A DNA stretch of 64,000 bases from Egibacter rhizosphaerae (GTDB lineage: Bacteria > Actinomycetota > Nitriliruptoria > Euzebyales > Egibacteraceae), in the NCBI RefSeq assembly GCF_004322855.1, contig NZ_CP036402.1, forward strand, positions 310,001 through 374,000, given 5' to 3'. The stretch's first letter is position 1. Each line of letters opens with the position of its first letter. The position numbers were made by a program, and so were the translations under genes. Below the pieces are notes generated by a model. It ran no database searches. It saw nothing but the letters and a program-made list of their open reading frames with translations, and was not told the DNA's origin. This document shows positions 1 through 64,000 of this stretch, in pieces.

Positions 1-738
1 GTTGTAGTACGCGTGTGCGGAGATGAAATCGACCTGGTCGTAACACTCCTGGAGCACTGTGGCCTCCCACGTGCCGAATGTAGGCATCGACGAGTTGGAA
101 CTGCCGCAGGCGACCAACTCCAGACCGCTTTGGCGTTGGCGCATCGCCCGAGCGGTCTCTGCCGCCAGCCGCCCGTACTCGTAAGGCGTCTTATGCCCGG
201 TCTGCCACGGACCGTCCATCTCGTTGCCCAGACACCACATCTTGATGCCGAACGGCTCGGCGTGCCCATGCGCGATCCGCAGGTCCGACCAGTACGTCCC
301 CCCCGGATGGTTGGCGTACTCCAACAGGTCCAACGCCTCTTGTACCCCACGTGTGCCCAGGTTGATCGCGTAGTTCGGCTCTACTCCCGCCTTGCGCGTC
401 CAAAGGATGAACTCCCCGATGCCGTGCTCGTTCGTCTCGGCCGAATGCCACGCCGCATCCAACCGTCGCGGACGATGCATCACCGGACCAATCCCATCCT
501 CCCACCGGTAGCCTGACACGAAGTTCCCCCCTGGGTAACGCACCATCGTTACCCCCATCTCCCGGGCCAAATCCAGCACGTCACGACGATGACCGTCCTC
601 ATCTGCCGTCTCGTGTCTCGGTTCGAAGATTCCCGTGTACACGCACCGACCCATGTGCTCCACGAACGAACCGAACGTCCGCCTCCGCACGTCCGCGACG
701 ACGAACGCGGGATCTAGCGAGAGCTGCGCCTTCATCAT
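1..738 (-). CDS. abfA: alpha-L-arabinofuranosidase, GH51 (partial, N-terminal 246 residues)
   Basis: Family GH51 exo-enzyme that removes terminal arabinofuranose from arabinan and arabinoxylan oligomers, usually in the cytoplasm. The reading frame stays open to the window edge, so the C-terminal half with the catalytic nucleophile is not visible. Seen: GSFVEHMG near residue 24, VRYPGGNFVSGYRWEDGIGP near residue 73, and WCLGNEMDGPWQ, where Glu173 is the family acid/base residue. No signal peptide. Two adjacent ATGs (738 and 735) follow an AAGGTGA ribosome site; I chose the first. It lies downstream of the GH43 gene and probably handles oligomers imported by the nearby ABC carrier. Confidence 0.9.
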   Translation of the reverse strand, partial: MMKAQLSLDPAFVVADVRRRTFGSFVEHMGRCVYTGIFEPRHETADEDGHRRDVLDLAREMGVTMVRYPGGNFVSGYRWEDGIGPVMHRPRRLDAAWHSAETNEHGIGEFILWTRKAGVEPNYAINLGTRGVQEALDLLEYANHPGGTYWSDLRIAHGHAEPFGIKMWCLGNEMDGPWQTGHKTPYEYGRLAAETARAMRQRQSGLELVACGSSNSSMPTFGTWEATVLQECYDQVDFISAHAYYN

Positions 739-909
739 GTGCTTCACCTTATGTTGGATGGAGCGGGACACCCCCCGAGTCATTGCTGTCGCCGCTGCTG
801 GTGGGATGACGCCGACCGACCGAAGGGGTCGAAACCAGCTCCGGTGGCACAAGGCAGCGGGACGCCCTGAGGACCAAGTGCCCGGCTGCCGCAACAGGGA
901 TGAGCGGAG

Positions 910-1968
910 CTACTCCTCTCGGTCGATGTAGGGCCAGCCTTCTTCCCACTGCAACTCACGGATCTGCATCCGGATGTTGAAGGGAGACCACTCGTAGTAG
1001 TGGTGGACCAGGTAATGCCGGCCGAACTCGAACGCGACGTCTTGGCCCCCGACACCGTCCTGCTCGTCGTAACCGTCCAGCAGCACCGTCCCGCCACCGC
1101 CGAGCAGCGGTACCCCTTCTGAGTCGATGTAAGGTCCGGCCAAGTCGTCAGATCGTCCAACGGTTATGTGGTACTCGTCTGTCACGGCCACATCCCTGGA
1201 CGTTACAAGGTAGTAGTACCCGGCACGCTCGAAGATCGTGGGTGCTTCGACATCCGGACCTTCACCGGGCTGCTGGGCAAGATTCACCGGCTCTCCCGTG
1301 ACCGAGGTCATGTCCTCCAACTCATACAGGAAGATCCCGTCCCAGTAAGAGCCAAACACGAGGTACCAGGTCCCCTCGTCGCGGAACACGTGTGGGTCGA
1401 TCGCGTTGTACTGGTCGTCGCCGTCCGACGTGATCACTGGACCGTGGTCGACCCAACTGTCGAGGTCCCCGGGAGTCTGGGTGCTCATGACCCCGATCCC
1501 GGAGGTGTTGCTCCCCCAGGTCGACGCTGCGTAGTACAGCCAGTACGTGTTGCCCTCTCGGGCTACCTGTGGTGCCCAGATATGGGAGTGCTCGTAGTCG
1601 AGGGTCCATTCCGGAACGTCGATCTCGCCCATGGACTCCCACGGACCGGCTAGCGTGCCCTCGGATTGACGAACGAACACCCCGCCCGGGTCCTCCGGAG
1701 AGCGCTCAACGCCGGTCGAGAAGACGTAGTAACTCTGCTCGTTCGGCGCCTTAACGATCGAGGGATCGTGAGTGGGATCGTCGACCGGCGTGCTCGAGCC
1801 GTAGTCGCCCTCCATTTCTAGGTTGCCCTGAGGAGGCGGTCCTTGCGCGCGGCCGTCCGGGTTGGAGTCGGTGAATCCCATCACCGAGACGCCTAGACAG
1901 CCCAGCAGCACGATGCGTAGGACATTCCAACGTCCGTTGCGCGGGCGGTCAACCGTCGTGTGTCTCAT
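910..1968 (-). CDS. secreted GH43 arabinanase / arabinosidase
   Basis: 352-residue five-bladed beta-propeller glycoside hydrolase, most like arabinan endo-1,5-alpha-L-arabinosidases. The GH43 triad is visible: base Asp68 in THDPSIVK, pKa-modulating Asp191 in NAIDPHVF, and acid Glu241 in DVEAPTIF. Residues 16-35 form a hydrophobic export segment; IVLLGC resembles a weak lipobox, so membrane anchoring at Cys24 is possible but unproven. The mature N-terminus is acidic, as expected for an exported protein of a salt-adapted cell. It sits between the ABC permeases and the GH51 gene, which fits extracellular arabinan cleavage before uptake. The exact substrate (arabinan or xylan side chains) cannot be fixed from sequence alone. 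Confidence 0.87.
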   Translation of the reverse strand: MRHTTVDRPRNGRWNVLRIVLLGCLGVSVMGFTDSNPDGRAQGPPPQGNLEMEGDYGSSTPVDDPTHDPSIVKAPNEQSYYVFSTGVERSPEDPGGVFVRQSEGTLAGPWESMGEIDVPEWTLDYEHSHIWAPQVAREGNTYWLYYAASTWGSNTSGIGVMSTQTPGDLDSWVDHGPVITSDGDDQYNAIDPHVFRDEGTWYLVFGSYWDGIFLYELEDMTSVTGEPVNLAQQPGEGPDVEAPTIFERAGYYYLVTSRDVAVTDEYHITVGRSDDLAGPYIDSEGVPLLGGGGTVLLDGYDEQDGVGGQDVAFEFGRHYLVHHYYEWSPFNIRMQIRELQWEEGWPYIDREE

Positions 1969-1993
1969 CAGCTCCTCCTCCTTGTTGGATCGA

Positions 1994-2007
1994 TCACAGC
2001 GCTGTGA
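1994..2007. promoter_or_regulatory. 14-bp perfect palindrome, candidate LacI/GalR-type operator
   Basis: TCACAGCGCTGTGA lies 26 bases upstream of the GH43 start, in the gap after the permease gene. A central CG and 14-bp symmetry are typical of LacI-family operators. There is no T-run, so it is not a convincing terminator. The regulator is not in the window and the function is inferred. Confidence 0.4.
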
Positions 2008-2061
2008 CTGGCTGTTGGATCAGGGCTTCCTAGCTCTGCCCCTGGTCAGCTAAGGGGGTTG

Positions 2062-2967
2062 CTACTTGCCCCCCGTGCCGAGTCGCCCGAGGCCACTGAT
2101 GAACACGTTACGCAGCTTCATGAACAGCAGCGCGACCGGCAGTACCGACAGGAACGATGCGGTGAGGACGAGATCCCAGCGGGGCCGGTACAGTCCGATA
2201 AGTGAGGAGATACCGACGGACAGCGGGAAGTTGTCTTCGCTGCGCATCACGATCAACGGCCAGAGTAGGTCGTTCCACTGCTCGAGTGCGAACAGCACCG
2301 CGAGCGTCGCCAGCGCTGGCTTGACCATTGGGACGACGACCCGGAGGAAGATCTGGTATTCGGATGCGCCGTCCACCCGTGCGGCATCGAGCAGGTCCTG
2401 CGGGAGGCCGAGCATGTACTGGCGCATGTAGAACAGCCCGAACGGGTGGGCGAGCAACGGCACGATAACGCCGAGGTGGGTGTCCATAAGGTTCAAATCG
2501 ACCATGAGCACAAACAGTGGAATGAGAAGTAAATGGAACGGCAACATGTGCGAGGCGAGAACGCCTATAAAGAGTACGTTGCGGCCCCGGAACTGCATCC
2601 GCGCCAGTGGATAGGCCGCCATGGTGACGACGATCAAAGACCCGATCGTGGAACCTGCTGCCAAAATCACTGAGTTTGTAAACCAACTGATGATCAGGGT
2701 CTCTTCGAACAGGGCGGCAAAGTTCTGCAACGTGAACGTCGAGGGGAACAGGTCACCGGCATCGGCAAAGATTCGGTCGGGGGCACGGACTGCGCTGATC
2801 ACCAGCCAGTAGAGCGGGATGAGGAAGGCGAGCGCGACTAGCGACATAATGGCCGTGGCGATGAGCTGCTGACGTCGCCGACGCTCCTTACCCCCCAGCC
2901 CCGCCGCAGCCTTGGACGCCGAGGGGGTAGACGCCTCGTGCTGCTCGTCCAGATGACGGTCGGTCAT
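2062..2967 (-). CDS. sugar ABC transporter permease, MalG/AraQ type
   Basis: 301-residue inner-membrane permease of the carbohydrate uptake transporter-1 family. It has a basic cytoplasmic N-terminus (KERRRRQQ), about six membrane spans, and the cytoplasmic EAA loop DAARVDGASEYQIFLRVVVP that docks the ATPase. The C-terminal half carries ALEQWNDLLWPL, common in MalG-like subunits. A GGGGAGG ribosome site precedes the ATG. It forms a heterodimer with the permease encoded just upstream and takes substrate from the binding lipoprotein. No ATPase gene is present here; such actinobacterial systems often share a general MsiK-like ATPase encoded elsewhere (family knowledge). Confidence 0.9.
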   Translation of the reverse strand: MTDRHLDEQHEASTPSASKAAAGLGGKERRRRQQLIATAIMSLVALAFLIPLYWLVISAVRAPDRIFADAGDLFPSTFTLQNFAALFEETLIISWFTNSVILAAGSTIGSLIVVTMAAYPLARMQFRGRNVLFIGVLASHMLPFHLLLIPLFVLMVDLNLMDTHLGVIVPLLAHPFGLFYMRQYMLGLPQDLLDAARVDGASEYQIFLRVVVPMVKPALATLAVLFALEQWNDLLWPLIVMRSEDNFPLSVGISSLIGLYRPRWDLVLTASFLSVLPVALLFMKLRNVFISGLGRLGTGGK

Positions 2968-3015
2968 CGGCTCGTACCTCCCCAGGATCTACTGGCTGGG
3001 TGCTGCGGCAGGAGG

Positions 3016-3969
3016 TTAATCCTCGTCCTTCTTGAAGAACCCGAAGAGCTTCAGTTGCACGATCGAGACCATCATGATGATCGCAGCGAGCACCACTCCG
3101 ATGGAAGACGCGTAGCCCAGACGGAACGATGTGAACGCCTCGCGGTACAGCAGCATGACGATGCTCAGACCTCCTTGGCCGGGCCCGGCACCGGTCCCCC
3201 AGATGATGAAGGGCTCTACAAACAGCTGGAAGCCGTTGAACAGTGTCAGAACGGTCACGAAGAGGATAATCGGTTTGGACAATGGCACCGACAGGTACCA
3301 GAACCTTCGAAAGATCCCCGCGCCGTCGACCGCGGCCGATTCGTAAAGATCGTTGTCGATGTTCGACAAACCCGTTGTGAAGTAGATGACGTTCAGGCCG
3401 GTCCACCGCCAGGTAGCCATTATCACCAACGCCGGCACCGCGAGGTGTTGTGTCTGTAGCCATGCCTGCGGCTCAAACCCGAATGTCGCAAGGACTTGAT
3501 TAAGTAATCCATTGGTGCTCAGGAGCAACGAGAAGATCACACCCACCACAACGAGCGACGTCAGCACCGGTAGAAATATCGCCGTTCGGAACATCGTGGT
3601 TCGTCGGACGAGGCCGGTGTGAAGCAGCGCGGCGAGGACGAAGGGAAACGGAATAAGCACCGCCAACGTCCCGGCGACATACGCGGCCGTATTGCGCAGC
3701 GCGAGGTAGAACGTGCTGTCGGTGGCCAGTTGGAGGTAGTTACCGAGCCCTATCCACTCCGATTGCCCCCCAACACCCTGAATGTCCTGGAAGCTCATGA
3801 CGACGGCGTGACCGATCGCATAGACGCGGAACACGACAAACAGGAGTACGAAGGGCAGAAGGAAGATCGTAACCACGAACCACTTGCGGTGGATCACAGA
3901 GCGTTTCGGCGGTGCAGGCGGCTTCGACGATTCGTCGCGCTCGGGCTTCTTCTTCGTGGACTCAGACAC
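3016..3969 (-). CDS. sugar ABC transporter permease, MalF/UgpA type
   Basis: 317-residue partner permease. After a 30-residue charged cytoplasmic N-terminus come six predicted membrane spans. The EAA loop reads ESAAVDGAGIFRRFWYLSVP, with the conserved Gly and following hydrophobic residues. The GTG start is supported by an AGAGGGGAC ribosome site. The gene lies between the solute-binding lipoprotein and the MalG-type permease, the usual order for this transporter class. Context (araB, araD, GH43, GH51) points to arabinose oligomers as substrate; this is inference. Confidence 0.9.
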   Translation of the reverse strand: MSESTKKKPERDESSKPPAPPKRSVIHRKWFVVTIFLLPFVLLFVVFRVYAIGHAVVMSFQDIQGVGGQSEWIGLGNYLQLATDSTFYLALRNTAAYVAGTLAVLIPFPFVLAALLHTGLVRRTTMFRTAIFLPVLTSLVVVGVIFSLLLSTNGLLNQVLATFGFEPQAWLQTQHLAVPALVIMATWRWTGLNVIYFTTGLSNIDNDLYESAAVDGAGIFRRFWYLSVPLSKPIILFVTVLTLFNGFQLFVEPFIIWGTGAGPGQGGLSIVMLLYREAFTSFRLGYASSIGVVLAAIIMMVSIVQLKLFGFFKKDED

Positions 3970-4109
3970 GGCGTCCCCTCTGATCGGGGGCTGTTTTGGG
4001 GCGCACCGACGCCCTTCAATAAGCGTTTGTCCACGGGCGGCGCGGGACCCTCACCCTTCGAAGCCGCCACCCTGCATGACGCCACTGCGGCCTTGTACGC
4101 CGAGCGTCG

Positions 4110-5531
4110 TCAGTCGTCGTATGCGTCGATCTCGGCCTGGGTGTCCGCCAGTGTCTCGGCGGGGTCTTCACCGTCAGAGAGCACCGGGAAAACCACTTCC
4201 TCCTCGAGCGCGAGGATCGACTCGGGATAGCGCGGTCCGGTGTACTCGGGTGCGAGCCGATCCAGCGTCTCCTCAATCATGGTGAGCACCGGCTCGTCCG
4301 CGAAGAACGGCTCCGGCTCCGAAAGCGCCGGGTCCTCATAGACGTCCATGCGGAATGGGTCGAAATCCAGGTCCGTCCAGACGCGGACTTGCGCGTCGTA
4401 GCTCAACTTGGCATAGCCGATGAACTCCTGCGCGGCCTGGACCTTGTCATCGTCGATCTGGTTGGTGATCGCCGTCCCGGTACCGCCGCCCATGGTGCTG
4501 ATGGTGCCGCCCTCCTCAAAAGCGGGCATGGGCCGAACGACCATCGAGCCTTCGAGGTCCGGCATGAGGTCGGGGAACCTGCTCATATACCACTGCGGCA
4601 TCCACACCGACGCGAACTCGCCATTGTTGAACGCCTCGTAGAACTCCGGCTCCGCGTGCCCACCGCCCGGCGCCAGGTCGGCGACACCGTGCTCGTGCAC
4701 CATATCGGAGACCATCTCCACGGCCTCAACGTTCTCAGGGCTGTCAATGATCGACTCGTTGCTCGCGTCGTAGAGTCCGCCATCGTTCTGGAGCATCGGG
4801 CCGAGGAGGGACAATCGATTCAGGGTCTCCACCGAGGCGAACGCGGTAATGTCGGTGTTCTCCTGGACCTCGAGGCCAACGTCGACGTAGTCGTCCCACG
4901 TCTCGATGTCGTCAACGTCGACCCCCGCCTCGTCCATGATGTCCTGGTTGTAGTAGGTGACGAAAGCGCCGAGGTGGTAGTCGATGCCGTACGGCGTGCC
5001 GTCGACCTCATATGGCGCCATGCGTTCCTCAACAAGGTCGTCACGGTAAGGGTCGAGCACGTCGTCGAGGGGGAGCAGTTGCACTTCACCACGAGTAAAG
5101 GTCGCGAACCGCTGGATCTCCAGATCGACCAGGTCCGGCGCGCCGGTCCCGGACTCCAACGCGATCAGGGTTCGGTCGTGCATCTCGTCGAAGCTGATCG
5201 ACGTCGCGTCGAGGATGATGTTGTAATCCTCGTTCTCTTCGTTGAACCGCTCCGCCTGCGCGATCAGGAACTCCGCGTGCAGGTCAACGAACGTCCAGAA
5301 CTCGAGCTCGATGTCTTCACCTGGGGTGTCGGGCTGCTCCATCTCGAAGGTCTCTTCCTCGACCTCCTCCTCACCCTCGGTCTCTTCCTCACCTTCGGCC
5401 TCCGGGTCCGCCTCGGCGTCGTCAGCGTCGGCAACCTCGTCGGTGAGGTCCTCGCCGCACGCGGCCGCGAACAGACCTACCGCCATGAGCAGAGCGATCA
5501 CGCTTACCTTCCGGCTCGACTTCACCCGCAT
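4110..5531 (-). CDS. sugar-binding lipoprotein of ABC transporter (solute-binding family 1)
   Basis: 473-residue extracytoplasmic binding protein. The start is the ATG at 5531, following AAGGGGG, rather than an in-frame ATG further upstream, because the signal peptide begins there: MRVKSSRKVSVIALL followed by the lipobox GLFAAAC, with the lipidated Cys near residue 24. A stretch of about 40 almost purely acidic residues links the lipid anchor to the binding domain. The fold signature LEFWTFVDLH and regular family-1 pattern (GGTGTAITNQ, FIGYAKL) follow. It delivers arabino-oligosaccharides (inferred) to the two permeases. The acidic tether fits salt adaptation. Confidence 0.88.
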   Translation of the reverse strand: MRVKSSRKVSVIALLMAVGLFAAACGEDLTDEVADADDAEADPEAEGEEETEGEEEVEEETFEMEQPDTPGEDIELEFWTFVDLHAEFLIAQAERFNEENEDYNIILDATSISFDEMHDRTLIALESGTGAPDLVDLEIQRFATFTRGEVQLLPLDDVLDPYRDDLVEERMAPYEVDGTPYGIDYHLGAFVTYYNQDIMDEAGVDVDDIETWDDYVDVGLEVQENTDITAFASVETLNRLSLLGPMLQNDGGLYDASNESIIDSPENVEAVEMVSDMVHEHGVADLAPGGGHAEPEFYEAFNNGEFASVWMPQWYMSRFPDLMPDLEGSMVVRPMPAFEEGGTISTMGGGTGTAITNQIDDDKVQAAQEFIGYAKLSYDAQVRVWTDLDFDPFRMDVYEDPALSEPEPFFADEPVLTMIEETLDRLAPEYTGPRYPESILALEEEVVFPVLSDGEDPAETLADTQAEIDAYDD

Positions 5532-5751
5532 CGTTTCCCCCTTCTTACGATCGTCTGGCACACTTGGCTGCTGGGTTGGAGCCCGCACTGGTGCGTTGCA
5601 CTCCTGCGCCACGCACCCAGAGCCGTCGGTGGGACTAGCCCGTCCTGCTATCGGTCACGTCCCCGGGCGCCCTGGTACCTCCCTCGACTCCGTCCCTCGA
5701 CCTCCCTCCCTCGCCGATCGTGCTGAGCAGCTCGGGGCACTCCTTGCGAGC

Positions 5752-6429
5752 TCACTGCTGGCCGTAGACGTTCCGGTAGCGATCGTGCAGCGCATCGATG
5801 TCTGCGCTGGCAATAGACAGCGGCTCGCCGAGGCTGCGGGCGAGGTGCACAGACTTCGCCGAGTCCTCGCATAGCACCGCGGTCTTGACGGCCGCCTCGG
5901 CGTTGGCGCCGACCGTGAACACCCCGTGGTTCTGCATCAGCACCGCGCGAGAGCGGTGACCGGCCAGCGTCGACACGATGCCCTCGCCGATGTCGTCGTT
6001 GCCGACGCGCGCAAACGGACCGACGGGAATCTCCCCGCCGAACTCGTCGGCGATCCCGGTGAGCACGCACGGCACAGGCTCCCCAGCTGCCGCGAACGCG
6101 CACGCGTAGTTGCTGTGCGTGTGCACGACCCCGCCGACCTCAGGCATCGCGCGGTAGACATAAGCATGGGCCGCGGTGTCGCTGGAGGCCTTGAGACCAG
6201 ACTGCTCAGCGCGTTCGCCATTGAGGTCGCACAGCACCATTGACGCTGGCTCCAGCCGCTCGTACTCGACGCCGCTGGCTTTGATCAGGAACAACTCGCG
6301 TCCGGGCACACGCGCGGAGACATTGCCGGCAGTCCAGACCACGAGGCCGTATCGCACCAGCTGCTGGTGGCGCTCGACCAGCTCGGCGCGTAGATCCCCG
6401 AGCAGTTGGGGGGAGACATCGACGCTCAT
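5752..6429 (-). CDS. araD: L-ribulose-5-phosphate 4-epimerase (class II aldolase family)
   Basis: 225-residue zinc enzyme converting L-ribulose-5-phosphate to D-xylulose-5-phosphate, the last step of the bacterial arabinose pathway. Zinc ligands are seen as HTHS near residue 103 and NHGVF near residue 168. GNVSARVPG near residue 36 is the phosphate-binding loop typical of AraD and fuculose-phosphate aldolases. Its start overlaps the end of araB by four bases (ATGA), so translation is coupled. Fuculose aldolase or another sugar-phosphate aldolase would be the alternative, but the adjoining ribulokinase and arabinan enzymes favour AraD. Confidence 0.88.
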   Translation of the reverse strand: MSVDVSPQLLGDLRAELVERHQQLVRYGLVVWTAGNVSARVPGRELFLIKASGVEYERLEPASMVLCDLNGERAEQSGLKASSDTAAHAYVYRAMPEVGGVVHTHSNYACAFAAAGEPVPCVLTGIADEFGGEIPVGPFARVGNDDIGEGIVSTLAGHRSRAVLMQNHGVFTVGANAEAAVKTAVLCEDSAKSVHLARSLGEPLSIASADIDALHDRYRNVYGQQ

Positions 6430-8168
6430 GCGCTGACCACCCGGCGGCGCATGGCCTTCAACCGTCGCATCACGTTGTTCTCCCCCTGCCCGAAGTGGTC
6501 ATGGAGCCTCTCGTACTCGGCGTACAGTTCGTCGTAGGCGGCGGCCGCGTCCTCGTCCGGCGTGTACACCGCCTCGCGGGCCTTGCCCATTGCATGGGCT
6601 GCGGCGTGGATGTCTGGGTAGGCGCCTGCCGCGACGGCGGCGTGCATGGCGGAGCCGAGCGCGGGACCTTGCTCGGAGTCGATGATGCTCAAGGCCTTGC
6701 CGGTGACATCGGCGTAGATCTGCATGAGCAACTCGTTCTTGAGCAGCCCGCCAGCGATTACCAGCTCGTTGACCGGCACCCCCGAGTCCTCGAACCCCGC
6801 GATGATGCGCCGCGTGCCGAACGCCGTGGCCTCCAGCAGAGTCCGGTACACCTCGTGAGGCTGGGTTGCCAGCGTGGTGCCGACGATCAGGCCGGAGAGC
6901 TCGTGGTCGACCAGCACCGAGCGGTTGCCGGAGTGCCAGTCGAGGGCCACGAGGCCCGCCTCGCCGACGGCCAAACGCGACGCCTGGTCGGTGAGCAGTT
7001 CGTGGACGCCGACCCCGGCGCGCTCCGCCTCGTCGTAGACGTAGGGCGGCACGGAGTGGTCGACAAACCAGGCGAAGATGTCGCCGACGCCGCTCTGGCC
7101 AGCCTCATATCCCCACAACCCCGGCACGATGCCGCCGTCGACAACCCCGCACATTCCAGGTACGTCACCGGCGAGCACGTCGCTGCTCATCACGTGGCAG
7201 GTGGAGGTGCCCATGACCGCCAACATCCGTCCGGGCTCGACCACGCGCGCAGCCGGCGCGGTGACGTGAGCGTCCACGTTGCCGGCGCACACCGCGATGC
7301 CTTGGGGCAGGCCCGTCCAGCCGGCGGCTTCGGCGGTCAGCGAACCGACACGTTCACCGAGATCGACAATCGGTCGCTCGACCTTGTCCCGCACGAAGCC
7401 GCCGAACCCCGAACCGAGGGCGGACAAGAAGTCCTCGTCCGGGTACTGGCCGTCCTGCCGCACGGCCTTGTACCCCGCCGTGCAGGCGTTGCGGACATAC
7501 ACACCGGTGAGCTGCCACACGATCCAGTCTGCAGCCTCGACCCAGTGGTCCATGCGGCCGTAGGTCTCCGGGTCCTCTTCAAAAAGCTGAAGTCCCTTGG
7601 CGAACTCCCATTCCGACGACAGCTTGCCGCCGTAGCGGTTGATCCACGGCTCACCGCGCTCGTGCGCCAGAGCGTTGATCCGATCGGCATGCGGCTGTGC
7701 GGCGTGGTGCCTCCACAGCTTGACGTACGCGTGCGGGCGATCGCGAAACGCCTCCAGCTCGTTGAGGGGGGTGCCATCATCGGCGGTCGGCAGCACCGTG
7801 CAGGCGGTGAAGGCCGTGCCGATACCCACGACCTGCTCGACGGGCACACCACTTGCCGCCAACGCCTTCGGCACCGCGTTCTTGAGGACATCGACGTAGT
7901 CGGAGGGCACTTGGAGTGCCCACTCGGGCGGCAACGGGGCGCCTGAGGTAGCAAGGGTCTCGTCCATGACTCCGTGCGTGTACTCATGTACAGCGGTGCC
8001 GACCTCGGCACCGTCGGAGATCCGTACGATGAGGGCACGCCCGGACAGCGTGCCAAAGTCGATGCCGACCGCGTAGGCGTGCTCGGCGTCTGCACCTCCG
8101 GATTGTCCAAACGCGTGACCGGTGGCGCTATCACGTCCCGCGACATCGAACGGGTTCCCCTGGCCCAC
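6426..8168 (-). CDS. araB: L-ribulokinase (FGGY family)
   Basis: 580 residues, close to the usual AraB length. It phosphorylates L-ribulose with ATP. The N-terminal ATPase-fold phosphate loop GIDFGTLSGRALIV is near residue 36, and the second domain has VMGTSTCHVM and the FGGY-type segment VIAGGLLKNELLMQIYADV. The start is GTG, after GGGAGGG. It is the first gene of the ara operon and overlaps araD by four bases. An araA isomerase gene is not present in this window, so the pathway here is incomplete; it may lie beyond the intron insertion or off the left edge. Confidence 0.92.
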   Translation of the reverse strand: MGQGNPFDVAGRDSATGHAFGQSGGADAEHAYAVGIDFGTLSGRALIVRISDGAEVGTAVHEYTHGVMDETLATSGAPLPPEWALQVPSDYVDVLKNAVPKALAASGVPVEQVVGIGTAFTACTVLPTADDGTPLNELEAFRDRPHAYVKLWRHHAAQPHADRINALAHERGEPWINRYGGKLSSEWEFAKGLQLFEEDPETYGRMDHWVEAADWIVWQLTGVYVRNACTAGYKAVRQDGQYPDEDFLSALGSGFGGFVRDKVERPIVDLGERVGSLTAEAAGWTGLPQGIAVCAGNVDAHVTAPAARVVEPGRMLAVMGTSTCHVMSSDVLAGDVPGMCGVVDGGIVPGLWGYEAGQSGVGDIFAWFVDHSVPPYVYDEAERAGVGVHELLTDQASRLAVGEAGLVALDWHSGNRSVLVDHELSGLIVGTTLATQPHEVYRTLLEATAFGTRRIIAGFEDSGVPVNELVIAGGLLKNELLMQIYADVTGKALSIIDSEQGPALGSAMHAAVAAGAYPDIHAAAHAMGKAREAVYTPDEDAAAAYDELYAEYERLHDHFGQGENNVMRRLKAMRRRVVSA

Positions 8169-8290
8169 CGCTAACCCTCCCGTCCCTCAGCAGACGTCCC
8201 CTTCTTCCCCGCAAATCACTTGGTGTGTTGCTAGCCCACCGGGGTCGGGGGATGCCGACATCAACGCTCGTGCCCCCAATTAGGGTCAGG

Positions 8291-8318
8291 ATGGTAACGC
8301 AAACGTCCCCCCTGTCAA
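8291..8318 (-). promoter_or_regulatory. candidate sigma-70-type promoter of araB-araD
   Basis: Read on the minus strand, TTGACA (8318-8313) and TACCAT (8296-8291) are separated by 16 bases, about 120 bases upstream of the araB GTG. The -35 is a perfect consensus match and the -10 matches 4 of 6. The outer group II intron begins only 35 bases upstream of this -35. Confidence 0.45.
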
Positions 8319-9592
8319 TGGTTGAAGCCGCCGGGGCTAGCCCTGGCTATTCGTGCGCCCAGCACAGCGGAGGTGATGTGTAGTTGACCACCGCGACAAG
8401 CTCGTCGTCGCCTGCCGGTGGGAGTCCAGTCCGGGGAGCTCAACGCACGCTGTACCGGGCGGCCAAGGCCGATCCCGGGCGACGGTTCCACGCGCTGTAC
8501 GACAAGGTCTATCGCAGGGACGTGCTGCAGCGCGCGTGGGAACAGGTGCGCGCCAATCGGGGCGCGTTGCTCGATGAGTTGGCCGTCGAGCTCAAGGGCG
8601 GCGGCTATCGGCCGTTGCCGGCACGCCGGGTGTGGATTCCCAAGCCCGGCTCGTCGGAGCAGCGCCCGCTGTCGGTCCCGGCGGTTCGGGACCGGATCGT
8701 GCAGACGGCGGTGAGGATCGTCATTGAGCCGGTCTTCGAAGCCGACTTCTTGCCTTGCTCGTTTGGGTTCCGACCCAAGCGTGGGGCGTACGATGCGTTG
8801 CAGGTCCTCATCGACGAGGCCTGGGACGGCAACCGGTGGGTCGTGGAGACCGATATCGCCTCGTGTTTCGAGGAGATTCCGCACTCTGGTTTGATCGAAG
8901 CGGTCGAGGAGCGCATCTGCGACCGTCAGGTGCTCAAGCTCTTGCGCGTGATGCTGCGCGCGGGAGTGATGGAGCACGGCGTGGTCGAAGGCAGCGTGTC
9001 CGGCACCCCGCAAGGCGGCGTGGTGTCGCCGCTGTTGGCCAATGTCTACCTGCACCGGCTCGACCGGTGGTGGCAGGCCAACGGCGTGGGAGTGATGGTG
9101 CGCTACGCCGACGATCTCGTGCGCCACGAGGCGCTGTTTGACCGGGTGGAGATGAAAGGGCTCCACCGGCGGCCTGTCGCAGCGGGCCGTTTGAAGCCCG
9201 GGGCAGCCCGAGGCTGGAGGTGCAGCCGAGGGTGGGAAGCCGCCCTGACAACGACGGGACGGGTCGGGATCGCCAGACGGCTCGGGTCCGGCAAGCGAGG
9301 TGAGAGGGTGTACGAGAGGAACCAGCGTTGACGCCCCGTAAGCGGCGTGCCGGCTCAAATCTGGCGGATAGGGGCCGGTTGGCAGTGCGCGTCGCCCCCC
9401 CACACGACTTCTCGGGGAAACGCCGCAGTCCTTCGACGTGGCCTCCCGCGGCGGCGGCAAGGCTCACCGTCGGCTGATGGCCGCCGGGTGGGGCGGAGCC
9501 TTCGTAGTAGTCCGAGCCGGGGAAAGCCCGGCACATGGCGAAGGAAGGCAGCAAGACCGCAGCTTGTGGACTGGAATGCCAGGAGGTCGCCG

Positions 9593-11035
9593 GTGAAGAC
9601 GGGCGCGTCGTGGCCGGACCTCGATGAGGCTCGGGCGCGGGTACTGGAGATCCAGACGAAGCTGCACCGATGGGCACGCAACGGTCCTGCGTGCCGGTTC
9701 GATGACCTGGCAAACCTCGTCGCCGATCCCGCGTTCCTCGTGGTGGCGTGGGATCGGGTGCGCCACAACACCGGTGCCCGGACGGCGGGCGTGGACGGCT
9801 ACTCCGCCCGCGACATCGAAGCCGACCCGGGACCAGCAGCGTTTCTCGCGACCGTTCGTGAGCAGCTCAAGACGCGGGCGTTCGGGCCGCTGGCGGTGCG
9901 GGAGCGGATGATCCCCAAGCCGGGCACGCGCAAGCGTCGCCGGCTGGGCATCCCGACCGTGACCGACCGGGTGGTGCAGGCGGCGTTGAAACTGGTGCTG
10001 GAACCGATCTTCGAGGCGGACTTCGCGCCGTGCTCGTATGGGTTCCGGCCCGGCAGGCGAGCGATGGACGCTGTGGCTGAGATCAGGCTGCTGGCCGCCA
10101 ACTCCTATGAGTGGGTGATCGACGCCGACATCGAGGCGTGCTTCGACGAGATCGACCATGTGGCCCTGATGGGCCGGGTGCGTCGACGGGTCGGGGACAA
10201 ACGCGTCCTGGCGCTGGTCAAGGCGTTCCTGAAAGCCGGGATCCTCTCCGAGGACCAGGTCACCAGGGACACCCACACCGGCACCCCGCAAGGGGGCATC
10301 CTCTCGCCGCTGCTGGCCAACATCGCGCTGACGATGCTCGACGACCATTTCGTCGAGGCGTGGGAGACCCACATGGGCGACCGTGTGGTCCGCGCCCGAC
10401 GGAAACGACACGGGATCTCCAACTACCGGCTGGTCCGGTACGCCGACGACCTCGTGCTCATGGTCTCGGGCACGAAGGCCGACGCCGAGCAGCTGCGGGA
10501 GACACTCGCTGAGGCCTTGGCTCCGATCGGCCTGCGCCTATCGGAAGCCAAGACCAACGTCGCTCACATCGACGAGGGGTTCGACTTCCTCGGCTGGCGC
10601 ATCCAGCGTCACACCAAGAAGGGAACCACCAAGCGCTACGTCTACACCTACCCGTCCAAACGGTCCGTGCTGCGGATCGTGGACAAGGTGCGGCAGCGCT
10701 CCAGGTTCGGACCGGACGTGCCGTACGACACCCTGCTGTATCGCCTCAACGCGATCCTGCGCGGGTGGGCCAACTACTTCAAGCACGGGGTGTCCTACGC
10801 CACGTTCGAATACCTTCGCGCCTACACGTGGCGGCGGGTCATCGGCTGGCTGCGAGACAAACACCCCCGTGCGACCTGGAAGCAGCTCCGACGCCGCCAC
10901 CTCGCAGGAGGCTGGTGGCCCACGGACGGCAAGGTGGAACTGCTCAACCCCACCACGGTGCGCACCGTGCGCTACCGCTACCGGGGCAGCGACATCCCCT
11001 CGCCGTGGCCTGCGGCACACAAGGACGCCGCGTGA
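9593..11035 (+). CDS. ltrA: group II intron reverse transcriptase/maturase (intact)
   Basis: 480-residue intron-encoded protein that reverse-transcribes the intron and aids its splicing. The start is GTG after AGGAGGTCGCC; upstream in-frame ATGs fall in the ribozyme region. RT blocks are seen: RMIPKPGTRKRRRLGIPTV, FEADFAPCSYGFRPGR, DADIEACFDEI, TGTPQGGILSPLLAN and the catalytic [10 protein letters not shown]. The maturase (X) region follows with AILRGWANYFKHGVS and a basic tail. No HNH endonuclease domain is seen after the X domain, so mobility would rely on nicked or replicating targets (family knowledge). It belongs to a different RT subgroup from its host RT, by visible sequence differences. 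Confidence 0.92.
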   Translation: MKTGASWPDLDEARARVLEIQTKLHRWARNGPACRFDDLANLVADPAFLVVAWDRVRHNTGARTAGVDGYSARDIEADPGPAAFLATVREQLKTRAFGPLAVRERMIPKPGTRKRRRLGIPTVTDRVVQAALKLVLEPIFEADFAPCSYGFRPGRRAMDAVAEIRLLAANSYEWVIDADIEACFDEIDHVALMGRVRRRVGDKRVLALVKAFLKAGILSEDQVTRDTHTGTPQGGILSPLLANIALTMLDDHFVEAWETHMGDRVVRARRKRHGISNYRLVRYADDLVLMVSGTKADAEQLRETLAEALAPIGLRLSEAKTNVAHIDEGFDFLGWRIQRHTKKGTTKRYVYTYPSKRSVLRIVDKVRQRSRFGPDVPYDTLLYRLNAILRGWANYFKHGVSYATFEYLRAYTWRRVIGWLRDKHPRATWKQLRRRHLAGGWWPTDGKVELLNPTTVRTVRYRYRGSDIPSPWPAAHKDAA

Positions 11036-11053
11036 ACAGCCGGGTCTTGCGGA

Positions 11054-11087
11054 GAGCCGGATGCGCGGAGACGCGCACGTCCGGTTC
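11054..11087 (+). ncRNA. domain V of inner group II intron
   Basis: 34 bases from GAGCCGGATGCG to ACGTCCGGTTC form the two-arm hairpin with the GA-rich internal loop expected of group II domain V, the catalytic core of the ribozyme. It follows the RT stop codon by 18 bases. Confidence 0.85.
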
Positions 11088-11194
11088 GGTGAGCGGGCCG
11101 GAGAAACGTACCGTCGGAAACGACGGCAACGCGCTCCGGTCCGACTTCTACGTCGTGATGTGTCGCAACCGCCAGGAGGCCGAGCACGCACGCG

Positions 11195-11514
11195 TGTTGC
11201 TCTCTGACCTTCTGTCGGATCCGCCGCTGCGTGAGCTCACGAAGACGGTCGCGGGCGTGCTGCATGGCCTTGTCCGAGGGACAGCGGGCGAGGAGAAGCA
11301 CACGTGCCGGTTGCGGCGGGACTTCGCGCGCACCCAACGGTGGTGGAACCCGAGGAAGTCCAGGCCCTCACCGCCTTCGTGCAGGTGCACGATCACCGTC
11401 TTCGACGCCTTGGGTCGAAGCCCAAGAGAGTTGCCGTAGCGGAAGTACTCGGCCCAGCCGCGCAAGAACCGGTTGAGGTCCCGCACGATCGCTTCGTCGG
11501 GCAGCCTGACCCGC
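11195..11514 (-). other. two adjacent inverted blocks within the outer RT gene
   Basis: Block 1 (about 11195-11426) and block 2 (about 11428-11514) both encode RT/maturase sequence on the opposite strand from the rest of the gene. On the minus strand the order is block 2 then block 1, the reverse of their order in an intact RT, so each was flipped separately in place. Break points fall at short hairpins, such as CACGCGTG near 11189 and CTTGGG…CCCAAG at 11410-11426. Exact boundaries are uncertain by a few bases. Confidence 0.7.
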
Positions 11515-11725
11515 AGCTTCGGCAAGATCAGGGACTATGCGCTGATGCGACTCGCGGGCGTGATCGCCAAACGGCATCAACGTTCGCGAGCGTTCGGCTG
11601 GTCGGTGGTCGCCTACAAGTCCGGCGACCAACTCGGCCTGATGCGCCTTGACGGGATCGTCGTCGCTCCCAGGCCCCACCAGGCCTGGCGTGGATAGCCG
11701 AACGCCGACGGTGAAAGACGTCGGT

Positions 11726-11758
11726 GAGCCGTGTGCGGGAGAACCGCACGCACGGTTC
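11726..11758 (+). ncRNA. domain V of outer group II intron
   Basis: GAGCCGTGTGCGGGAGAACC followed by GCACGCACGGTTC gives the domain V hairpin, 28 bases after the end of the host RT frame. It marks the 3' part of the outer intron. Confidence 0.75.
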
Positions 11759-12689
11759 GACGGGCGGGCGCTGGAAACGGACGCTTGCGACCACGGTGGC
11801 GTCACGCTGTATGCCGAGCGGGAAACCAACCGGCACGTACGCTGCCCACCTACCGTCGACTCACAAGCGCACCGCGCCAGCGCCCGACCCTACACGCCGG
11901 TTAGGCGCGGGGTGGGGCGCCTGGAATGAGATGACCGCTTGGCCTGCGAGGATGCGGTTTGTCCAGCACACGCATCCGAGACCAAGGGGTTCGTACGACG
12001 ACCGCGAGGTCCTCATCCGCGGCGGTGTGGGCTATGCGGTCAGGGCCTTCCTCGCCCAAGTCGTCGGCCAGGGCTGCGGGTTCTCGGCGAGCTTCGAGAT
12101 CACCGAGGCGGTCAAGACCGCCATCAAAGCGCTGGACGAGCGCGCCTGGGAGCCGGCGATCCGCCAAGACCACACGCTGCGCCCCGGCGCGGCGGTCACC
12201 GAACTCACCCGCCTCATCGACCTGCGCGAGGGGTGGCCGGCCGCCTCGCGGCTGATCATCCGCCGCGAACCCTTGCACCCCGGCGCGCAGCAAACCATCG
12301 ACGACCTCGACGGGTGCCGGTTCACCGCCCTGCTCACCGACCAACCCGACGACGATCTCGCCGTGCTCGAGCAGCGCCACCGCGCCCGCGCTCGCGCCGA
12401 GGACCGCATCCGCACGCTGAAAGACCTCGGCATCGGCAACCTGCCCTGGGGCGACTCTGACGGCAACGCCGTGTGGCTGCAGCTGGCGCTGCTCGCGCTC
12501 AACCTGCAGGTCTGGACCCAAGCTCCGACCCTCGACGGCGAGCTCGCCCGCGCCGAACCAAACGCCTGCGCTACCAGCTCTTCCACACCGCCGCGCGCGT
12601 GGCCCGCAGCGCCCGCCGCGTCACCATCAGACTCCACGCCCACTGGCCCTGGACCCCCTGGGCCTCCCCCGTAGGGCTGGACACCGTGC

Positions 12690-13605
12690 CTATGCGGCGA
12701 TGGGGGTCGCCACGCTATCGGGGGCGCGGCAGCTGTGTGCTTGTTCCCACTCGGTCGGCGGCAAGTAGTTCAGCGTCGAGTGCAGCCTCCTGTCGTTGTA
12801 CCGGGCGATCCACCGGAAGATCGATGTGCGCGCTTCGCGTCGGGTCTGGTAGCGGCAGCGGTTGACGAGCTCGACCTTCAACGTCGCGAAGAAGCTCTCG
12901 GCCACGGCGTTGTCCAGGCACGAGCCGGTGCCGGCTGGCCGACTGGGTCACGCCCAGCCGCCAGCAGGCTTGCGCGAACGCCTCACTCATGTATTGGGTG
13001 CCGCGGTCGTGATGGAAGATCACGCCGTTCATGCGGACCACCCCGCGCTCGGCGACCGCATGGTCGAGCGCGGCGATCATCAGCTGCGCGTCGGGCGTGT
13101 CGCTCATCGACCAGCCGATCAGTCGGCGACTGGCCAGATCGATGACGGTGGCCACGTACAGCCAGCCCTCGCCGGTGGGCACATACGTCAGGTCGCCGCA
13201 CCACACGTGATCGGGCCAGGCCGGGTCGAAGTGGCGGCCGACCAGGTCGGGCATCGGCGGCTCGCCGGTGTCGCGCTGGGTCGTCGAGGCGCGCTTGACC
13301 GGCCGGTAGCCGACCAGGCCGTGCTCGCGCATCAACCGGGCCACGCGTTTCTCGTTTGCCTGCCAGCCGCGCCGGGTCAGCTCGAACGTCATGCGCGGCG
13401 ACCCGTAGGTCTCATCCATGTGGGCGTGAATGTCGCGGATCTCGGCCAGCAGGGCAGCGTCGGCGCGCTCCTTGTCGCCGGGCTCGTGGGTCTCACCGGC
13501 GACCCACTGGTAGTAGGCCGTGGTGGAGACCTCGACGGCCTCACAGGCCGCGGTGGCGGCGAACCCGGCTGCCTTCTGGGCGTCCACGCAGCGGTAGCGC
13601 GTCAC
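12690..13605 (-). pseudogene. IS3-family transposase OrfB, frameshifted
   Basis: DDE integrase-type transposase. The HTH_21 region near residue 55 (DIHAHMDETYGSPRMTFEL) is followed by the rve catalytic domain: Asp in WCGDLTYVP, Asp in FHHDRGTQY, and the final Glu in NAVAESFFATLKVEL. An extra base near 12935 moves the reading frame between LGVTQS and the AESFF motif, so the catalytic Glu is out of frame with the first two Asp residues. The GTG start overlaps the orfA stop by one base. Either a dead element or a base-call error. Confidence 0.82.
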
Positions 13606-14219
13606 TACGTCGATTCCTTGACCCAGAAGGCGACTGTTCGTTTGAGCAGATCACGCTCCATGCGCAGGTGCGCGTTCTCCTGCTCGAGCGTCCGCAGCCG
13701 CTCGCGCTCGTCGCTGGAGACACCGTCACGCTCACCATCATCGACCCGGGCCTGACGAACCCAGTTGCCCAGCGAAGTGTCGGAGATGCCGAGCTCGGCG
13801 GCCACGTCGGCGATCGACTTCCCGCTGGTACGCACCAGCTCCACGGCCTCACGCTTGAACTCGGCAGAGAACTTCCGTCGGGTGCGTTGCGCCCCGTGCT
13901 GTTGCCCGTCTGAGCCGTGAATGCAGTCTGCGGTATGCCAGGGCTCGGAGGCACCGGAGGGGGTCTTGTCGGTGGCGAGCACGACGGCGGCGGGGCAAAT
14001 CGCTGCTTGGGTCGCCGGTCCGGGCACGAAGAGGTGGGCCGTCCCAGGGGCCCGTACCGGCTCCAGAGTCTGAGCCACGTCCTCGTAGGAACAATCGGTG
14101 GTACCTGGCAGGCCCCCTGCCTCATGCTGACACTGCAGGCTCGAGGCGCTACAGACGAGCGAGGTCAGGAGACGGCCCGGCCCCATTCTCATCCTCAGTG
14201 GCGGGGCGTCAAGCCCCAT
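13605..14219 (-). CDS. IS3-family transposase OrfA, long N-terminal extension
   Basis: The last 95 residues form a normal OrfA: RRKFSAEFKREAVELVRTSG, helix-turn-helix VAAELGISDTSLGNWVRQAR, and a leucine-zipper-like stretch ERLRTLEQENAHLRMERDLL. The frame stays open upstream to an ATG at 14219, 61 bases inside the element's right end, adding about 105 residues of unrecognised sequence. A normal OrfA would start near 13910, but no ATG or GTG is well placed there. The extension may be real or a leftover of an internal change that also explains the element's slightly long size. Confidence 0.7.
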   Translation of the reverse strand: MGLDAPPLRMRMGPGRLLTSLVCSASSLQCQHEAGGLPGTTDCSYEDVAQTLEPVRAPGTAHLFVPGPATQAAICPAAVVLATDKTPSGASEPWHTADCIHGSDGQQHGAQRTRRKFSAEFKREAVELVRTSGKSIADVAAELGISDTSLGNWVRQARVDDGERDGVSSDERERLRTLEQENAHLRMERDLLKRTVAFWVKEST

Positions 14220-14544
14220 GAGGTGCTGACATGCGGACCATCCTCTCTATCGAGGTGTCCAGCTGCACGGGGGAAGTCCACCCCAGCTGCTCGCCGCCTT
14301 CCAGCGACTACGCGCCCTACCCCCCGCACCTGTCTGACCCGCCGGCCCCGCGAACCTTGACAACCCACGCGAACACCACGACGTGGTCACCGACCGCGAC
14401 CTCGTGCTGTCCGCGAACGCAACGACCCGCCCGCTCCACACCTGCCAACACCACGCCAGAGGCAAGAGAGCACAACCACAGCGCCCACCAACCCCGACTC
14501 ACTCCCTCGCGGAAGCGACACGATTAATCGAGGCTGGCGACGAA

Positions 14545-14574
14545 GGTGGCCGGGCCCAGCGGGGCCCGGCCACC
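14545..14574 (-). terminator. 13-bp GC-rich hairpin terminator
   Basis: Arms at 14545-14557 and 14562-14574 pair perfectly over 13 bases around a 4-base loop, 22 bases after the stop of the acidic lipoprotein gene. The T-run is weak. It would close the GT4-ndh-lipoprotein group. Confidence 0.7.
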
Positions 14575-14595
14575 TGTCATTGAGCCGATGAGCCC

Positions 14596-16569
14596 CTAGG
14601 ACCCGGCTTCGTCGTCCAGACCCTCGTCGTCCTCGTCGGTCGTGCCGAGCTCATCGGTGGCGTCGCGATCGCCTCCGGCGGGCTGGCGCAGCAGCTGCCG
14701 CAGCTGCTCCTCGTCGATCTCCTGGACCTGGTCGTCGTCCGGGATCTCGATGTCGACCTCGCCCCCGAAGTCGTCGAACTCGATGACCATGTAGCGGAAG
14801 GCGGCATCCTCATCACCGGGCTCCTGACCCGGGTCATCGGTCACACCGCCCTCATCGTCGTCGACGCCGTTCTCGTCGTCCTCGACGCCGTTGTCGTCGT
14901 CGAGACCGTCCTCGGTGGTGGGCTCGTCCAGGTCGTACTGGATGGCCTGGACCAGGTCCTCCTCATCGATCCAGACTTGCGCGGTGACCTGTTCGGCCTC
15001 ATCGTCGAGACCGTTGTCGTCATCATCGACGCCGTTCTCGTCGTCCTCGACGCCGTTCTCATCGTCGACGCCGTTCTCATCGTCGAGGCCGTTGTCGTCA
15101 TCGTCGACACCGTTCTCATCGTCGAGGCCGTTGTCGTCATCGTCGACGCCGTTCTCGTCATCGACGCCGTTCTCGTCATCGAGACCGTTCTCGTCATCGA
15201 GACCGTTCTCGTCATCGAGACCGTTGTCCCGCTCGATCACAACCTCGTACTGCGTGAGACCAGTGGTGTCCTCGGGACCGGCCTCGGCGTCCGTGCCCTC
15301 GTCGTCGAGACCGTTCTCGTCATCGACGCCGTTGTCCTCGTCGTCGAGAGCGTTGTCATCCTCGTCGACGCCGTTCGCGTCGTCCTCGACGCCGTTGTCC
15401 TCGTCGTCGAGGGCGTCGTCGTCATCATCGAGGCCGTTGTCCTCGTCGTCGAGACCGTTCTCGCCATCGACGCCGTTGTCCTCGTCATCCTCGACGCCGG
15501 CCTCGTCATCGACCCCGTTACCATCGTCGACCTCGGTTGCCTCGACGACGTCCTGCAGCTCGGTGATGGCGTCCTGTGGGCTCTGGAACGCAACGCCGCC
15601 GGGGCCCCCGACCGCTTGCGCGTCCCGTAGGTCCTCGAGATCGACCTCGACCCACACGCCCTCGTCGTCGGCAACGCCGTCCTCGTCATCGTCGAGGGCG
15701 TCGTCGTCCTCATCGACGCCGTTCTCGTCGTCCTCGTCGACGCCGTTCTCGTCGTCGAGACCGTTCTCGTCGTCCTCGTCGAGGCCGTTCTCGTCATCGT
15801 CGACGCCGTTGTCATCGTCGTCGAGACCGTTCTCGTCCTCGTCGACGCCGTTGTCATCGTCGTCGAGACCGTTCTCGTCACCGGCCTGACCGTTAACCGC
15901 GTCCTCGGCGAAGCGGAGGTAGGCCTGGTCACCATCGATGACGATCGCGCGAGCGTCGTCGTTCACCTGTTCCAGCCAGGCCTGGTCGGCATCGAAGTCG
16001 ACGCTGCCGTCGAACTCCAGGGCCTGCTCCGCCGTGCCGTTCTCCGGCGCGGCCTCGTCACCGACGTCGTCGTCGTCGAGGGCGTCGTCGTCCTCGTCGA
16101 CGCCGTTCTCGTCGTCGAGACCGTTGTCATCGTCGTCGAGACCGTTCTCGTCGTCATCGACGCCGTTGTCATCGTCGTCGAGACCGTTCTCGTCCTCGTC
16201 GACGCCGTTCTCGTCGTCATCGAGGCCGTTGTCATCGTCGTCGAGGGCGTCGTCGTCCTCGTCGTTGCCGACGCCGGCGTCGTCCTCGCCAGGTGCGCCG
16301 TCGGGATGAAGCTGGAGCTCGAGCGCAGCCGTCCCAGCGTCCTCGGTGTTCTCGGCCGCCGTCTCGACACGCTCCGCGGCGTCGTCCTCCTCGGGTTCCT
16401 CGTCCTCGGGTTCCTCGTCGTCGAGGTCGTCGTCCGTGTCCTCCGGTTCAGTGGGTTCCTCTTCGGCGCCCTCGTCCTCGACATCGGTGTCGTCATCGAC
16501 CTCGCAGGCCGCAATGACAAGCGCCAGCGCGAAGACCAGGGCGAGGCTCCAACTCCGTAGCTTCCTCAT
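14596..16569 (-). CDS. acidic Asx/Glu/Asn-Gly repeat lipoprotein on an LppX/LprG-like scaffold
   Basis: 657 residues. The start is the ATG at 16569 (GGGAGGAG ribosome site), which begins a signal peptide ending in the lipobox ALVIAAC. The protein then alternates between ordinary folded-looking segments and long runs of a D-[DE]-[DE]-N-G-[LV]-D repeat (about residues 100-172, 230-305, 349-430, 446-525 and 553-575). The folded segments in order (AAERVETAAENTEDAGTAAL, GSVDFDADQAWLE, AIVIDGDQAYLRF, VWVEVDLEDL, LTQYEVVIERD, AQVWIDEEDLVQAIQYDLDE, MVIEFDDFGGEVDIEIPDD) follow the strand pattern of actinobacterial LppX/LprG-type lipid-carrier lipoproteins. I infer one such domain with repeats inserted in its loops. 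The repeats resemble calcium-binding loops. It acts at the cell surface; the role is unknown. Confidence 0.85.
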   Translation of the reverse strand: MRKLRSWSLALVFALALVIAACEVDDDTDVEDEGAEEEPTEPEDTDDDLDDEEPEDEEPEEDDAAERVETAAENTEDAGTAALELQLHPDGAPGEDDAGVGNDEDDDALDDDDNGLDDDENGVDEDENGLDDDDNGVDDDENGLDDDDNGLDDENGVDEDDDALDDDDVGDEAAPENGTAEQALEFDGSVDFDADQAWLEQVNDDARAIVIDGDQAYLRFAEDAVNGQAGDENGLDDDDNGVDEDENGLDDDDNGVDDDENGLDEDDENGLDDENGVDEDDENGVDEDDDALDDDEDGVADDEGVWVEVDLEDLRDAQAVGGPGGVAFQSPQDAITELQDVVEATEVDDGNGVDDEAGVEDDEDNGVDGENGLDDEDNGLDDDDDALDDEDNGVEDDANGVDEDDNALDDEDNGVDDENGLDDEGTDAEAGPEDTTGLTQYEVVIERDNGLDDENGLDDENGLDDENGVDDENGVDDDDNGLDDENGVDDDDNGLDDENGVDDENGVEDDENGVDDDDNGLDDEAEQVTAQVWIDEEDLVQAIQYDLDEPTTEDGLDDDNGVEDDENGVDDDEGGVTDDPGQEPGDEDAAFRYMVIEFDDFGGEVDIEIPDDDQVQEIDEEQLRQLLRQPAGGDRDATDELGTTDEDDEGLDDEAGS

Positions 16570-16670
16570 TCGGGTAGCTCCTCCCTTGTTCGTTGGAGCC
16601 CCCGGGATGCCCGGAACCACCGTCCAGAAACAGCGACGTCCCCTGTCCGTCGGTGCGAGGAAGCCTCTCC

Positions 16671-17990
16671 TCAGCGCGACTCGGCCCGCATCAGCGAGCG
16701 GTGCAGCGGACCGCCGGGACGTTCCAGCGCATCCAGCTGCGTGGGATCGTTGGGGAACGCCGTACCCAGGCTCCACTCCAGCGCCAGGCGTACGCGCCGG
16801 CTCACCGAGGGCATCTGTGCGACGTAGTACGCGCGGCGAGCGAGCCACGGCAACTTCCCGACGAGCTGACGACCCGCCACGGTCCCCATCGCCGTGTGGC
16901 TGCCCAAGGTGACCAGTTCGGCGGATTCGCCGTGCGCGTAGGCCTCCGGCGCCCGCCCCTGCAGGACCCGCGCCAGGTTGCTGCCGAGCTGCTTCCCCTG
17001 ACGAGTCGCCTGCTCCGCGGTGGGTGGATACGAACCGCCGTCGGGACGCGGCACTGCCGCACAGTCCCCCAGCGCCCACACGTTCGCATGATCCGGCACA
17101 CGCATCGTGCGATCCACCTCGACGCGGCCGGCGTCGTCGAGGTCGAGGCCGAGGCGGCGCACACACGGGTGGGGCTCCACCCCTGCGCTCCACACGACGG
17201 TGTCGGCCAACAACTCCTCGCCTGTGGACAACTGCAACCGCCCGTCATCGATGCGCTCCACGGTCGTCCCAAGACGCACGTCGATGCCCCGCCGTCGCAG
17301 CTTCACCACTGCACGGTCGGCGAGCTCCAGCGGCAGGTTCGGCAGTATGCGGTCCGCGGCCTCCACCAGGGTCCACTGGATCTCTTCGGGCTCCACGTTC
17401 TCGAAGCGCTCGGCCGCGCGCTGCGCGAGGTAGTGCAACTCCGCCAACGCCTCCACACCCGTGTAGCCACCGCCGATGAACACCGCGCGCAGGGCGGACT
17501 CACGAGCGTCGGGATCCTGGGTCGACTCGGCGATCTCGAGTCGGGAGAGCATCGCGTTGCGCAGGTGGAGGGCCTCGGCGACCGTACTAAACGCGACCGC
17601 GTGCTCGTCCAGTCCGGGGATCAGCAGCGCCCTCGGAGCGGAACCCAACGCGATGACGACGTGGGTGTACGCCAGCTCGTAGGGATCCCCCGCCGGCGGT
17701 TGGACGGTCACCGTCTTCCGCGCCGGATCGAGCCCGTCGAGCTCACCCATGCGAAAGCGCACCCTCGGTAGGGCCTGCCGGATCGGAGCGACCGCGTGGC
17801 GGGGTTCGATCGCGCCCGACGCCACTTCCGGCAACAGTGGCTGGAACAGCATGTGGTTTCGCGGCGAGACGAGGACCACCTCGACCGCGCCCCGGAAGCG
17901 TCGATGCAGCGCCTGCACAACCGAGACGCCGGCGAAGCCCCCGCCGGCAACCACGACCCGCGGGACATCCGTCGGTTCAGCAGCGTTCAT
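16671..17990 (-). CDS. ndh: type II NADH dehydrogenase (FAD-dependent)
   Basis: 439-residue single-subunit, non-proton-pumping NADH:quinone oxidoreductase at the inner face of the membrane. The N-terminal FAD-binding loop is VVVAGGGFAGVSVVQAL; the NAD-binding loop is AVFIGGGYTGVEALAEL near residue 167; the second FAD motif is VWALGDCAAVP near residue 305, followed by PPTAEQATRQGK. The ATG at 17990 follows AGGAGG and is preferred over much longer upstream frames that overlap the glycosyltransferase gene. A hydrophobic, Tyr-rich C-terminal region (LARRAYYVAQMPSVSRR) may attach it to the membrane. It could feed the quinone pool used by the bc complex encoded 25 kb away. Confidence 0.9.
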   Translation of the reverse strand: MNAAEPTDVPRVVVAGGGFAGVSVVQALHRRFRGAVEVVLVSPRNHMLFQPLLPEVASGAIEPRHAVAPIRQALPRVRFRMGELDGLDPARKTVTVQPPAGDPYELAYTHVVIALGSAPRALLIPGLDEHAVAFSTVAEALHLRNAMLSRLEIAESTQDPDARESALRAVFIGGGYTGVEALAELHYLAQRAAERFENVEPEEIQWTLVEAADRILPNLPLELADRAVVKLRRRGIDVRLGTTVERIDDGRLQLSTGEELLADTVVWSAGVEPHPCVRRLGLDLDDAGRVEVDRTMRVPDHANVWALGDCAAVPRPDGGSYPPTAEQATRQGKQLGSNLARVLQGRAPEAYAHGESAELVTLGSHTAMGTVAGRQLVGKLPWLARRAYYVAQMPSVSRRVRLALEWSLGTAFPNDPTQLDALERPGGPLHRSLMRAESR

Positions 17991-18048
17991 TCCCCGGACC
18001 TCCTCGGAACATTGACGATGTGCACGAACCAGCAGCGCCCGCCGCGGC

Positions 18049-19269
18049 TCACGGACCCGGCGCGGCGGACACAGCGGCTGGGGTACGCGCCGCCCGCGCG
18101 TCCAACACCTCGCGGTAGAGGTCTGCCGCATGCCCCGCCGCCGTCGTCCAATCCGTCCAGCCGTGTTTGACCGACGGCGCGAGCCGCGCCATCTCGCGGC
18201 GACGCTTGGGCTCGTCGAGCAGCGTCCGAAGGCACCGGGCGAGCCCTCGCGCGTCACGCGGAGGCACGGTCGCGACCGGCGACGGCTTGCGCGTGCCTGC
18301 GATCCGCCCGAGCCCGCCGAGATCGGCCGCGACGACCGGTACCCCGCACGCGAGCGCCTGAGCCGCCGGCACCATGGAGGCGTGGGACGGCACCGTCGGA
18401 TACTGAACGAGCAGGTCCGCGGAGCGCAGCAGCGCTGGCGCCTCCCGGTGAGGCACCTGGCCGAGGAAGCGGACCCGGTGCTCGACCCCCACCTGCCGGG
18501 CATGCTTTCGGAGAGCGCCGATCGTCTCGTCCCCGTCCAGCTCGGCCGGCCGGGGACCGCCGACGACGAGGAGCTCGGTCTCGGGTACCTCGCGGAGCGC
18601 GCTCAGGACCCCTTGTAGGTCGTGCAGTGACGGCGGGGAGGCCACGGTCACGAGCCGGCCGCCGGGAGAGCGCTCGACGCCGGGCACGTCGGTCGAGAAC
18701 CGCCTCGTGTCGACGCCCACCGGCAGGCTCGAGATGTCGGAGCGTGAGACCTCGAGGGCGCGCAGCTTGGCGAGGACCGCCCCACAGTGGACGACACAGC
18801 GAGTGGCCGAGTAGGCCAACTGCTGCTCGAGCGCCAACTCGGCGGGCCGGCTGCCACGGACCATGCGGTGCGCGCTCTGCAGCGAGCGCAGATCGGTGAA
18901 GGTGTGGACCAGCGGGCGGTCGCCGACCGCGCGCCGCGCGGCGGCCGCTGCCAGCATGCCCCACGTATGGATCAGGTCGGGCGGTTCCTCACGCCATTGC
19001 TCGGCGAGCGCGTCCGCGATGGGCTCCGTCGCCGCATCCCACGACTCCGGGCTCGACGGAGGCTTCGGCAGGCGTCGCGTTTCCAGGCCCTCCTGCTCCG
19101 AGTGCTCGACCAGACCAGGCGCCTGTCGCCCGACGCTGAGTTCGACACTGTTCCCCGCGCGGGCAAGGTGCGTCGCCCAGGCACACACGTCGCCCTCACG
19201 CCCTCGAGCCGCGCCGGCTCCCAGGGCAGGCTCCGGCTCCGCCCCCTCCGCGACCATCGCGATTCGCAT
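18049..19269 (-). CDS. GT4 family glycosyltransferase (GT-B fold)
   Basis: 406 residues. The N-terminal acceptor domain begins MRIAMVAEGAEPEP, with HTWGMLAAAAARR and LVHTFTDLRS. The nucleotide-sugar domain has SSLPVGVDTRRFS, TELLVVGGP, VRFLGQVPH, LVQYPTVPSHASMVPAAQAL (the E-x7-E type region, here with weak Glu conservation) and GVPVVAADLGGLGRIAG. The start at 19269 with AAAGG fits the MRI-type N-terminus of the family. It resembles MshA-like and other actinobacterial GT4 enzymes; donor and acceptor are unknown. It leads the group with ndh and the repeat lipoprotein, though gaps of 58 and 101 bases make a single operon uncertain. Confidence 0.85.
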   Translation of the reverse strand: MRIAMVAEGAEPEPALGAGAARGREGDVCAWATHLARAGNSVELSVGRQAPGLVEHSEQEGLETRRLPKPPSSPESWDAATEPIADALAEQWREEPPDLIHTWGMLAAAAARRAVGDRPLVHTFTDLRSLQSAHRMVRGSRPAELALEQQLAYSATRCVVHCGAVLAKLRALEVSRSDISSLPVGVDTRRFSTDVPGVERSPGGRLVTVASPPSLHDLQGVLSALREVPETELLVVGGPRPAELDGDETIGALRKHARQVGVEHRVRFLGQVPHREAPALLRSADLLVQYPTVPSHASMVPAAQALACGVPVVAADLGGLGRIAGTRKPSPVATVPPRDARGLARCLRTLLDEPKRRREMARLAPSVKHGWTDWTTAAGHAADLYREVLDARAARTPAAVSAAPGP

Positions 19270-19486
19270 CGTCGACCTTTCGATCTCGCAGGGGGCGTGA
19301 CCGCGCCCTCCTTTCCAGACGCGGAGCCGATAACCGTGCCGTGCGGTGCACGCATGGAGCCGCTCGGAAGCCAGAGGCTCACGCGTCGACGCCGAGTTTG
19401 GTGAACCGGCGCCGGGGTACCCGGGTCGGGCCGCACGAACGGCACACGGATCACACCGTTCCGGCCGACACGATCGGACCCGCCTC

Positions 19487-20023
19487 ATGCGTCTCATCAC
19501 GCTTTCCGCGGACCCCGAGGTCCGGCTGCGCGTGTACCTGAACGATCACCTCGCCGGGGCGACCGCCGGCACCCGTCTGGCGCGCCGCTGCGCGAAGGCC
19601 AACGAGGGTGAGCCCCTCGGGGAGGCCGTTTCCCGACTGGCTGGCGAGATCGAAGCGGACCGCGCCACGTTGCTCGAGATCTTCGACGCCCTGAAGCTGC
19701 CGCGTGCCCGACCCAAGGAGATCGGGGCCGGCGCGGCCGAACTCCTCGGCCGCTTGAAGCCCAACGGCCAGCTGATCGGCGCGTCGCCCCTCTCGCGACT
19801 GGTCGAACTCGAGGGTCTCTGCGCGGGCGTCGACGCCAAGGGCAATCTCTGGATCTCGCTGCACCACATCAAGGACACCCGGCCCGGTCTGTCGGCCTTC
19901 GATTTCGAGGCACTGGCCGAACGAGCAGCTCGTCAGCGGGACGAGCTCGAGGGGCTTCGCCGCCACTCGGCAACCGACGCCCTCGCTGGATCAGGCCCAG
20001 CCGTCCCTCGGGAACCGACGTGA
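19487..20023 (+). CDS. conserved hypothetical protein, helical, actinobacterial type
   Basis: 178 residues, predicted mostly helical, without signal peptide or membrane span. The region RVYLNDHLAGATAGTRLARRC followed by GEPLGEAVSRLAGEIEADRATL and SPLSRLVELEGLCAGVDAKGNLW is a pattern I know from uncharacterised actinobacterial proteins; no function is established. The start is the ATG at 19487. It diverges from the glycosyltransferase gene and overlaps the next small gene by four bases, so the two are probably co-translated. Confidence 0.72.
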   Translation: MRLITLSADPEVRLRVYLNDHLAGATAGTRLARRCAKANEGEPLGEAVSRLAGEIEADRATLLEIFDALKLPRARPKEIGAGAAELLGRLKPNGQLIGASPLSRLVELEGLCAGVDAKGNLWISLHHIKDTRPGLSAFDFEALAERAARQRDELEGLRRHSATDALAGSGPAVPREPT

Positions 20024-20304
20024 ACGACCACACCCGCACCCTGCTCGAAGATGCCACGTACGAACTGAGCGAGGCTCAGCGCGCGGTGACCAAGGCGCTG
20101 GAGGGCCTCTGCGCCGGCCGCCCACCCGACGATGTCGAACTGACCGAAGCCCTGGTCCGGATCGCGACCCTGAGGGGCCGGATCGAGCGTCACCGCAGCG
20201 CTCAGGTAGAAACGCCCGCGGCGGGACCGCAGCCAGTGTCCGGCCGGACCTCGTCCGGAGCACGAGATCGGGGTTTGACCGGCCGGGGATCGCGGGCACA
20301 GTAA
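20020..20304 (+). CDS. small hypothetical protein
   Basis: 94 residues, starting with GTG inside the stop region of the preceding gene (GTGA overlap). The first 65 residues are charged and helical (LLEDATYELSEAQRAVTKAL, VRIATLRGRIERHRS); the tail is low-complexity and Arg/Ser/Gly-rich. I do not recognise a family. The overlap with its neighbour supports it as a real gene. Confidence 0.5.
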   Translation: MNDHTRTLLEDATYELSEAQRAVTKALEGLCAGRPPDDVELTEALVRIATLRGRIERHRSAQVETPAAGPQPVSGRTSSGARDRGLTGRGSRAQ

Positions 20305-20330
20305 GGCCCGTCCTCATCACGACGCGTACC

Positions 20331-20462
20331 GGTGCGACCCAGACTCCGTCGCTACGAAGTCCGGCGCGTGCACGCGGCCCAGACTCCCTGTCGCCCCGAG
20401 GACTGCGGCGACCCGGACTCCGTCGCTCGTTCACGGCAGCCCAGACTGTCGCTGTCGCTTGC
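20331..20462. repeat. four imperfect copies of a CCCAGACTCCGTCGC-like repeat
   Basis: Copies begin near 20337, 20379, 20413 and 20440, each carrying C[C/G]AGACT-[CCG]-TCGC or a close variant and separated by 27-42 bases. The stretch between the small gene and the zinc mini-gene has no open frame of note. Purpose unknown. Confidence 0.5.
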
Positions 20463-20495
20463 CCCTGACCTGTAAAGCGATCAAGCGAGCGTGAG

Positions 20496-20711
20496 ATGCC
20501 TTCTACTTGGGCGTTCTGTGAAATGTGCGCACGTTGGTACTACTCGACTTCGGACGAGAGCAACCCGGTTCAGCCCTGCCCCGTCTGCGTGAGTCCCCCG
20601 CGGCGCATGGTGCCCGGGTCGGCCCCGCACCCCGGGGTGCACCACACCACCGGTCACCCGAACCGGCTGCACGCAGTTGCAGGTTCGATCGACGCGCGAG
20701 GGGGTCCGTGA
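20496..20711 (+). CDS. small zinc-ribbon-like protein
   Basis: 71 residues. Two CxxC pairs (FCEMCARWYY and PCPVCVSPPRR) about 20 residues apart suggest a zinc ribbon. The rest is Pro/His/Gly-rich and possibly disordered. Its TGA overlaps the ATG of the next gene (TGATG), so the two small proteins are translationally linked. No signal peptide. The DNA- or protein-binding role is unknown. Confidence 0.6.
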   Translation: MPSTWAFCEMCARWYYSTSDESNPVQPCPVCVSPPRRMVPGSAPHPGVHHTTGHPNRLHAVAGSIDARGGP

Positions 20712-20911
20712 TGTCCGTCGATTCGAACAACACCGTCATGCTCCGCAAGTCCCGGCATCAGCGGGTCATGTCCGGCCCCAAGCTGACGCAGAAGGAGGGC
20801 CGGGTGTGCCGGGTCGAGAGCTGCGAGACGCGGCTGTCCCGCTACAACCCCTCCGAGACCTGCCGTCTCCACGAAGGTTGGCGCGACGGGCGCATGCGTC
20901 GGCACGACTGA
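20711..20911 (+). CDS. small Cys/His-rich protein (candidate zinc knuckle)
   Basis: 66 residues, basic. The motif VCRVESCETRLSRYNPSETC with a following LHEGWRDG gives C-x4-C-x10-C-x2-H, a likely metal site; similar C-x-T-x-LS-x-YN segments occur in small actinobacterial proteins of unknown role. The ATG overlaps the previous stop codon, and a strong hairpin terminator lies 22 bases after the stop. Probably cytoplasmic and possibly nucleic-acid binding (inferred from basic charge). Confidence 0.65.
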   Translation: MSVDSNNTVMLRKSRHQRVMSGPKLTQKEGRVCRVESCETRLSRYNPSETCRLHEGWRDGRMRRHD

Positions 20912-20932
20912 CTTCGGAGCGCGTGCGGCGAG

Positions 20933-20965
20933 CAGCGGGGTGGTCGACGATCGGCCACCCCGCTG
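20933..20965 (+). terminator. hairpin terminator after the zinc mini-genes
   Basis: Eleven-base arms CAGCGGGGTGG and CCACCCCGCTG flank an 11-base loop. The T-run is absent, as often in GC-rich actinobacteria. Confidence 0.65.
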
Positions 20966-21125
20966 TCGTGCGCACGGTGCAGGTCCGGCCGTGCCTCGAT
21001 GACCCATGGCGCACGGACAAGCACCGGGGCACGCCGCACACGTTTCGAGCGTCCCCCCGCACGGGCACGGGAGCACGAGCGAGCAACTGCCGTCTCACCC
21101 GAACAGGACGCCGAAAGGGCGCGGC

Positions 21126-21659
21126 ATGAGGATGTTCCCAGCGAAGGTGCTCGTTGCGGTCGACGGGACCCCGAAGGCCCGCAACGCGGTGGACGCGGCC
21201 GCGGAGTTGTCCGCGGCCACTGGTTCCTCCTTGCACCTGCTCCACGTGAAGCTGCTCTCGCCACAGATCTCCGGTGACTCCCCGAGCCCGACGGACTACG
21301 AGCGCGCCGAGCAGGAGGGCCGCCAGCTGCTCGACGACGAGATCGCCTACGCGGATCAGCTCGGCGCGCCGATCGAATCGGCGCTCCTGCGCATGGGGCG
21401 CATGATCGAGAACGAGGTGGTCCAGGTGGCCAACGAGATCGGTGCGGGACTCTTGGTGCTGGGCACCAGCGCGCGCTCCCCCGCCGGCCGCCGCCCGCAC
21501 GCGGGCCTCTCGGTGGACATCGCCCGCGACATCCCGTGCTCGGTGTGGTTCGTGCGGGAGGCCGCGCGCTCGGTCGTCTCGGATCCCCCACCGCTGCGCG
21601 AGGGCACGATCGTGACACGAGCCGCGGGCGAGGGCGGCGGCACCGACGAGCGGGGATAG
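21126..21659 (+). CDS. universal stress protein (UspA domain)
   Basis: 177 residues with one USP fold: VLVAVDGTPKARNAVDAA at the N-terminus, HLLHVKLL, VANEIGAGLLVLGTSARS and IARDIPCSVWFVREAAR. The ATP-binding signature G-x2-G-x9-G-[ST] is not intact: the segment reads GTSARSPAGRRPHAGLSVD, so nucleotide binding is doubtful. The ATG at 21126 directly precedes the conserved beta-strand. It is monocistronic, ending at a strong shared terminator with the convergent SRPBCC gene. Confidence 0.85.
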   Translation: MRMFPAKVLVAVDGTPKARNAVDAAAELSAATGSSLHLLHVKLLSPQISGDSPSPTDYERAEQEGRQLLDDEIAYADQLGAPIESALLRMGRMIENEVVQVANEIGAGLLVLGTSARSPAGRRPHAGLSVDIARDIPCSVWFVREAARSVVSDPPPLREGTIVTRAAGEGGGTDERG

Positions 21660-21709
21660 CGACGCATGGGCTCGCGGTGATGCTCCGGCGATCTCGGCCC
21701 CCGCACACA

Positions 21710-21745
21710 ACGGTGCGGCGGCACCCGTGGGCGCCGCCGCACCGT
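21710..21745. terminator. bidirectional hairpin terminator
   Basis: Thirteen-base perfect arms (21710-21722 and 21733-21745) around a 10-base loop, between the convergent UspA and SRPBCC genes. Confidence 0.78.
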
Positions 21746-21759
21746 GGGTTGTCTGCGGC

Positions 21760-22209
21760 TTAGTGAATCTCCTGGCGGTAGGATCCAGTGGCGATCTGCC
21801 GTTCCTCGATGAACGCCTTGAAACGCTCGAGATCGCCCTCGACCCGCTTGTCCACGATGTGCAAGGCATCCACCGCCTTCTCGGCGAAGGACTCGGGCTC
21901 GAAGTCGAGGCGCAGCGTCACGCGCGTGCGTCCCCCGTCGAGCGACTCGAAACGCACGTGACCGTCGTGGCGCACGTCGCCGAGGGCCCGCCACTCGATC
22001 AGCTGGTCGGGCACCTGCTCGGTGATCTCGGCCTCCCACTCGCGGGTGCTCGGCCCGATCTGGGCGGTCCACGCCAGGTGCGCGTCGTCGATCTGCTCGA
22101 CGCTCTGCACGCCCTCCATGAACTGCGGGAACTCCTCGAACTGGGTCCACTGGTTGTACACGGTGGTGACGTCGCTCTCGACCTCAATGGACTTCTTCAC
22201 CTGGCTCAC
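21760..22209 (-). CDS. SRPBCC (polyketide cyclase/START-like) family protein
   Basis: 149 residues with the helix-grip pattern of the family: an N-terminal strand KKSIEVESDVTTVYNQWTQF, then FPQFMEGVQSVEQID, WEAEITEQVPDQLIEWRAL, GHVRFESLDGGRTRVTLRLDF and a long C-terminal helix (EGDLERFKAFIEERQIAT). Such proteins bind hydrophobic ligands or lipids; this subgroup is often called a cyclase/dehydrase but has no proven reaction. It precedes a membrane protein gene in the same direction, with stress-type genes around it. Confidence 0.85.
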   Translation of the reverse strand: MSQVKKSIEVESDVTTVYNQWTQFEEFPQFMEGVQSVEQIDDAHLAWTAQIGPSTREWEAEITEQVPDQLIEWRALGDVRHDGHVRFESLDGGRTRVTLRLDFEPESFAEKAVDALHIVDKRVEGDLERFKAFIEERQIATGSYRQEIH

Positions 22210-22290
22210 GTCGCGTTCCTTTCCTTCGAAGTTCGGGCACCGTCGGGCCTCAGGCCCGAGGTCGAAGCGATGCGGGTCTCGGGACTGCGA

Positions 22291-23085
22291 TCACGAGCGT
22301 CGCTTGTCACCCGTGAAGTCCTCGCGCGGCTCCACGGGGTCCGGTTCACCGGTCCGCGCACGCTGATGCTGCTCTTCGGCCGGATCGACCCCCCAGCCGC
22401 CCGTCTGCTCGCCGTCCCGGCGGGCACTCTCGCGATGCTCGTCGGTGCGGGCGGCCAGCCCTTGCGGATCGCGTGGATGGCCGTCCTCGGGAGCGGCACG
22501 CGTGCGGCGCTCGACGTCCGCCGGGCGCCCATCGGCCGGCGACGCCTCGGAGGGTGGTGGGTCGAGGCGGAGCTCGCGTTCCTCGACGTGGGTCGGCACG
22601 GACGCCGCACCCGCCATGCCGCCGAGTGCTGCCACGATGGCCCCCAACAGCGTGGCGATGAAGGGCGCCCACCACATCCAGCCGTCGGTCGCGATCGTGA
22701 CGTCCCCGATCGCCGGGAGGAACGCCGCGGCCGCTCCGGGGCCGACGATCGCGACCACGATGGTCATCGTGGCCCACACCCCCAAGCCGTTGAGCAACCC
22801 GGGCACAGGGCTCCCAATCCCGGCCATCAGGCCGCTGCTGTAGGCCCCGGCCAGCATCGACGCCGCCGCTGCGGCGCCGATGTACCAACCAGCACCGGCC
22901 AGCAGGTCGTCGATGCCAGCGCCGACCACCAGGCCGGCCCAGAGCATCATCAAGAGCACGAAGAGGGCCAGACCGAGTACCGCTCCCCCCAGCACCGCGT
23001 TCCAACGCAACAGGCTGGGCGGCGTGGACGCCACCGCCGGCGGCGCGGTCGTCACTCTCTCGCGGGTCTCGTGCATCGCGGCCAT
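22291..23085 (-). CDS. membrane protein with long hydrophilic tail
   Basis: 264 residues. After about 27 soluble residues there are four predicted membrane spans (LGGAVLGLALFVLLMMLWAG; GWYIGAAAAASMLAGAYSSG; a third near residue 97; FIATLLGAIVAALGGMAG). The last 100 residues are charged, disordered-looking and rich in Glu, Arg and Pro. The ATG at 23085 follows GAGGAGG. It resembles uncharacterised actinobacterial membrane proteins; no function is assigned. It precedes the SRPBCC gene in the same direction and may be co-transcribed. Confidence 0.7.
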   Translation of the reverse strand: MAAMHETRERVTTAPPAVASTPPSLLRWNAVLGGAVLGLALFVLLMMLWAGLVVGAGIDDLLAGAGWYIGAAAAASMLAGAYSSGLMAGIGSPVPGLLNGLGVWATMTIVVAIVGPGAAAAFLPAIGDVTIATDGWMWWAPFIATLLGAIVAALGGMAGAASVPTHVEERELRLDPPPSEASPADGRPADVERRTRAAPEDGHPRDPQGLAARTDEHRESARRDGEQTGGWGVDPAEEQHQRARTGEPDPVEPREDFTGDKRRS

Positions 23086-23295
23086 GGCGAGCACCTCCTC
23101 ATCGGGGCAATCGCTCCACAGCGGAGCGGAGCACGGGATGCCCGCCTCGCAACGGTCGAAACCACTCAGGTCGGAGGTCACCGCCGAGGAGCCACCCGTC
23201 CCAGGGCGGCCCACGGACAGCCGCCGACCGAGGCGTTTGTCGACCTCCCCACCGGGAACACGGATGGGGCCGATCCCGACCGAGGTCAACTTTCG

Positions 23296-24708
23296 ATGCC
23301 CGCTCCGCGGTCCCAACGTCTCGAACAGGTGCGCCGCAACCCGCTGACGCCCCCGATCGGGGGCATGCTGGGTGGCGCCGCACTCGCCGGCGCGGCCATC
23401 GCGGTCGACGCCGCCATCCGCCCCGCACCACCGGCGATCTTCACGGTCGAAGCGACCCAGGCGTTCCTGTCGGCGGTCGTCGGGGCGACGATCACGGTCA
23501 CCGCTTTGCTGTTCTGGATCCGCGGCATGCTCGTGCAGCTGTCGGCAGGGCAGATGTCGAACCGGGTGGTGCGCTGGTACCTCGAGGACCGCTTCTTGTT
23601 GGACAGCATCGGCTTCGTCATCGCGGTGTTCACGTTCACCGGACTCCAGTTGCTCGCGCTGCCGCCGCCCGCGGAAGGCGGCGCACCCCCCGTCGGCACC
23701 GCCCTCGCGTTCCTGCTCACGCTCGCCGCCCTCGCGAACATCGTGGCGGCGATCACCAACAGCGTCCATGCCACGGACACTGGCGTGATCCTGAACAACC
23801 TCGCCGAGGAGGCGCGCACCGCGATCCAGGAGGCGCATCCGGACGATCGAGCGGCGCTTAGCTCCGAGGGCAGGGAGCCGACCGACGCCAGGTACTTCTC
23901 GCAGCACGTCCGCCTGTCTCTGATCGCCCCCCGGACGGGGTGGGTCAACGACATCGACGTCCCTCGGCTTCTGGACCAGATGCCGGACTCCTCCATGCTC
24001 GAAGCACAGGTGCGCGCCGGCTCGTTCGTACCCGAGGGCCATGCACTCGCCCACCTGAGCGTGGAGGCGACGCTCGCCGATGCTGAGGAACTGCACGACG
24101 TCCGCCGCGCATTGCGAGACGCCTTCGCGATCGACTCCCGCCGAACCACCGGTCAGGACGTCGAGTTCACCCTGAGCAAGATCGTCGATGTCGCCGTCGC
24201 CACCATGGCCCCGCACTCGGCGGATCGAACCAGTGCGTACGAGGCCGTCCGCCACCTCGGCGTGGCGCTGCGGGAACTGTTCACCCGTCCCCTGGCACCG
24301 AGCCACTTCTCACAACAGGAGAACCGGCAGCTCGTGCTGCGGGCCGCCCTCGGCTACGAGGACTACCTGCGCCGCACCTTCGGTCACCTGCGGGAGATCG
24401 CGACCGATCTCCCCATGCTCGGAGTCCTGCTCGACACGCTCGGGGACCTTCGTGAGGTCGTCATTCAGGGGACCCGGGACGAGCGCATCGACGCGGTGGA
24501 CCGGGAGGCACACCGCCTGCTGGACGCGGTCCGCCACACGCACGCGCCCGACGAAGAGCGTCGCGGCGTGCTGCACCTGGCGGCGCAGCACGGATGGGAC
24601 GTGCACGAGCTCCAGGAGGACGAGCAGCAGGACGGACAGCAGGACGGGCAGGCCCCGCCACCGACCAGCCCGGACGACATCTCCCAGCACGCAGCGGAGT
24701 CGTCCTGA
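23296..24708 (+). CDS. DUF2254 family membrane protein
   Basis: 470 residues. Four N-terminal membrane spans (from GGMLGGAALAGAAIAVDA to ALAFLLTLAALANIVAAITNS) are followed by a large soluble domain. Family features: ATQAFLSAVVGATITVTALL, STVQLSAGQ-like QLSAGQMSNRVVRWYLEDR, and GWVNDIDVPRLLDQM in the soluble part. The C-terminus is very rich in Gln and Asp. DUF2254 proteins are of unknown function. The ATG at 23296, after a GAGG site, fits the usual length; upstream in-frame sequence belongs to the opposite-strand gene. It is followed closely by a HAD phosphatase gene. Confidence 0.82.
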   Translation: MPAPRSQRLEQVRRNPLTPPIGGMLGGAALAGAAIAVDAAIRPAPPAIFTVEATQAFLSAVVGATITVTALLFWIRGMLVQLSAGQMSNRVVRWYLEDRFLLDSIGFVIAVFTFTGLQLLALPPPAEGGAPPVGTALAFLLTLAALANIVAAITNSVHATDTGVILNNLAEEARTAIQEAHPDDRAALSSEGREPTDARYFSQHVRLSLIAPRTGWVNDIDVPRLLDQMPDSSMLEAQVRAGSFVPEGHALAHLSVEATLADAEELHDVRRALRDAFAIDSRRTTGQDVEFTLSKIVDVAVATMAPHSADRTSAYEAVRHLGVALRELFTRPLAPSHFSQQENRQLVLRAALGYEDYLRRTFGHLREIATDLPMLGVLLDTLGDLREVVIQGTRDERIDAVDREAHRLLDAVRHTHAPDEERRGVLHLAAQHGWDVHELQEDEQQDGQQDGQAPPPTSPDDISQHAAESS

Positions 24709-24744
24709 CGCGCACCGCTGAGCACGTCCGAGAGAGGACCGGTG

Positions 24745-25377
24745 ATGAGCCAAGCCCGCAGCGGCGTGCTGATCGATCTGGACGGCACGCTGGTCGATTC
24801 GGTCTACCTGCACGTGATCGCCTGGCAGGAAGCCCTCCAGCGCCACGGTCACACGGTCCCGACCGCCGACGTGCACTCCGCGGTCGGCATGGGATCGGAC
24901 CGCTTGGTTCCCTGGCTCGTCGGCGGCACGGTCCCGGATGCCGAGGCCGTGTCCTCGGAGCACACCGCCCGGTTCCTCGAACTCGTCGACCGGGCTCGGG
25001 AGACTCGCGGGGCCACGGCCCTGCTCGAGGACCTGCGCCGACGCGGGGTCGCGCACGTGGTCGCGAGCTCGGCGAGCGGGGAGGAGTCGACCGCGCTGAT
25101 CGAGGCACTCGGCACCGAGCCGCCCGTGATCGACAGCGAGGCGGTGTCCGCGTCCAAGCCCGCCCCCGATCTGTTGCTGGCCGGGTGCGAGCAGCTCGAA
25201 ATCGCCCCGGAGCGCGCCGTGCTCGTCGGCGACAGCCCGTGGGACGCCGAGGCCGCTCAGCGGGTCGGTATCGGGATGATCGGGGTCCGGACCGGCGGCT
25301 TCTCGGACGAGCTGCTCTTCCGCCACGGCGCCCGTGATGTCGTTCCCGATCCGCGTGCCCTCATCGGGCGCCTGTGA
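24745..25377 (+). CDS. HAD-superfamily phosphatase (beta-phosphoglucomutase/phosphoglycolate type)
   Basis: 210 residues. Motif I is LIDLDGTLVDS (nucleophile and acid/base Asp), motif II VVASSASGEE, motif III Lys in ASKPAPDLLLA, and motif IV VLVGDSPWDAEAA with GDxxxD. An alpha-helical cap follows motif I, as in subfamily IA hydrolases. It dephosphorylates a small phosphorylated metabolite; the substrate is not readable from sequence. I chose the ATG at 24745 rather than the adjacent GTG. It is 36 bases downstream of the DUF2254 gene and upstream of the CBS gene, in the same direction. Confidence 0.85.
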   Translation: MSQARSGVLIDLDGTLVDSVYLHVIAWQEALQRHGHTVPTADVHSAVGMGSDRLVPWLVGGTVPDAEAVSSEHTARFLELVDRARETRGATALLEDLRRRGVAHVVASSASGEESTALIEALGTEPPVIDSEAVSASKPAPDLLLAGCEQLEIAPERAVLVGDSPWDAEAAQRVGIGMIGVRTGGFSDELLFRHGARDVVPDPRALIGRL

Positions 25378-25452
25378 GGACGCGACGTGTCGAGCGTATT
25401 GACGTGGGAATCGAGGGGCGGACCGATCAGACCAGCGATCAACGGAGGTTCC

Positions 25453-25881
25453 ATGGCCGCCCGAACCATCGGCGAGATCATGACCAGTGACGTGCGCGCG
25501 TGCCCGCAGGACGCAAGTGCCGCCGAGGCCGCCCGTCTCATGCGGGATCACGGCATCGGGGACGTGATCGTGACCGGCGGTGACGACGACGTGCCTTCCG
25601 GCATCGTCACCGACCGGGACCTGGCGGTCCGGGTCATGGGCGGGGGTCGCGACCCCGACACCATCACGCTCCAGGAGATCATGACCACGGAGCTCGTAAC
25701 GGTGCAGCGCCAGACCGAGGTGAGCGACGCCGTCACGATCGTGCACCGCTCATCGGTTCGTCGGCTCCCCGTCGTCGAGGACGGCGAGGTGCTGGGGATC
25801 GTCACCATCGGCGACCTCGCCCGGGAACGTGATCCCGACTCGGCACTCGCCGACCTCAGCGCGGAGTCACCGAACAACTGA
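25453..25881 (+). CDS. CBS-domain pair protein
   Basis: 142 residues forming two tandem CBS domains (Bateman module): TIGEIMTSDVRACPQDASAA with GIVTDRDLAVRVM, and LQEIMTTELVTVQRQTEVS with RRLPVVEDGEVLGIVTIGDL. Such stand-alone modules bind adenine nucleotides and act as energy or stress sensors. The ATG follows AACGGAGG. No other domain is fused. It ends just before a strong bidirectional terminator. Confidence 0.9.
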   Translation: MAARTIGEIMTSDVRACPQDASAAEAARLMRDHGIGDVIVTGGDDDVPSGIVTDRDLAVRVMGGGRDPDTITLQEIMTTELVTVQRQTEVSDAVTIVHRSSVRRLPVVEDGEVLGIVTIGDLARERDPDSALADLSAESPNN

Positions 25882-25923
25882 CCCGGCCCGCCGACTCGGC
25901 AGGGCTTCTCGTAAGGGTCTCGG

Positions 25924-25961
25924 CGCCGCTGGCCGACCGGGGTCGCGAACGGCCAGCGGCG
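25924..25961. terminator. bidirectional hairpin terminator
   Basis: Twelve-base arms CGCCGCTGGCCG and CGGCCAGCGGCG flank a 14-base loop, between the convergent CBS and SDR genes. Confidence 0.75.
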
Positions 25962-26028
25962 TCGAACGCGACGGACGACCAGCCGTTCACGTGGTGGCGA
26001 CCGGCACCATCGAGCCTCGCCGGTCGTC

Positions 26029-27048
26029 TCAATCGGTGTGCTGACCGTGGCGCCGCGCCGACGGCCGGCCCGCCGCACCGACGATCCCCCGACCCGGCTC
26101 GGTCGCGACCCCGCGCACCCCCTCGTGCTCCGGAGCGTCGGCGCCGCGCGGCAGCACCCGGTGCACGAGTGCGGCGGCGCGGGTTCCGAGACCGGGGGCC
26201 AGCCCGTGCGCTCGTACGGCCACATGCGCGGGCGCACCGAGGATGAGCTCCGCGTCTCCGCGGATGGTCGCCTCCACCACCCGGCGCGCCGCCCGCTCGG
26301 CGCGCATCGAGAGCCCGGGTACGACGGCCGCGAGCCCGAACCAGCGAAACTCCGCCCCCGGTCGCCCGCGCATCCGCGCGTGCAGATGGGACCCCGTTCG
26401 CATCAGTCCCGGGACCACCGTCGTGACGGGAATCCCCTCGTCGGCGAGCTCCACACGAAGGCCCTCGGACAGCCCCACCGCGGCGTGCTTGGCGACCGAG
26501 TAGGCGAGCAGATGTGGCGCGGGCACCTTGCCACCGATCGAAGTGACGACCGTCACCCGCGGGATCTCGCTCTCGCGCAGGTGGGGCAGGGCCGCGGTGA
26601 TCGCGTGCCATACCCCCCAGAGCATGACGTCGGACGCCTGCTGGACCTCCTCGGTGTCCTGTGCCGACAACGGCCCGACCATGAGCGTGCCGGCATTGGC
26701 AACGACGATGTCGAGCCGGCCCCGCCAGCGAACGACCCGGTCGATGAGCTCCGCCACGGCCCGCGGGTCGGTCACGTCGCATACCTCGCCCCGGACCTCT
26801 CCGCCGCCGCTCTCCTGCAGCTCACGTTCGGCGTCGAGGACCTGATCCCCGTTGCGGGCGCATATCACCACGTGCACACCGCGATCGGTGAGCTCCCGTG
26901 CGACCTCCCGCCCCAGTCCTCGCGATGCACCGGTGACCAGCGCGACGCAGCCCATGACGTCGGCGGGGGTTCTTCGGCGACGAATCCGCAGCCCCACAGC
27001 CAGTGCGCTCCCGGCCAACAGCACCGCCACCACCGTGGATCGGATCAT
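26029..27048 (-). CDS. membrane-anchored short-chain dehydrogenase/reductase
   Basis: 339 residues. A single N-terminal hydrophobic span followed by RIRRRR suggests a signal anchor with the enzyme in the cytoplasm. The cofactor loop is VTGASRGLG, the NAG motif is NAGTLMVG, and the catalytic residues are Ser in VVTSIGGKV and Tyr-x3-Lys in AYSVAKHA. The C-terminal 60 residues are basic and probably disordered. The ATG follows AGGGGGACGT. Substrate unknown. It diverges from the BCCT transporter gene, sharing a 195-base promoter region. Confidence 0.86.
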   Translation of the reverse strand: MIRSTVVAVLLAGSALAVGLRIRRRRTPADVMGCVALVTGASRGLGREVARELTDRGVHVVICARNGDQVLDAERELQESGGGEVRGEVCDVTDPRAVAELIDRVVRWRGRLDIVVANAGTLMVGPLSAQDTEEVQQASDVMLWGVWHAITAALPHLRESEIPRVTVVTSIGGKVPAPHLLAYSVAKHAAVGLSEGLRVELADEGIPVTTVVPGLMRTGSHLHARMRGRPGAEFRWFGLAAVVPGLSMRAERAARRVVEATIRGDAELILGAPAHVAVRAHGLAPGLGTRAAALVHRVLPRGADAPEHEGVRGVATEPGRGIVGAAGRPSARRHGQHTD

Positions 27049-27243
27049 ACGTCCCCCTGGGGCCAAGGCTTTCGGTTGACATTCCGTCGGACGCCGCCAG
27101 GTACCCGCCGCCAGCCGCTTCACACGTGGGTTGGACGCTGTCCGACGGCCGCAACCCACCCCGGCGCGGACCGGTTTCCAGCAGCGGACAACGGGCATCG
27201 GTCGGGCGGCAAAGCACGACACGGTCGACCGGGAGGAGATCCG

Positions 27244-28869
27244 GTGAGCCAGGAGACCCAGCCCGAAGAAGGCTCGGAAGACGGCGAGACCGGGGCCGGC
27301 ACCCAGAAGCTCGCGACGGCAACCCGCTTCGACATCCGCCCACAGGTGTTCGGCCCGGCAGCGGGCCTGATCGTCCTGTTCGTGGCCCTGGGCGCGGCCT
27401 TTCCGGACGTCCTCGCCGACGTCTTCACCACCCTCCAGGAGCAGATCGCCGATCGCTTGGGCTGGTTCTATCTCACGGCCATGACGGTGTTCCTGGTCTT
27501 CGTCGGCTGGTTGGCGCTGAGCCCGTACGGCAAGACCCCACTGGGCGAGGACGACGACGAACCCGATTACAGCTACCTGTCGTGGTTCTCGATGCTCTTC
27601 GCCGCCGGCATGGGGATCGGCTTGCTGTTCTTCGCCGTCGCCGAACCGATCAGCCACTTCGGCATCGACCAGCCCCCCGGCGCGGCGGCCGAGCCCGGCA
27701 CGGCGGGTGCGGCGACCGAGGCCATGAACCGCACCTTCTTCCACTGGGGCCTGCACGCGTGGGGCGTCTACGCCCTCGTTGGTCTGGCCCTGTGCTACTT
27801 CGCCTATCGCCGGCACCTGCCGCTGACTCTTCGCTCGGCCTTCTATCCCCTGCTCGGGGACCGCATCCAGGGCTGGATGGGCGACGCGGTCGACACGCTT
27901 GCGATCGTCGGCACGCTCTTCGGTGTCGCCACCTCGCTCGGCATCGGTGCGGTCCAGATCAACGCCGGCCTCGACGCCGTCCTGGGCACGGGCACGGCCC
28001 CGACCATCCAGTTGGGGCTGATCGCGGGTATCACCGCGATCGCCACCGGATCGGTCGTGCTCGGGCTCGACCGGGGCATCCGACGGCTGAGCATCACCAC
28101 GATCAGCCTCGGGGGCCTGCTGTTGCTGTTCGTGCTGCTGGCCGGGCCCAGCGTCTTCATCTTCGAGCGGCTCGTGTCGAACCTCGGTACCTATGTCGCT
28201 TCGTTGCCCGGCATGAGCCTGGAGACCGAGGCCTTCGCCGCGGGCGACTGGCAAGCCGACTGGACGATCTTCTACTGGGGCTGGTGGATCTCGTGGTCCC
28301 CGTTCGTGGGCATGTTCATCGCCCGCGTCTCGCGAGGGCGGACGATCCGCGAGTTCATCGCCGGCGTCGTGCTGGTGCCCACCGCCGTGACGGCCGTGGT
28401 GTTGAGCGTCCTGGGCGAGACGGCGTTCTTCCGGGAGCTCTTCGGCGAGGGCGGGGTCGTCGCCGCCGCGGAGGAGACGTTGGACGTCGCCCTGTTCGCG
28501 ATGCTGGAGGGCCTGCCGGCCACGACCGTCACGAGCATCGTCGCGATCCTCATCATCGCGGCGTTCTTCATCACCTCGTCGGACTCCGGGTCGCTCGTCG
28601 ACGACATCCACGCGTCCGGGGGCAGCCTCGCTCCTCACAAGGCCACCCGCGTGTTCTGGGCGGTCGCAGAGGGGTCCGTCGCGGGGGTGCTGCTGCTCGC
28701 CGGGGGTGAGACCGGCCTCGAAGCCCTGCAGCAGGCGTCGATCGCGACCGGCGTGCCGCTCGCGATCCTCCTGCTCGCGATCTGCGTCTCGATCACGAAG
28801 TCGCTGAGGAAGGAGGCGCGCACCGGCCGGCACGAGTCGCTCGCCCCCGAATCCTCGGGCGTCGAGTGA
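27244..28869 (+). CDS. BCCT family transporter (glycine betaine/choline/carnitine type)
   Basis: 541 residues, about 12 membrane spans. Diagnostic segments: FAAGMGIGLLFFAVAEP (glycine-rich sodium/betaine stretch, intact GMGIG), and WWISWSPFVGMFIARVSRGR, the BCCT signature with Trp residues of the binding box. The start is GTG after GGGAGGAG. It imports a quaternary ammonium compound with sodium or proton, most likely as osmoprotectant, which fits other salt-adaptation signs in the window. The C-terminal tail is short (about 25 residues), so strong osmosensing by a long tail as in BetP is not evident. Confidence 0.92.
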   Translation: MSQETQPEEGSEDGETGAGTQKLATATRFDIRPQVFGPAAGLIVLFVALGAAFPDVLADVFTTLQEQIADRLGWFYLTAMTVFLVFVGWLALSPYGKTPLGEDDDEPDYSYLSWFSMLFAAGMGIGLLFFAVAEPISHFGIDQPPGAAAEPGTAGAATEAMNRTFFHWGLHAWGVYALVGLALCYFAYRRHLPLTLRSAFYPLLGDRIQGWMGDAVDTLAIVGTLFGVATSLGIGAVQINAGLDAVLGTGTAPTIQLGLIAGITAIATGSVVLGLDRGIRRLSITTISLGGLLLLFVLLAGPSVFIFERLVSNLGTYVASLPGMSLETEAFAAGDWQADWTIFYWGWWISWSPFVGMFIARVSRGRTIREFIAGVVLVPTAVTAVVLSVLGETAFFRELFGEGGVVAAAEETLDVALFAMLEGLPATTVTSIVAILIIAAFFITSSDSGSLVDDIHASGGSLAPHKATRVFWAVAEGSVAGVLLLAGGETGLEALQQASIATGVPLAILLLAICVSITKSLRKEARTGRHESLAPESSGVE

Positions 28870-28879
28870 TCCCACGGCC

Positions 28880-29602
28880 GTGGAGGAGCCGACCGCGCTC
28901 AGTCTGGCGGCGGCGCTGCTGCTCGCATCGCTGCAGCTCGCCCCACGGCTCCTGCCGACCGAGGACCGCAGCAACGTCTGGACGCGTCGTTTCACCTCGA
29001 TCGGCGGGGGCTTCAGCGTCGCCTTCGTGTTCCTGCACCTGCTGCCGGAGCTGGAGGAGGCCGGTGAGCACGTGGCGGGCCCGCTCGAGGACGACCTCGG
29101 GTTCGCCGCACACGATGCCCACCTGCTCGCGCTCGGCGGCCTCGTGGCCCTCTACGGGATGGAGCGCCTCGCCCGCCGGACGTCCGACACGGTGCGCCGG
29201 ACGGTCCAGTTCGAGACCCTGGCCTTCGCCGCGTACTACGCGAGCGTCGGCCTCGTGCTGTGGGAACAGTCCACCGAGGGCGTCGCGGAGCTCGTTACCT
29301 TCACGGTCGCGGTGGGCGTGCACTTCCTCGTGATCGACTGGGGCCTGGCGCGGCGCCGACAGAGGCTGTACCGGCGGTTCGCGCGGCCGCTCCTGAGCGC
29401 GATGGTGCTCGCCGGGTGGGGAGTCGGAGCACTCTTCGACGTGCCCGAGGTGCTCACCGGCGCCCTCACCGCGTTCCTCGCCGGCGGGGTCGTGCTCGTG
29501 GCGCTCAAGGAAGAGCTCCCCAGCGAGTCACAGAGCCGGTACGGATGGTTCGTGGCCGGAGTGGTGCTCTACACGGCCATGCTCACGGCCATGCCGGCGT
29601 AG
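28880..29602 (+). CDS. seven-span membrane protein, weakly ZIP-like
   Basis: 240 residues, starting with GTG ten bases after the transporter stop. Around seven hydrophobic spans are visible. FVFLHLLPELEEAGEH resembles the HLLPEA-type segment of ZIP metal carriers, and HFLVIDWGLARRR follows in the second half, but the characteristic ZIP metal site HSxxEG is not seen. I therefore call it only an uncharacterised membrane protein. The close spacing suggests co-transcription with the BCCT gene. Confidence 0.65.
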   Translation: MEEPTALSLAAALLLASLQLAPRLLPTEDRSNVWTRRFTSIGGGFSVAFVFLHLLPELEEAGEHVAGPLEDDLGFAAHDAHLLALGGLVALYGMERLARRTSDTVRRTVQFETLAFAAYYASVGLVLWEQSTEGVAELVTFTVAVGVHFLVIDWGLARRRQRLYRRFARPLLSAMVLAGWGVGALFDVPEVLTGALTAFLAGGVVLVALKEELPSESQSRYGWFVAGVVLYTAMLTAMPA

Positions 29603-29661
29603 ACCTTGCATCCGGTCGGCGGGTGGGGCACCGTCGAGCTGCCCGACCACTGGGGAGCCCG

Positions 29662-30344
29662 ATGCTGGCCGAGTCGCTCACAGCGCGGCGTCGCCACCGG
29701 TTCGTCGGGCGCGAAGCCGAGCTCGAGGCGTTCCAACGGACGCTCGGGGCTCGGGAACCCCCCTCGCCCGTCCGCTACATCCACGGGCCCGGCGGCGTCG
29801 GCAAGACGAGCCTGCTCGAGGAGATGGCGCGCCGCGCCACCCACGCCGGGGCGCACGTGGCGTGCCTCGACGGACGGCAGACCGCGCCCTCGCAGGTGGA
29901 GCGCGCGCTCCAGCAGGACCCTACGCTGGTCCCGGTCCGGGCCCCGCTCCACGGATCCTCGACCGGGACGAGTTCTGCGCCGCGGTGCGCCAGGCGCTGC
30001 GCGACCTGCGCCGCCCCGACCTGCTCGCTCGAAACCCATTGCTGGGCACCCGACTGCTCTCCTCGAACACCGGCTCCGGGCCGCCCGACGCCGCCGCCCT
30101 CGAGGACCTGCTCGGTCGAGCGATCGCCCAGCTCGGCAGCCACCCCCGTGACGAGCGGCTGCAGCGCGCGGTCGAGACCACCTACGCACGCCCCGCCGCG
30201 ACCCAGGAAGCGGCCGCGGCGGCCCTCGGCCTGCCGTTCAGCACCTACCGGCGCCACCTCACCCAGGGGGTATCCAGAGTCTGCGCCTGGCTGTGGGCGC
30301 AGGAGGTCGGTGACGCCGTCGTGCCCACGGCCGGGCACCGGTGA
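29662..30344 (+). pseudogene. AAA-ATPase/HTH regulator with large internal deletion
   Basis: The N-terminal 90 residues are a clean NTPase start: RFVGREAELEAFQRTL and the Walker A loop IHGPGGVGKTSLLEE. The frame then changes near 29945, and the +2 frame continues DRDEFCAAVRQALRDLRRPD to the C-terminal AAAALGLPFSTYRRHLTQGV, a winged-helix-like end seen in large actinobacterial ATPases. The middle of the protein (several hundred residues in relatives, by family knowledge) is missing. An internal deletion, not just a single-base change, is needed to explain this. Walker B is absent, so no active product is expected. Confidence 0.72.
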
Positions 30345-30443
30345 GCATCCGGCGAACAAGACCGAGCATCGTTCGGTCTGGTACCCGAACAGCGGGGCGA
30401 GCCACCCTCCCACCGTCCGCAACCCGGTGGGAAGGAACCCTCG

Positions 30444-30539
30444 ATGACCCCTCGCAAGCTGGGCGCCTCCGCGCTCCTCACGCCCGCGCTCGTGCTGCTC
30501 GGCGCCGCCGCGGTCGCCATCGCGGTCCGTGGGAGGTGA
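30444..30539 (+). CDS. 31-residue hydrophobic peptide
   Basis: MTPRKLGASALLTPALVLLG followed by AAAVAIAVRGR is a single membrane helix flanked by basic residues. GGGAAGGAA precedes the ATG, and the TGA overlaps the GTG start of the cupin gene. It could be a small membrane peptide or only a translated leader for the cupin gene. Confidence 0.4.
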   Translation: MTPRKLGASALLTPALVLLGAAAVAIAVRGR

Positions 30540-31035
30540 GCGAGGCCGTGAGCGCACACCCCCGCATCGTCAGCGCAGAAGAGCGCCAGTCCCTGCAATG
30601 GCTGGGCGAGACCACGGTCGATGTGCTCCTCGACGCCGCAGGAAGCGGCGGCCAGCTCGCGGTCCTGCGGGGCCGCCAGGTCGGCGGGGACGCTGCGCCC
30701 TGGCACGTGCACGGGCGCGAGGACGAGACCATGATCGTGCTGCACGGCGCGGCCCTCGTCTGGATCGGGGACCGGACCCATCCACAGCACGTCCGGGCCG
30801 GGGACGTCGCGTTCATACCGCGGGACGTCCGCACGCCTATCGCATCGAGTCCGACACCGCCGACCTCCTGTTCGTCGCGACCCCGGGCGGGCTCGAGGAT
30901 TTCTTCCGCCGGGCGGGACACGATCTCGCGACGCCGGTGCCCGCCGGTTGGACGCTCGAACCGGAGACGCTCGAGGCCGCGTTCCGTGAGCACGGCGGCA
31001 CGATCCTCGCACCACCTCCCCTGACAACGGACTGA
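30536..31035 (+). CDS. cupin-domain protein, frameshifted by one base
   Basis: First frame: MSEAVSAHPRIVSAEERQSL through the cupin metal site PWHVHGREDETMIVLHG and motif 2 start RAGDVAFIPRDV. At 30829 one C appears to be missing (GTCCG instead of GTCCCG). In the next frame the protein continues HAYRIESDTADLLFVATPGG to LEDFFRRAGHDLATPVP and a TGA at 31033. With the base restored it is about 166 residues, a normal single-cupin protein of the quercetinase-like group. The metal ligands are H-x-H, E and the later H. A sequence error is as likely as a true mutation. Confidence 0.75.
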
Positions 31036-31086
31036 GCTGCTGGCGCCCGGAGCTGCTGGGCGGGGACGGGCCGTGGGACCGATCCG

Positions 31087-31494
31087 TCAGTCGAGGCTCT
31101 GGAGGTACTCGGCGATCGCCTCCGCGTCATCGTCGCTGACCCCCACGTCGGGCATCACGTTGCCCGGATCGATCTCCTGGGGGTTCGCGATCCACGCGGC
31201 GAGGTTCTCACGGGTGTTCGGGAGCTCGCCCGCGATCACCCGACGCTCGGCGATCCCGTCCAGGGGCGGGCCGACCCCACCCTGGGGACCGGGCAGATCG
31301 TCGATCGCGTGGCACGACAGGCAACCGTACTCGATCAGTGCCTCCTCGCCCCGCTCCGCCAAGGCGGCGTCGCCCGTCTCCTCCTCGGGATCGCAAGCGG
31401 CCGCCACGACCCCGACGATCACCGCGAGCCCGACCCAGGAGAGCACCGCACCGAGTCGTTGCCGATGGTGGGCCGGTCGTGGATGCGGGGGCAT
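31087..31494 (-). CDS. monoheme cytochrome c lipoprotein
   Basis: 135 residues. A hydrophobic signal segment ends in the lipobox VVAAAC, giving a lipid-anchored exported protein. The heme site is YGCLSCHAIDD and the sixth ligand is probably Met in GNVMPDVGVS. It is the last gene of the fdh-cta transcript and could carry electrons from the bc complex to the oxidase, in addition to the cytochrome c domain fused to CtaC. The linker after the lipobox is strongly acidic. Confidence 0.87.
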   Translation of the reverse strand: MPPHPRPAHHRQRLGAVLSWVGLAVIVGVVAAACDPEEETGDAALAERGEEALIEYGCLSCHAIDDLPGPQGGVGPPLDGIAERRVIAGELPNTRENLAAWIANPQEIDPGNVMPDVGVSDDDAEAIAEYLQSLD

Positions 31495-31498
31495 CGCG

Positions 31499-31861
31499 CT
31501 ACACCCAGTTCTGGCAGGGATCGAAGAGCAGGGTCGCCGCCCCGGCGGCGATGATCGTCAGCGTGGCGACCAGGCTCAGGACCACGCCGGCGCGGCTCAT
31601 GAAGCGCTGGCGCTCGAGGCGCGGGTCCTCGGGGTCACCCGGTGGGATCCGGCGATGGCGCCAACCGGCGACCGTCGCGCCAGCGGCCACGGCCAGCGCG
31701 ATGACCGTCGCCACGTACAACGGCATCCGGGTGGCGTACGCGCAGACGGCCGGCAGCGCGTAGTAGCTGACGATCAGGTGCAACGCGTACGCGCTCATGC
31801 CGCCGAGCAGCGCGAACCAGCGCCAGCCGGGGTGCGGACCCGGATCCTGGACTCGCGTCAT
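31499..31861 (-). CDS. small oxidase-associated membrane protein
   Basis: 120 residues with three predicted membrane spans (WFALLGGMSAYALHLIVSYY; MPLYVATVIALAVAAGATVAG; AGVVLSLVATLTIIAAGAAT). It overlaps the ctaE-like gene by four bases, so it belongs to the oxidase operon. No known subunit IV or assembly-factor motif was recognised. It may be a small structural subunit of the caa3 oxidase. Confidence 0.7.
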   Translation of the reverse strand: MTRVQDPGPHPGWRWFALLGGMSAYALHLIVSYYALPAVCAYATRMPLYVATVIALAVAAGATVAGWRHRRIPPGDPEDPRLERQRFMSRAGVVLSLVATLTIIAAGAATLLFDPCQNWV

Positions 31862-32442
31862 GCCCCACCACCCACCCAGTACCGCGGCACGAGGTGGAGG
31901 ACGGCGTACGCCGTGCCCCAGCCGACGGCGACGTAATAGGTCAGCAGCAGGGTCGCCACGTAGGCGTTGCGCAGCCGCAACTGCTCCTCGGGGGCCCAGT
32001 GGCGCAGCGCCAGCACCGCGTGGGCGACGAGCACCGCGAAGGCGACGATCGCGTGCAGGCCCACGTTCACCCAGTAGGCCGACGCGAACGCGTTGACCGT
32101 GTGGTCGTAGCCGAGCGAGAGGAGGTCGCCGAGCGAGAGCGCGACCGAGATCGCCAGCAGGACGGCCACGACGGCCGCGGCGGCCTGCAGCCGACCCGGC
32201 TGGTCCCGCGCGACCCGGCGGTGCGCCGCGACCGCGGCGAGCAACGTGAGCACCCCGGCCCCGACCACCGCGAGCGGCAGACCGGGTGCGGGCAACGGCG
32301 TCTCCGCGGGGGGCCACGCCTCGGCGCCCTGTGCGAGGTAGATCGCGGCGAACGCGATCGTGACGTGCATGGAGGACAGCACGGTGATGGCGCCGACGGC
32401 ACCCCACCAGATCGGCTCGCGTACGGCAACCACGCGGCTCAT
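31858..32442 (-). CDS. ctaE: cytochrome c oxidase subunit III-like protein
   Basis: 194 residues, five or six membrane spans. WWGAVGAITVLSSMHVTIAF, NAFASAYWVNVGLHAIVAF and the C-terminal TYYVAVGWGTAYAVLHLV follow the pattern of short subunit III proteins in heme-copper oxidases. It overlaps ctaD by four bases on one side and the small membrane gene on the other. Sequence drift is strong, so the assignment rests partly on position. Confidence 0.75.
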   Translation of the reverse strand: MSRVVAVREPIWWGAVGAITVLSSMHVTIAFAAIYLAQGAEAWPPAETPLPAPGLPLAVVGAGVLTLLAAVAAHRRVARDQPGRLQAAAAVVAVLLAISVALSLGDLLSLGYDHTVNAFASAYWVNVGLHAIVAFAVLVAHAVLALRHWAPEEQLRLRNAYVATLLLTYYVAVGWGTAYAVLHLVPRYWVGGGA

Positions 32443-34304
32443 GGCACGTCCTGACGACTCCAGCCCCACGCGATCAGGCACACCGCGACCCCCAACGCTC
32501 CCGCGATGAACAGGGCCAGCATGTCCACGAGGACGGCGAAGAGCAGCAACGCGACCGACAGTGCCGTCCCGAGCGGCCAGAGCGAGTGCACGGGGATCGT
32601 GATGAGGCGCTCGGGCTCGGCGTCGAGCACGCTGCTGATGAGCAGCTCCCGGCGGTCGGCGCGCTCGACGAGCGCACCGGCACCGTCCTCGGCCACGCCG
32701 TCCCACAGCGGGTAGCGGCCCAGGACCCGCGGGGAGTGGCTGAAGTTGTACTGCGCCGGTGGGCTCGTCGCCGCCCACTCGAGCGTGCCGCCGTCCCACG
32801 GGTCGTTGCCCGCTGTGGGGCCACGCAGGCTCCCCCGGAAGAGATCGAATAGCACCACGGCGATCCCCAGGGCCGAGACCACGGCGCCGATCGAGGCCAC
32901 GAGGTTGCCGAGCTCCCAACCCAGGCCGGCCTCGTAGGTCCAGATCCGCCGGGCCATCCCGTCGAAGCCGAGCTGGTGCATCGGGAAGAACGTGACGTTG
33001 ACCCCGATGAAGAACAACCAGAAGCCGAGGTGGCCGAGCCTGGCGGACAGCATCCGCCCCGTGATCTTGGGCGTCCAGTAGTAGAGCGCCGCGAGTAGCG
33101 GGAAGACCGTGGACCCGATGATCACGTAGTGGAAGTGCGCCACGACGAAGTAGGTGTCGTGCGCTTGCCACGTGAACGGGATCATCGCGAACATGACCCC
33201 GGTGAGGCCGCCGGTCACGAACACGATGAAGAAGCCCATCACGTAGAGTAATGGAGGGTCCCACTTCGGTCTGCCGTTCCAGAGCGTCGCGATCCACGCG
33301 AAGATCTGCACGCCGCTCGGGATCGTGATGAGCAGCGTGCCCGCCGCGAAGAACGCGAGGCCGATGAACGGCAGGCCGGTGGCGAACATGTGGTGCACCC
33401 ACGTGCCGAAGCTCATGATGCCGATCGCGACGGTGGCGGCCGCCACGAGCGGGTAGGCCACCATGCGGTGCCGCGCGAACACGGGGATCAGGGTGGACAC
33501 GACCCCGAACGTCGGCAGGCTCATGATGTAGACCTCGGGATGGCCGAACCACCAGAAGATGTGCTGCCAGAGCACCGGGTCACCGCCGAGGTCGGGATTG
33601 AAGAACACCGTCCCGACCTTGCGGTCGAGTTCGAGCATGATCGAGCCCATCACGAGCGGGGGGAACGCGAACAGCACCATCAGCGCGGTGACGAACACGC
33701 TCCACACGAACAGGGGCAGCCGCGCAAACGTCATCCCCGCCGCCCGTGTCTTCAGGACGAGCACGACGATCTCGAGCGCGGCGACGATCCCGCTGATCTC
33801 CACGAAGGTCACGCCGAGCAGCCAGAAGTCGATGTTGTCCCCGGGGCTGTACTCGGGCCCGGTCAGCGGGGTGTAGGCGAACCATCCCCCGTCGGGGACG
33901 CTCCCGGCGAAGAAGCTCGCGTACAGGAAGATTCCCCCGGCCAGGTAGGCCCAGTACCCGAACGCGTTGAGGCGGGGAAACGGCATGTCCCGCGTGCCCA
34001 GCATCAACGGCGCGAAGTAGATCGCGAGCGCCTCGGTGATCGGCACCGCGAAGAGGAACAGCATCGTGGTGCCGTGCATCGTGAAGAGCTCGTTGTACGT
34101 CTGCGCGTCGAGGACGCTCTGTCCCGGCGCCCCCAGCTGCCAGCGCATCAGGAGCGCCTGGATGCCGCCGAACGCGAAGAACACGATCGCGGTGACGAGG
34201 AAGCGCTTGCCCACCTGCTTGTGGTTCACCGCGCCGAGCCATCCCAGCACCCCGGGCTTCGTCGCCCAGGTGGCCTCCATCCGGTCCGCGGGGGGTGCGC
34301 TCAT
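32439..34304 (-). CDS. ctaD: cytochrome c oxidase subunit I (heme-copper)
   Basis: 621 residues. Low-spin heme ligand in FTMHGTTMLFLFAVP; CuB/active-site region WWFGHPEVYIMSLP with the His-Tyr pair and the Glu of GHPEV (type A1); CuB histidines in TWVHHMFATG; heme ligands in VAHFHYVIIGS. About 14 spans, the last two after a soluble stretch. It reduces oxygen to water and pumps protons. It overlaps ctaC by four bases. Confidence 0.95.
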   Translation of the reverse strand: MSAPPADRMEATWATKPGVLGWLGAVNHKQVGKRFLVTAIVFFAFGGIQALLMRWQLGAPGQSVLDAQTYNELFTMHGTTMLFLFAVPITEALAIYFAPLMLGTRDMPFPRLNAFGYWAYLAGGIFLYASFFAGSVPDGGWFAYTPLTGPEYSPGDNIDFWLLGVTFVEISGIVAALEIVVLVLKTRAAGMTFARLPLFVWSVFVTALMVLFAFPPLVMGSIMLELDRKVGTVFFNPDLGGDPVLWQHIFWWFGHPEVYIMSLPTFGVVSTLIPVFARHRMVAYPLVAAATVAIGIMSFGTWVHHMFATGLPFIGLAFFAAGTLLITIPSGVQIFAWIATLWNGRPKWDPPLLYVMGFFIVFVTGGLTGVMFAMIPFTWQAHDTYFVVAHFHYVIIGSTVFPLLAALYYWTPKITGRMLSARLGHLGFWLFFIGVNVTFFPMHQLGFDGMARRIWTYEAGLGWELGNLVASIGAVVSALGIAVVLFDLFRGSLRGPTAGNDPWDGGTLEWAATSPPAQYNFSHSPRVLGRYPLWDGVAEDGAGALVERADRRELLISSVLDAEPERLITIPVHSLWPLGTALSVALLLFAVLVDMLALFIAGALGVAVCLIAWGWSRQDVP

Positions 34305-35272
34305 TCGAGCGACTCGAGGTAGGCGAGCAACGCCTCCAGCTGCTCACCGTCGAGATCGGTCGGCGGCATCGACACCCCCGGCTTGTTGGACTGCGGATCC
34401 AGGATCCAGCCGGACAACTCCCCCCGATTGTTGCGCATGATGCCCGCACCGAGCGTCTGGCGGCTCGCGAGGTTCGTGAGGTCGGGCCCGACGCCGAACT
34501 CCCCCTCCGTGAGGTCACCGGGCTCGGGGCCGCCCACCCCCCGGATGGCATGGCAGTCGATGCACGCGGCATCCTCGAAGACCTGCTCGCCCTGGGCGGT
34601 CAACTCGGTGTCGGGCTCCGGGGCTTCAGCGCGCTGCTCGTCGAGCCAGGCGTCGAACGCGGCCGGCTCCTGGGCCACGACGATCTTGAGCATCTGCGCG
34701 TGCGCGATCCCGCAGTACTCCGCGCAGAACCCCCGGTAGACGCCGGCCTCCTCGGCCTCGAGCCAGTGCTCGTTCACCCGGCCGGGGACCATGTCCATCT
34801 TCCCGTGCAGCTCCGGGACCCAGAAACTGTGGATCACGTCCGAGGCGTGCAGGCGCAGCTCGATCGGCTGTCCCGTCGGGATGTGCAGCTCGTTCGCCGT
34901 GATGACCTCGTCCTCCTCGCCCGCGTTGTAGCGAATCTCCCACCAGAACTGGTGACCGACGACGTCGACGGTGAGGTCGGGGTTGCCGGGGGGGTCGTAC
35001 ACCTGCTCCCCGCTCCACAGCAGTACCCCCATGAGCCCGAGCAGCACGAGACCGGGCAGGACGAGACCCCACACCACGACGAAGGGTTCCCGCAAGGTAC
35101 CGCCGTGGCGTCGCAGCAGCGCGAGCGCGAGCCACAGCATCGTGATCACGAAGGTGACGACCGCGCCCCACAGCAGGATCTGCCAGACGGTGGCGATGAT
35201 CTCGGCCGCTGGCCCCTGGGGCTCGAGCACCGAGGTCTCGCCGGCCCCCGAGCGGCCCGACCGGTCGGTCAT
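34301..35272 (-). CDS. ctaC: cytochrome c oxidase subunit II with fused cytochrome c (caa3 type)
   Basis: 323 residues. Two N-terminal membrane spans, then a cupredoxin domain with CuA ligands: His in SDVIHSFWVPELHGKMD and the C-x3-C site FCAEYCGIAHAQM. A cytochrome c domain follows: heme site CIDCHAIRG near residue 240, and a Met ligand in GVSMPPTDLDG. This fusion defines caa3-type oxidases, which take electrons directly from the bc complex. The ATG lies in the first unit of a 29-bp tandem repeat that supplies its ribosome site (GAGGAG). Confidence 0.93.
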   Translation of the reverse strand: MTDRSGRSGAGETSVLEPQGPAAEIIATVWQILLWGAVVTFVITMLWLALALLRRHGGTLREPFVVVWGLVLPGLVLLGLMGVLLWSGEQVYDPPGNPDLTVDVVGHQFWWEIRYNAGEEDEVITANELHIPTGQPIELRLHASDVIHSFWVPELHGKMDMVPGRVNEHWLEAEEAGVYRGFCAEYCGIAHAQMLKIVVAQEPAAFDAWLDEQRAEAPEPDTELTAQGEQVFEDAACIDCHAIRGVGGPEPGDLTEGEFGVGPDLTNLASRQTLGAGIMRNNRGELSGWILDPQSNKPGVSMPPTDLDGEQLEALLAYLESLE

Positions 35273-35413
35273 CGCGCCGGGGCTCCTCTGTCCTCCGTCA
35301 TCGCGCTGGGACTCCTCTCTCGTCGGTCATCGCACCGGGACTCCTCTCTCGTCCCTCATTGCGCCGGGACTCCTCCCCCATGCCTCACCGCGCCGGGACT
35401 CCGCTCTCGTCCA
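35269..35413. repeat. five tandem 29-bp repeats at an operon stop/start junction
   Basis: Units start at 35269, 35298, 35327, 35356 and 35385, all 29 bp and differing at a few positions each. Read on the minus strand each carries GGAG, then about 10 bases, then ATGA or GTGA. The MFS stop codon lies in the 5' unit (35385) and the ctaC ATG in the 3' unit (35272), so the repeats fill the space between the two genes. Confidence 0.9.
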
Positions 35414-36689
35414 TCGACGCGCCGTCCCGTGCGCCAGTCTCGCCACCCTCGGCGATACGCTCAGGTGCCCTCGCGAGGATCGCCGGCAGGATCGCGGCGA
35501 CGAACGCCACGACCGCCCAAACGTAGAGCGGCACCTCGAACGAGCCTGTCAGGTCGCGCAACTCTGAGGTCACGAGCGGACCGATCACCCCGCCCGCGCT
35601 CCAGGCGATGATCATCGCACCGAAGACGGCCCCGTTGTGTTCGGGTCCGAACAGGTCGGCGGTCCACGCGGGGGTGATCCCGAAGCCGCCCCCGAACCCG
35701 AGCGCCACGATCGAGGCGAGCAGCGCGAACACGACGATCTGTGGCACGAACGGGATCGCCACGAAGCACAGCGCCTGGACCACGAGCATCGCGGTGTAGG
35801 TGGTCCGCCGGCCGACCCGGTCCGAGAGCGCCGCCAGCCCGGGTCGACCCAGCGCGTTGAACACGCCGAGCAGGCCGACGATGAAGGCCCCCTGACCAGC
35901 ACTGGCCTCCGCGACCTCCTGGGCGATGGGCGAGGCGAGGGTCACGAGGGCGATGCCGACCGTGACGTTCGCGAGGAAGGCGATGCACAGCGCGTACCAC
36001 TGCCAGGTCCGCAGGGCCTCCCCCGCGGTGAGGTCGTCGCCCCGAGGCGAGGGCGGCGGGTCGGGCAGGTCGGCGCTCTCCGGCGGATCCTTCAGGAAGA
36101 ACGCGAAGGGCAATCCGATCACGAGGTAGATGGCCGCGAGGATGCCGAACACCGGCGGCACGTCGCCCACGAGCGCCATCAGGCCCTCACCGGCGGGTCC
36201 GGCGAGCAGCGCTCCGGCGCCGAAGCCCATGGTCGCGAGGCCCGCGGCCATCCCCCGCTGGTCGGGGAACCACTTCACGATCAGCGCGGGGCACGGGATG
36301 TAGGCGATGCCCAGGCCGATGCCGGCGAGCACGCCGTGACCGGCGACAAGGATCCACAGATCGCCGGGGTCGGTGACGAGCACCCCGGTCGCGACGCCGA
36401 CGCAGAACACCACGACGCCGATGACCACGACCCATCGCGGCCCCCAGCGGTCCTGGACCCGGCCGCCGAAGTACGCGCCGAGGAAGATCGCCCCGATGTT
36501 CGCCATGAGCGGGGCCATCGCCTGCGTCCAGGTCCAGTCGAAGCTCTCCTGCAGTGGGGTGACGAAGACGCTCCAGCCGTACACGCCGCCCAGCGGGAAC
36601 AGGACGATGAACGTCGCGGCGGCCATCCACCAGCGCGTTCGCATGGCGGGGGTGCCCTCGGACCGTTCGATGCGGTTCTCGGTGCTCAT
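35385..36689 (-). CDS. MFS transporter, OFA (oxalate/formate antiporter) family
   Basis: 434 residues, 12 predicted membrane spans. GGVYGWSVFVTPLQESF, GRVQDRWGPRWVVVIG (MFS loop 2-3 motif), AYIPCPALIVKWFPDQRGMA and the second-half loop LSDRVGRRTTYT are typical of OFA/oxalate:formate exchangers. The ATG overlaps the fdhC stop by four bases. Position directly after the formate dehydrogenase genes makes formate a good substrate guess; monocarboxylates such as lactate are possible. Mechanism (uptake or exchange) cannot be told from sequence. Confidence 0.85.
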   Translation of the reverse strand: MSTENRIERSEGTPAMRTRWWMAAATFIVLFPLGGVYGWSVFVTPLQESFDWTWTQAMAPLMANIGAIFLGAYFGGRVQDRWGPRWVVVIGVVVFCVGVATGVLVTDPGDLWILVAGHGVLAGIGLGIAYIPCPALIVKWFPDQRGMAAGLATMGFGAGALLAGPAGEGLMALVGDVPPVFGILAAIYLVIGLPFAFFLKDPPESADLPDPPPSPRGDDLTAGEALRTWQWYALCIAFLANVTVGIALVTLASPIAQEVAEASAGQGAFIVGLLGVFNALGRPGLAALSDRVGRRTTYTAMLVVQALCFVAIPFVPQIVVFALLASIVALGFGGGFGITPAWTADLFGPEHNGAVFGAMIIAWSAGGVIGPLVTSELRDLTGSFEVPLYVWAVVAFVAAILPAILARAPERIAEGGETGARDGASMDESGVPAR

Positions 36690-37690
36690 GGCGTCTCCCC
36701 ATTCGACGTCGCGCTCGACGCGTCCGTCCGCGCCCGGCTCCGCCCGCCGGAGAGCCGCTGCCGTTGCGGGACGACCACGTGGCGGGGGTCGGCGGCCGAG
36801 GCGAAGCCCGCGCGATAGACCGCCCAACGTTGGCACAGTCCCCCCGCGGCGATCAGGGCTCCTCCTGCTCGCTGCGACCACCTCGACGGCAGCACCGAGA
36901 GCGCGGCGCCCACCGCCGTGCACGCCTTGGCCGCCTTGGACCACGCACCGGTATCCCCCTGCTCGTAGACCTCGCCCAGGACCCCGAGATGGCGGGTCAT
37001 GCGGCGCTCGACGGCCAGCTCGACCGCCGCCGCGCCCAGCACGAGGCGACGCGTCTCGGGCGCGGGGTGCGCGACCTGGAGCAAGCCCGCGGCCCCGCCG
37101 GTCGCGCCGGCCGCGAACAGGGCCGGCAGCTCGCGCCGGGCGTGGTGCCAGACCGGGATCGCGCTGTCGGCGACGAGCACGCCCGTGTAGGTCGACATCG
37201 CCAGGCCGAGCGCCGCCGCCCCGGCGTCGGTGAGCGGGCGGACGCGCCGCAGGGCATCCGCCTCCCCGGCGGCCAGAGCGGCGCTCGACGCGCCGGTGAA
37301 GGCCGCGAGCGTCCAGCTGCCCACGCTCATCGCGGAACTCGGCTTCAGGACTCGGAGCATGTGCAGGAACCGCTTGGGCCGGCCCAGGTCGGCGATGAGC
37401 AACGGGGGACAGAGCGCCGCAGCCGCGGCCGCGAGGCGCCGGGCCCGCCGGGCGGCGCGCTCGTCTCCCGTGACGGCCCGGGCCGCAGCGATCACCGACG
37501 CACTGCCGGCGATCCCGCCGAAGAACAGGTACCAGGGGACCTCCCAGGTCCACTCGGGTTCCTTGACCACCGGGCGGCCGTGGTAGGTCGCGACCTCCTC
37601 GGGCCATTCGGAGGGGAGGTCGTCGCTGAACCGTGCGGTCGCTCGACCGCTGACATGGGACGTCGGGAGTGCGCTCGTGGGCTCGCTCAT
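36686..37690 (-). CDS. NrfD-type membrane subunit of formate dehydrogenase
   Basis: 334 residues, about eight spans. PEWTWEVPWYLFFGGIAGSAS is the diagnostic NrfD/PsrC N-terminus, followed by CPPLLIADLGRPKRFLHMLRV and STYTGVLVADSAIPVWH. NrfD proteins anchor a molybdo-enzyme and its ferredoxin subunit to the membrane and pass electrons to quinone without heme. The ATG overlaps fdhB by one base (TGATG) and its stop overlaps the MFS gene by four. The C-terminal 30 residues are basic and soluble. Confidence 0.88.
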   Translation of the reverse strand: MSEPTSALPTSHVSGRATARFSDDLPSEWPEEVATYHGRPVVKEPEWTWEVPWYLFFGGIAGSASVIAAARAVTGDERAARRARRLAAAAAALCPPLLIADLGRPKRFLHMLRVLKPSSAMSVGSWTLAAFTGASSAALAAGEADALRRVRPLTDAGAAALGLAMSTYTGVLVADSAIPVWHHARRELPALFAAGATGGAAGLLQVAHPAPETRRLVLGAAAVELAVERRMTRHLGVLGEVYEQGDTGAWSKAAKACTAVGAALSVLPSRWSQRAGGALIAAGGLCQRWAVYRAGFASAADPRHVVVPQRQRLSGGRSRARTDASSATSNGETP

Positions 37691-38628
37691 CACCGACCCC
37701 CCGCGCCGCCCGCGCCCACGCTCGCCAGAACGCCGGTGGCGAGTGCCGCGGCGGCAATCCCCGCCCACCGCCACATCTGGCCGAGGTTGCGGGTCGGCGT
37801 CACCGGATCGGGTGGCAACCGGTAGTGCTCCGGATCGTCGAGGAGCAGGAAGAGCGCACCGGTGCCCGCGACGCCCTCCTCGTCGCGGCCGTACAGCTGC
37901 GCCTTCGGCTCGTACTCGCTCACTCGGGCGAGCCGGTTCTCGGCGCGCTCGATCAGTTCGTCGAGCGGGCCGAACTGGATCGAGTCGGTCGGGCAGGACT
38001 GCGCACACGCTGGTTGCGTCCCGGACTTCAGCCGGTCGTAGCACAGCGTGCACTTGTGGGCCCCGCCGTCGGACTCGCGGCGCTCGATGACACCGAACGG
38101 GCAGGCGGTCACGCAGTAGCCGCAGCCGTTGCAGATGTCGTCCTGCACCACGACCGAGTCGAACTCGGTGTAGAACAGCGCTCCGGTCGGGCAGACCTCC
38201 ACGCACGCGGCGCTCGTGCAGTGCTTGCACACGTCCGAGCTCATGAGCAGCCGGATGCCCCCGACGTCCCCCTCGGTACCCGTGCCCGGAGGCTGGCCGA
38301 CCTCACCGCTGGGATCGATCGCCCCCTGCACCGCGACGTCCGGGGGCTGGTCGAACCATTCGAGGCCCACCGTGGGCGAGACCGGCTGCTCGACGAAGGC
38401 GACGTGGCGCCACGCGTTCGCGCCCAGCTCGCCGGTGTTGTCGTAGGAGTGGCCGGTGAAGCCGCCGAGGTGGTCGGGGACGGCGTTCCACTCCTTGCAG
38501 GCGACCTCGCAGGCCTTGCACCCGATGCACACGGTCGTGTCGGTGAAGAACCCGTATCGTCGTCCGGCGGCGGGCACCACCTCGTCGCCGACGCTGGCCG
38601 CTTGCGCTGGGCTGGTGTCCTCGCTCAC
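37690..38628 (-). CDS. fdhB: formate dehydrogenase iron-sulfur subunit
   Basis: 312 residues with four 4Fe-4S clusters worth of cysteines: VCIGCKACEVACKEWN, VCKHCTSAACVEVCPTGA, ICNGCGYCVTACPFG, and CTLCYDRLKSG with ACAQSCPTDS. A single C-terminal membrane span (WAGIAAAALATGVLASVGAG) anchors it. It conducts electrons from FdhA to the NrfD-type subunit. The GTG start overlaps the fdhA stop (GTGA). The central part is Gly- and Pro-rich and longer than in simple ferredoxin subunits. Confidence 0.92.
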   Translation of the reverse strand: MSEDTSPAQAASVGDEVVPAAGRRYGFFTDTTVCIGCKACEVACKEWNAVPDHLGGFTGHSYDNTGELGANAWRHVAFVEQPVSPTVGLEWFDQPPDVAVQGAIDPSGEVGQPPGTGTEGDVGGIRLLMSSDVCKHCTSAACVEVCPTGALFYTEFDSVVVQDDICNGCGYCVTACPFGVIERRESDGGAHKCTLCYDRLKSGTQPACAQSCPTDSIQFGPLDELIERAENRLARVSEYEPKAQLYGRDEEGVAGTGALFLLLDDPEHYRLPPDPVTPTRNLGQMWRWAGIAAAALATGVLASVGAGGAGGR

Positions 38629-41600
38629 GCGCTGCCCCCTTCGAAGGCGGCACCCGGGCCACGCCGACGACGCCCGGGGCGGATGTCGCAGGTCCCCGCC
38701 TTGACCTCCTGGATGTAGACGTTCGGGTCGAGGACGATCGGGAAGAGGTCGTTGGCGGCGTCCCCGGTGGACCGGCCGGCGTGACCCCAGTGGTACGGCA
38801 GGCCGATCTGGTGGACGATCCTCCCGGCCATGTTCAGCGGCGCGATCCGCTCGGTGACGAGCACCCGTGCCTCGATGACCCCGCGGGCGCTGGACACGGT
38901 CGCCCAGCCTCCGTGCTCGAGGTCGCGATCGACCGCGAGGTCGGGGTGCACCTCGACGAACATCTCGGGAGCCAGCTCGGAGAGCCGAGCGCTGAATCGG
39001 CTCATCCCCCCGGCGGTGTGGTGCTCGGCCACCCGATAGGTCGTCGCGACGTACGGGTAGGGGTCGTCGGGCCCGTCGATCGGACCGTGGTAGGGGTTCA
39101 ACCGGTGGTGGTACTCCCGCAGCGCGGGATTGCTCTGCTGGCCCTCGATCGGGTTGGCCGTGGGGGCCTCGCGCGGCTCGTAGTGGGTCGGCAGCGGGCC
39201 GTCGGCGAGCCCGGACGGGGCCCACAGCCACCCCTTGCCGTCGGCCTGCATGACGAACGGGTCGGTGCCCGCGATCGCGTCGGGCCCCAGCGCGTCCTCG
39301 TCCGGCACGTAGTCGGGTGGGCGGCCCGGCACGAAGTCCGGCCGGTCGTCCCCGGTCCAGGCCGCCGCCTCGGGATCCCACCAGACCAGTGCCTTGCGTT
39401 CGGACCAGGGGTTGCCCTCGGGGTCCGCGGAAGCCCGGTTGTAGAGCACGCGGCGGTTGTCCGGCCATGCCCACGCCCACTCGGCCGCGACCGGCCCCAT
39501 CTCGGTCCGAGGCGTCCGACGCGCGGTCTGGTTCACGCCGTCGGCGTAGCAGCCGCTGTAGATCCAGCAGCCGCAGGCGGTGCTCCCGTCATCGGTGAGC
39601 TCCGGGTACCCCGACAGCAGCGTTCCGTCCGCGTGCCGGCCGTTGATCTCCCGCAGGACCGCGTCGGCGTCGGGTTCGGCGATTGCCCCCTCGGTCGGAT
39701 AGTCCCACGTCATCGAGAAGATGCTGGCGTTGCGCGGCTCCTCGGCCGCCTCCGGATCCGCCGACAGCTTGGAGCGGATCCGACGCATCAGGTGGTAGCA
39801 GAACCAGAGGTCGCTGCGCTGGTCCTCCGCCGGCCAGACCGCCCGCTCGTGCCACTGCAGCAACCGTTGGGTGTTGGTGAAGGTCCCGTCCTTCTCGACG
39901 TGCGCCGCCGAGGGCAGGAAGAAGACCTCGGTGCCGACGTCCTCCGGTCGCACGCGGCCCTCGGTGACCTCGGGGGCGCTGCGCCAGGCCTCGGCGCTCT
40001 CGATCATCGTGAGGTCCCGGACCACCAGCCAGTCGAGGTGACGCAGTGCCTCGCGGTGCAGGCCCGAGTTGGCCGACCCGACGGCCGGGTTCTGACCGAA
40101 CAGCAGGTAGCCGCGAACGGTGCCGTCGATCATGTCCAGCGCGGTCTGGTACGCGTTGTGGTCGCCGGTGAGGCGTGGGAGCAGGTTGAACAAGTAGTCG
40201 TTCTCGGCGGTGGCGTGTTCCCCGAACCACGCCTTCAACAGGCTCACCGCGAAGGCCCGTGCGTTCGCCCAGAACCCCTTGTGGGCGGTGATCCGCTGCT
40301 CGTAGGTGTCGAGGTCGGGATGCTGCTCGGCGTGGGGCATCGGCAGATAGCCCGGGAGCAGGTCGAACAATGTCGGGATGTCGGTCGACCCTTGGATCGA
40401 CGCGTGACCGCGCAGCGCGAGGATCCCACCCCCCGGGCGGCCGACGTTGCCGAGCAACAGCTGCAGAACCGAGGCCGCGCGGATGTACTGCGCGCCGACG
40501 GTGTGCTGGGTCCATCCCACCGAGTAGACGAACGCGCTGGTCGCCTCCCGCCCGGAGTTCGCGACGAGCCACTCGGCGACGGTGCGGAAGGCCTCGACGT
40601 CGATGCCGCACGCCTCGGCGACCTTCTCCGGCGTGTAGGCGGCGTAGTGGCGCTTGAGCAGCTGGTAGACGCACCGGGGATGGGTGAGGGTCTCGTCGCG
40701 CTCGACGTGGTGGATGTCCTCGATCGACCCTCCCTCGAACGCCTCGCCGCCCTCCTCCTCGTGGTCCGCGGGCAGGTCGCGGTCGCGGTCGCCCGCGGCG
40801 GCGACGTGCTGCAACCCCTGGCTGCCCTCGTACTGCCAGCTGGTGTCGTCGTAGGTCCGGGTCTCGGGGTCGTAGCCGCTGAACAGCCCGTCGAGATCGG
40901 TCGGCAGCTCCGCGTCCTCCGAGACGACGTGGCTGGCGTTGGTGTAGGGCAGCACGTACTCGCGGAAGTCGGCCTCGTGGGTGAGGACGTAGTTGATGAG
41001 GCCCCCGAGGAACGCGATGTCGCTGCCCGGCCGCAGCGGCACATGGAGGTCGGCGAGCGCGCTCGTGCGGGTGAACCGCGGATCGACGTGCACCACTCGG
41101 GCCCCGCGCTCCTTGGCCTCCACCACCCACTGGAACCCCACCGGATGGCACTCGGCCATGTTGGAGCCCATGATCACGATGCAATCGCTGTTCGCGAGGT
41201 CCTGCTGGTAGGTGGTCGCGCCCCCGCGACCGAACGAGGTCCCCAGACCGGGGACCGTGCTCGAGTGTCAGATGCGGGCCTGGTTCTCGACCTGCACCAC
41301 GCCCAGGGCGGTGAACAGCTTCTTGATGAGGTAGTTCTCCTCGTTGTCGAGCGCGGCCCCGCCGAGGGAGCCGATCCCCATCGTCCGGTGCAGCGTCCGC
41401 CCCTGCTCGTCGGTGTCCTCCCACGTCTCGCGGCGGGTGGCGATCACCCGGTCGGCGATCATGTCCATCGCGGTGTCGAGGTCGAGGGTCTCCCACTCGG
41501 TGCCGTGGGGACGGCGGTACTTGACACGGCGCTCGCGGGCGGGCCCGGTCACGAGCTCACCGGTCGAGGAGCCGCGCGCGCACAGGCGGCCCCGCGAGAT

Positions 41601-41834
41601 CGGACTGTCCGCGTCGCCATCCACGTGCACGACCTGCTCGTCCTTCACGTGGATCCGCTGCGCGCAGCCGACCGCGCAGAACGGACACACCGACGGGACG
41701 ACCCGGTCCGCATCGTCGGTGCGCGCGTGCACCTCCTCGGTGCGCGCCGACCGGGCCGCACGCCCGAGGCCCCACGGATCCTCGCCGCGCAACTGCTGGA
41801 TCACGGGCCAGTCGCGGAGCTTGGGGCGTCGCAT
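38625..41834 (-). CDS. fdhA: selenocysteine formate dehydrogenase, molybdopterin subunit
   Basis: 1069 residues if the internal TGA at 41270-41268 is read as selenocysteine (residue 189). The 4Fe-4S site is C50-x2-C53-x3-C57-x27-C85 (SVCPFCAVGC…LCARG). The TGA occurs in NQARI-U-HSSTVPGLGTSFG, exactly where formate dehydrogenases have the Mo/W-binding Sec or Cys followed by the active-site His. Downstream are molybdopterin-binding segments (CIVIMGSNMAECHPVGFQW, VHVDPRFTRTSALAD, LFGQNPAVGSANSG) and a C-terminal domain with GWATVSSARGVIEARVLVTE. No Tat-type signal is seen, so the site may face the cytoplasm. Start: ATG after CGAGGAGG. Confidence 0.93.
41238..41270 (-). promoter_or_regulatory. 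bacterial SECIS element of fdhA (UGA plus hairpin)
   Basis: On the minus strand the in-frame UGA (41270-41268) is followed after 11 bases by a perfect hairpin: GGTCCCC-GGTCT-GGGGACC (41256-41238). A GGUCU apical loop about 11 bases past the UGA matches the minimal SelB-binding SECIS of E. coli fdhF (established knowledge). It lies inside the coding sequence, as expected in bacteria. Confidence 0.88.
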
Positions 41835-42091
41835 CGTCGGGCCTCCTCGAAGCGGCTCGGCGGACCGGGTGAAGGGGGGCGGTGTGCGTGGGCGGACCCC
41901 GCGGCGCCCCCGCCTACCCGGCCCCGCCGGCTCGAAACCCAACGACGCGGTCTGTCCCGAGCCACCGCACGAATGAATGGACCGTCAACGGGTACGGGGG
42001 GCACACTCGGTCGCCGCCCACCCGCGTGGGCGCGACCCGCCCAGTAACCCAAGGTGCGGAAGGGGAGCGCCTGCATGGACCCGACGCCGGC

Positions 42092-42886
42092 ATGACGAGC
42101 GCGCCACGCCGCGGGGCGGCGCGACCGCTGCTGCAGTGGCTCGGGGTCGCCGTCGCGGTCGCCGTGCTCGTCCCCACGACGCTCGCCGTCGCCTCGGAGG
42201 ACGACGACGCCGACGATCCGACCGAGGACCCCGAGCGGGCGCAGGTCGAGCGGGGGGGCGAGGTCTACGCCCGCTACTGCGTGACGTGTCACGGCACGTC
42301 CGGAGGGGGCGGCTCCGGCACCGGGGTGCAGGCCGGCCCGCCGATCGACGACACCTCCGTCTCGTACAACGACCTGCTGGTGCGGACCGGCCGCATGCCG
42401 ATCGTCGACCAGGAGGCCGGGATCTTCGAGGAGCCCGACATCACCGACGAGGACCGCGACGCGCTGGCCGCGTGGCTGTCCTCAGAGCTCGGCCTGCCCG
42501 GAGACATCCCCACTGTCGGCGAGGGGGACCCCGCGCGGGGAGGCGATCTCTACGCGGCCAACTGCATGCAGTGCCACGGCGCCACCGGCGTCGGCGGGAT
42601 CTCCGGCGGGGGCGAGCTCGTGCTGGCGGTGCGGCAGCTGGACGAGGTCGCCATCGCACAGGCCATCCGGGTGGGTCCGTTCACCATGCCGGCCTTCGAC
42701 GACGACCAGCTCGACGAGCAGGGCGTCGCCGACATCGCCGCCTACACCACGAGCATGGACGACCAGCCGACCACACCGCTCGGGCTCCGGGAGCTCGACC
42801 GGGTGTCGCAGGCGCTCGCGGCGGGAGGCGTCCTCGTCCTCGTGGGGTTCGCGATCGCGTTGGCCCACCGCCGTCCGCGTCAGTAG
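42092..42886 (+). CDS. qcrC: diheme cytochrome c subunit of bc complex (QcrC-like)
   Basis: 264 residues. A signal anchor (WLGVAVAVAVLVPTTLAVA) is followed by an acidic stretch, then two cytochrome c domains with heme sites YCVTCHGTS and NCMQCHGAT and Met ligands in GRMPIVDQ and FTMPAFDD. A C-terminal membrane span (AAGGVLVLVGFAIALAHRR) anchors it. This two-heme architecture is the actinobacterial QcrC type, which hands electrons directly to the oxidase. It diverges from fdhA and leads qcrA-qcrB. Confidence 0.9.
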   Translation: MTSAPRRGAARPLLQWLGVAVAVAVLVPTTLAVASEDDDADDPTEDPERAQVERGGEVYARYCVTCHGTSGGGGSGTGVQAGPPIDDTSVSYNDLLVRTGRMPIVDQEAGIFEEPDITDEDRDALAAWLSSELGLPGDIPTVGEGDPARGGDLYAANCMQCHGATGVGGISGGGELVLAVRQLDEVAIAQAIRVGPFTMPAFDDDQLDEQGVADIAAYTTSMDDQPTTPLGLRELDRVSQALAAGGVLVLVGFAIALAHRRPRQ

Positions 42887-42916
42887 CCCGTCGACCGCGA
42901 CGGGAGGGGTGACCCA

Positions 42917-43849
42917 GTGCAGGAACACGAACGCAGCGAGCCGACCCGGGATCGAGCCTCGTTCCGCGCCGTCCTCGCCTGGGGGGCGCTGAGCGCCGCC
43001 GGCGGCCTCGGCTTCGCCGTCGCCTTCGTGCTGGAAGCGAACGTCGCGGTCCTCGGCCTGCTGCTCGCCCTGGCCTTCGGCGGCCTCGCCGCGGCGCTGC
43101 GCCGGCTGGTCCTCGCCCACTACCCGCAGGTGACCGGGGTCGAGGAGCGCCCTGACCTCCCGAGCGAGGGCCCCGCGGTCGACCCCGGCGACGTCGCGAT
43201 CGATCCGGCGGTGGACGAGGACACCGCCGCCGCCTCCCGGCTGCGTTGGGGGCGGCGGACGATCCTCACCGCCGGCGGGGCCCTCGCGATCGGACTGCTC
43301 GCGCCCGCGACCTCGATGGGGCCAACCCGGCCGGACGTGGGGCTGCGGACCCGCTGGGCCGAGGGCACCCGCCTCCTGGACGACGACGGTCGGACGCTCG
43401 CACCCGAGGCACTGCCCGAGGGGGGACTCGACACCGTTTGGCCCGAAGGACCGGACGGGGGCCCGCTGCGCGAGGAGCTCTCGGCCGTCGTGCTGATCCG
43501 CGCGCCCGAGGAGGACCTGGGCCCGCCGACCGACATGGACGGGGTGGTCGACGGCAACCTCGTCGCCTACTCGAAGGTGTGCACGCACATGGGGTGCCCG
43601 GTCGGGCTGTTCCGCGCGGGCACCGGCGTCCTGTTCTGTCCCTGCCATCAGGCGTCGTTCGATGCCGGGGCGGGGGCGGTGCCCACCTTCGGTCCCGCCG
43701 AGCGCGCACTCCCCCAACTGCCGTTGCGGCTCGAGGACGGCGTGCTCGTGGCCGCAGGGGCGTTCATCGGCCACGTCGGCCCCACCACCGGGCTGCGCCC
43801 GCGACAAGGACGCAGCACCGACCGCCTGCTCGACGAAGGGGGCGGCTGA
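42917..43849 (+). CDS. qcrA: Rieske iron-sulfur subunit of bc complex
   Basis: 310 residues, GTG start after GGGAGGGG. Two hydrophobic spans near residues 20-60 and a third near residue 120 (TILTAGGALAIGLLAPA) match the multi-span actinobacterial QcrA layout. The Rieske 2Fe-2S ligands are C-x-H in KVCTHMGCPVGLF and C-x2-H in FCPCHQASFD. The stop overlaps the qcrB start (TGATG). It passes electrons from quinol to the diheme QcrC. Confidence 0.93.
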   Translation: MQEHERSEPTRDRASFRAVLAWGALSAAGGLGFAVAFVLEANVAVLGLLLALAFGGLAAALRRLVLAHYPQVTGVEERPDLPSEGPAVDPGDVAIDPAVDEDTAAASRLRWGRRTILTAGGALAIGLLAPATSMGPTRPDVGLRTRWAEGTRLLDDDGRTLAPEALPEGGLDTVWPEGPDGGPLREELSAVVLIRAPEEDLGPPTDMDGVVDGNLVAYSKVCTHMGCPVGLFRAGTGVLFCPCHQASFDAGAGAVPTFGPAERALPQLPLRLEDGVLVAAGAFIGHVGPTTGLRPRQGRSTDRLLDEGGG

Positions 43850-45170
43850 TGACGCGCCCGGTGCGCGCGGTCATCGTGGGCGTGGACCGTCGCCTGGCGA
43901 TCAGCCCGTTCGTCGCGAAGCTGTCGCGCAAGCCCTTCCCACGCCACTGGTCCTACCTGTTGGGCGAGGTCGCGGTCGTGAGCTTCGCGATACTGGTCGC
44001 CACGGGGATCGCGTTGACGCTGTTCTACGAGCCGTCCGCGGCCACGGTCACGTACGAAGGCGGGTCGGACCTGCACCGGGGACGCGACATGCCCGCGGCG
44101 TACGCATCGGTCGTGACCCTCTCGAACGACGTGCCCGGCGGGATGCTCCTCCGGCGCATCCACCGCATCGCCAGCCACGTGTTCATCGGGGCGATCCTCG
44201 CGCACCTCGTTCGGGTCGTCGCCACCGGCGCGTTCCGGGCTCCCCGCGAACTCACGCACCTCATCGGGGTCGCGCTGCTGTTCGTCGCCGTGATCTCCGG
44301 ATGGACCGGCCACAACCTCCCGTTCGACGTTCTGGCGGGCACCAGCCTCCGGATCTTCTACGCCCTCGTGATCTCGATCCCCTGGGTGGGTGAGACCCTC
44401 GCGCAGTGGCTCTTCGCCGGCGAGTTCCCCACCGGGCAGATGCTGCCTCGGATGTTCGCCCTCCACGCGCTGTGGGCCCCCCTCGTCATCACCGCCCTGC
44501 TCGGGCTGCACCTCAGCTTGATCGCCCGGCAACAGCACACGCAACGGCCACGAGCGGACCTCGACGGCGAGCAGTACACGGTGGGCGAGCCGCTCTGGCC
44601 GTGGCAGGCGATGACCTCGACGGTGCTCGCGCTGGGCGTCGCGGCGGTGATCTCGCTGTCGGCTGCGCTCCTGCCCTACGCGGACCTCGACCTGCACGCC
44701 CCCTACCGCATCGGGGAGGCCAGCAACGCGTCCCAGCCGGACTGGTTCCTGTTCTGGGTCGAGGGCCTGCTGCGCCTCGCCCCGCCACTGGAGTTCTCGG
44801 CCCTCGGGCCGTGTGGTCGGCGCCGTTCCTGATGGGGGTCGCCGTGCCGCTGCTGCTCGTCGCCGCGACGGCGGCCTGGCCGTGGATCGAGCGCGCCTTC
44901 CGCGGGCGCGAGGACGTAAGCCACGTGAACCAGCGACTGCTGGACGTCCCCGCCCGGGCCGTGGCGCTGTGGGGTGCGGGCACGTTCGTCGCGGTGGCGA
45001 CCGTGGCCGCTGCCAACGACGTCATCGCCCGGATCCTCGGGGCACCGATCGAGGTCGTCGTCTGGGTCCTGCGGGTGCTCGTCGTCCTGCTACCGCTCCT
45101 CGCCGCGGTGGCCGCCGGGCTCGCGGCCCGCCGCCGCCGACGCCGCTTGCACGCCCACCACCACGCCTGA
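43849..45170 (+). CDS. qcrB: cytochrome b subunit of bc complex, one-base frameshift
   Basis: The first frame (43849-44832) holds the core: heme-ligating His residues in RRIHRIASHVFIGAILAHL and ALHALWAPLVITALLGLH, ISGWTGHNLPFDVLAGTS, and the quinol-site region. At 44806-44808 a run of three G appears to lack one G. The +1 frame continues VWSAPFLMGVAVPLLLVAAT through two or three more spans to a TGA at 45168. With the base restored it is about 440 residues, a normal QcrB-like length. Since this subunit should be essential for the complex, a sequence error is the likelier cause. Confidence 0.85.
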
Positions 45171-45179
45171 GGTCCGTTC

Positions 45180-45575
45180 TCAGCGTGGCCGTCCCGCCCC
45201 GGGAGGCCCGTCGGCGCCCGGCTCCTCGTGCGCCGTGTCCGTCGGGTGTGTCGAGGTCGACGGATCCGATCGCCCGGGCCCGTCCTCCTGCATCGAACGG
45301 CTCGGCCGCGGCTGCTCGGGTTCGGCGCCCGGTTCGGCGGGACGATCGCCATCGGTGGGGTGCGGGTCCACCGGCTCCCGCTGTGGATCGCCGACCCGGC
45401 CGCCGTACTCGTCCGGATGCGTCGCTCCCTGGGGGCCGCTCGACACGTCGCCGGGCGCGTCGGCCTCCTCGGGTCCGGTCTCGCGGCCCGACACGCGGGA
45501 CGTGACCCAGCCGATCACGAGCGCGAGCAGCGCGATCGCCACGAGCGCGACGGGGATCATGACCAGGACCTCCAT
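45180..45575 (-). CDS. small single-span membrane protein with disordered tail
   Basis: 131 residues. One N-terminal span (MIPVALVAIALLALVIGWV) is followed by about 100 residues rich in Pro, Asp, Glu, Arg and Gly with no expected fold. The ATG at 45575 follows GAAAGG. It converges on qcrB with only nine bases between stops. No family recognised. Confidence 0.6.
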   Translation of the reverse strand: MEVLVMIPVALVAIALLALVIGWVTSRVSGRETGPEEADAPGDVSSGPQGATHPDEYGGRVGDPQREPVDPHPTDGDRPAEPGAEPEQPRPSRSMQEDGPGRSDPSTSTHPTDTAHEEPGADGPPGAGRPR

Positions 45576-45780
45576 GGCCGACACCTTTCTATCGAACGAG
45601 GGGCTCGTGTCGGAGGCGTGCACGACCGCGACACGGTACCCACGCCCGGCGGGAGCACACGCCCCACCGGCCTCGCCCCGGAGGGCGGCAACGGAAGGGC
45701 CGGTTTCGTCCTCGATGCACGGGGCACGTCGGCGCGGTCGCTCGGGACGCGAGCTGACGACCCAGATCGAAGGAGCATCC

Positions 45781-46535
45781 ATGACCCGCACGATCGTCAC
45801 CGGGGGCGACTCCGGCGTGGGCCGAGCCACCGCGATCGCCCTCGCCCGCGAGGGACACGACGTCGCGATCACCTATCGCAGCGACGCCGACGGGGCCTCG
45901 CAGACGGCCGCCGAGGTCGAGGAGCTGGGGGTCGGCCCGCCACGCGTCCACCAGCTCGACCTCGCCGAGCCCCACCGCATCCCCTTGGTGCTGAACGACA
46001 TGATCAGCGACCTCGGCGGCCTGGACGCCGTCGTCAACAACGCGGGCACGATGCATCAGGCGCCGGCGCTCGAGCACACCCTCGAGGACTGGCAGCAGGT
46101 CATCGACGTGGACCTCACGGGCTGCTTCCTCGTGGCCCAACAGGCCGCGCAGCACATGGCCGAGTCCGACGGCGGACACATCATCAACGTCACCAGCGTG
46201 CACGAGCACATCCCGCTGCCGAACGCGATCGCCTACAGCGCCGCCAAGGCCGGGATGGGGCTGGTCTCCAAGGTGATGGCCCTCGAGCTCGGGGACCGGG
46301 GGTACGGGTCAACTCCGTCGCGCCCGGAGAGATCGCGACCCCGATGACCGGTCAGCACGAGACCGACCCCACCAACGAGGGCCGCCCGGCGCTGCCGATG
46401 GGGCGTCCGGCCCACGCCGAAGAGATCGCGGAGACGATCACCGCGCTACTGGGCGGCGCAGGCAGCTACATGACCGGCAGCTCCGTCCTCGTCGACGGCG
46501 GCCTCGCGCTGATCCCCGCTGCCCAGAACCGGTGA
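45781..46535 (+). CDS. short-chain dehydrogenase/reductase (FabG-like), one-base frameshift
   Basis: First frame: cofactor loop VTGGDSGVGRATAIA, NNAGTMHQ, Ser in NVTSVHEH and Tyr-x3-Lys in AYSAAKAG. At 46298-46302 a five-G run seems to lack one G; the shifted frame continues VRVNSVAPGEIATPMTGQ and ends SYMTGSSVLVDGGLALIP, the normal SDR C-terminus. Restored length is about 251 residues. Typical reactions are reduction of keto groups or oxidation of sugars/alcohols with NAD(P). The ribosome site is GAAGGAG. Confidence 0.82.
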
Positions 46536-46567
46536 GGCGGCGCGCAGCCGGGCCGCAACCCCTCCGG

Positions 46568-47293
46568 CTAGAGGTGTGGCAGGGCGCCGGCCTCGACCCG
46601 ACCCGAGACCACACGGTCGGCGGCCTCCTGCAGGAGGGTGTCGTGCTCCCGCGCGTAGCGCCGTAGCCGGTCGAACGCCTGCGCCAGGGGCACGCCGAGC
46701 TGGGTGGCCACCTCCCTCTGGGCCTGCTCCACCACCTCGCGACCCTCGAGCACGCGGGCGAGGCTCGACCGACGCTCCTGGGCGGATCGCGCCGTGCGCT
46801 CGGTGAGCAGTGCGATCGCCGCGATCCGGGCGAGGCCGTCGACGATCGCCTCGACGTCGGCGCCGAAGCTGCCCGGCACCTCGCGCAGGACGGTGAGCGT
46901 GCCCACCGAGACGCCGCGGCGCTGGATCGGCGCGACGAGCAAGCTGCGGCACCGCGCCTCGACCGCCTTTTCCACGAACTCGGGCCATTCGTCGTAGCTG
47001 TCGGACAGGTCGCTCGCGATGACCGTGGACCGTGCGTGGTAGGCCGCGCGGGAGGGGCCGTACGCCCCCTGCGCCTCGAACAGCTCCAGACAGCGCACGT
47101 CCCGGGAGGTCGCGGCGGCCAGGGAGAACTCGTCGTGCTGCTCGTCGAGCGCCAGGACGCCGGCCGCGGTGCTCCCGGAGAGCTCCGCGGCGCGCGCCGA
47201 CAACACGTACAGCACCTCGAGCAGGTCGAAGTCCTCGGCGACGAGGTCGGTGAGCTCCACCATCGCGTGCACGACGCGGTCCGGTTCGGTCAT
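46568..47293 (-). CDS. GAF-ANTAR regulator
   Basis: 241 residues. The GAF sensor domain spans about residues 20-160 (SGSTAAGVLALDEQHDEFSL, SLLVAPIQRRGVSVGTLTVL). The C-terminal 60 residues form an ANTAR domain: VLEGREVVEQAQREVATQLG followed by AFDRLRRYAREHDTLLQEAA. ANTAR proteins bind paired RNA hairpins and stop transcription termination (family knowledge). No membrane span. It lies between an SDR and symporter genes; its RNA target is not evident nearby. Confidence 0.87.
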   Translation of the reverse strand: MTEPDRVVHAMVELTDLVAEDFDLLEVLYVLSARAAELSGSTAAGVLALDEQHDEFSLAAATSRDVRCLELFEAQGAYGPSRAAYHARSTVIASDLSDSYDEWPEFVEKAVEARCRSLLVAPIQRRGVSVGTLTVLREVPGSFGADVEAIVDGLARIAAIALLTERTARSAQERRSSLARVLEGREVVEQAQREVATQLGVPLAQAFDRLRRYAREHDTLLQEAADRVVSGRVEAGALPHL

Positions 47294-47321
47294 GATCTCT
47301 CCTCGTGGGGACGGTGACGCC

Positions 47322-48755
47322 TCACCCGTCCTCGGTGGCCTGCAGGGGCTGTTGACGTCCGAAGTAGCCGATCCCGACGACCAGGGCCACGACGAGCAGC
47401 ACGAACATCGCCGCGAAGAGGGGCCACGGCCCGAAGGCGCCGATGAGCGGCACCGACAGCGCGGTGACGAGGCCCCCTCCGAGCAACGGCTCGAAGCCGA
47501 GCTGCTTGTACCCGAAGGACTCCAGTGCCGGCGTCGTGTTCTCCGGGTCGACGATGCGCAGCAGGATCAGGCCCGTCGCGGTGACCCCCATGGACTGCCC
47601 GAAGTCGGTGAGGCCCCGCTCGTACGGGTAGATCGGGATCATCCGCGGCGCGAGGAACCAGAAGGCGAGCACGTTCCACGCGAGCCCCACGGCCGCCAGC
47701 GCGAGGAACGAGGCGAGGTGCTCGCCGATCACGTCGAGCGAGAGGGTGGCCAGCGCCGCGACGATCAGCACGTCGAGCGAGATCCCCTGGATGCGCATCA
47801 TCATGGCGCGGTCCACGAGCGCGCGGTCGTCGAAGCGGTCGATGAGCAACTGCACGAGCGCGCCGCCGACCATCGCCAGGGGGAACAGCGGGACGTGCTC
47901 GATGACCTCGACGTCCTGCGCGCCCCACGTGGCGTCCTCCAGCGCCTGCAGCCCCTCCAGCAGGACGACGCCGACGAGGATCGCCACGGCCACGAATGCG
48001 AAGTGGATGGTCAGCGGCTCGATCGACGAGGGCCGCACCGTCATGGTCGCGGCCGCTCCGCGCTCGAAGCGGCCGAAGATGCCCCGCTGCTCGTCGGCCG
48101 AGTGTTGCGTCGCCGCGTCGAGGATCTCGGTCCGGCCGGTGCGGGCGCCGATGTTGACGAGCGCCACCCCCAGCAGGATCCCTCCCACGATGCCGACGGT
48201 GGCCATGCCGAGCGTCAGGTCGGCACCCTCGGGGAAGCCCACGGCGTCGAACGTGCCGCTGAGGCCGGCGGCGGTCCCGTGTCCGCCCTCGAAGCCGATC
48301 TCGATCATGGCCCCGGCCACCGGGTTGATCCCGAACATCGGCGTGAGCACGAGGGCGGTGAGCGCGATCCCGAGGACGTACTGGCCCGCGCCCATCGTGA
48401 GGCCGAGCGACAGCTGCGGCCCGCCTCGCTCCCAGATGGTCCGTGGGCTCGGGATGCGGTGGCCGAGGAACAGGGTTGCGAACACGACCGTGATCAACAG
48501 CTCGGGCAGCGTCTCCCACACCTCGAGGGTCGTCTCCCCGAACACCCCGTCCGCCAGGGCGGCCTCCTCACCGAACACCGCCCCCACCGCCGCGCCGAGC
48601 ACGTCCGGGCCGAGCACCAGTGCGAGGAAGCCTGCGAGGATCGAGGCGGGCAGGAACAGGCGCTGCGCCACGCCCCACCACGCGCGGAGCAGTTTCCCGA
48701 GCAGGACGATCCCGCCGATGAGCACGATCGCGAGGCCGACGGCGTCGGGGGTCAT
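47322..48755 (-). CDS. gltS: sodium/glutamate symporter, GltS family
   Basis: 477 residues, about 12 spans in two inverted halves. MIEIGFEGGHGTAAGLSGTF is the first GltS pore signature (family form GFxGGHGTA), and a second-half reentrant region is seen near IDPENTTPALESFGYKQLG. It takes up glutamate or a related dicarboxylate with sodium. The gene follows the SSS symporter by 12 bases in the same direction, so the two carriers are probably co-expressed. Longer than E. coli GltS (about 400 residues), mainly by its loops. Confidence 0.85.
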   Translation of the reverse strand: MTPDAVGLAIVLIGGIVLLGKLLRAWWGVAQRLFLPASILAGFLALVLGPDVLGAAVGAVFGEEAALADGVFGETTLEVWETLPELLITVVFATLFLGHRIPSPRTIWERGGPQLSLGLTMGAGQYVLGIALTALVLTPMFGINPVAGAMIEIGFEGGHGTAAGLSGTFDAVGFPEGADLTLGMATVGIVGGILLGVALVNIGARTGRTEILDAATQHSADEQRGIFGRFERGAAATMTVRPSSIEPLTIHFAFVAVAILVGVVLLEGLQALEDATWGAQDVEVIEHVPLFPLAMVGGALVQLLIDRFDDRALVDRAMMMRIQGISLDVLIVAALATLSLDVIGEHLASFLALAAVGLAWNVLAFWFLAPRMIPIYPYERGLTDFGQSMGVTATGLILLRIVDPENTTPALESFGYKQLGFEPLLGGGLVTALSVPLIGAFGPWPLFAAMFVLLVVALVVGIGYFGRQQPLQATEDG

Positions 48756-48767
48756 CTCCGGGACCTC

Positions 48768-50354
48768 CTAGATGAGCGGCAGCACGGCAGCGAGCGTGAT
48801 GATCACGAGCCCTGCGGACAGGTAGCGGTAGTTCGCATACCACGGCTTGTCTTGGAGCTCGCGGGTCTCGCGTTGCCAGGTCTCACGCGTCCACGTCACT
48901 TCGGCGACCTGCTCCCGCGAAGGCGCCTCGGTCGCCAGCGACAGGCCGATGTACAGACCGATGCTGAGCAGGACCATCAGTCCCGTGCCGTAGAGGAACT
49001 GCAGCTCGAAGAGCTCCAGGACCTCGCCGGACAGGAACCCGAGAATCCCGATCGGGCAACCGATCACGAACGTCCAGAACGCCCCCTGACGGGTGCCGCG
49101 GGGCCAGAAGAGGCCGCCCAGCAGCACGATCACCAGCGGCATCGTCACGTAGCCCAGGAAGGACTGGAAGTACTCGACGATGCCCCCGAACGTGGTGATC
49201 ACCGGCGCCCAGGCGGCGGCCAGCACCATGAACACGCCCACGAGGATCCGGCCGATCAGCAGCAGTTGCCGCTCCGTGAACTGGCGTCGGCGGGTCTTGA
49301 TGAAGTCGTTGACGACCAGGCTCGACGCCCCGTTCAGCACCGAGTCGAGGGTCGACATGATCGCGGCGAGCAAGGCGGCGACGATCAGGCCGCGGATCCC
49401 GACGGGCAGAAACTCGAAGATCAGGGCCGGCCAGACCATGTCGCCGTCCGGCACGTCGTCGTACACGCCACGGGCGAGCACGCCGGGGAAGATGAGCAGG
49501 ACCAGCAGAGGCAGCTGCATGAGCCCCGCGAACAGGGCACCCCAGCGGCCGTGGTCGAGGCTCTTCGCCGCGAGCACCTTCTGGACGATGATGTGATTGG
49601 AGATCCACACGTAGAAGCCCAGCCAGACCGCGCCGGTGAAGATCCCCGGCCAGGGCAGGAACTCGTCGTCGGCCGGCGGGGCCAGCGTCCAGCCGCCCTC
49701 GGGTGCCAGCGCCGGCAGCGCGCTCCAGTCGAAGCCGAACTCCGCGAACACCGACAGGAAGATCGCCCCGCCCGCGCCGAACAGCAGCACCCCCTGCAGT
49801 GTGTCGGTGATCATCACGGCCTGGAGCCCGCCGAGGATCACGTAGATCCCGCCGATCAGGGCGATCGTGACGATGTGCAGCATGAGCGGCTGATCGGGGA
49901 AGAGCAGCTGGAGCACCAGCGCGCCGGCGAACATCGCCCCGGCACTGTCGATGAACATCCCCGTGAACACGGTGAAGCCGCTGAAGGCGTACCGGGAACG
50001 GCGGTCGTAGCGCAGCTCCAGGAACTCCGGCACCGTCGACACCCTGGATTGGATGTAGAAGGGCAGGACGAACAGGGCGAAGCCCACGAGCACGAGCGTG
50101 GCCAGCCACTCGTAGTTCCAGACGGCGATGCCCTCGTCGTAGCCCGCGCCGGCGAGGCCGAGGTACTGGGTGCCGGAGAACTGCGAGGCGATCAGGCCGA
50201 ACCCGACGAGCGGCCAGATCATGCCGCGGCCGGCGAGGAAGAAGCCCTCCGAGTCCTGCTTGCGTCGACCGACGTACCAGCCGAGCGCGAGCACGAACAC
50301 CACGTACGCGGCCATCACCGCGATGTCGAGCGCTGCGAGATCGAAGTCCGGCAT
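48768..50354 (-). CDS. sodium:solute symporter (SSS family)
   Basis: 528 residues with 13 predicted spans of the LeuT-like SSS fold. FFLAGRGMIWPLVGFGLIAS is the family start of transmembrane helix 2; SAGAMFAGALVLQLL, GGLQAVMITDTLQGVLL and LLAAIMSTLDSVLNGASSLV (sodium-site region of helix 8) follow. The C-terminus is soluble (WTRETWQRETRELQDKPWY) with a final span. It imports a sugar, amino acid or acid with sodium; the substrate is not readable. I chose the ATG at 50354. Confidence 0.9.
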   Translation of the reverse strand: MPDFDLAALDIAVMAAYVVFVLALGWYVGRRKQDSEGFFLAGRGMIWPLVGFGLIASQFSGTQYLGLAGAGYDEGIAVWNYEWLATLVLVGFALFVLPFYIQSRVSTVPEFLELRYDRRSRYAFSGFTVFTGMFIDSAGAMFAGALVLQLLFPDQPLMLHIVTIALIGGIYVILGGLQAVMITDTLQGVLLFGAGGAIFLSVFAEFGFDWSALPALAPEGGWTLAPPADDEFLPWPGIFTGAVWLGFYVWISNHIIVQKVLAAKSLDHGRWGALFAGLMQLPLLVLLIFPGVLARGVYDDVPDGDMVWPALIFEFLPVGIRGLIVAALLAAIMSTLDSVLNGASSLVVNDFIKTRRRQFTERQLLLIGRILVGVFMVLAAAWAPVITTFGGIVEYFQSFLGYVTMPLVIVLLGGLFWPRGTRQGAFWTFVIGCPIGILGFLSGEVLELFELQFLYGTGLMVLLSIGLYIGLSLATEAPSREQVAEVTWTRETWQRETRELQDKPWYANYRYLSAGLVIITLAAVLPLI

Positions 50355-50534
50355 CGTAAATCCCTCCGCGGCGTGAGCTCCACGCGTCTCGCTCGGTTCG
50401 GACGGAGCCACCACGTACCCACTCGGTGTGGCTCAACGCCCGCCGGCAGGGGGGATCAGCTGTCGTTCCGTCGGACAGGTCCCGCGCGAGGGAACGACGC
50501 GGTCCCCGGCGATGGCGCCAGCCGTGCGCGACGG

Positions 50535-52154
50535 CTACGAGCGGTTGCCCGGCGGGCCGGCCAGCAGACGGTCGACGACGTCCACGAGCGAGTCGGACCG
50601 CTCGACCGCGGCGCCGACCTCCTCCCCCGGCGTGCGGTCGCTCGCGCAGAGCAGGCCGCGGGCGGCCGTCGCGACCGCCGCGCGCAGCGGCGCCGCCCGG
50701 TCGCTGACGACCGCACAATCGGCCGGGTCCGCCTGCAAGCGCTGGGCGAGCACCTGCAGGAGCCCCGGACGAGGCGGCCGGCAACGGCAGCCGTCCGTCG
50801 GACCGTGCGGGCAGACCGCCCGGGCATCCACGCCACCCAGGCTCCGCTCGAGGGCGGCATTACCCGCATCCACTTCCGTCGCCGATACCGTCCCGGTGGC
50901 GACGCCCTCCTCCACCGCGAAGACGCCGACCCGCACACCGGCGTCCCGGAGGCTCTGTACAGCGGGCGCGTGCGGGGATCCACCCGCCCGCTCGCTCGAG
51001 CCGGTCTCGGACGGCGCGGCTTCCTCGGTCGAGTCCAGGACCGCTCGGTCGATCAGGACCGCCGCGGGCGGTGGGGGTTGCCACCGGGTGGCGCCGCGCG
51101 CTGTCCGCCTCCCGTGGAGCCACCACCGCGTCGCCGAGAGCGGCTGCACCGGGGTCGTCAGTAGGATCCCGAGCACCTCCCGCGGGGTCCGCGGCCCTGG
51201 CGCCAGCCGGACGAGCGCCAGGCGGGTCGTGCTCGCGGCCCAGGCCGCCGCGCCCACGACCGCCACGCGCCCCGAGCGTCGCCGATCAACGCCCATCGAC
51301 CGACGAACGGCCTCCGCGGCCGCCGCGACGCAGGTCACGCTCGCCAGCGCGCCGGTCAACACCTGCCACGGCATCCCGGTCGCGCGCGGGCCGTCGCGTG
51401 GCCGTGCCCCCGGTCCGTGCAAGCACCGCAACAGGACATCGGACGCGCGGTCACGCTCCGCCACCGCCGGCCAGGAGGAACCGGGGGGAGGTTCACGTCG
51501 TACCACCCGATCGCCTTGGCGTACCCGACCGAACGCCGCCGCCCGCAGGTCGAGCTCGAGATGCGCGTGGTCGAGGGTCGCGAAACGCTCGTCGAGCCCA
51601 CCGGTCGCCGCGAGGACGTCACGACGGTACGCCGCGTCGGTGGCTGCCCACGGCGCGCGGGCGCGGTCGACGAACCGCCGCTCGCGCTCCGTCGGACGCC
51701 TCCCGGACGGTGGTTCGACCTCGACCCGGCCGTGGACGGCCACGACCGGGTCGCCGGGCCCGCGCACGGCGCCACGGTTGGGGGCGTCCCCGGCCTCCTG
51801 CTCGGCCGCGTGCAGGTCCTCGGCGAGCGCCTCGAGCCAACCGGGCGCGGGCCGGGCGTCCTCGCCGAGGAAGGCGACCCAGGGGGTCGTCGCCGCCCGC
51901 CAACCCACGTTGCGCGCACCCACGGGATTGCCGCCCGGGCAGCGAAGGACCTCGAGACGGGACGCCAATGGCCCGGTGATCCCCGCATCCGGGAGCAGCG
52001 GGGAGGAGCTGTCCGAAGCCGAGGGTGTGGGCCGCGCATCGACCACCAGCACCCGCTCGAGCACCACTCCCCAGGGCAGCTGCGCGACGAGCGCACGCGC
52101 GGCGTCGCAGTCGACCGCCGAGGCGACGAGCGTGACCCGCGATGGTGACGTCAT
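50535..52154 (-). CDS. GT2-like glycosyltransferase fused to a degenerate HAD phosphatase
   Basis: 539 residues. The N-terminal GT-A domain has CPGGNPVGARNVGWRAATTP and VAFLGEDARPAPGWL (in place of DxD), and RRDVLAATGGLDERF (acceptor-loop region). A hydrophobic segment lies near residues 275-290. The C-terminal 150 residues follow the GmhB/histidinol-phosphatase HAD pattern: zinc loop CPHGPTDGCRCR and PRPGLLQVLAQRL are present, but motif I is VLIDRAVLDS instead of D-R-D-G-[TV], and motif III lacks the usual Lys. I infer a catalytically weak or dead HAD part. Function unknown, perhaps cell-surface glycan assembly. Confidence 0.75.
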   Translation of the reverse strand: MTSPSRVTLVASAVDCDAARALVAQLPWGVVLERVLVVDARPTPSASDSSSPLLPDAGITGPLASRLEVLRCPGGNPVGARNVGWRAATTPWVAFLGEDARPAPGWLEALAEDLHAAEQEAGDAPNRGAVRGPGDPVVAVHGRVEVEPPSGRRPTERERRFVDRARAPWAATDAAYRRDVLAATGGLDERFATLDHAHLELDLRAAAFGRVRQGDRVVRREPPPGSSWPAVAERDRASDVLLRCLHGPGARPRDGPRATGMPWQVLTGALASVTCVAAAAEAVRRSMGVDRRRSGRVAVVGAAAWAASTTRLALVRLAPGPRTPREVLGILLTTPVQPLSATRWWLHGRRTARGATRWQPPPPAAVLIDRAVLDSTEEAAPSETGSSERAGGSPHAPAVQSLRDAGVRVGVFAVEEGVATGTVSATEVDAGNAALERSLGGVDARAVCPHGPTDGCRCRPPRPGLLQVLAQRLQADPADCAVVSDRAAPLRAAVATAARGLLCASDRTPGEEVGAAVERSDSLVDVVDRLLAGPPGNRS

Positions 52155-52395
52155 GGCCCCTTTGGCCCTCACATCTGGCACCCGGCGAGCTACGATTGCG
52201 ACGTGCCCCGACGCGGCCGGACCAAACACCCGGGCCAGGGGGCTCGACACCGGCGCACGATGTGCATTGTAGGGCCGTGTGGCACCGCGTACGCTCCAGT
52301 GAGGCCGGGCCACCGCCACCGCGGATCCGCCCCGAGCCTTGGGCGCGCCGGCGATGCAGGTGCAGGGGGACTCGCCAGCGCTGCGAGGGGGATTC

Positions 52396-53808
52396 GTGTC
52401 GACCGAAAACGCTTCGACGTCGCGGCGGACCGACCAGCACGACGTCGCCGATCCGGCCGGACAGCTCGAGCGATTACGTCGTGAACAGGCTCGGGGCACG
52501 CAGGTCGAGCGCCAGCGCGAGCAAGTCCTCGCCGCCGAGACTGCCGCCGGCCGGCACAGCGAACAATCGCACTCGGCACTCAGCCGACTTCAACGCCTGA
52601 CGGCAGCACTCGCGCGAACCGTGACCCTGGACGAGGTCATCGAGACGATGGCCACCACCGTCAGGGACGAGCTCGACGCGGCCATGATGGCGGTCTGGCT
52701 GGTCGACGAGGACGAAGGTGCTCTGCGGTTGGCCCGGCAGGTCGGCGGCGACCCGATGGTGGCGCACGGAACCACCGGCCCGGCCGATCCACGCTGGCCC
52801 GTTGCCTGGGTGTCGCGGCATCATCGACCGATCGCCTGGCGCGATGCGACCGAGCGGGACCAGCGCTTCCGGTCGCTGAGGGGCACGGACCTCACCCACG
52901 AGGCTCACCTGGTCGCCCCGCTCGCCGCCGAGGGGGACGACCTCGGCGCAGTGGTGCTCGGCTTCGAGCAGTCCTGCGACCTCGACGACGAACAGCACGA
53001 CCTCGCCTGCGCAACGGCCCGCCAGTGCGCCCGGGCTCTGTGGCGGGCACGGCTGCACGAGCGCCTCCGGATCGAGTGCGAGGAGGCCAGGTTCCGGGCC
53101 GGCGTCGGCGAGGTGCTGACCGCCTCACTCGATCTCGACGAGACCCTGCGGCGGGCCGCGGAGATGGCCGGCCCGTCACTGGGGGAGGGCTGTGTCATCG
53201 CGCTGCTCGACGAGCAGGGCACCCTCCGTCCGGAGGTCAGTGCCCACCGCGACCCGACGACGCGCGCCCTCCTCGAACAGCTCGTGACGCACCATCAGGA
53301 GATCCGCAACACCTACGTCACCAAGGTCGCCGAGACCGGTGAACCACTCGTGCTGTCGTGGATCGCCGACGTACTCGAGGACGAGGATCGAGCAGGCCCA
53401 CAAGACGCCGAGCACCGCGCCGTGCTGGATGCCTTCGGTGCCACCTCCACCATCGTCGTGCCGCTGCGTGCCGGGGACGAGGTGCTCGGCGTCCTCGCGG
53501 TCGTCGCCACCAGCGAGGAGCGCCGGGTCGACCGGCGCAACCTGCCGTTGCTCCAGAGCATCGCGACCCAAGCCGCAGTGGCGATCCGCAACGCTCGGGT
53601 GCACCGCGAGGCCTGCGAACTCAGCGAGCAGCTGCAGCGGGCCCTGGAGTCGCGCCTGGTCATCGAACGGGTCAAGGGCCTCTTGGCGGAACGTCACGGC
53701 ATCGACGCCGACGAGGCCTTCCAGCGGCTGCGCAGGGAGGCCCGCAGCAACCACCAGCGGATCCACGACGCTGCGCGCGCGGTGCTCGAGGGTCGAGCCG
53801 ACCTCTAG
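52396..53808 (+). CDS. tandem GAF and ANTAR regulator
   Basis: About 470 residues. GAF 1 spans about residues 60-210 (TLDEVIETMATTVRDELDAA, HLVAPLAAEGDDLGAVVLGF); GAF 2 about 235-395 (DLDETLRRAAEMAGPSLGEG, STIVVPLRAGDEVLGVLAVV). The C-terminal ANTAR domain reads LESRLVIERVKGLLAERHGI with AFQRLRREARSNHQRIHDAA. A coiled-coil-like N-terminus precedes GAF 1. The GTG at 52396 follows GAGGGGGATTC; ATG 52354 is an alternative. It probably senses a small molecule and controls termination on RNA. It diverges from the GT2-HAD gene. Confidence 0.87.
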   Translation: MSTENASTSRRTDQHDVADPAGQLERLRREQARGTQVERQREQVLAAETAAGRHSEQSHSALSRLQRLTAALARTVTLDEVIETMATTVRDELDAAMMAVWLVDEDEGALRLARQVGGDPMVAHGTTGPADPRWPVAWVSRHHRPIAWRDATERDQRFRSLRGTDLTHEAHLVAPLAAEGDDLGAVVLGFEQSCDLDDEQHDLACATARQCARALWRARLHERLRIECEEARFRAGVGEVLTASLDLDETLRRAAEMAGPSLGEGCVIALLDEQGTLRPEVSAHRDPTTRALLEQLVTHHQEIRNTYVTKVAETGEPLVLSWIADVLEDEDRAGPQDAEHRAVLDAFGATSTIVVPLRAGDEVLGVLAVVATSEERRVDRRNLPLLQSIATQAAVAIRNARVHREACELSEQLQRALESRLVIERVKGLLAERHGIDADEAFQRLRREARSNHQRIHDAARAVLEGRADL

Positions 53809-54945
<1,137 letters not shown>

Positions 54946-55071
54946 CGGCTCCCCCTCTCTCGCGGCGACACCATGTCGGACCCCGTGTGTGCCCACGTGC
55001 GGCACGACCACACGTCCCCCAGGGGGCCGTCGCCCGCGTTTGCGGGCCGGTGTGGCGGGTAGGGCGCCGGC

Positions 55072-56084
55072 ATGACACCTGCCGGGCCTCACCGAACACC
55101 GAGGGTCGCGGTCGTGACGGGTGCCAGCGCGGGGGTCGGGCGGGCCGTCGCCCGCGAGCTGGCTCGGCGGGGGATCGGGTGGCCCTGCTGGCGCGGGGAC
55201 GCGCCGGACTCGAGGCCGCGCGGCGGGAGGTCGAGGCCGCGGGCGCGCCCGAAGCCGTCGCCGTGGCCACCGACGTCAGCGATGCCGAGGCCGTGGAGGC
55301 CGCCGCGAGCACCGTGGACGAGGAGCTGGGCCCGGTCGACGTGTGGGTGAACAACGCGATGGCGTCGGTGTTCGCACCGGTGTCCCGCATCGACGCCGAC
55401 GAGATCCGTCGTGTCACGGAGGTGACCTACCTGGGGTACGTCAACGGCACACTCGCGGCCCTCGAGCGGATGCGGGCGCGTGACCGGGGCACGCTCGTGT
55501 TCGTCGGCTCCTCGCTGGCCCTCCGCGGGATCCCGGGTCAAGCCGCCTACTGCGGGGCGAAGCACGCGATCGAGGGCTTCAGGGATTCGCTGCGCGCCGA
55601 GCTGCGCGCCGAGAACAGCAACGTGGCGCTCACCACCGTGAACCTCCCGGCGGTGAACACGCCCCAGTTCTCCTGGGTGCGAAACCGCCTCCCGCGACAC
55701 CCGCAACCGATGCCGCCCATCTTCCAGCCGGAGGTCGCGGCGCGGGCCGTCGCGTGGGCGGCCGACCACGCCCCGCGGGAACTCGACGTGGGACTGCCCA
55801 CCCTGCTGGTGCGCTGGGCGAACCGCCTCGCCCCCGCGCTGCTCGACCGCTACCTCGGCGCGACCGGCCTCGACGACCAACAGACGGACGAGCCGGTGGG
55901 TGAGCGACCCGACAACCTCGACGTGCCGCTCGACGACGACGTCGACTTCGGCGCCCGGGGTAGGTTCGGTGAGCGGGCCCACGATCGCTCGGGCCAGCTC
56001 TGGGTGGCGACGCACAAGCCCGGGCTGTCGGTGGCCGGCGCCGCGCTCGCGGCCGCAGCGGCCGTGCTCGCGCGACGCCGCTGA
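55072..56084 (+). CDS. short-chain dehydrogenase with C-terminal anchor, one-base frameshift
   Basis: First frame: VAVVTGASAGVGRAVARELA. A five-G run at 55169-55173 appears to lack one G; the next frame continues DRVALLARGRAGLEAARREV, NNAMASVFAPVSRIDADEIR, Ser in FVGSSLALRGIPG and Tyr-x3-Lys in AAYCGAKHAIEGF. The C-terminus has an acidic stretch and a final hydrophobic helix (VAGAALAAAAAVLA), so it is probably membrane-tethered. Restored length is about 337 residues. Same SDR subgroup as the gene at 60257, judged by layout. Confidence 0.8.
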
Positions 56085-56115
56085 CGGCACGCCGCGGCCC
56101 CTGTGTCGGGCAGTG

Positions 56116-57897
56116 TCAACCCCGCTGCAGGAACTCCTGCGCCTTGCCCTCGAAGGCGTGCTTGATCATGTCCGCGGCGTTGGGATCCTGCTTGAGGACC
56201 GCGCGCATCATCGCCTTGGCGTCGTCGAGCTCCACGTGTGGCGGCAGCGGGGGTATCTCGGGATCCACGACCGCATCGATGACCACCGGCCGGTCCGCCC
56301 CCAGGGCGCGCCGCCAGGCGTCGGCGACATCATCCGGCCGGTCGATGCGGATCCCGTCCAGCCCAACCAACCGCGCGTACTCCGCGTAGTTCATGTCCGG
56401 CAGGACCTGGGTCTCCTCGAACTTGGGCACGCCCTCCATGGCGCGCATCTCCCAGGTGACCTGGTTGAGGTCGCTGTTGTTGAGGACCAGCACGACCAGT
56501 CGCGGGTCCGACCACTGCTGCCAGTACTTCGCGACCGTCAGCAGCTCCGCGTTGCCGTTCATCTGCATCGCTCCGTCACCGACCAGCGCGATCGCGGGGC
56601 GGTCCGGATGGCAGAACTTGGCGGCGACCGCGTACGGCATCGCCGAACCCATCGTCGCCAAAGTGCCCGACAGCGAGCCGCGCATCCCTTCGCGGAACTT
56701 GAGGTCGCGGGCGTACCAGTTCGCCGCGGACCCCGAGTCGGCGGTCACGATGGCGTTGCCCGGCAGCTGGGGGGACAACTCCCAGAACACCCGCTGCGGG
56801 TTCAGCGGATGGGCGTCCTGCATCGCGCGCGCCTCGACGATGTCCCACCAGCGTGCGACGCCGTCCTCGATCTCCTGCCTCCAGGAACGGTCCTCCTTGC
56901 GCTCGAGGAGCGGCAGCAGCTCGGCCAGCGTGCTCTGCGCGTCGCCGATGAGATTGACCTCCATCGGGTAGCGGAGACCGATCATCCGCCCGTCGATGTC
57001 GATCTGGATCCCGCGTGCCTGGCCGAACTCCGGGAGGAACTGGGTGTACGGGAGGCTGGAGCCGATCATCAGGAAGGTGTCGCAGCCCATCATCATGTCG
57101 TAGCTGGGCTTGGTGCCCAGCAGGCCGATCGCCCCCGTGACGAACGGCAGCTCGTCGGACAGGACGTCCTTGCCCAACAGCGCTTTCGCGACGCCGGCGC
57201 CCAGCCGGTCGGCGACCTCGACGACCTCCGCGGCGGCCCCCCGCGCGCCCTGGCCGATCAGGATCCCCACGCGCTCGCCCTCGTTGAGGATCCGCGCCGC
57301 GCGCTGCACCTCGGAGGGCTCGGGCAGGACGCGTGACCGGGACCAGCCGAGGCTGCCCGGCACCATCTTGAACTCGTGTGTCGGCGGCTGATACTCCATC
57401 TCCTGCACGTCCGCGGGCACGACCAGCACCGCGACGGTGCGCTCGCTCAGGGCGACCCGGAAGGCCCGATCGAGCACCGCGGGGATCTGCTCCGACGTCC
57501 CGACCATCTGGAGGTACCCCGCGACGTCCTTGAAGAGCGAGAGGAGGTCCACCTCCTGCTGGTAGTCACCACCGAGCGCGCTCATGTTGGTCTGGCCGAC
57601 GATGGCGACGACGGGCTGGTGGTCGAGCTTGGCGTCGTAGAGCCCGTTGAGGAGGTGGATGGCCCCGGGACCGGAGGTCGCCATGCAGACGCCTGCCTGC
57701 CCGGTCCACTTCGCGTGGGCGGTCGCCATGAACGCCGACATCTCCTCGTGTCGGGTCTGGACGAACATCGGGTCGTTGCCGCGGCGCTGCAGCGCGCCCA
57801 GCAGCGCGTTGAAGCCGTCCCCGGGGTAGCTGTAGACGCGCTCGACCCCCCACTGCGATAGACGCTCGAGGATCCTGTCGCTCACGTTCTCGGCCAC
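56116..57897 (-). CDS. thiamine-diphosphate enzyme, pyruvate oxidase-like
   Basis: 593 residues with the three domains of the acetolactate synthase/pyruvate oxidase family. The catalytic Glu is in TRHEEMSAFMATAHAKW; the ThDP-binding motif is LVGDGAMQMNGNAELLT with the closing NN in VLVLNNSDLNQVT. The central domain LIGQGARGAAAEVVEVAD is of the FAD/Rossmann type. Pyruvate oxidase or decarboxylase of a 2-oxo acid is likeliest; acetolactate synthase is less likely as no small subunit is near. Start: ATG after AAGGAGG. It stands alone between convergent and divergent neighbours. Confidence 0.86.
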   Translation of the reverse strand: MAENVSDRILERLSQWGVERVYSYPGDGFNALLGALQRRGNDPMFVQTRHEEMSAFMATAHAKWTGQAGVCMATSGPGAIHLLNGLYDAKLDHQPVVAIVGQTNMSALGGDYQQEVDLLSLFKDVAGYLQMVGTSEQIPAVLDRAFRVALSERTVAVLVVPADVQEMEYQPPTHEFKMVPGSLGWSRSRVLPEPSEVQRAARILNEGERVGILIGQGARGAAAEVVEVADRLGAGVAKALLGKDVLSDELPFVTGAIGLLGTKPSYDMMMGCDTFLMIGSSLPYTQFLPEFGQARGIQIDIDGRMIGLRYPMEVNLIGDAQSTLAELLPLLERKEDRSWRQEIEDGVARWWDIVEARAMQDAHPLNPQRVFWELSPQLPGNAIVTADSGSAANWYARDLKFREGMRGSLSGTLATMGSAMPYAVAAKFCHPDRPAIALVGDGAMQMNGNAELLTVAKYWQQWSDPRLVVLVLNNSDLNQVTWEMRAMEGVPKFEETQVLPDMNYAEYARLVGLDGIRIDRPDDVADAWRRALGADRPVVIDAVVDPEIPPLPPHVELDDAKAMMRAVLKQDPNAADMIKHAFEGKAQEFLQRG

Positions 57898-57980
57898 CGG
57901 TTGCCTCCTTGCGGGCTGGGTTGACGCGGGCTACCCGGTGCTCACGCGAACAAACGCGTCTGCCGGCCGGGTGGGCGGGC

Positions 57981-59378
57981 TCACGCCGGCGTCGCGGACA
58001 ACCAGTCGACCGCGTAACGGTGCCCGTGGCTCTCGAGGAACGTCTCGAGGTCGTGCAGCGACAGCGGCGCCGGCCACGGGTAGCGACTGGCAACCTCGCG
58101 CAGGAGCGCATCGTCGTACTTCGCGTAGTGAGGGAAGTCGAGCGGGTACTCGTCGAGATCGACCCCGAGGGTGGTCCCGTGCTGGCGGGCACGGTCGAGC
58201 ACGGCGCGCCACTGCTCCTTGGAAGGCAGTCCAACGGCCTCGACCCCGTGCTGGAAGAGCATCAGGTAGAGCTCGTCGAACGGCTCGTCGACGCTGTCGA
58301 GGTAGCGATGCAGCGTCGTGAGCGAGGGCTGCATGTTGAACTTCATCCAGAAGGGCACCGAGCCGGTGCGCAACCCCCAGTAGGGCTCATTCACGATGAA
58401 GCTCGACACGAGCAGCCGGTTCGCGGGGATGCGTCGCTGCCGATACCACCACCGGTGGAGGTCGGCGACCATCGGGCTCGGGTCGTCGGGCTCCTCGAAG
58501 ACCAGCCGCTTGACCCGGTAGCCGTGCTCGTCGGCGAAGCGCTCGATGTCGTCCCTCAGGGCCGGCTCGAAGCCCCACTCGGCCTCCGGGCTCCTCCCGT
58601 CGGGTTGGGGACCGTCCCACCGGCGCACGGGCGAGTCGTAGCGCTCGAGGTACTCGGCGACGCGCTCACTGCCCTCGTGGAACTCCTCCTCGGTGGCCCC
58701 GCCCAGGGCGCCGTGCTGGAAGACGTACCGCTCCCCGAGGCGGGTGGTGCCCCAGGTCCGGGTGCACTCGGGGACGATGATCGTGCCGCCCGGCTCGAGG
58801 CGCTCGCGCAGGAACCGTTCGTAGCCCGGACCGAGCGTTCGACGCTTCACACGGAAGTAGGTGAGGGCGCGGACCATCAGGCGGTCCTGGTTCGCGTCGT
58901 GCATGTGGTGCAACTGCCAGTCGGGCAGTGCCTCCATCATCCGGTGGCCGTAGCGGCGGGCCTTCTCCATCGCCGCCGTCGGGTCGTCGGGGTGGACCCT
59001 CTGGCGCACCGGCACGAGCAGGGTCTGTGGTAGCCAGGGGATGCCCATGGCGGCGTAGAGATTGACGAGCGCGCCGCACGACGAGCCCACGGCCACTGCC
59101 GGATAGGGTCCCGGCGGGTACTCCTCCGCCAGCCAATCGGCCGCGGCCTCCATGTCGAGCCGGTGCACCCGCCGCGGGCTGATCGTCTCCGCGGCCCCGC
59201 TCACCACGAAGCCCTTCTCCCGCACGCGGGAGGGCAGCAGGTTGGCCCGCCGCGCCGCCGGCTTCAGGGAAGGGGGGTTGCCGAGCGCTGGGAACGGCTC
59301 ACCGCGCAGTGCGTGCGCGGTGGCCTGCGCCATCGCAGTGGCCGAGTCGAAGTTCGCGACGAAGTTGGGCGGCGGCAT
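57981..59378 (-). CDS. conserved hypothetical protein (465 residues)
   Basis: I do not recognise a characterised family. The protein is soluble with no signal peptide. It has AVAVGSSCGALVNLYAAMG near residue 93, a glycine-serine turn resembling a hydrolase or transferase elbow, then VPVRQRVHPDD, TIIVPECTRTWGTTRLGERY, VFQHGALGGATEEEFHEGSE and DELYLMLFQHGVEAVGLPS. Many aromatic and His residues are conserved-looking. Its start directly abuts the stop of the alpha/beta hydrolase gene, so the three genes SDR, hydrolase and this one form one transcript. Confidence 0.7.
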   Translation of the reverse strand: MPPPNFVANFDSATAMAQATAHALRGEPFPALGNPPSLKPAARRANLLPSRVREKGFVVSGAAETISPRRVHRLDMEAAADWLAEEYPPGPYPAVAVGSSCGALVNLYAAMGIPWLPQTLLVPVRQRVHPDDPTAAMEKARRYGHRMMEALPDWQLHHMHDANQDRLMVRALTYFRVKRRTLGPGYERFLRERLEPGGTIIVPECTRTWGTTRLGERYVFQHGALGGATEEEFHEGSERVAEYLERYDSPVRRWDGPQPDGRSPEAEWGFEPALRDDIERFADEHGYRVKRLVFEEPDDPSPMVADLHRWWYRQRRIPANRLLVSSFIVNEPYWGLRTGSVPFWMKFNMQPSLTTLHRYLDSVDEPFDELYLMLFQHGVEAVGLPSKEQWRAVLDRARQHGTTLGVDLDEYPLDFPHYAKYDDALLREVASRYPWPAPLSLHDLETFLESHGHRYAVDWLSATPA

Positions 59379-60260
59379 CTACGCGGCTCCTCGTCTCGGG
59401 GGCCGTCGGTCGGCTGGTTGCTCTCGTGCCGGGCGGCTGTCGACGAAGTGCTCGATGACCCGGGCGAAGGCCAGCGGGTGCTCGTGGCTGAGGGCGTGCA
59501 CGGCGCCCGGCAGGACCGCCAGCCGCCCGTCGGGAGCACGGGCGGCGAGTTCCTCCACCCAGCCGCGGGTGATGAGCGGATCTCGGGTGCCCCAGCAGGT
59601 CAGCACGGGCGCGTCGACCTGTGGCAAGCGGTCCTCGATGCGATCCGCGAGCGCGAACGCGAAGGTCCTCAGCGCCCGACGGGGGCCGCAACGGGCGTAG
59701 TCCCCGAGCTGGATCGCCCGCATCCGGCCGGACTGGGTCGCCTGTTCGAGCTGCCAGCGGGGCACTTGCTGACGCCAGGTTCGGCGATCCGCCTGCACGG
59801 TCGGTGAGCCCAGCACCAAACGGGCACAGCGGGCGGGATAGCGCTCGGCGAGCGCCGCGGCGACCTGCGAACCGAGGGAGACGCCGACCAGCACCGCCGC
59901 AGGGACCCCGATCGTGCCCATCCAGTCGGCGAGCAGGTCGGCGTGCCCGTCGATGTCGAGATCGCGAGACGGGGGCTCGCTGTGGCCGAAGCCGGCCCAA
60001 TCCGGCGCCCACACGGGCCTGTCCCTCGCGAGCCGTCCCGCGACCGGCTGGCACATGCGGCTCGCCACGCCGAGCCCGTGCAGCACCACCGCGGGGGTTC
60101 GCTGGGCACCGGTCGGCCCGGGCCAGCAACGGGTGTGGATCGCGAGGCCGTGCACTCGTTCCCATCGCCGGTGCTCCGGCAGGGACGGCGACCCGCCCGG
60201 TCCGACCCCGGCCGGATCGGCGGTGTCCGTGTCCGCTCGCGCGACCGTGACGGCGCTCAT
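59379..60260 (-). CDS. alpha/beta hydrolase
   Basis: 293 residues. The oxyanion region is VVLHGLGVASRMCQPVAGRL, the nucleophile elbow is LVGVSLGSQVAAALAERY (Ser in G-x-S-x-G), the acid is probably Asp in CWGTRDPLITRGW, and the His lies in GAVHALSHEHPLA. It overlaps the SDR gene by four bases and abuts the hypothetical gene. The basic C-terminus (RPAREQPADRRPPRR) is disordered. Lipase, esterase or C-C hydrolase are all possible; no substrate is assigned. Confidence 0.86.
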   Translation of the reverse strand: MSAVTVARADTDTADPAGVGPGGSPSLPEHRRWERVHGLAIHTRCWPGPTGAQRTPAVVLHGLGVASRMCQPVAGRLARDRPVWAPDWAGFGHSEPPSRDLDIDGHADLLADWMGTIGVPAAVLVGVSLGSQVAAALAERYPARCARLVLGSPTVQADRRTWRQQVPRWQLEQATQSGRMRAIQLGDYARCGPRRALRTFAFALADRIEDRLPQVDAPVLTCWGTRDPLITRGWVEELAARAPDGRLAVLPGAVHALSHEHPLAFARVIEHFVDSRPAREQPADRRPPRRGAA

Positions 60261-61267
60261 GCCCGCCGCACCGCCCACACGGCGAGTGCTGCGGACGCGA
60301 CGACGCCGGCGACGACGGACCCCCGGATTCGGATTCCTCCGCCTCGAGTCGAGGCCGCACGCCGGCTCTCGACGCCAACCTGCTGCGAGCCTCGACTCCA
60401 GCCACCGCTCACCGTCGTCGCCCCGGTGGACTCGACGAGATTCCCCGGGGAGGCCCGTGCCGGCGAGGTGCCGAAGTGGTCCTTCGCGACCTGCCTTGCG
60501 GCCACCCGCTCCACCAGGCTTGGCGCCAACCGGTTCGCGACCAGCGCCGGCGCGGTCGAGGCGCCGACGATGGCCTCGTGCCGGGGTCGGGCCGCACACG
60601 CCACGATCGTGGCGGCGGCGCGCTGGGCCGACGCCACCGGGGTGACCGGCTCGACCTCCCGGCCCGTGTAGTTGCCCGCGTGGTGGAACAGGGGGGTATC
60701 GACCGGCCCGGGCAGCACCGTGCACACGTCGATGCCGGGCACGTCGCCGACCTCCTGTCGCGCGCAGTCCGAGAGCGCCCGCACGGCGTGCTTGCTGGTG
60801 ACGTAGGCGCTCTGATACGGCGACCCGACCCTGGAGAGCACCGAGCCGACGTTGACGATCACGCCCTCGCCCTGCTCTCGCATCCACGGCAGCGCGCCAC
60901 GAACCCCGTGGTAGGCGCCGAACAGGTTGGTCTGCACCACGCGGTGCCACAGTTCGACGGGAGCCTCCTCGATGGGCGCGAAGAGGTTCACGGACGCGTT
61001 GTTGATCCAGACGTCGATCCGGCCGTACGTGCCTGCCGTCCGGCGCGCCACGTCGTCGACGGCGTCCGCGTCGGTGACGTCGGCGGGCAGCGCGATCGCC
61101 TCCGCTCCCCGTTCCCGGCACGCCTGCGCCACCTCGTCCAGGGCGTCCTCGCGCCGGGCGGTCACGACGACCGCGGCGCCGCGATCCGCCAACTCGAGCG
61201 CGGTCGCCCGGCCGATCCCGCTCGAGGCCCCGGTGACGACCGCGACCCGGTCCTGCAGCGCACCCAT
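60257..61267 (-). CDS. short-chain dehydrogenase/reductase with C-terminal membrane helix
   Basis: 336 residues. Cofactor loop VVTGASSGIGRATALELA, DVTDADAV, NNASVNLFAPIEEAPVE, Ser in NVGSVLSRVGSP and Tyr-x3-Lys in AYVTSKHAVRAL. After residue 250 comes a low-complexity basic/Ser-Gly region, then a final helix GSVVAGVVASAALAVWAVRR, suggesting membrane attachment. First gene of the three-gene group with the hydrolase and the unknown protein. Acts on an unknown alcohol or ketone, probably lipid-like given the tether (inference). Confidence 0.87.
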   Translation of the reverse strand: MGALQDRVAVVTGASSGIGRATALELADRGAAVVVTARREDALDEVAQACRERGAEAIALPADVTDADAVDDVARRTAGTYGRIDVWINNASVNLFAPIEEAPVELWHRVVQTNLFGAYHGVRGALPWMREQGEGVIVNVGSVLSRVGSPYQSAYVTSKHAVRALSDCARQEVGDVPGIDVCTVLPGPVDTPLFHHAGNYTGREVEPVTPVASAQRAAATIVACAARPRHEAIVGASTAPALVANRLAPSLVERVAARQVAKDHFGTSPARASPGNLVESTGATTVSGGWSRGSQQVGVESRRAASTRGGGIRIRGSVVAGVVASAALAVWAVRRA

Positions 61268-61374
61268 CGGCACGTCCTTCCCCTCGAGGGCGCCACACGC
61301 ATACCCAGTGGGCGGCGCGATATGCGGGTCCACCGATCCGTTTCGACCCCGACGAGGTGGGCAGGCCCTCGCTG

Positions 61375-63000
61375 ATGCCCGCCGTGTCGACCCGTGACGA
61401 GTCGCTCCAGTCGGCCGAGGTGAAACGCCGTCCGCGGGCGGCATGGCTGCTCGTACCCGCACTGCTGGCGGCTACGGTCGCGCTGCTCCCCGGGCTGCCG
61501 GCGTGGCCGGGAGTGGTGCACCTGGTCGCCCTCCCGCCGCTGGACGTCTTCGCCGACCTGCGGGCGCTCCTGTCGTGGGCGCCGTCCCACCCCTGGGCAT
61601 GGTTCGGGATCGCGGCGTCCATAGCAGGACGCACGGCGCTCCTCGCGGCCCTGCTGCCCGGGCCCTGGCGCGCGCGGCTCCCGTTCGCCGCCGCCTTCTA
61701 CGGGACCGCGGCTCCCTTCGCGCTGCTGGCCGCACAGCTCAACTTCGTCGCGCATGCCGCGCTCTACTCCCGCCTGCTGTGGGCGGCGACGACGCTCACC
61801 GGCCTCGTCGCGGTCGTCCTCGCCCCGTCCCCATGGACCGGGCAGCCGACGCTTCGCAGGGCACTGGCGACGAGCGTCCGCGGTGGCCTGAGACTCGGCC
61901 CGCTCGCCGTCTACGCCCTCGCCCTCGTGACGATCGGCACCCTCGCCGACCGCAGCTCACCGAGTGGCGTCGCGATGCTCGTCCTCGCCTCCGCGCTGCT
62001 GACGGCCGCAACCGCGACCTGGCTGTCGCGGCCTCCCGAACCACGGGCGATCCCCGCCCTCGTCCTCGCGGCCGGGGCCCTCGCACTCCTCCTCGTCGTC
62101 GTCAGCCGCGGGGAGGACGCGGTCGAAGCCGACGCCCGACCGGGCTCGCTGCTCATGATGTCGGGGATCAACTCAGCGTCGGGAGACGGCGCCGCATTCG
62201 AGACCGACCCCAGGGCGCTCGGGTTCACCTGCGAGCAGACCTACTACTACTCCTACGCCGGCACGGGCGAGGGACAGCCGCGTGGCGACGCGGTTTGTCC
62301 CATCCGCACCGGGGCGCCCTACGAGCAGGGCCACACGCAGCGCGCCTTCAACGAGCAAGTACAGCTCCTGGCGGCTCAGGCCGCGGATCTCGACGAGCCC
62401 TTGACGATCGCGGCGCACTCGCAAGCGGCGTGGGTGGCCTGGGCGGCTGCCGCCGAAGGCGCGCTCCCCCGCGACAGCCGTTTGCTCCTCGTCGGCCCCT
62501 TCCCGGACAACCCCGTCGGCTGGCCGCAGCCGAGTGCGGACGGCAGCGGACGTGTCGGCGGCGACGGCTTCCGAATGCTGGCCCCGCTTGCCGAGGCGGT
62601 GGACTTCCACTTCGACGTCGACGCCCCGCTCTCGCGCGAGCTGCTGGGAAGGCCGCGGTCGGCGGCGGGCATCCTCGCCGATCCGCTGCCCGAGGGGACA
62701 CGGGCGCTCAGCCTGACGGCCACCAGCGACCTCGGCCTCATGCCCCAGGGCTGGCGGATAGAGGGCGCGGAGGACGCCTGCCCGCTTCGCGAGGCCCACC
62801 CCTACCTGCCGTTGACGCCCGGGCTGCATCGCGCCGCCAACGCCTTCCTGGACGGGCGGTCACAGCCACCGTGCCCGTCGTGGCGGCGACAGCTGGTGCA
62901 CCTCTCCCGCCCCTGGGGCGTACCGCCACACGATTCCGCGACCACTAGCGCACCGCCGCTCGCTCGGATACCTCGCGAGGAATTCTCAAGTCGTCTGTAA
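61375..63000 (+). CDS. polytopic membrane protein with C-terminal DUF3089/alpha-beta-hydrolase-like domain
   Basis: 541 residues from the ATG at 61375 (a GTG at 61357 is an alternative). The first half contains about seven spans (AAWLLVPALLAATVALLPGL to ALVLAAGALALLLVVVSRGE). The exported second half has CEQTYYYSYAGTGEGQPR, TIAAHSQAAWVAWAAA (a Ser elbow A-H-S-Q-A, as in DUF3089-type hydrolases), LLLVGPFPDNPVG and YLPLTPGLHRAANAFL. Four Cys residues could form disulfides outside. It might be a membrane-bound hydrolase acting on cell-envelope lipids; not proven. Confidence 0.68.
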   Translation: MPAVSTRDESLQSAEVKRRPRAAWLLVPALLAATVALLPGLPAWPGVVHLVALPPLDVFADLRALLSWAPSHPWAWFGIAASIAGRTALLAALLPGPWRARLPFAAAFYGTAAPFALLAAQLNFVAHAALYSRLLWAATTLTGLVAVVLAPSPWTGQPTLRRALATSVRGGLRLGPLAVYALALVTIGTLADRSSPSGVAMLVLASALLTAATATWLSRPPEPRAIPALVLAAGALALLLVVVSRGEDAVEADARPGSLLMMSGINSASGDGAAFETDPRALGFTCEQTYYYSYAGTGEGQPRGDAVCPIRTGAPYEQGHTQRAFNEQVQLLAAQAADLDEPLTIAAHSQAAWVAWAAAAEGALPRDSRLLLVGPFPDNPVGWPQPSADGSGRVGGDGFRMLAPLAEAVDFHFDVDAPLSRELLGRPRSAAGILADPLPEGTRALSLTATSDLGLMPQGWRIEGAEDACPLREAHPYLPLTPGLHRAANAFLDGRSQPPCPSWRRQLVHLSRPWGVPPHDSATTSAPPLARIPREEFSSRL

Positions 63001-63130
63001 CGATCGGGCCTCGCCGAACATGTACGGGTGGTAGGTCGTCACACCGACCTTCCCGCCGGCGGGCCGGTGCGGGTCGAGTTCGTGGGGGGCTCGACCCGCA
63101 CCCTCCGCCGCGCCGCGGAACCCCGCCGCA

Positions 63131-63262
63131 TCGTCCTACGAGGAGCAGATCGACGCGATCCTCGACGGGCGCATCAAGGGCCTCATGCTGATCTGCTCCA
63201 ACCCGATGGTGTCGCTACCGGACACGGACAAGACCCGCCGCGCGCTCGAGATGCTCGAGTAA
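63131..63262 (+). pseudogene. C-terminal scrap of an assimilatory nitrate reductase-type molybdoenzyme
   Basis: The frame reads SYEEQIDAILDGRIKGLMLI followed by CSNPMVSLPDTDKTRRALEM and ends LE-TAA. This matches the interior segment of NasA/NarB-type reductases (pattern E-A-I-x-D-G-x-I-K-A-L-x-x-x-x-x-N-P-A-x-S-x-P-D). Nothing of the rest of the gene is visible on either side, and no start is present. It is a fragment left after a deletion or rearrangement. Confidence 0.65.
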
Positions 63263-63375
63263 TGCGCCGAGCCCGCCGGACGATCCCAGCGAACGTGGGC
63301 ATCTACGTCCTCGTCATCATCAGCCTGCAGATCTTCCTGCTCATGGTCGCGCTCGAGGCGCTGAACCCGCGAACT
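63262..63375 (+). pseudogene. truncated small membrane protein gene
   Basis: The ATG overlaps the TAA of the nitrate reductase scrap. The frame gives MRRARRTIPANVGIYVLVII and SLQIFLLMVALEAL, one membrane helix resembling the N-terminus of small actinobacterial membrane proteins near respiratory genes. After NPRTRR the frame runs into the convergent regulator gene without a sensible end, so it appears cut. Confidence 0.5.
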
Positions 63376-63383
63376 CGCCGCGT

Positions 63384-63986
63384 TCAGGGCCGGGGGTGCA
63401 GGCTCCAGTGCACCTGGGTGGACGTGCTGCTCGGATTCGCCCAGCCGGTGACCGCCGCCTCGGCCGCCACCAGCGCGTCACCCTCGTGCAGCGTCTCGGT
63501 GCGCCCCTCGAGGTGGAGATCGAGCACGCCCCGGACGACGGTGACGACCTCGATGCTCTTGACCGCGAACGGCGACCGGCCGCCGGTCACACCGGGGGCG
63601 AGCTCCAACAGCCACAGCTCCCCCGCCGCGGGATCGTCGACGAGGCACTCGCCGGTGAGCCCGTCCTGCATGCCCACCCGCTCCCGGCCGCTGCGCCGGG
63701 CGACCCGGTAGCCGCGGTCCTGGGGTTGTGTGGTGGGGCCGAACGGCACCCCGAGCACCTCCCAGAGGCCCATGAGCGTGTCACCCGATGGCCCTCGGAC
63801 CCCACGCTCGATCTGGGAGAGCGCCGAGGGCGTGATGCCGACGCGCCGGGCGAGTTCGGCCTGGGGCATGCCCAGTGCGAGCCGTTGGTCACGGATCACC
63901 GTGCCCAACCGTTCCCGGGTGCTGGTCGGCGCCTCCGTCGCCTGCAGGTCCCGGTCGGCCACACGGGCGCGCACGCTGCGCCCCAC
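63384..63986 (-). CDS. XRE-family regulator with C-terminal cupin sensor
   Basis: 200 residues. The helix-turn-helix spans about residues 27-82 (TVIRDQRLALGMPQAELARR, GITPSALSQIERGVRGPSGD). The C-terminal cupin reads LWLLELAPGVTGGRSPFAVK, VTVVRGVLDLHLEGRTETLH and EGDALVAAEAAVTGWANPSS; the usual metal-binding His/Glu set is weak, so the ligand may bind without metal. This is the SutR/PuuR-like architecture. The ATG is 14 bases from the window edge, so the promoter is outside. Confidence 0.85.
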   Translation of the reverse strand: MGRSVRARVADRDLQATEAPTSTRERLGTVIRDQRLALGMPQAELARRVGITPSALSQIERGVRGPSGDTLMGLWEVLGVPFGPTTQPQDRGYRVARRSGRERVGMQDGLTGECLVDDPAAGELWLLELAPGVTGGRSPFAVKSIEVVTVVRGVLDLHLEGRTETLHEGDALVAAEAAVTGWANPSSTSTQVHWSLHPRP

Positions 63987-64000
63987 GATGCTGGCTTTTC

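Follow-up and report, generated by a model that had tools for sequence, protein, structure and literature searches.

Acidic Asn-Gly repeats in five loops of an LppX/LprG-like lipoprotein of Egibacter rhizosphaerae

The lipoprotein gene and its surroundings

The window analysed here is a stretch of 64,000 nucleotides of Egibacter rhizosphaerae (contig NZ_CP036402.1, positions 310,001 to 374,000), and all coordinates are positions within it unless another contig is named. Its minus strand carries a gene for an acidic, repeat-bearing lipoprotein, with these features in and around it:

16671..18503 (-), upstream gene for an NADH-dehydrogenase-like flavoprotein (Pyr_redox_2), 101 nt before the lipoprotein gene
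14596..16569 (-), repeat-bearing lipoprotein gene, 657 aa, read from the sequence as an open reading frame
16504..16569 (-), lipoprotein signal peptide and lipobox to Cys22 (LVIAAC), read from the sequence
16384..16503 (-), acidic tether, residues 23-62, 70% Asp/Glu, without NG[LV] repeats
14545..14576 (-), strong hairpin just past the stop codon, with a 14-bp G+C-rich stem and no U run (z = -6.4)
12715-14219 (-), IS3-type transposase pair (HTH_21 and rve), directly downstream of the lipoprotein gene, beyond the hairpin

The start codon is an ATG at 16569, with AAGGGAGGAG just before it, and the stop codon is at 14596. A longer frame with a GTG start at 17193 was rejected because it would overlap the upstream gene. 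The reading frame, the start, the ribosome site and an orthologue from a second genus are all consistent, therefore an assembly artefact or a frameshift was rejected as well. The signal and lipobox stretch, MRKLRSWSLALVFALALVIAAC, contains the lipobox IAAC with Cys22, a lipoprotein signal as found in the SCO4651 group described below. The tether comprises the 40 residues after Cys22, and an acidic tail at the other end of the protein runs to residue 657.

The protein contains 195 Asp and 96 Glu, 291 acidic residues in all, and a single Lys, which gives a net charge of -279. Proteins of the window have a median of 13% Asp plus Glu and a median pI of 6.1, thus the lipoprotein does not owe its acidity to a general salt-in proteome. 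Elsewhere in the window (4110-5612, minus strand), an SBP_bac_1 solute-binding lipoprotein with 25% acidic residues has a Glu/Asp-rich tether after its lipobox, so acidic linkers occur on exported proteins of this genome.

The hairpin is the probable end of the transcript. The position of the transposase pair is occupied by a DUF2231-Rieske gene in genome G010, which belongs to another genus of the same family and carries the orthologue. The flavoprotein gene adjoins the lipoprotein gene in G010 too, and the two flavoproteins are 67% identical; in the window, the Pyr_redox_2 match starts near residue 182 of the longest open reading frame. A neighbouring MFS or MmpL transporter was not identified at the Egibacter locus.

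Two Rfam group II intron matches were found on the plus strand of the window, at 11052-11151 (54.9 bits) and 11724-11797 (43.2 bits). Open frames around 8384-11525 may encode group II intron proteins, possibly of two nested or tandem introns. A 29-bp tandem array at 35264-35424 (5.6 copies, 79% matches) begins at the start-codon end of the minus-strand open reading frame 34301-35272.

One domain in six islands

Between the tether and the acidic tail, the protein alternates between six islands of ordinary composition and five acidic inserts, A-E:

16297..16383 (-), island 1, residues 63-91, N-terminal helix plus strand 1
16045..16296 (-), insert A, residues 92-175, 7 NG[LV], between strands 1 and 2
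15898..16044 (-), island 2, residues 176-224, EFDGSVDF ... AIVIDGDQAYLR
15661..15897 (-), insert B, residues 225-303, 8 NG[LV], with strand 'AYLR' before it and strand 'WVEVDL' after it
15529..15660 (-), island 3, residues 304-347, strand WVEVDL plus helix SPQDAITELQDVVEATE
15280..15528 (-), insert C, residues 348-430, 8 NG[LV]
15235..15279 (-), island 4, residues 431-445, strand LTQYEVVIE
14998..15234 (-), insert D, residues 446-524, 12 NG[LV], where relatives have a segment of 19-31 residues
14917..14997 (-), island 5, residues 525-551, TAQVWIDEEDLVQAIQYDL hairpin
14824..14916 (-), insert E, residues 552-582, 2 NG[LV]
14740..14823 (-), island 6, residues 583-610, strands FRYMVIEFDDFG and VDIEIP, followed by the acidic tail

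The inserts consist of 48-56% acidic residues, lack aromatic residues, nearly lack basic ones, and have one turn-forming N-G per unit. The core aromatics are all in islands (14/14) and none is in an insert.

Searches of Pfam, NCBIfam and the PDB with the intact protein or with single islands found no relevant family, and for the intact protein no Pfam family was matched up to E = 10. When the repeats were deleted in silico and the islands joined, as the sequence-only reading had suggested, the product did match the LppX-like superfamily. The match was to the NCBIfam SCO4651 family lipoprotein (NF053532; E = 1.8e-10), at 40.9 bits, below the curated cut-off of 65 bits; the full protein gave no match to this family. 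SCO4651 is listed as a target of sigma-E (envelope stress) in Streptomyces coelicolor (PMC6767563).

A test profile was built from nine repeat-free relatives, leaving out the Egibacter repeat protein. To avoid hand-picking, a rule based only on composition was also used to cut out the repeats, and what was left scored 72-79 bits against the nine-relative profile. The six islands were then scored against the same profile in every one of their 720 possible orders. The highest single-domain score, 56.8 bits, belonged to the natural order, the next order scored 43.5 bits, and residue-shuffled versions (n = 1000) reached 7.4 bits at most. By whole-sequence score five other orders were slightly above the natural one, up to 68.6 vs 63.9 bits; since this score sums fragments, the single-domain score is the informative one. 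Islands in natural order span positions 24-280 of the 292 in the profile, a collinear whole-domain match to the SCO4651 group, and hhalign paired the two repeat bearers, from Egibacter and G010, with the SCO4651 family at 99.3%.

The nine relatives also provide the link to the mycobacterial lipid carriers. All of them match SCO4651 (9/9, best E = 3e-38), and 2/9 also match PF07161 LppX_LprAFG (best E = 8e-5). The Egibacter protein and its islands did not match PF07161 up to E = 10, short of the Pfam gathering cut-off. LppX was not found by a PDB profile search from the nine relatives, therefore profile-profile comparison was used instead. The SCO4651 group aligned with LppX_LprAFG at 98.9% by hhalign (E = 1e-17, 192 columns), the islands with three relatives at 96.8% (E = 3e-10), and the two repeat bearers alone at 87% (E = 4e-6). 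The LppX_LprAFG (LprG-like) template in turn matches the solved chains LprG, LppX and LprF. Judged by these comparisons, the core is a single collinear domain broken by five repeat runs between secondary-structure elements. The sequence-only reading had proposed one LppX-type domain of this kind, and the island order, the profile matches and the orthologue all bear it out.

The repeats and their distribution

The repeat motif is D-D-[DE]-N-G-[LV]-D, with 37 NG[LV][DE] units in the five blocks. When residues were shuffled within the loops, NG[LV] occurred 1.0 times on average and 5 times at most. Units are spaced by 6-8 residues (16 spacings of 7, 11 of 6 and 2 of 8), so the period is a loose heptad and is not rigid.

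The repeat DNA had been described as minisatellite-like, and it is: TRF found periods of 18-63, and the units fall into DNA lineages. Leu is encoded by CTC in 23/23 cases in the repeats vs 8/23 in the islands (P = 2e-6). The Gly codon is tied to the residue that follows it, with GGT before 12/17 Leu and 1/20 Val (P = 6e-5). Among the other window genes, GGT stands before CTC in 1/29 cases, therefore the linkage points to a common DNA ancestry of the units and not to ordinary codon context. To look for spread of repeats between loops by gene conversion, the longest exact matches were compared with a codon-shuffle null. Only the A-B pair showed a moderate excess over the null mean, still inside its range, and such spread was rejected. 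Phage matches to the gene were discounted as Asp-rich low-complexity matches.

Asn-Gly is the dipeptide most prone to deamidation, which occurs readily under alkaline conditions, and it is also favoured in tight turns. The inserts of this one exported protein (P0001, window 14824-16296) contain 37 such pairs. Asn is kept at 37/39 [DN]G sites in the Egibacter protein and at 7/8 in the G010 orthologue. A change from AAC to GAC (Asn to Asp) takes one transition, and retention of Asn in spite of this argues for constraint at the protein level; within one gene, repeat homogenisation alone could also keep Asn.

The islands of the G010 orthologue are 56% identical to those of Egibacter, and acidic inserts lie in the same five loops. 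The lengths of loops A to E are as follows:

Egibacter: 95, 85, 92, 83 and 43 residues
G010: 33, 46, 26, 69 and 67 residues
Nine repeat-free relatives: 7-15, 7-12, 11-13, 19-31 and 4-51 residues

Island lengths between anchors are near constant in Egibacter and G010 (20-21, 27, 5-6 and 2 residues). The same five loops are stretched in a second genus, to different lengths, so their placement is more than a chance feature of a single genome. This comparison of orthologue lengths, which the sequence-only reading had called for, excludes repeats that occur only as a terminal block. Loop E, and less so loop D, is already acidic in the nearest repeat-free relatives. G010 encodes the same motif with other codons (AAC GGG TTG and AAC GGG GTC) and has partly different units (DDDVLN and ATDDDVTDD). 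NG[LV] units are scarce or absent in its inserts A and B, and B uses ATDDDVTDD-type repeats, so that not every loop has the same motif. Judging by these differences, the DNA repeats turned over or had separate origins, and the acidic N-G-[LV] pattern persisted.

A tree unites the two repeat bearers in one clade (100/99), which is grouped with relatives from genomes G019 and G014 (92/92). Among 66 genomes of the class that were compared, repeats were recognised only in Egibacter and G010. A degenerate DNA pattern for [DE]-[DE]-N-G-[LV]-[DN]-D was searched in 21 genomes of the family, and 24/24 matches are in these two genes (21 in Egibacter and 3 in G010) with zero control matches; the repeats are specific to this gene. 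The Egibacter genome has two repeat-free paralogues above the NF053532 cut-off, and a contig scan for relatives gave only one, a Nitriliruptorales MAG fragment. The G014 relative is split over two contigs (L057 1-620 and L058 1-320) exactly at the position of insert D. A repeat at this break may have stopped the assembly, or the coincidence may be due to chance.

A proposed polyanionic shell and its alternatives

In LprG, the TAG headgroup lies between loops L1 (aa 65-72) and L2 (aa 95-98), and the cavity entrance is lined by Leu115 and Phe123 (PMC4709180). The residues named in that paper agree with the solved chain, in which V-N-G-K-I-P-G-L-S-L is 64-73 and L-T-P-N-Q-W-S-D-F is 115-123. By alignment, insert A would replace loop L1, and insert B would fall between Leu115 and Phe123 at the cavity mouth. 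The mapping placed A and B and did not place C, D and E. Two AlphaFold2 runs without a deep alignment gave pLDDT of 41 and 39.5; at this low level (~40) the secondary structure in both models is nearly confined to the signal peptide and the islands, which lends weak support to the layout. A shell around the lipid pocket, as first suggested from the letters, is partly supported, through loops A and B at the cavity mouth.

The reading we prefer, with a probability of roughly 0.6, is an exported LppX/LprG-like lipoprotein with a core for a hydrophobic ligand and five loops grown into a polyanionic, probably cation-binding, disordered shell. By homology, the core of the membrane-anchored protein would hold its ligand as LprG and LppX do. 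Its five surface loops would have been lengthened by tandem D-D-[DE]-N-G-[LV]-D repeats that grew as minisatellites and were apparently kept as a protein motif. The inserts would be extended, flexible and hydrated, would lie outside the fold, and would hold water and divalent cations. The polyanionic shell would then envelop the domain and also the mouth of its ligand cavity, at loops A and B. A role of the repeats in hydration at high salt is plausible. We consider it doubtful that the shell also acts as an ion gate, with selected N-G repeats in the cavity-mouth loops collapsing or extending in response to divalent cations, salt or pH to control ligand loading; the 37 exposed Asn-Gly pairs could in that case gain charge with age by deamidation.

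The main rival is neutral growth, in which GAC-rich DNA slips in frame, the surface loops of the LppX-like lipoprotein put up with the added length, and the repeats themselves are without function. We regard this as possible, though clearly less probable than the shell. It accounts for the DNA lineages with their GGT-CTC and GGC-GTC words and uniform CTC for Leu, for insert lengths that vary between genera, and for the confinement of inserts to places where the fold tolerates length. It does not readily account for expansion of the same five loops in two genera with 56% island identity, for a protein motif that is constant while the DNA words differ between Egibacter and G010, or for retention of Asn-Gly against an easy change. 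A general tendency to slippage would also be expected to affect other genes, and the repeat is in no other gene of the 21 family genomes.

Ordered calcium modules of the TSP3, EF-hand or RTX type, which would fold on Ca2+ in the loops and gate the pocket, are improbable. DxDx[DN]G[LV] agrees with how a TSP3-type loop begins, the N-G turn would suit such a module, and the strict TSP3-like 12-mer, DxDx[DN]G[LIV]xDxx[DEN], occurs at 7/39 sites, where residue shuffles predict 0.2. If NG[LV] is held together during shuffling, these 12-mers average 1.8 and reach 8, so the seven are inside the shuffle range and are not decisive. The EF-hand and RTX consensus motifs have 0 and 0 matches in the protein, the repeats match neither TSP_3 nor any other Pfam family up to E = 10, and no PDB relative of the repeat was found. 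Spacing of 6 to 8 residues is unlike a regular solenoid, and the cysteines of TSP3 are absent. The calcium loops suggested from the letters are thus not supported so far. Least probable of all, in our view, is a core that serves the neighbouring flavoprotein as carrier of a quinone or some other lipid of the respiratory chain, with the acidic loops secondary. Three loci hint at a respiratory-lipid link: the flavoprotein gene is directly upstream in both repeat-bearing genomes, and the repeat-free relative in G019 (L056 3001-13934) has ccsB-type genes for cytochrome c biogenesis on one side and menE, menB, menA, menC and menD on the other. These are only two cases and one case, the menE gene of G019 is convergent so that the genes are not one operon, and the G014 relative has no such neighbours. 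Moreover, the flavoprotein acts on the cytoplasmic face while the lipoprotein is outside.

In this protein, one folded domain has taken up ~350 low-complexity acidic residues at five loops, in the same places in two genera, with its core intact. It can serve as a test case on two questions: how minisatellites come to build insertions in multiple loops instead of tails, and whether a lipid pocket can be tuned by charged loops. It is also an example of how such proteins escape annotation, having no Pfam match at full length though its core is ordinary.

Three known systems are comparable. With the SCO4651 family (NF053532) the Egibacter protein shares the lipobox, the island lengths and the order of elements AAERV..AA..T, DG.xxY.R, W.xxD, VW.D and DFG.xVdI..P, and it differs in the five loops stretched to 43-95 residues by acidic repeats. 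With LppX_LprAFG (PF07161) of mycobacteria, comprising LppX, LprG and LprF, it has whole-domain profile-profile homology and the lipoprotein anchor in common; it differs by its long acidic inserts and by the lack of a PF07161 match at the sequence level. Thrombospondin type 3, EF-hand, dockerin and RTX repeats likewise combine Asp-rich units, a turn at Gly and an aliphatic residue. Unlike those calcium repeats, which are recognised by profiles that the Egibacter units do not match, the units described here have loose spacing of 6-8 residues, Asn before Gly and no cysteines.
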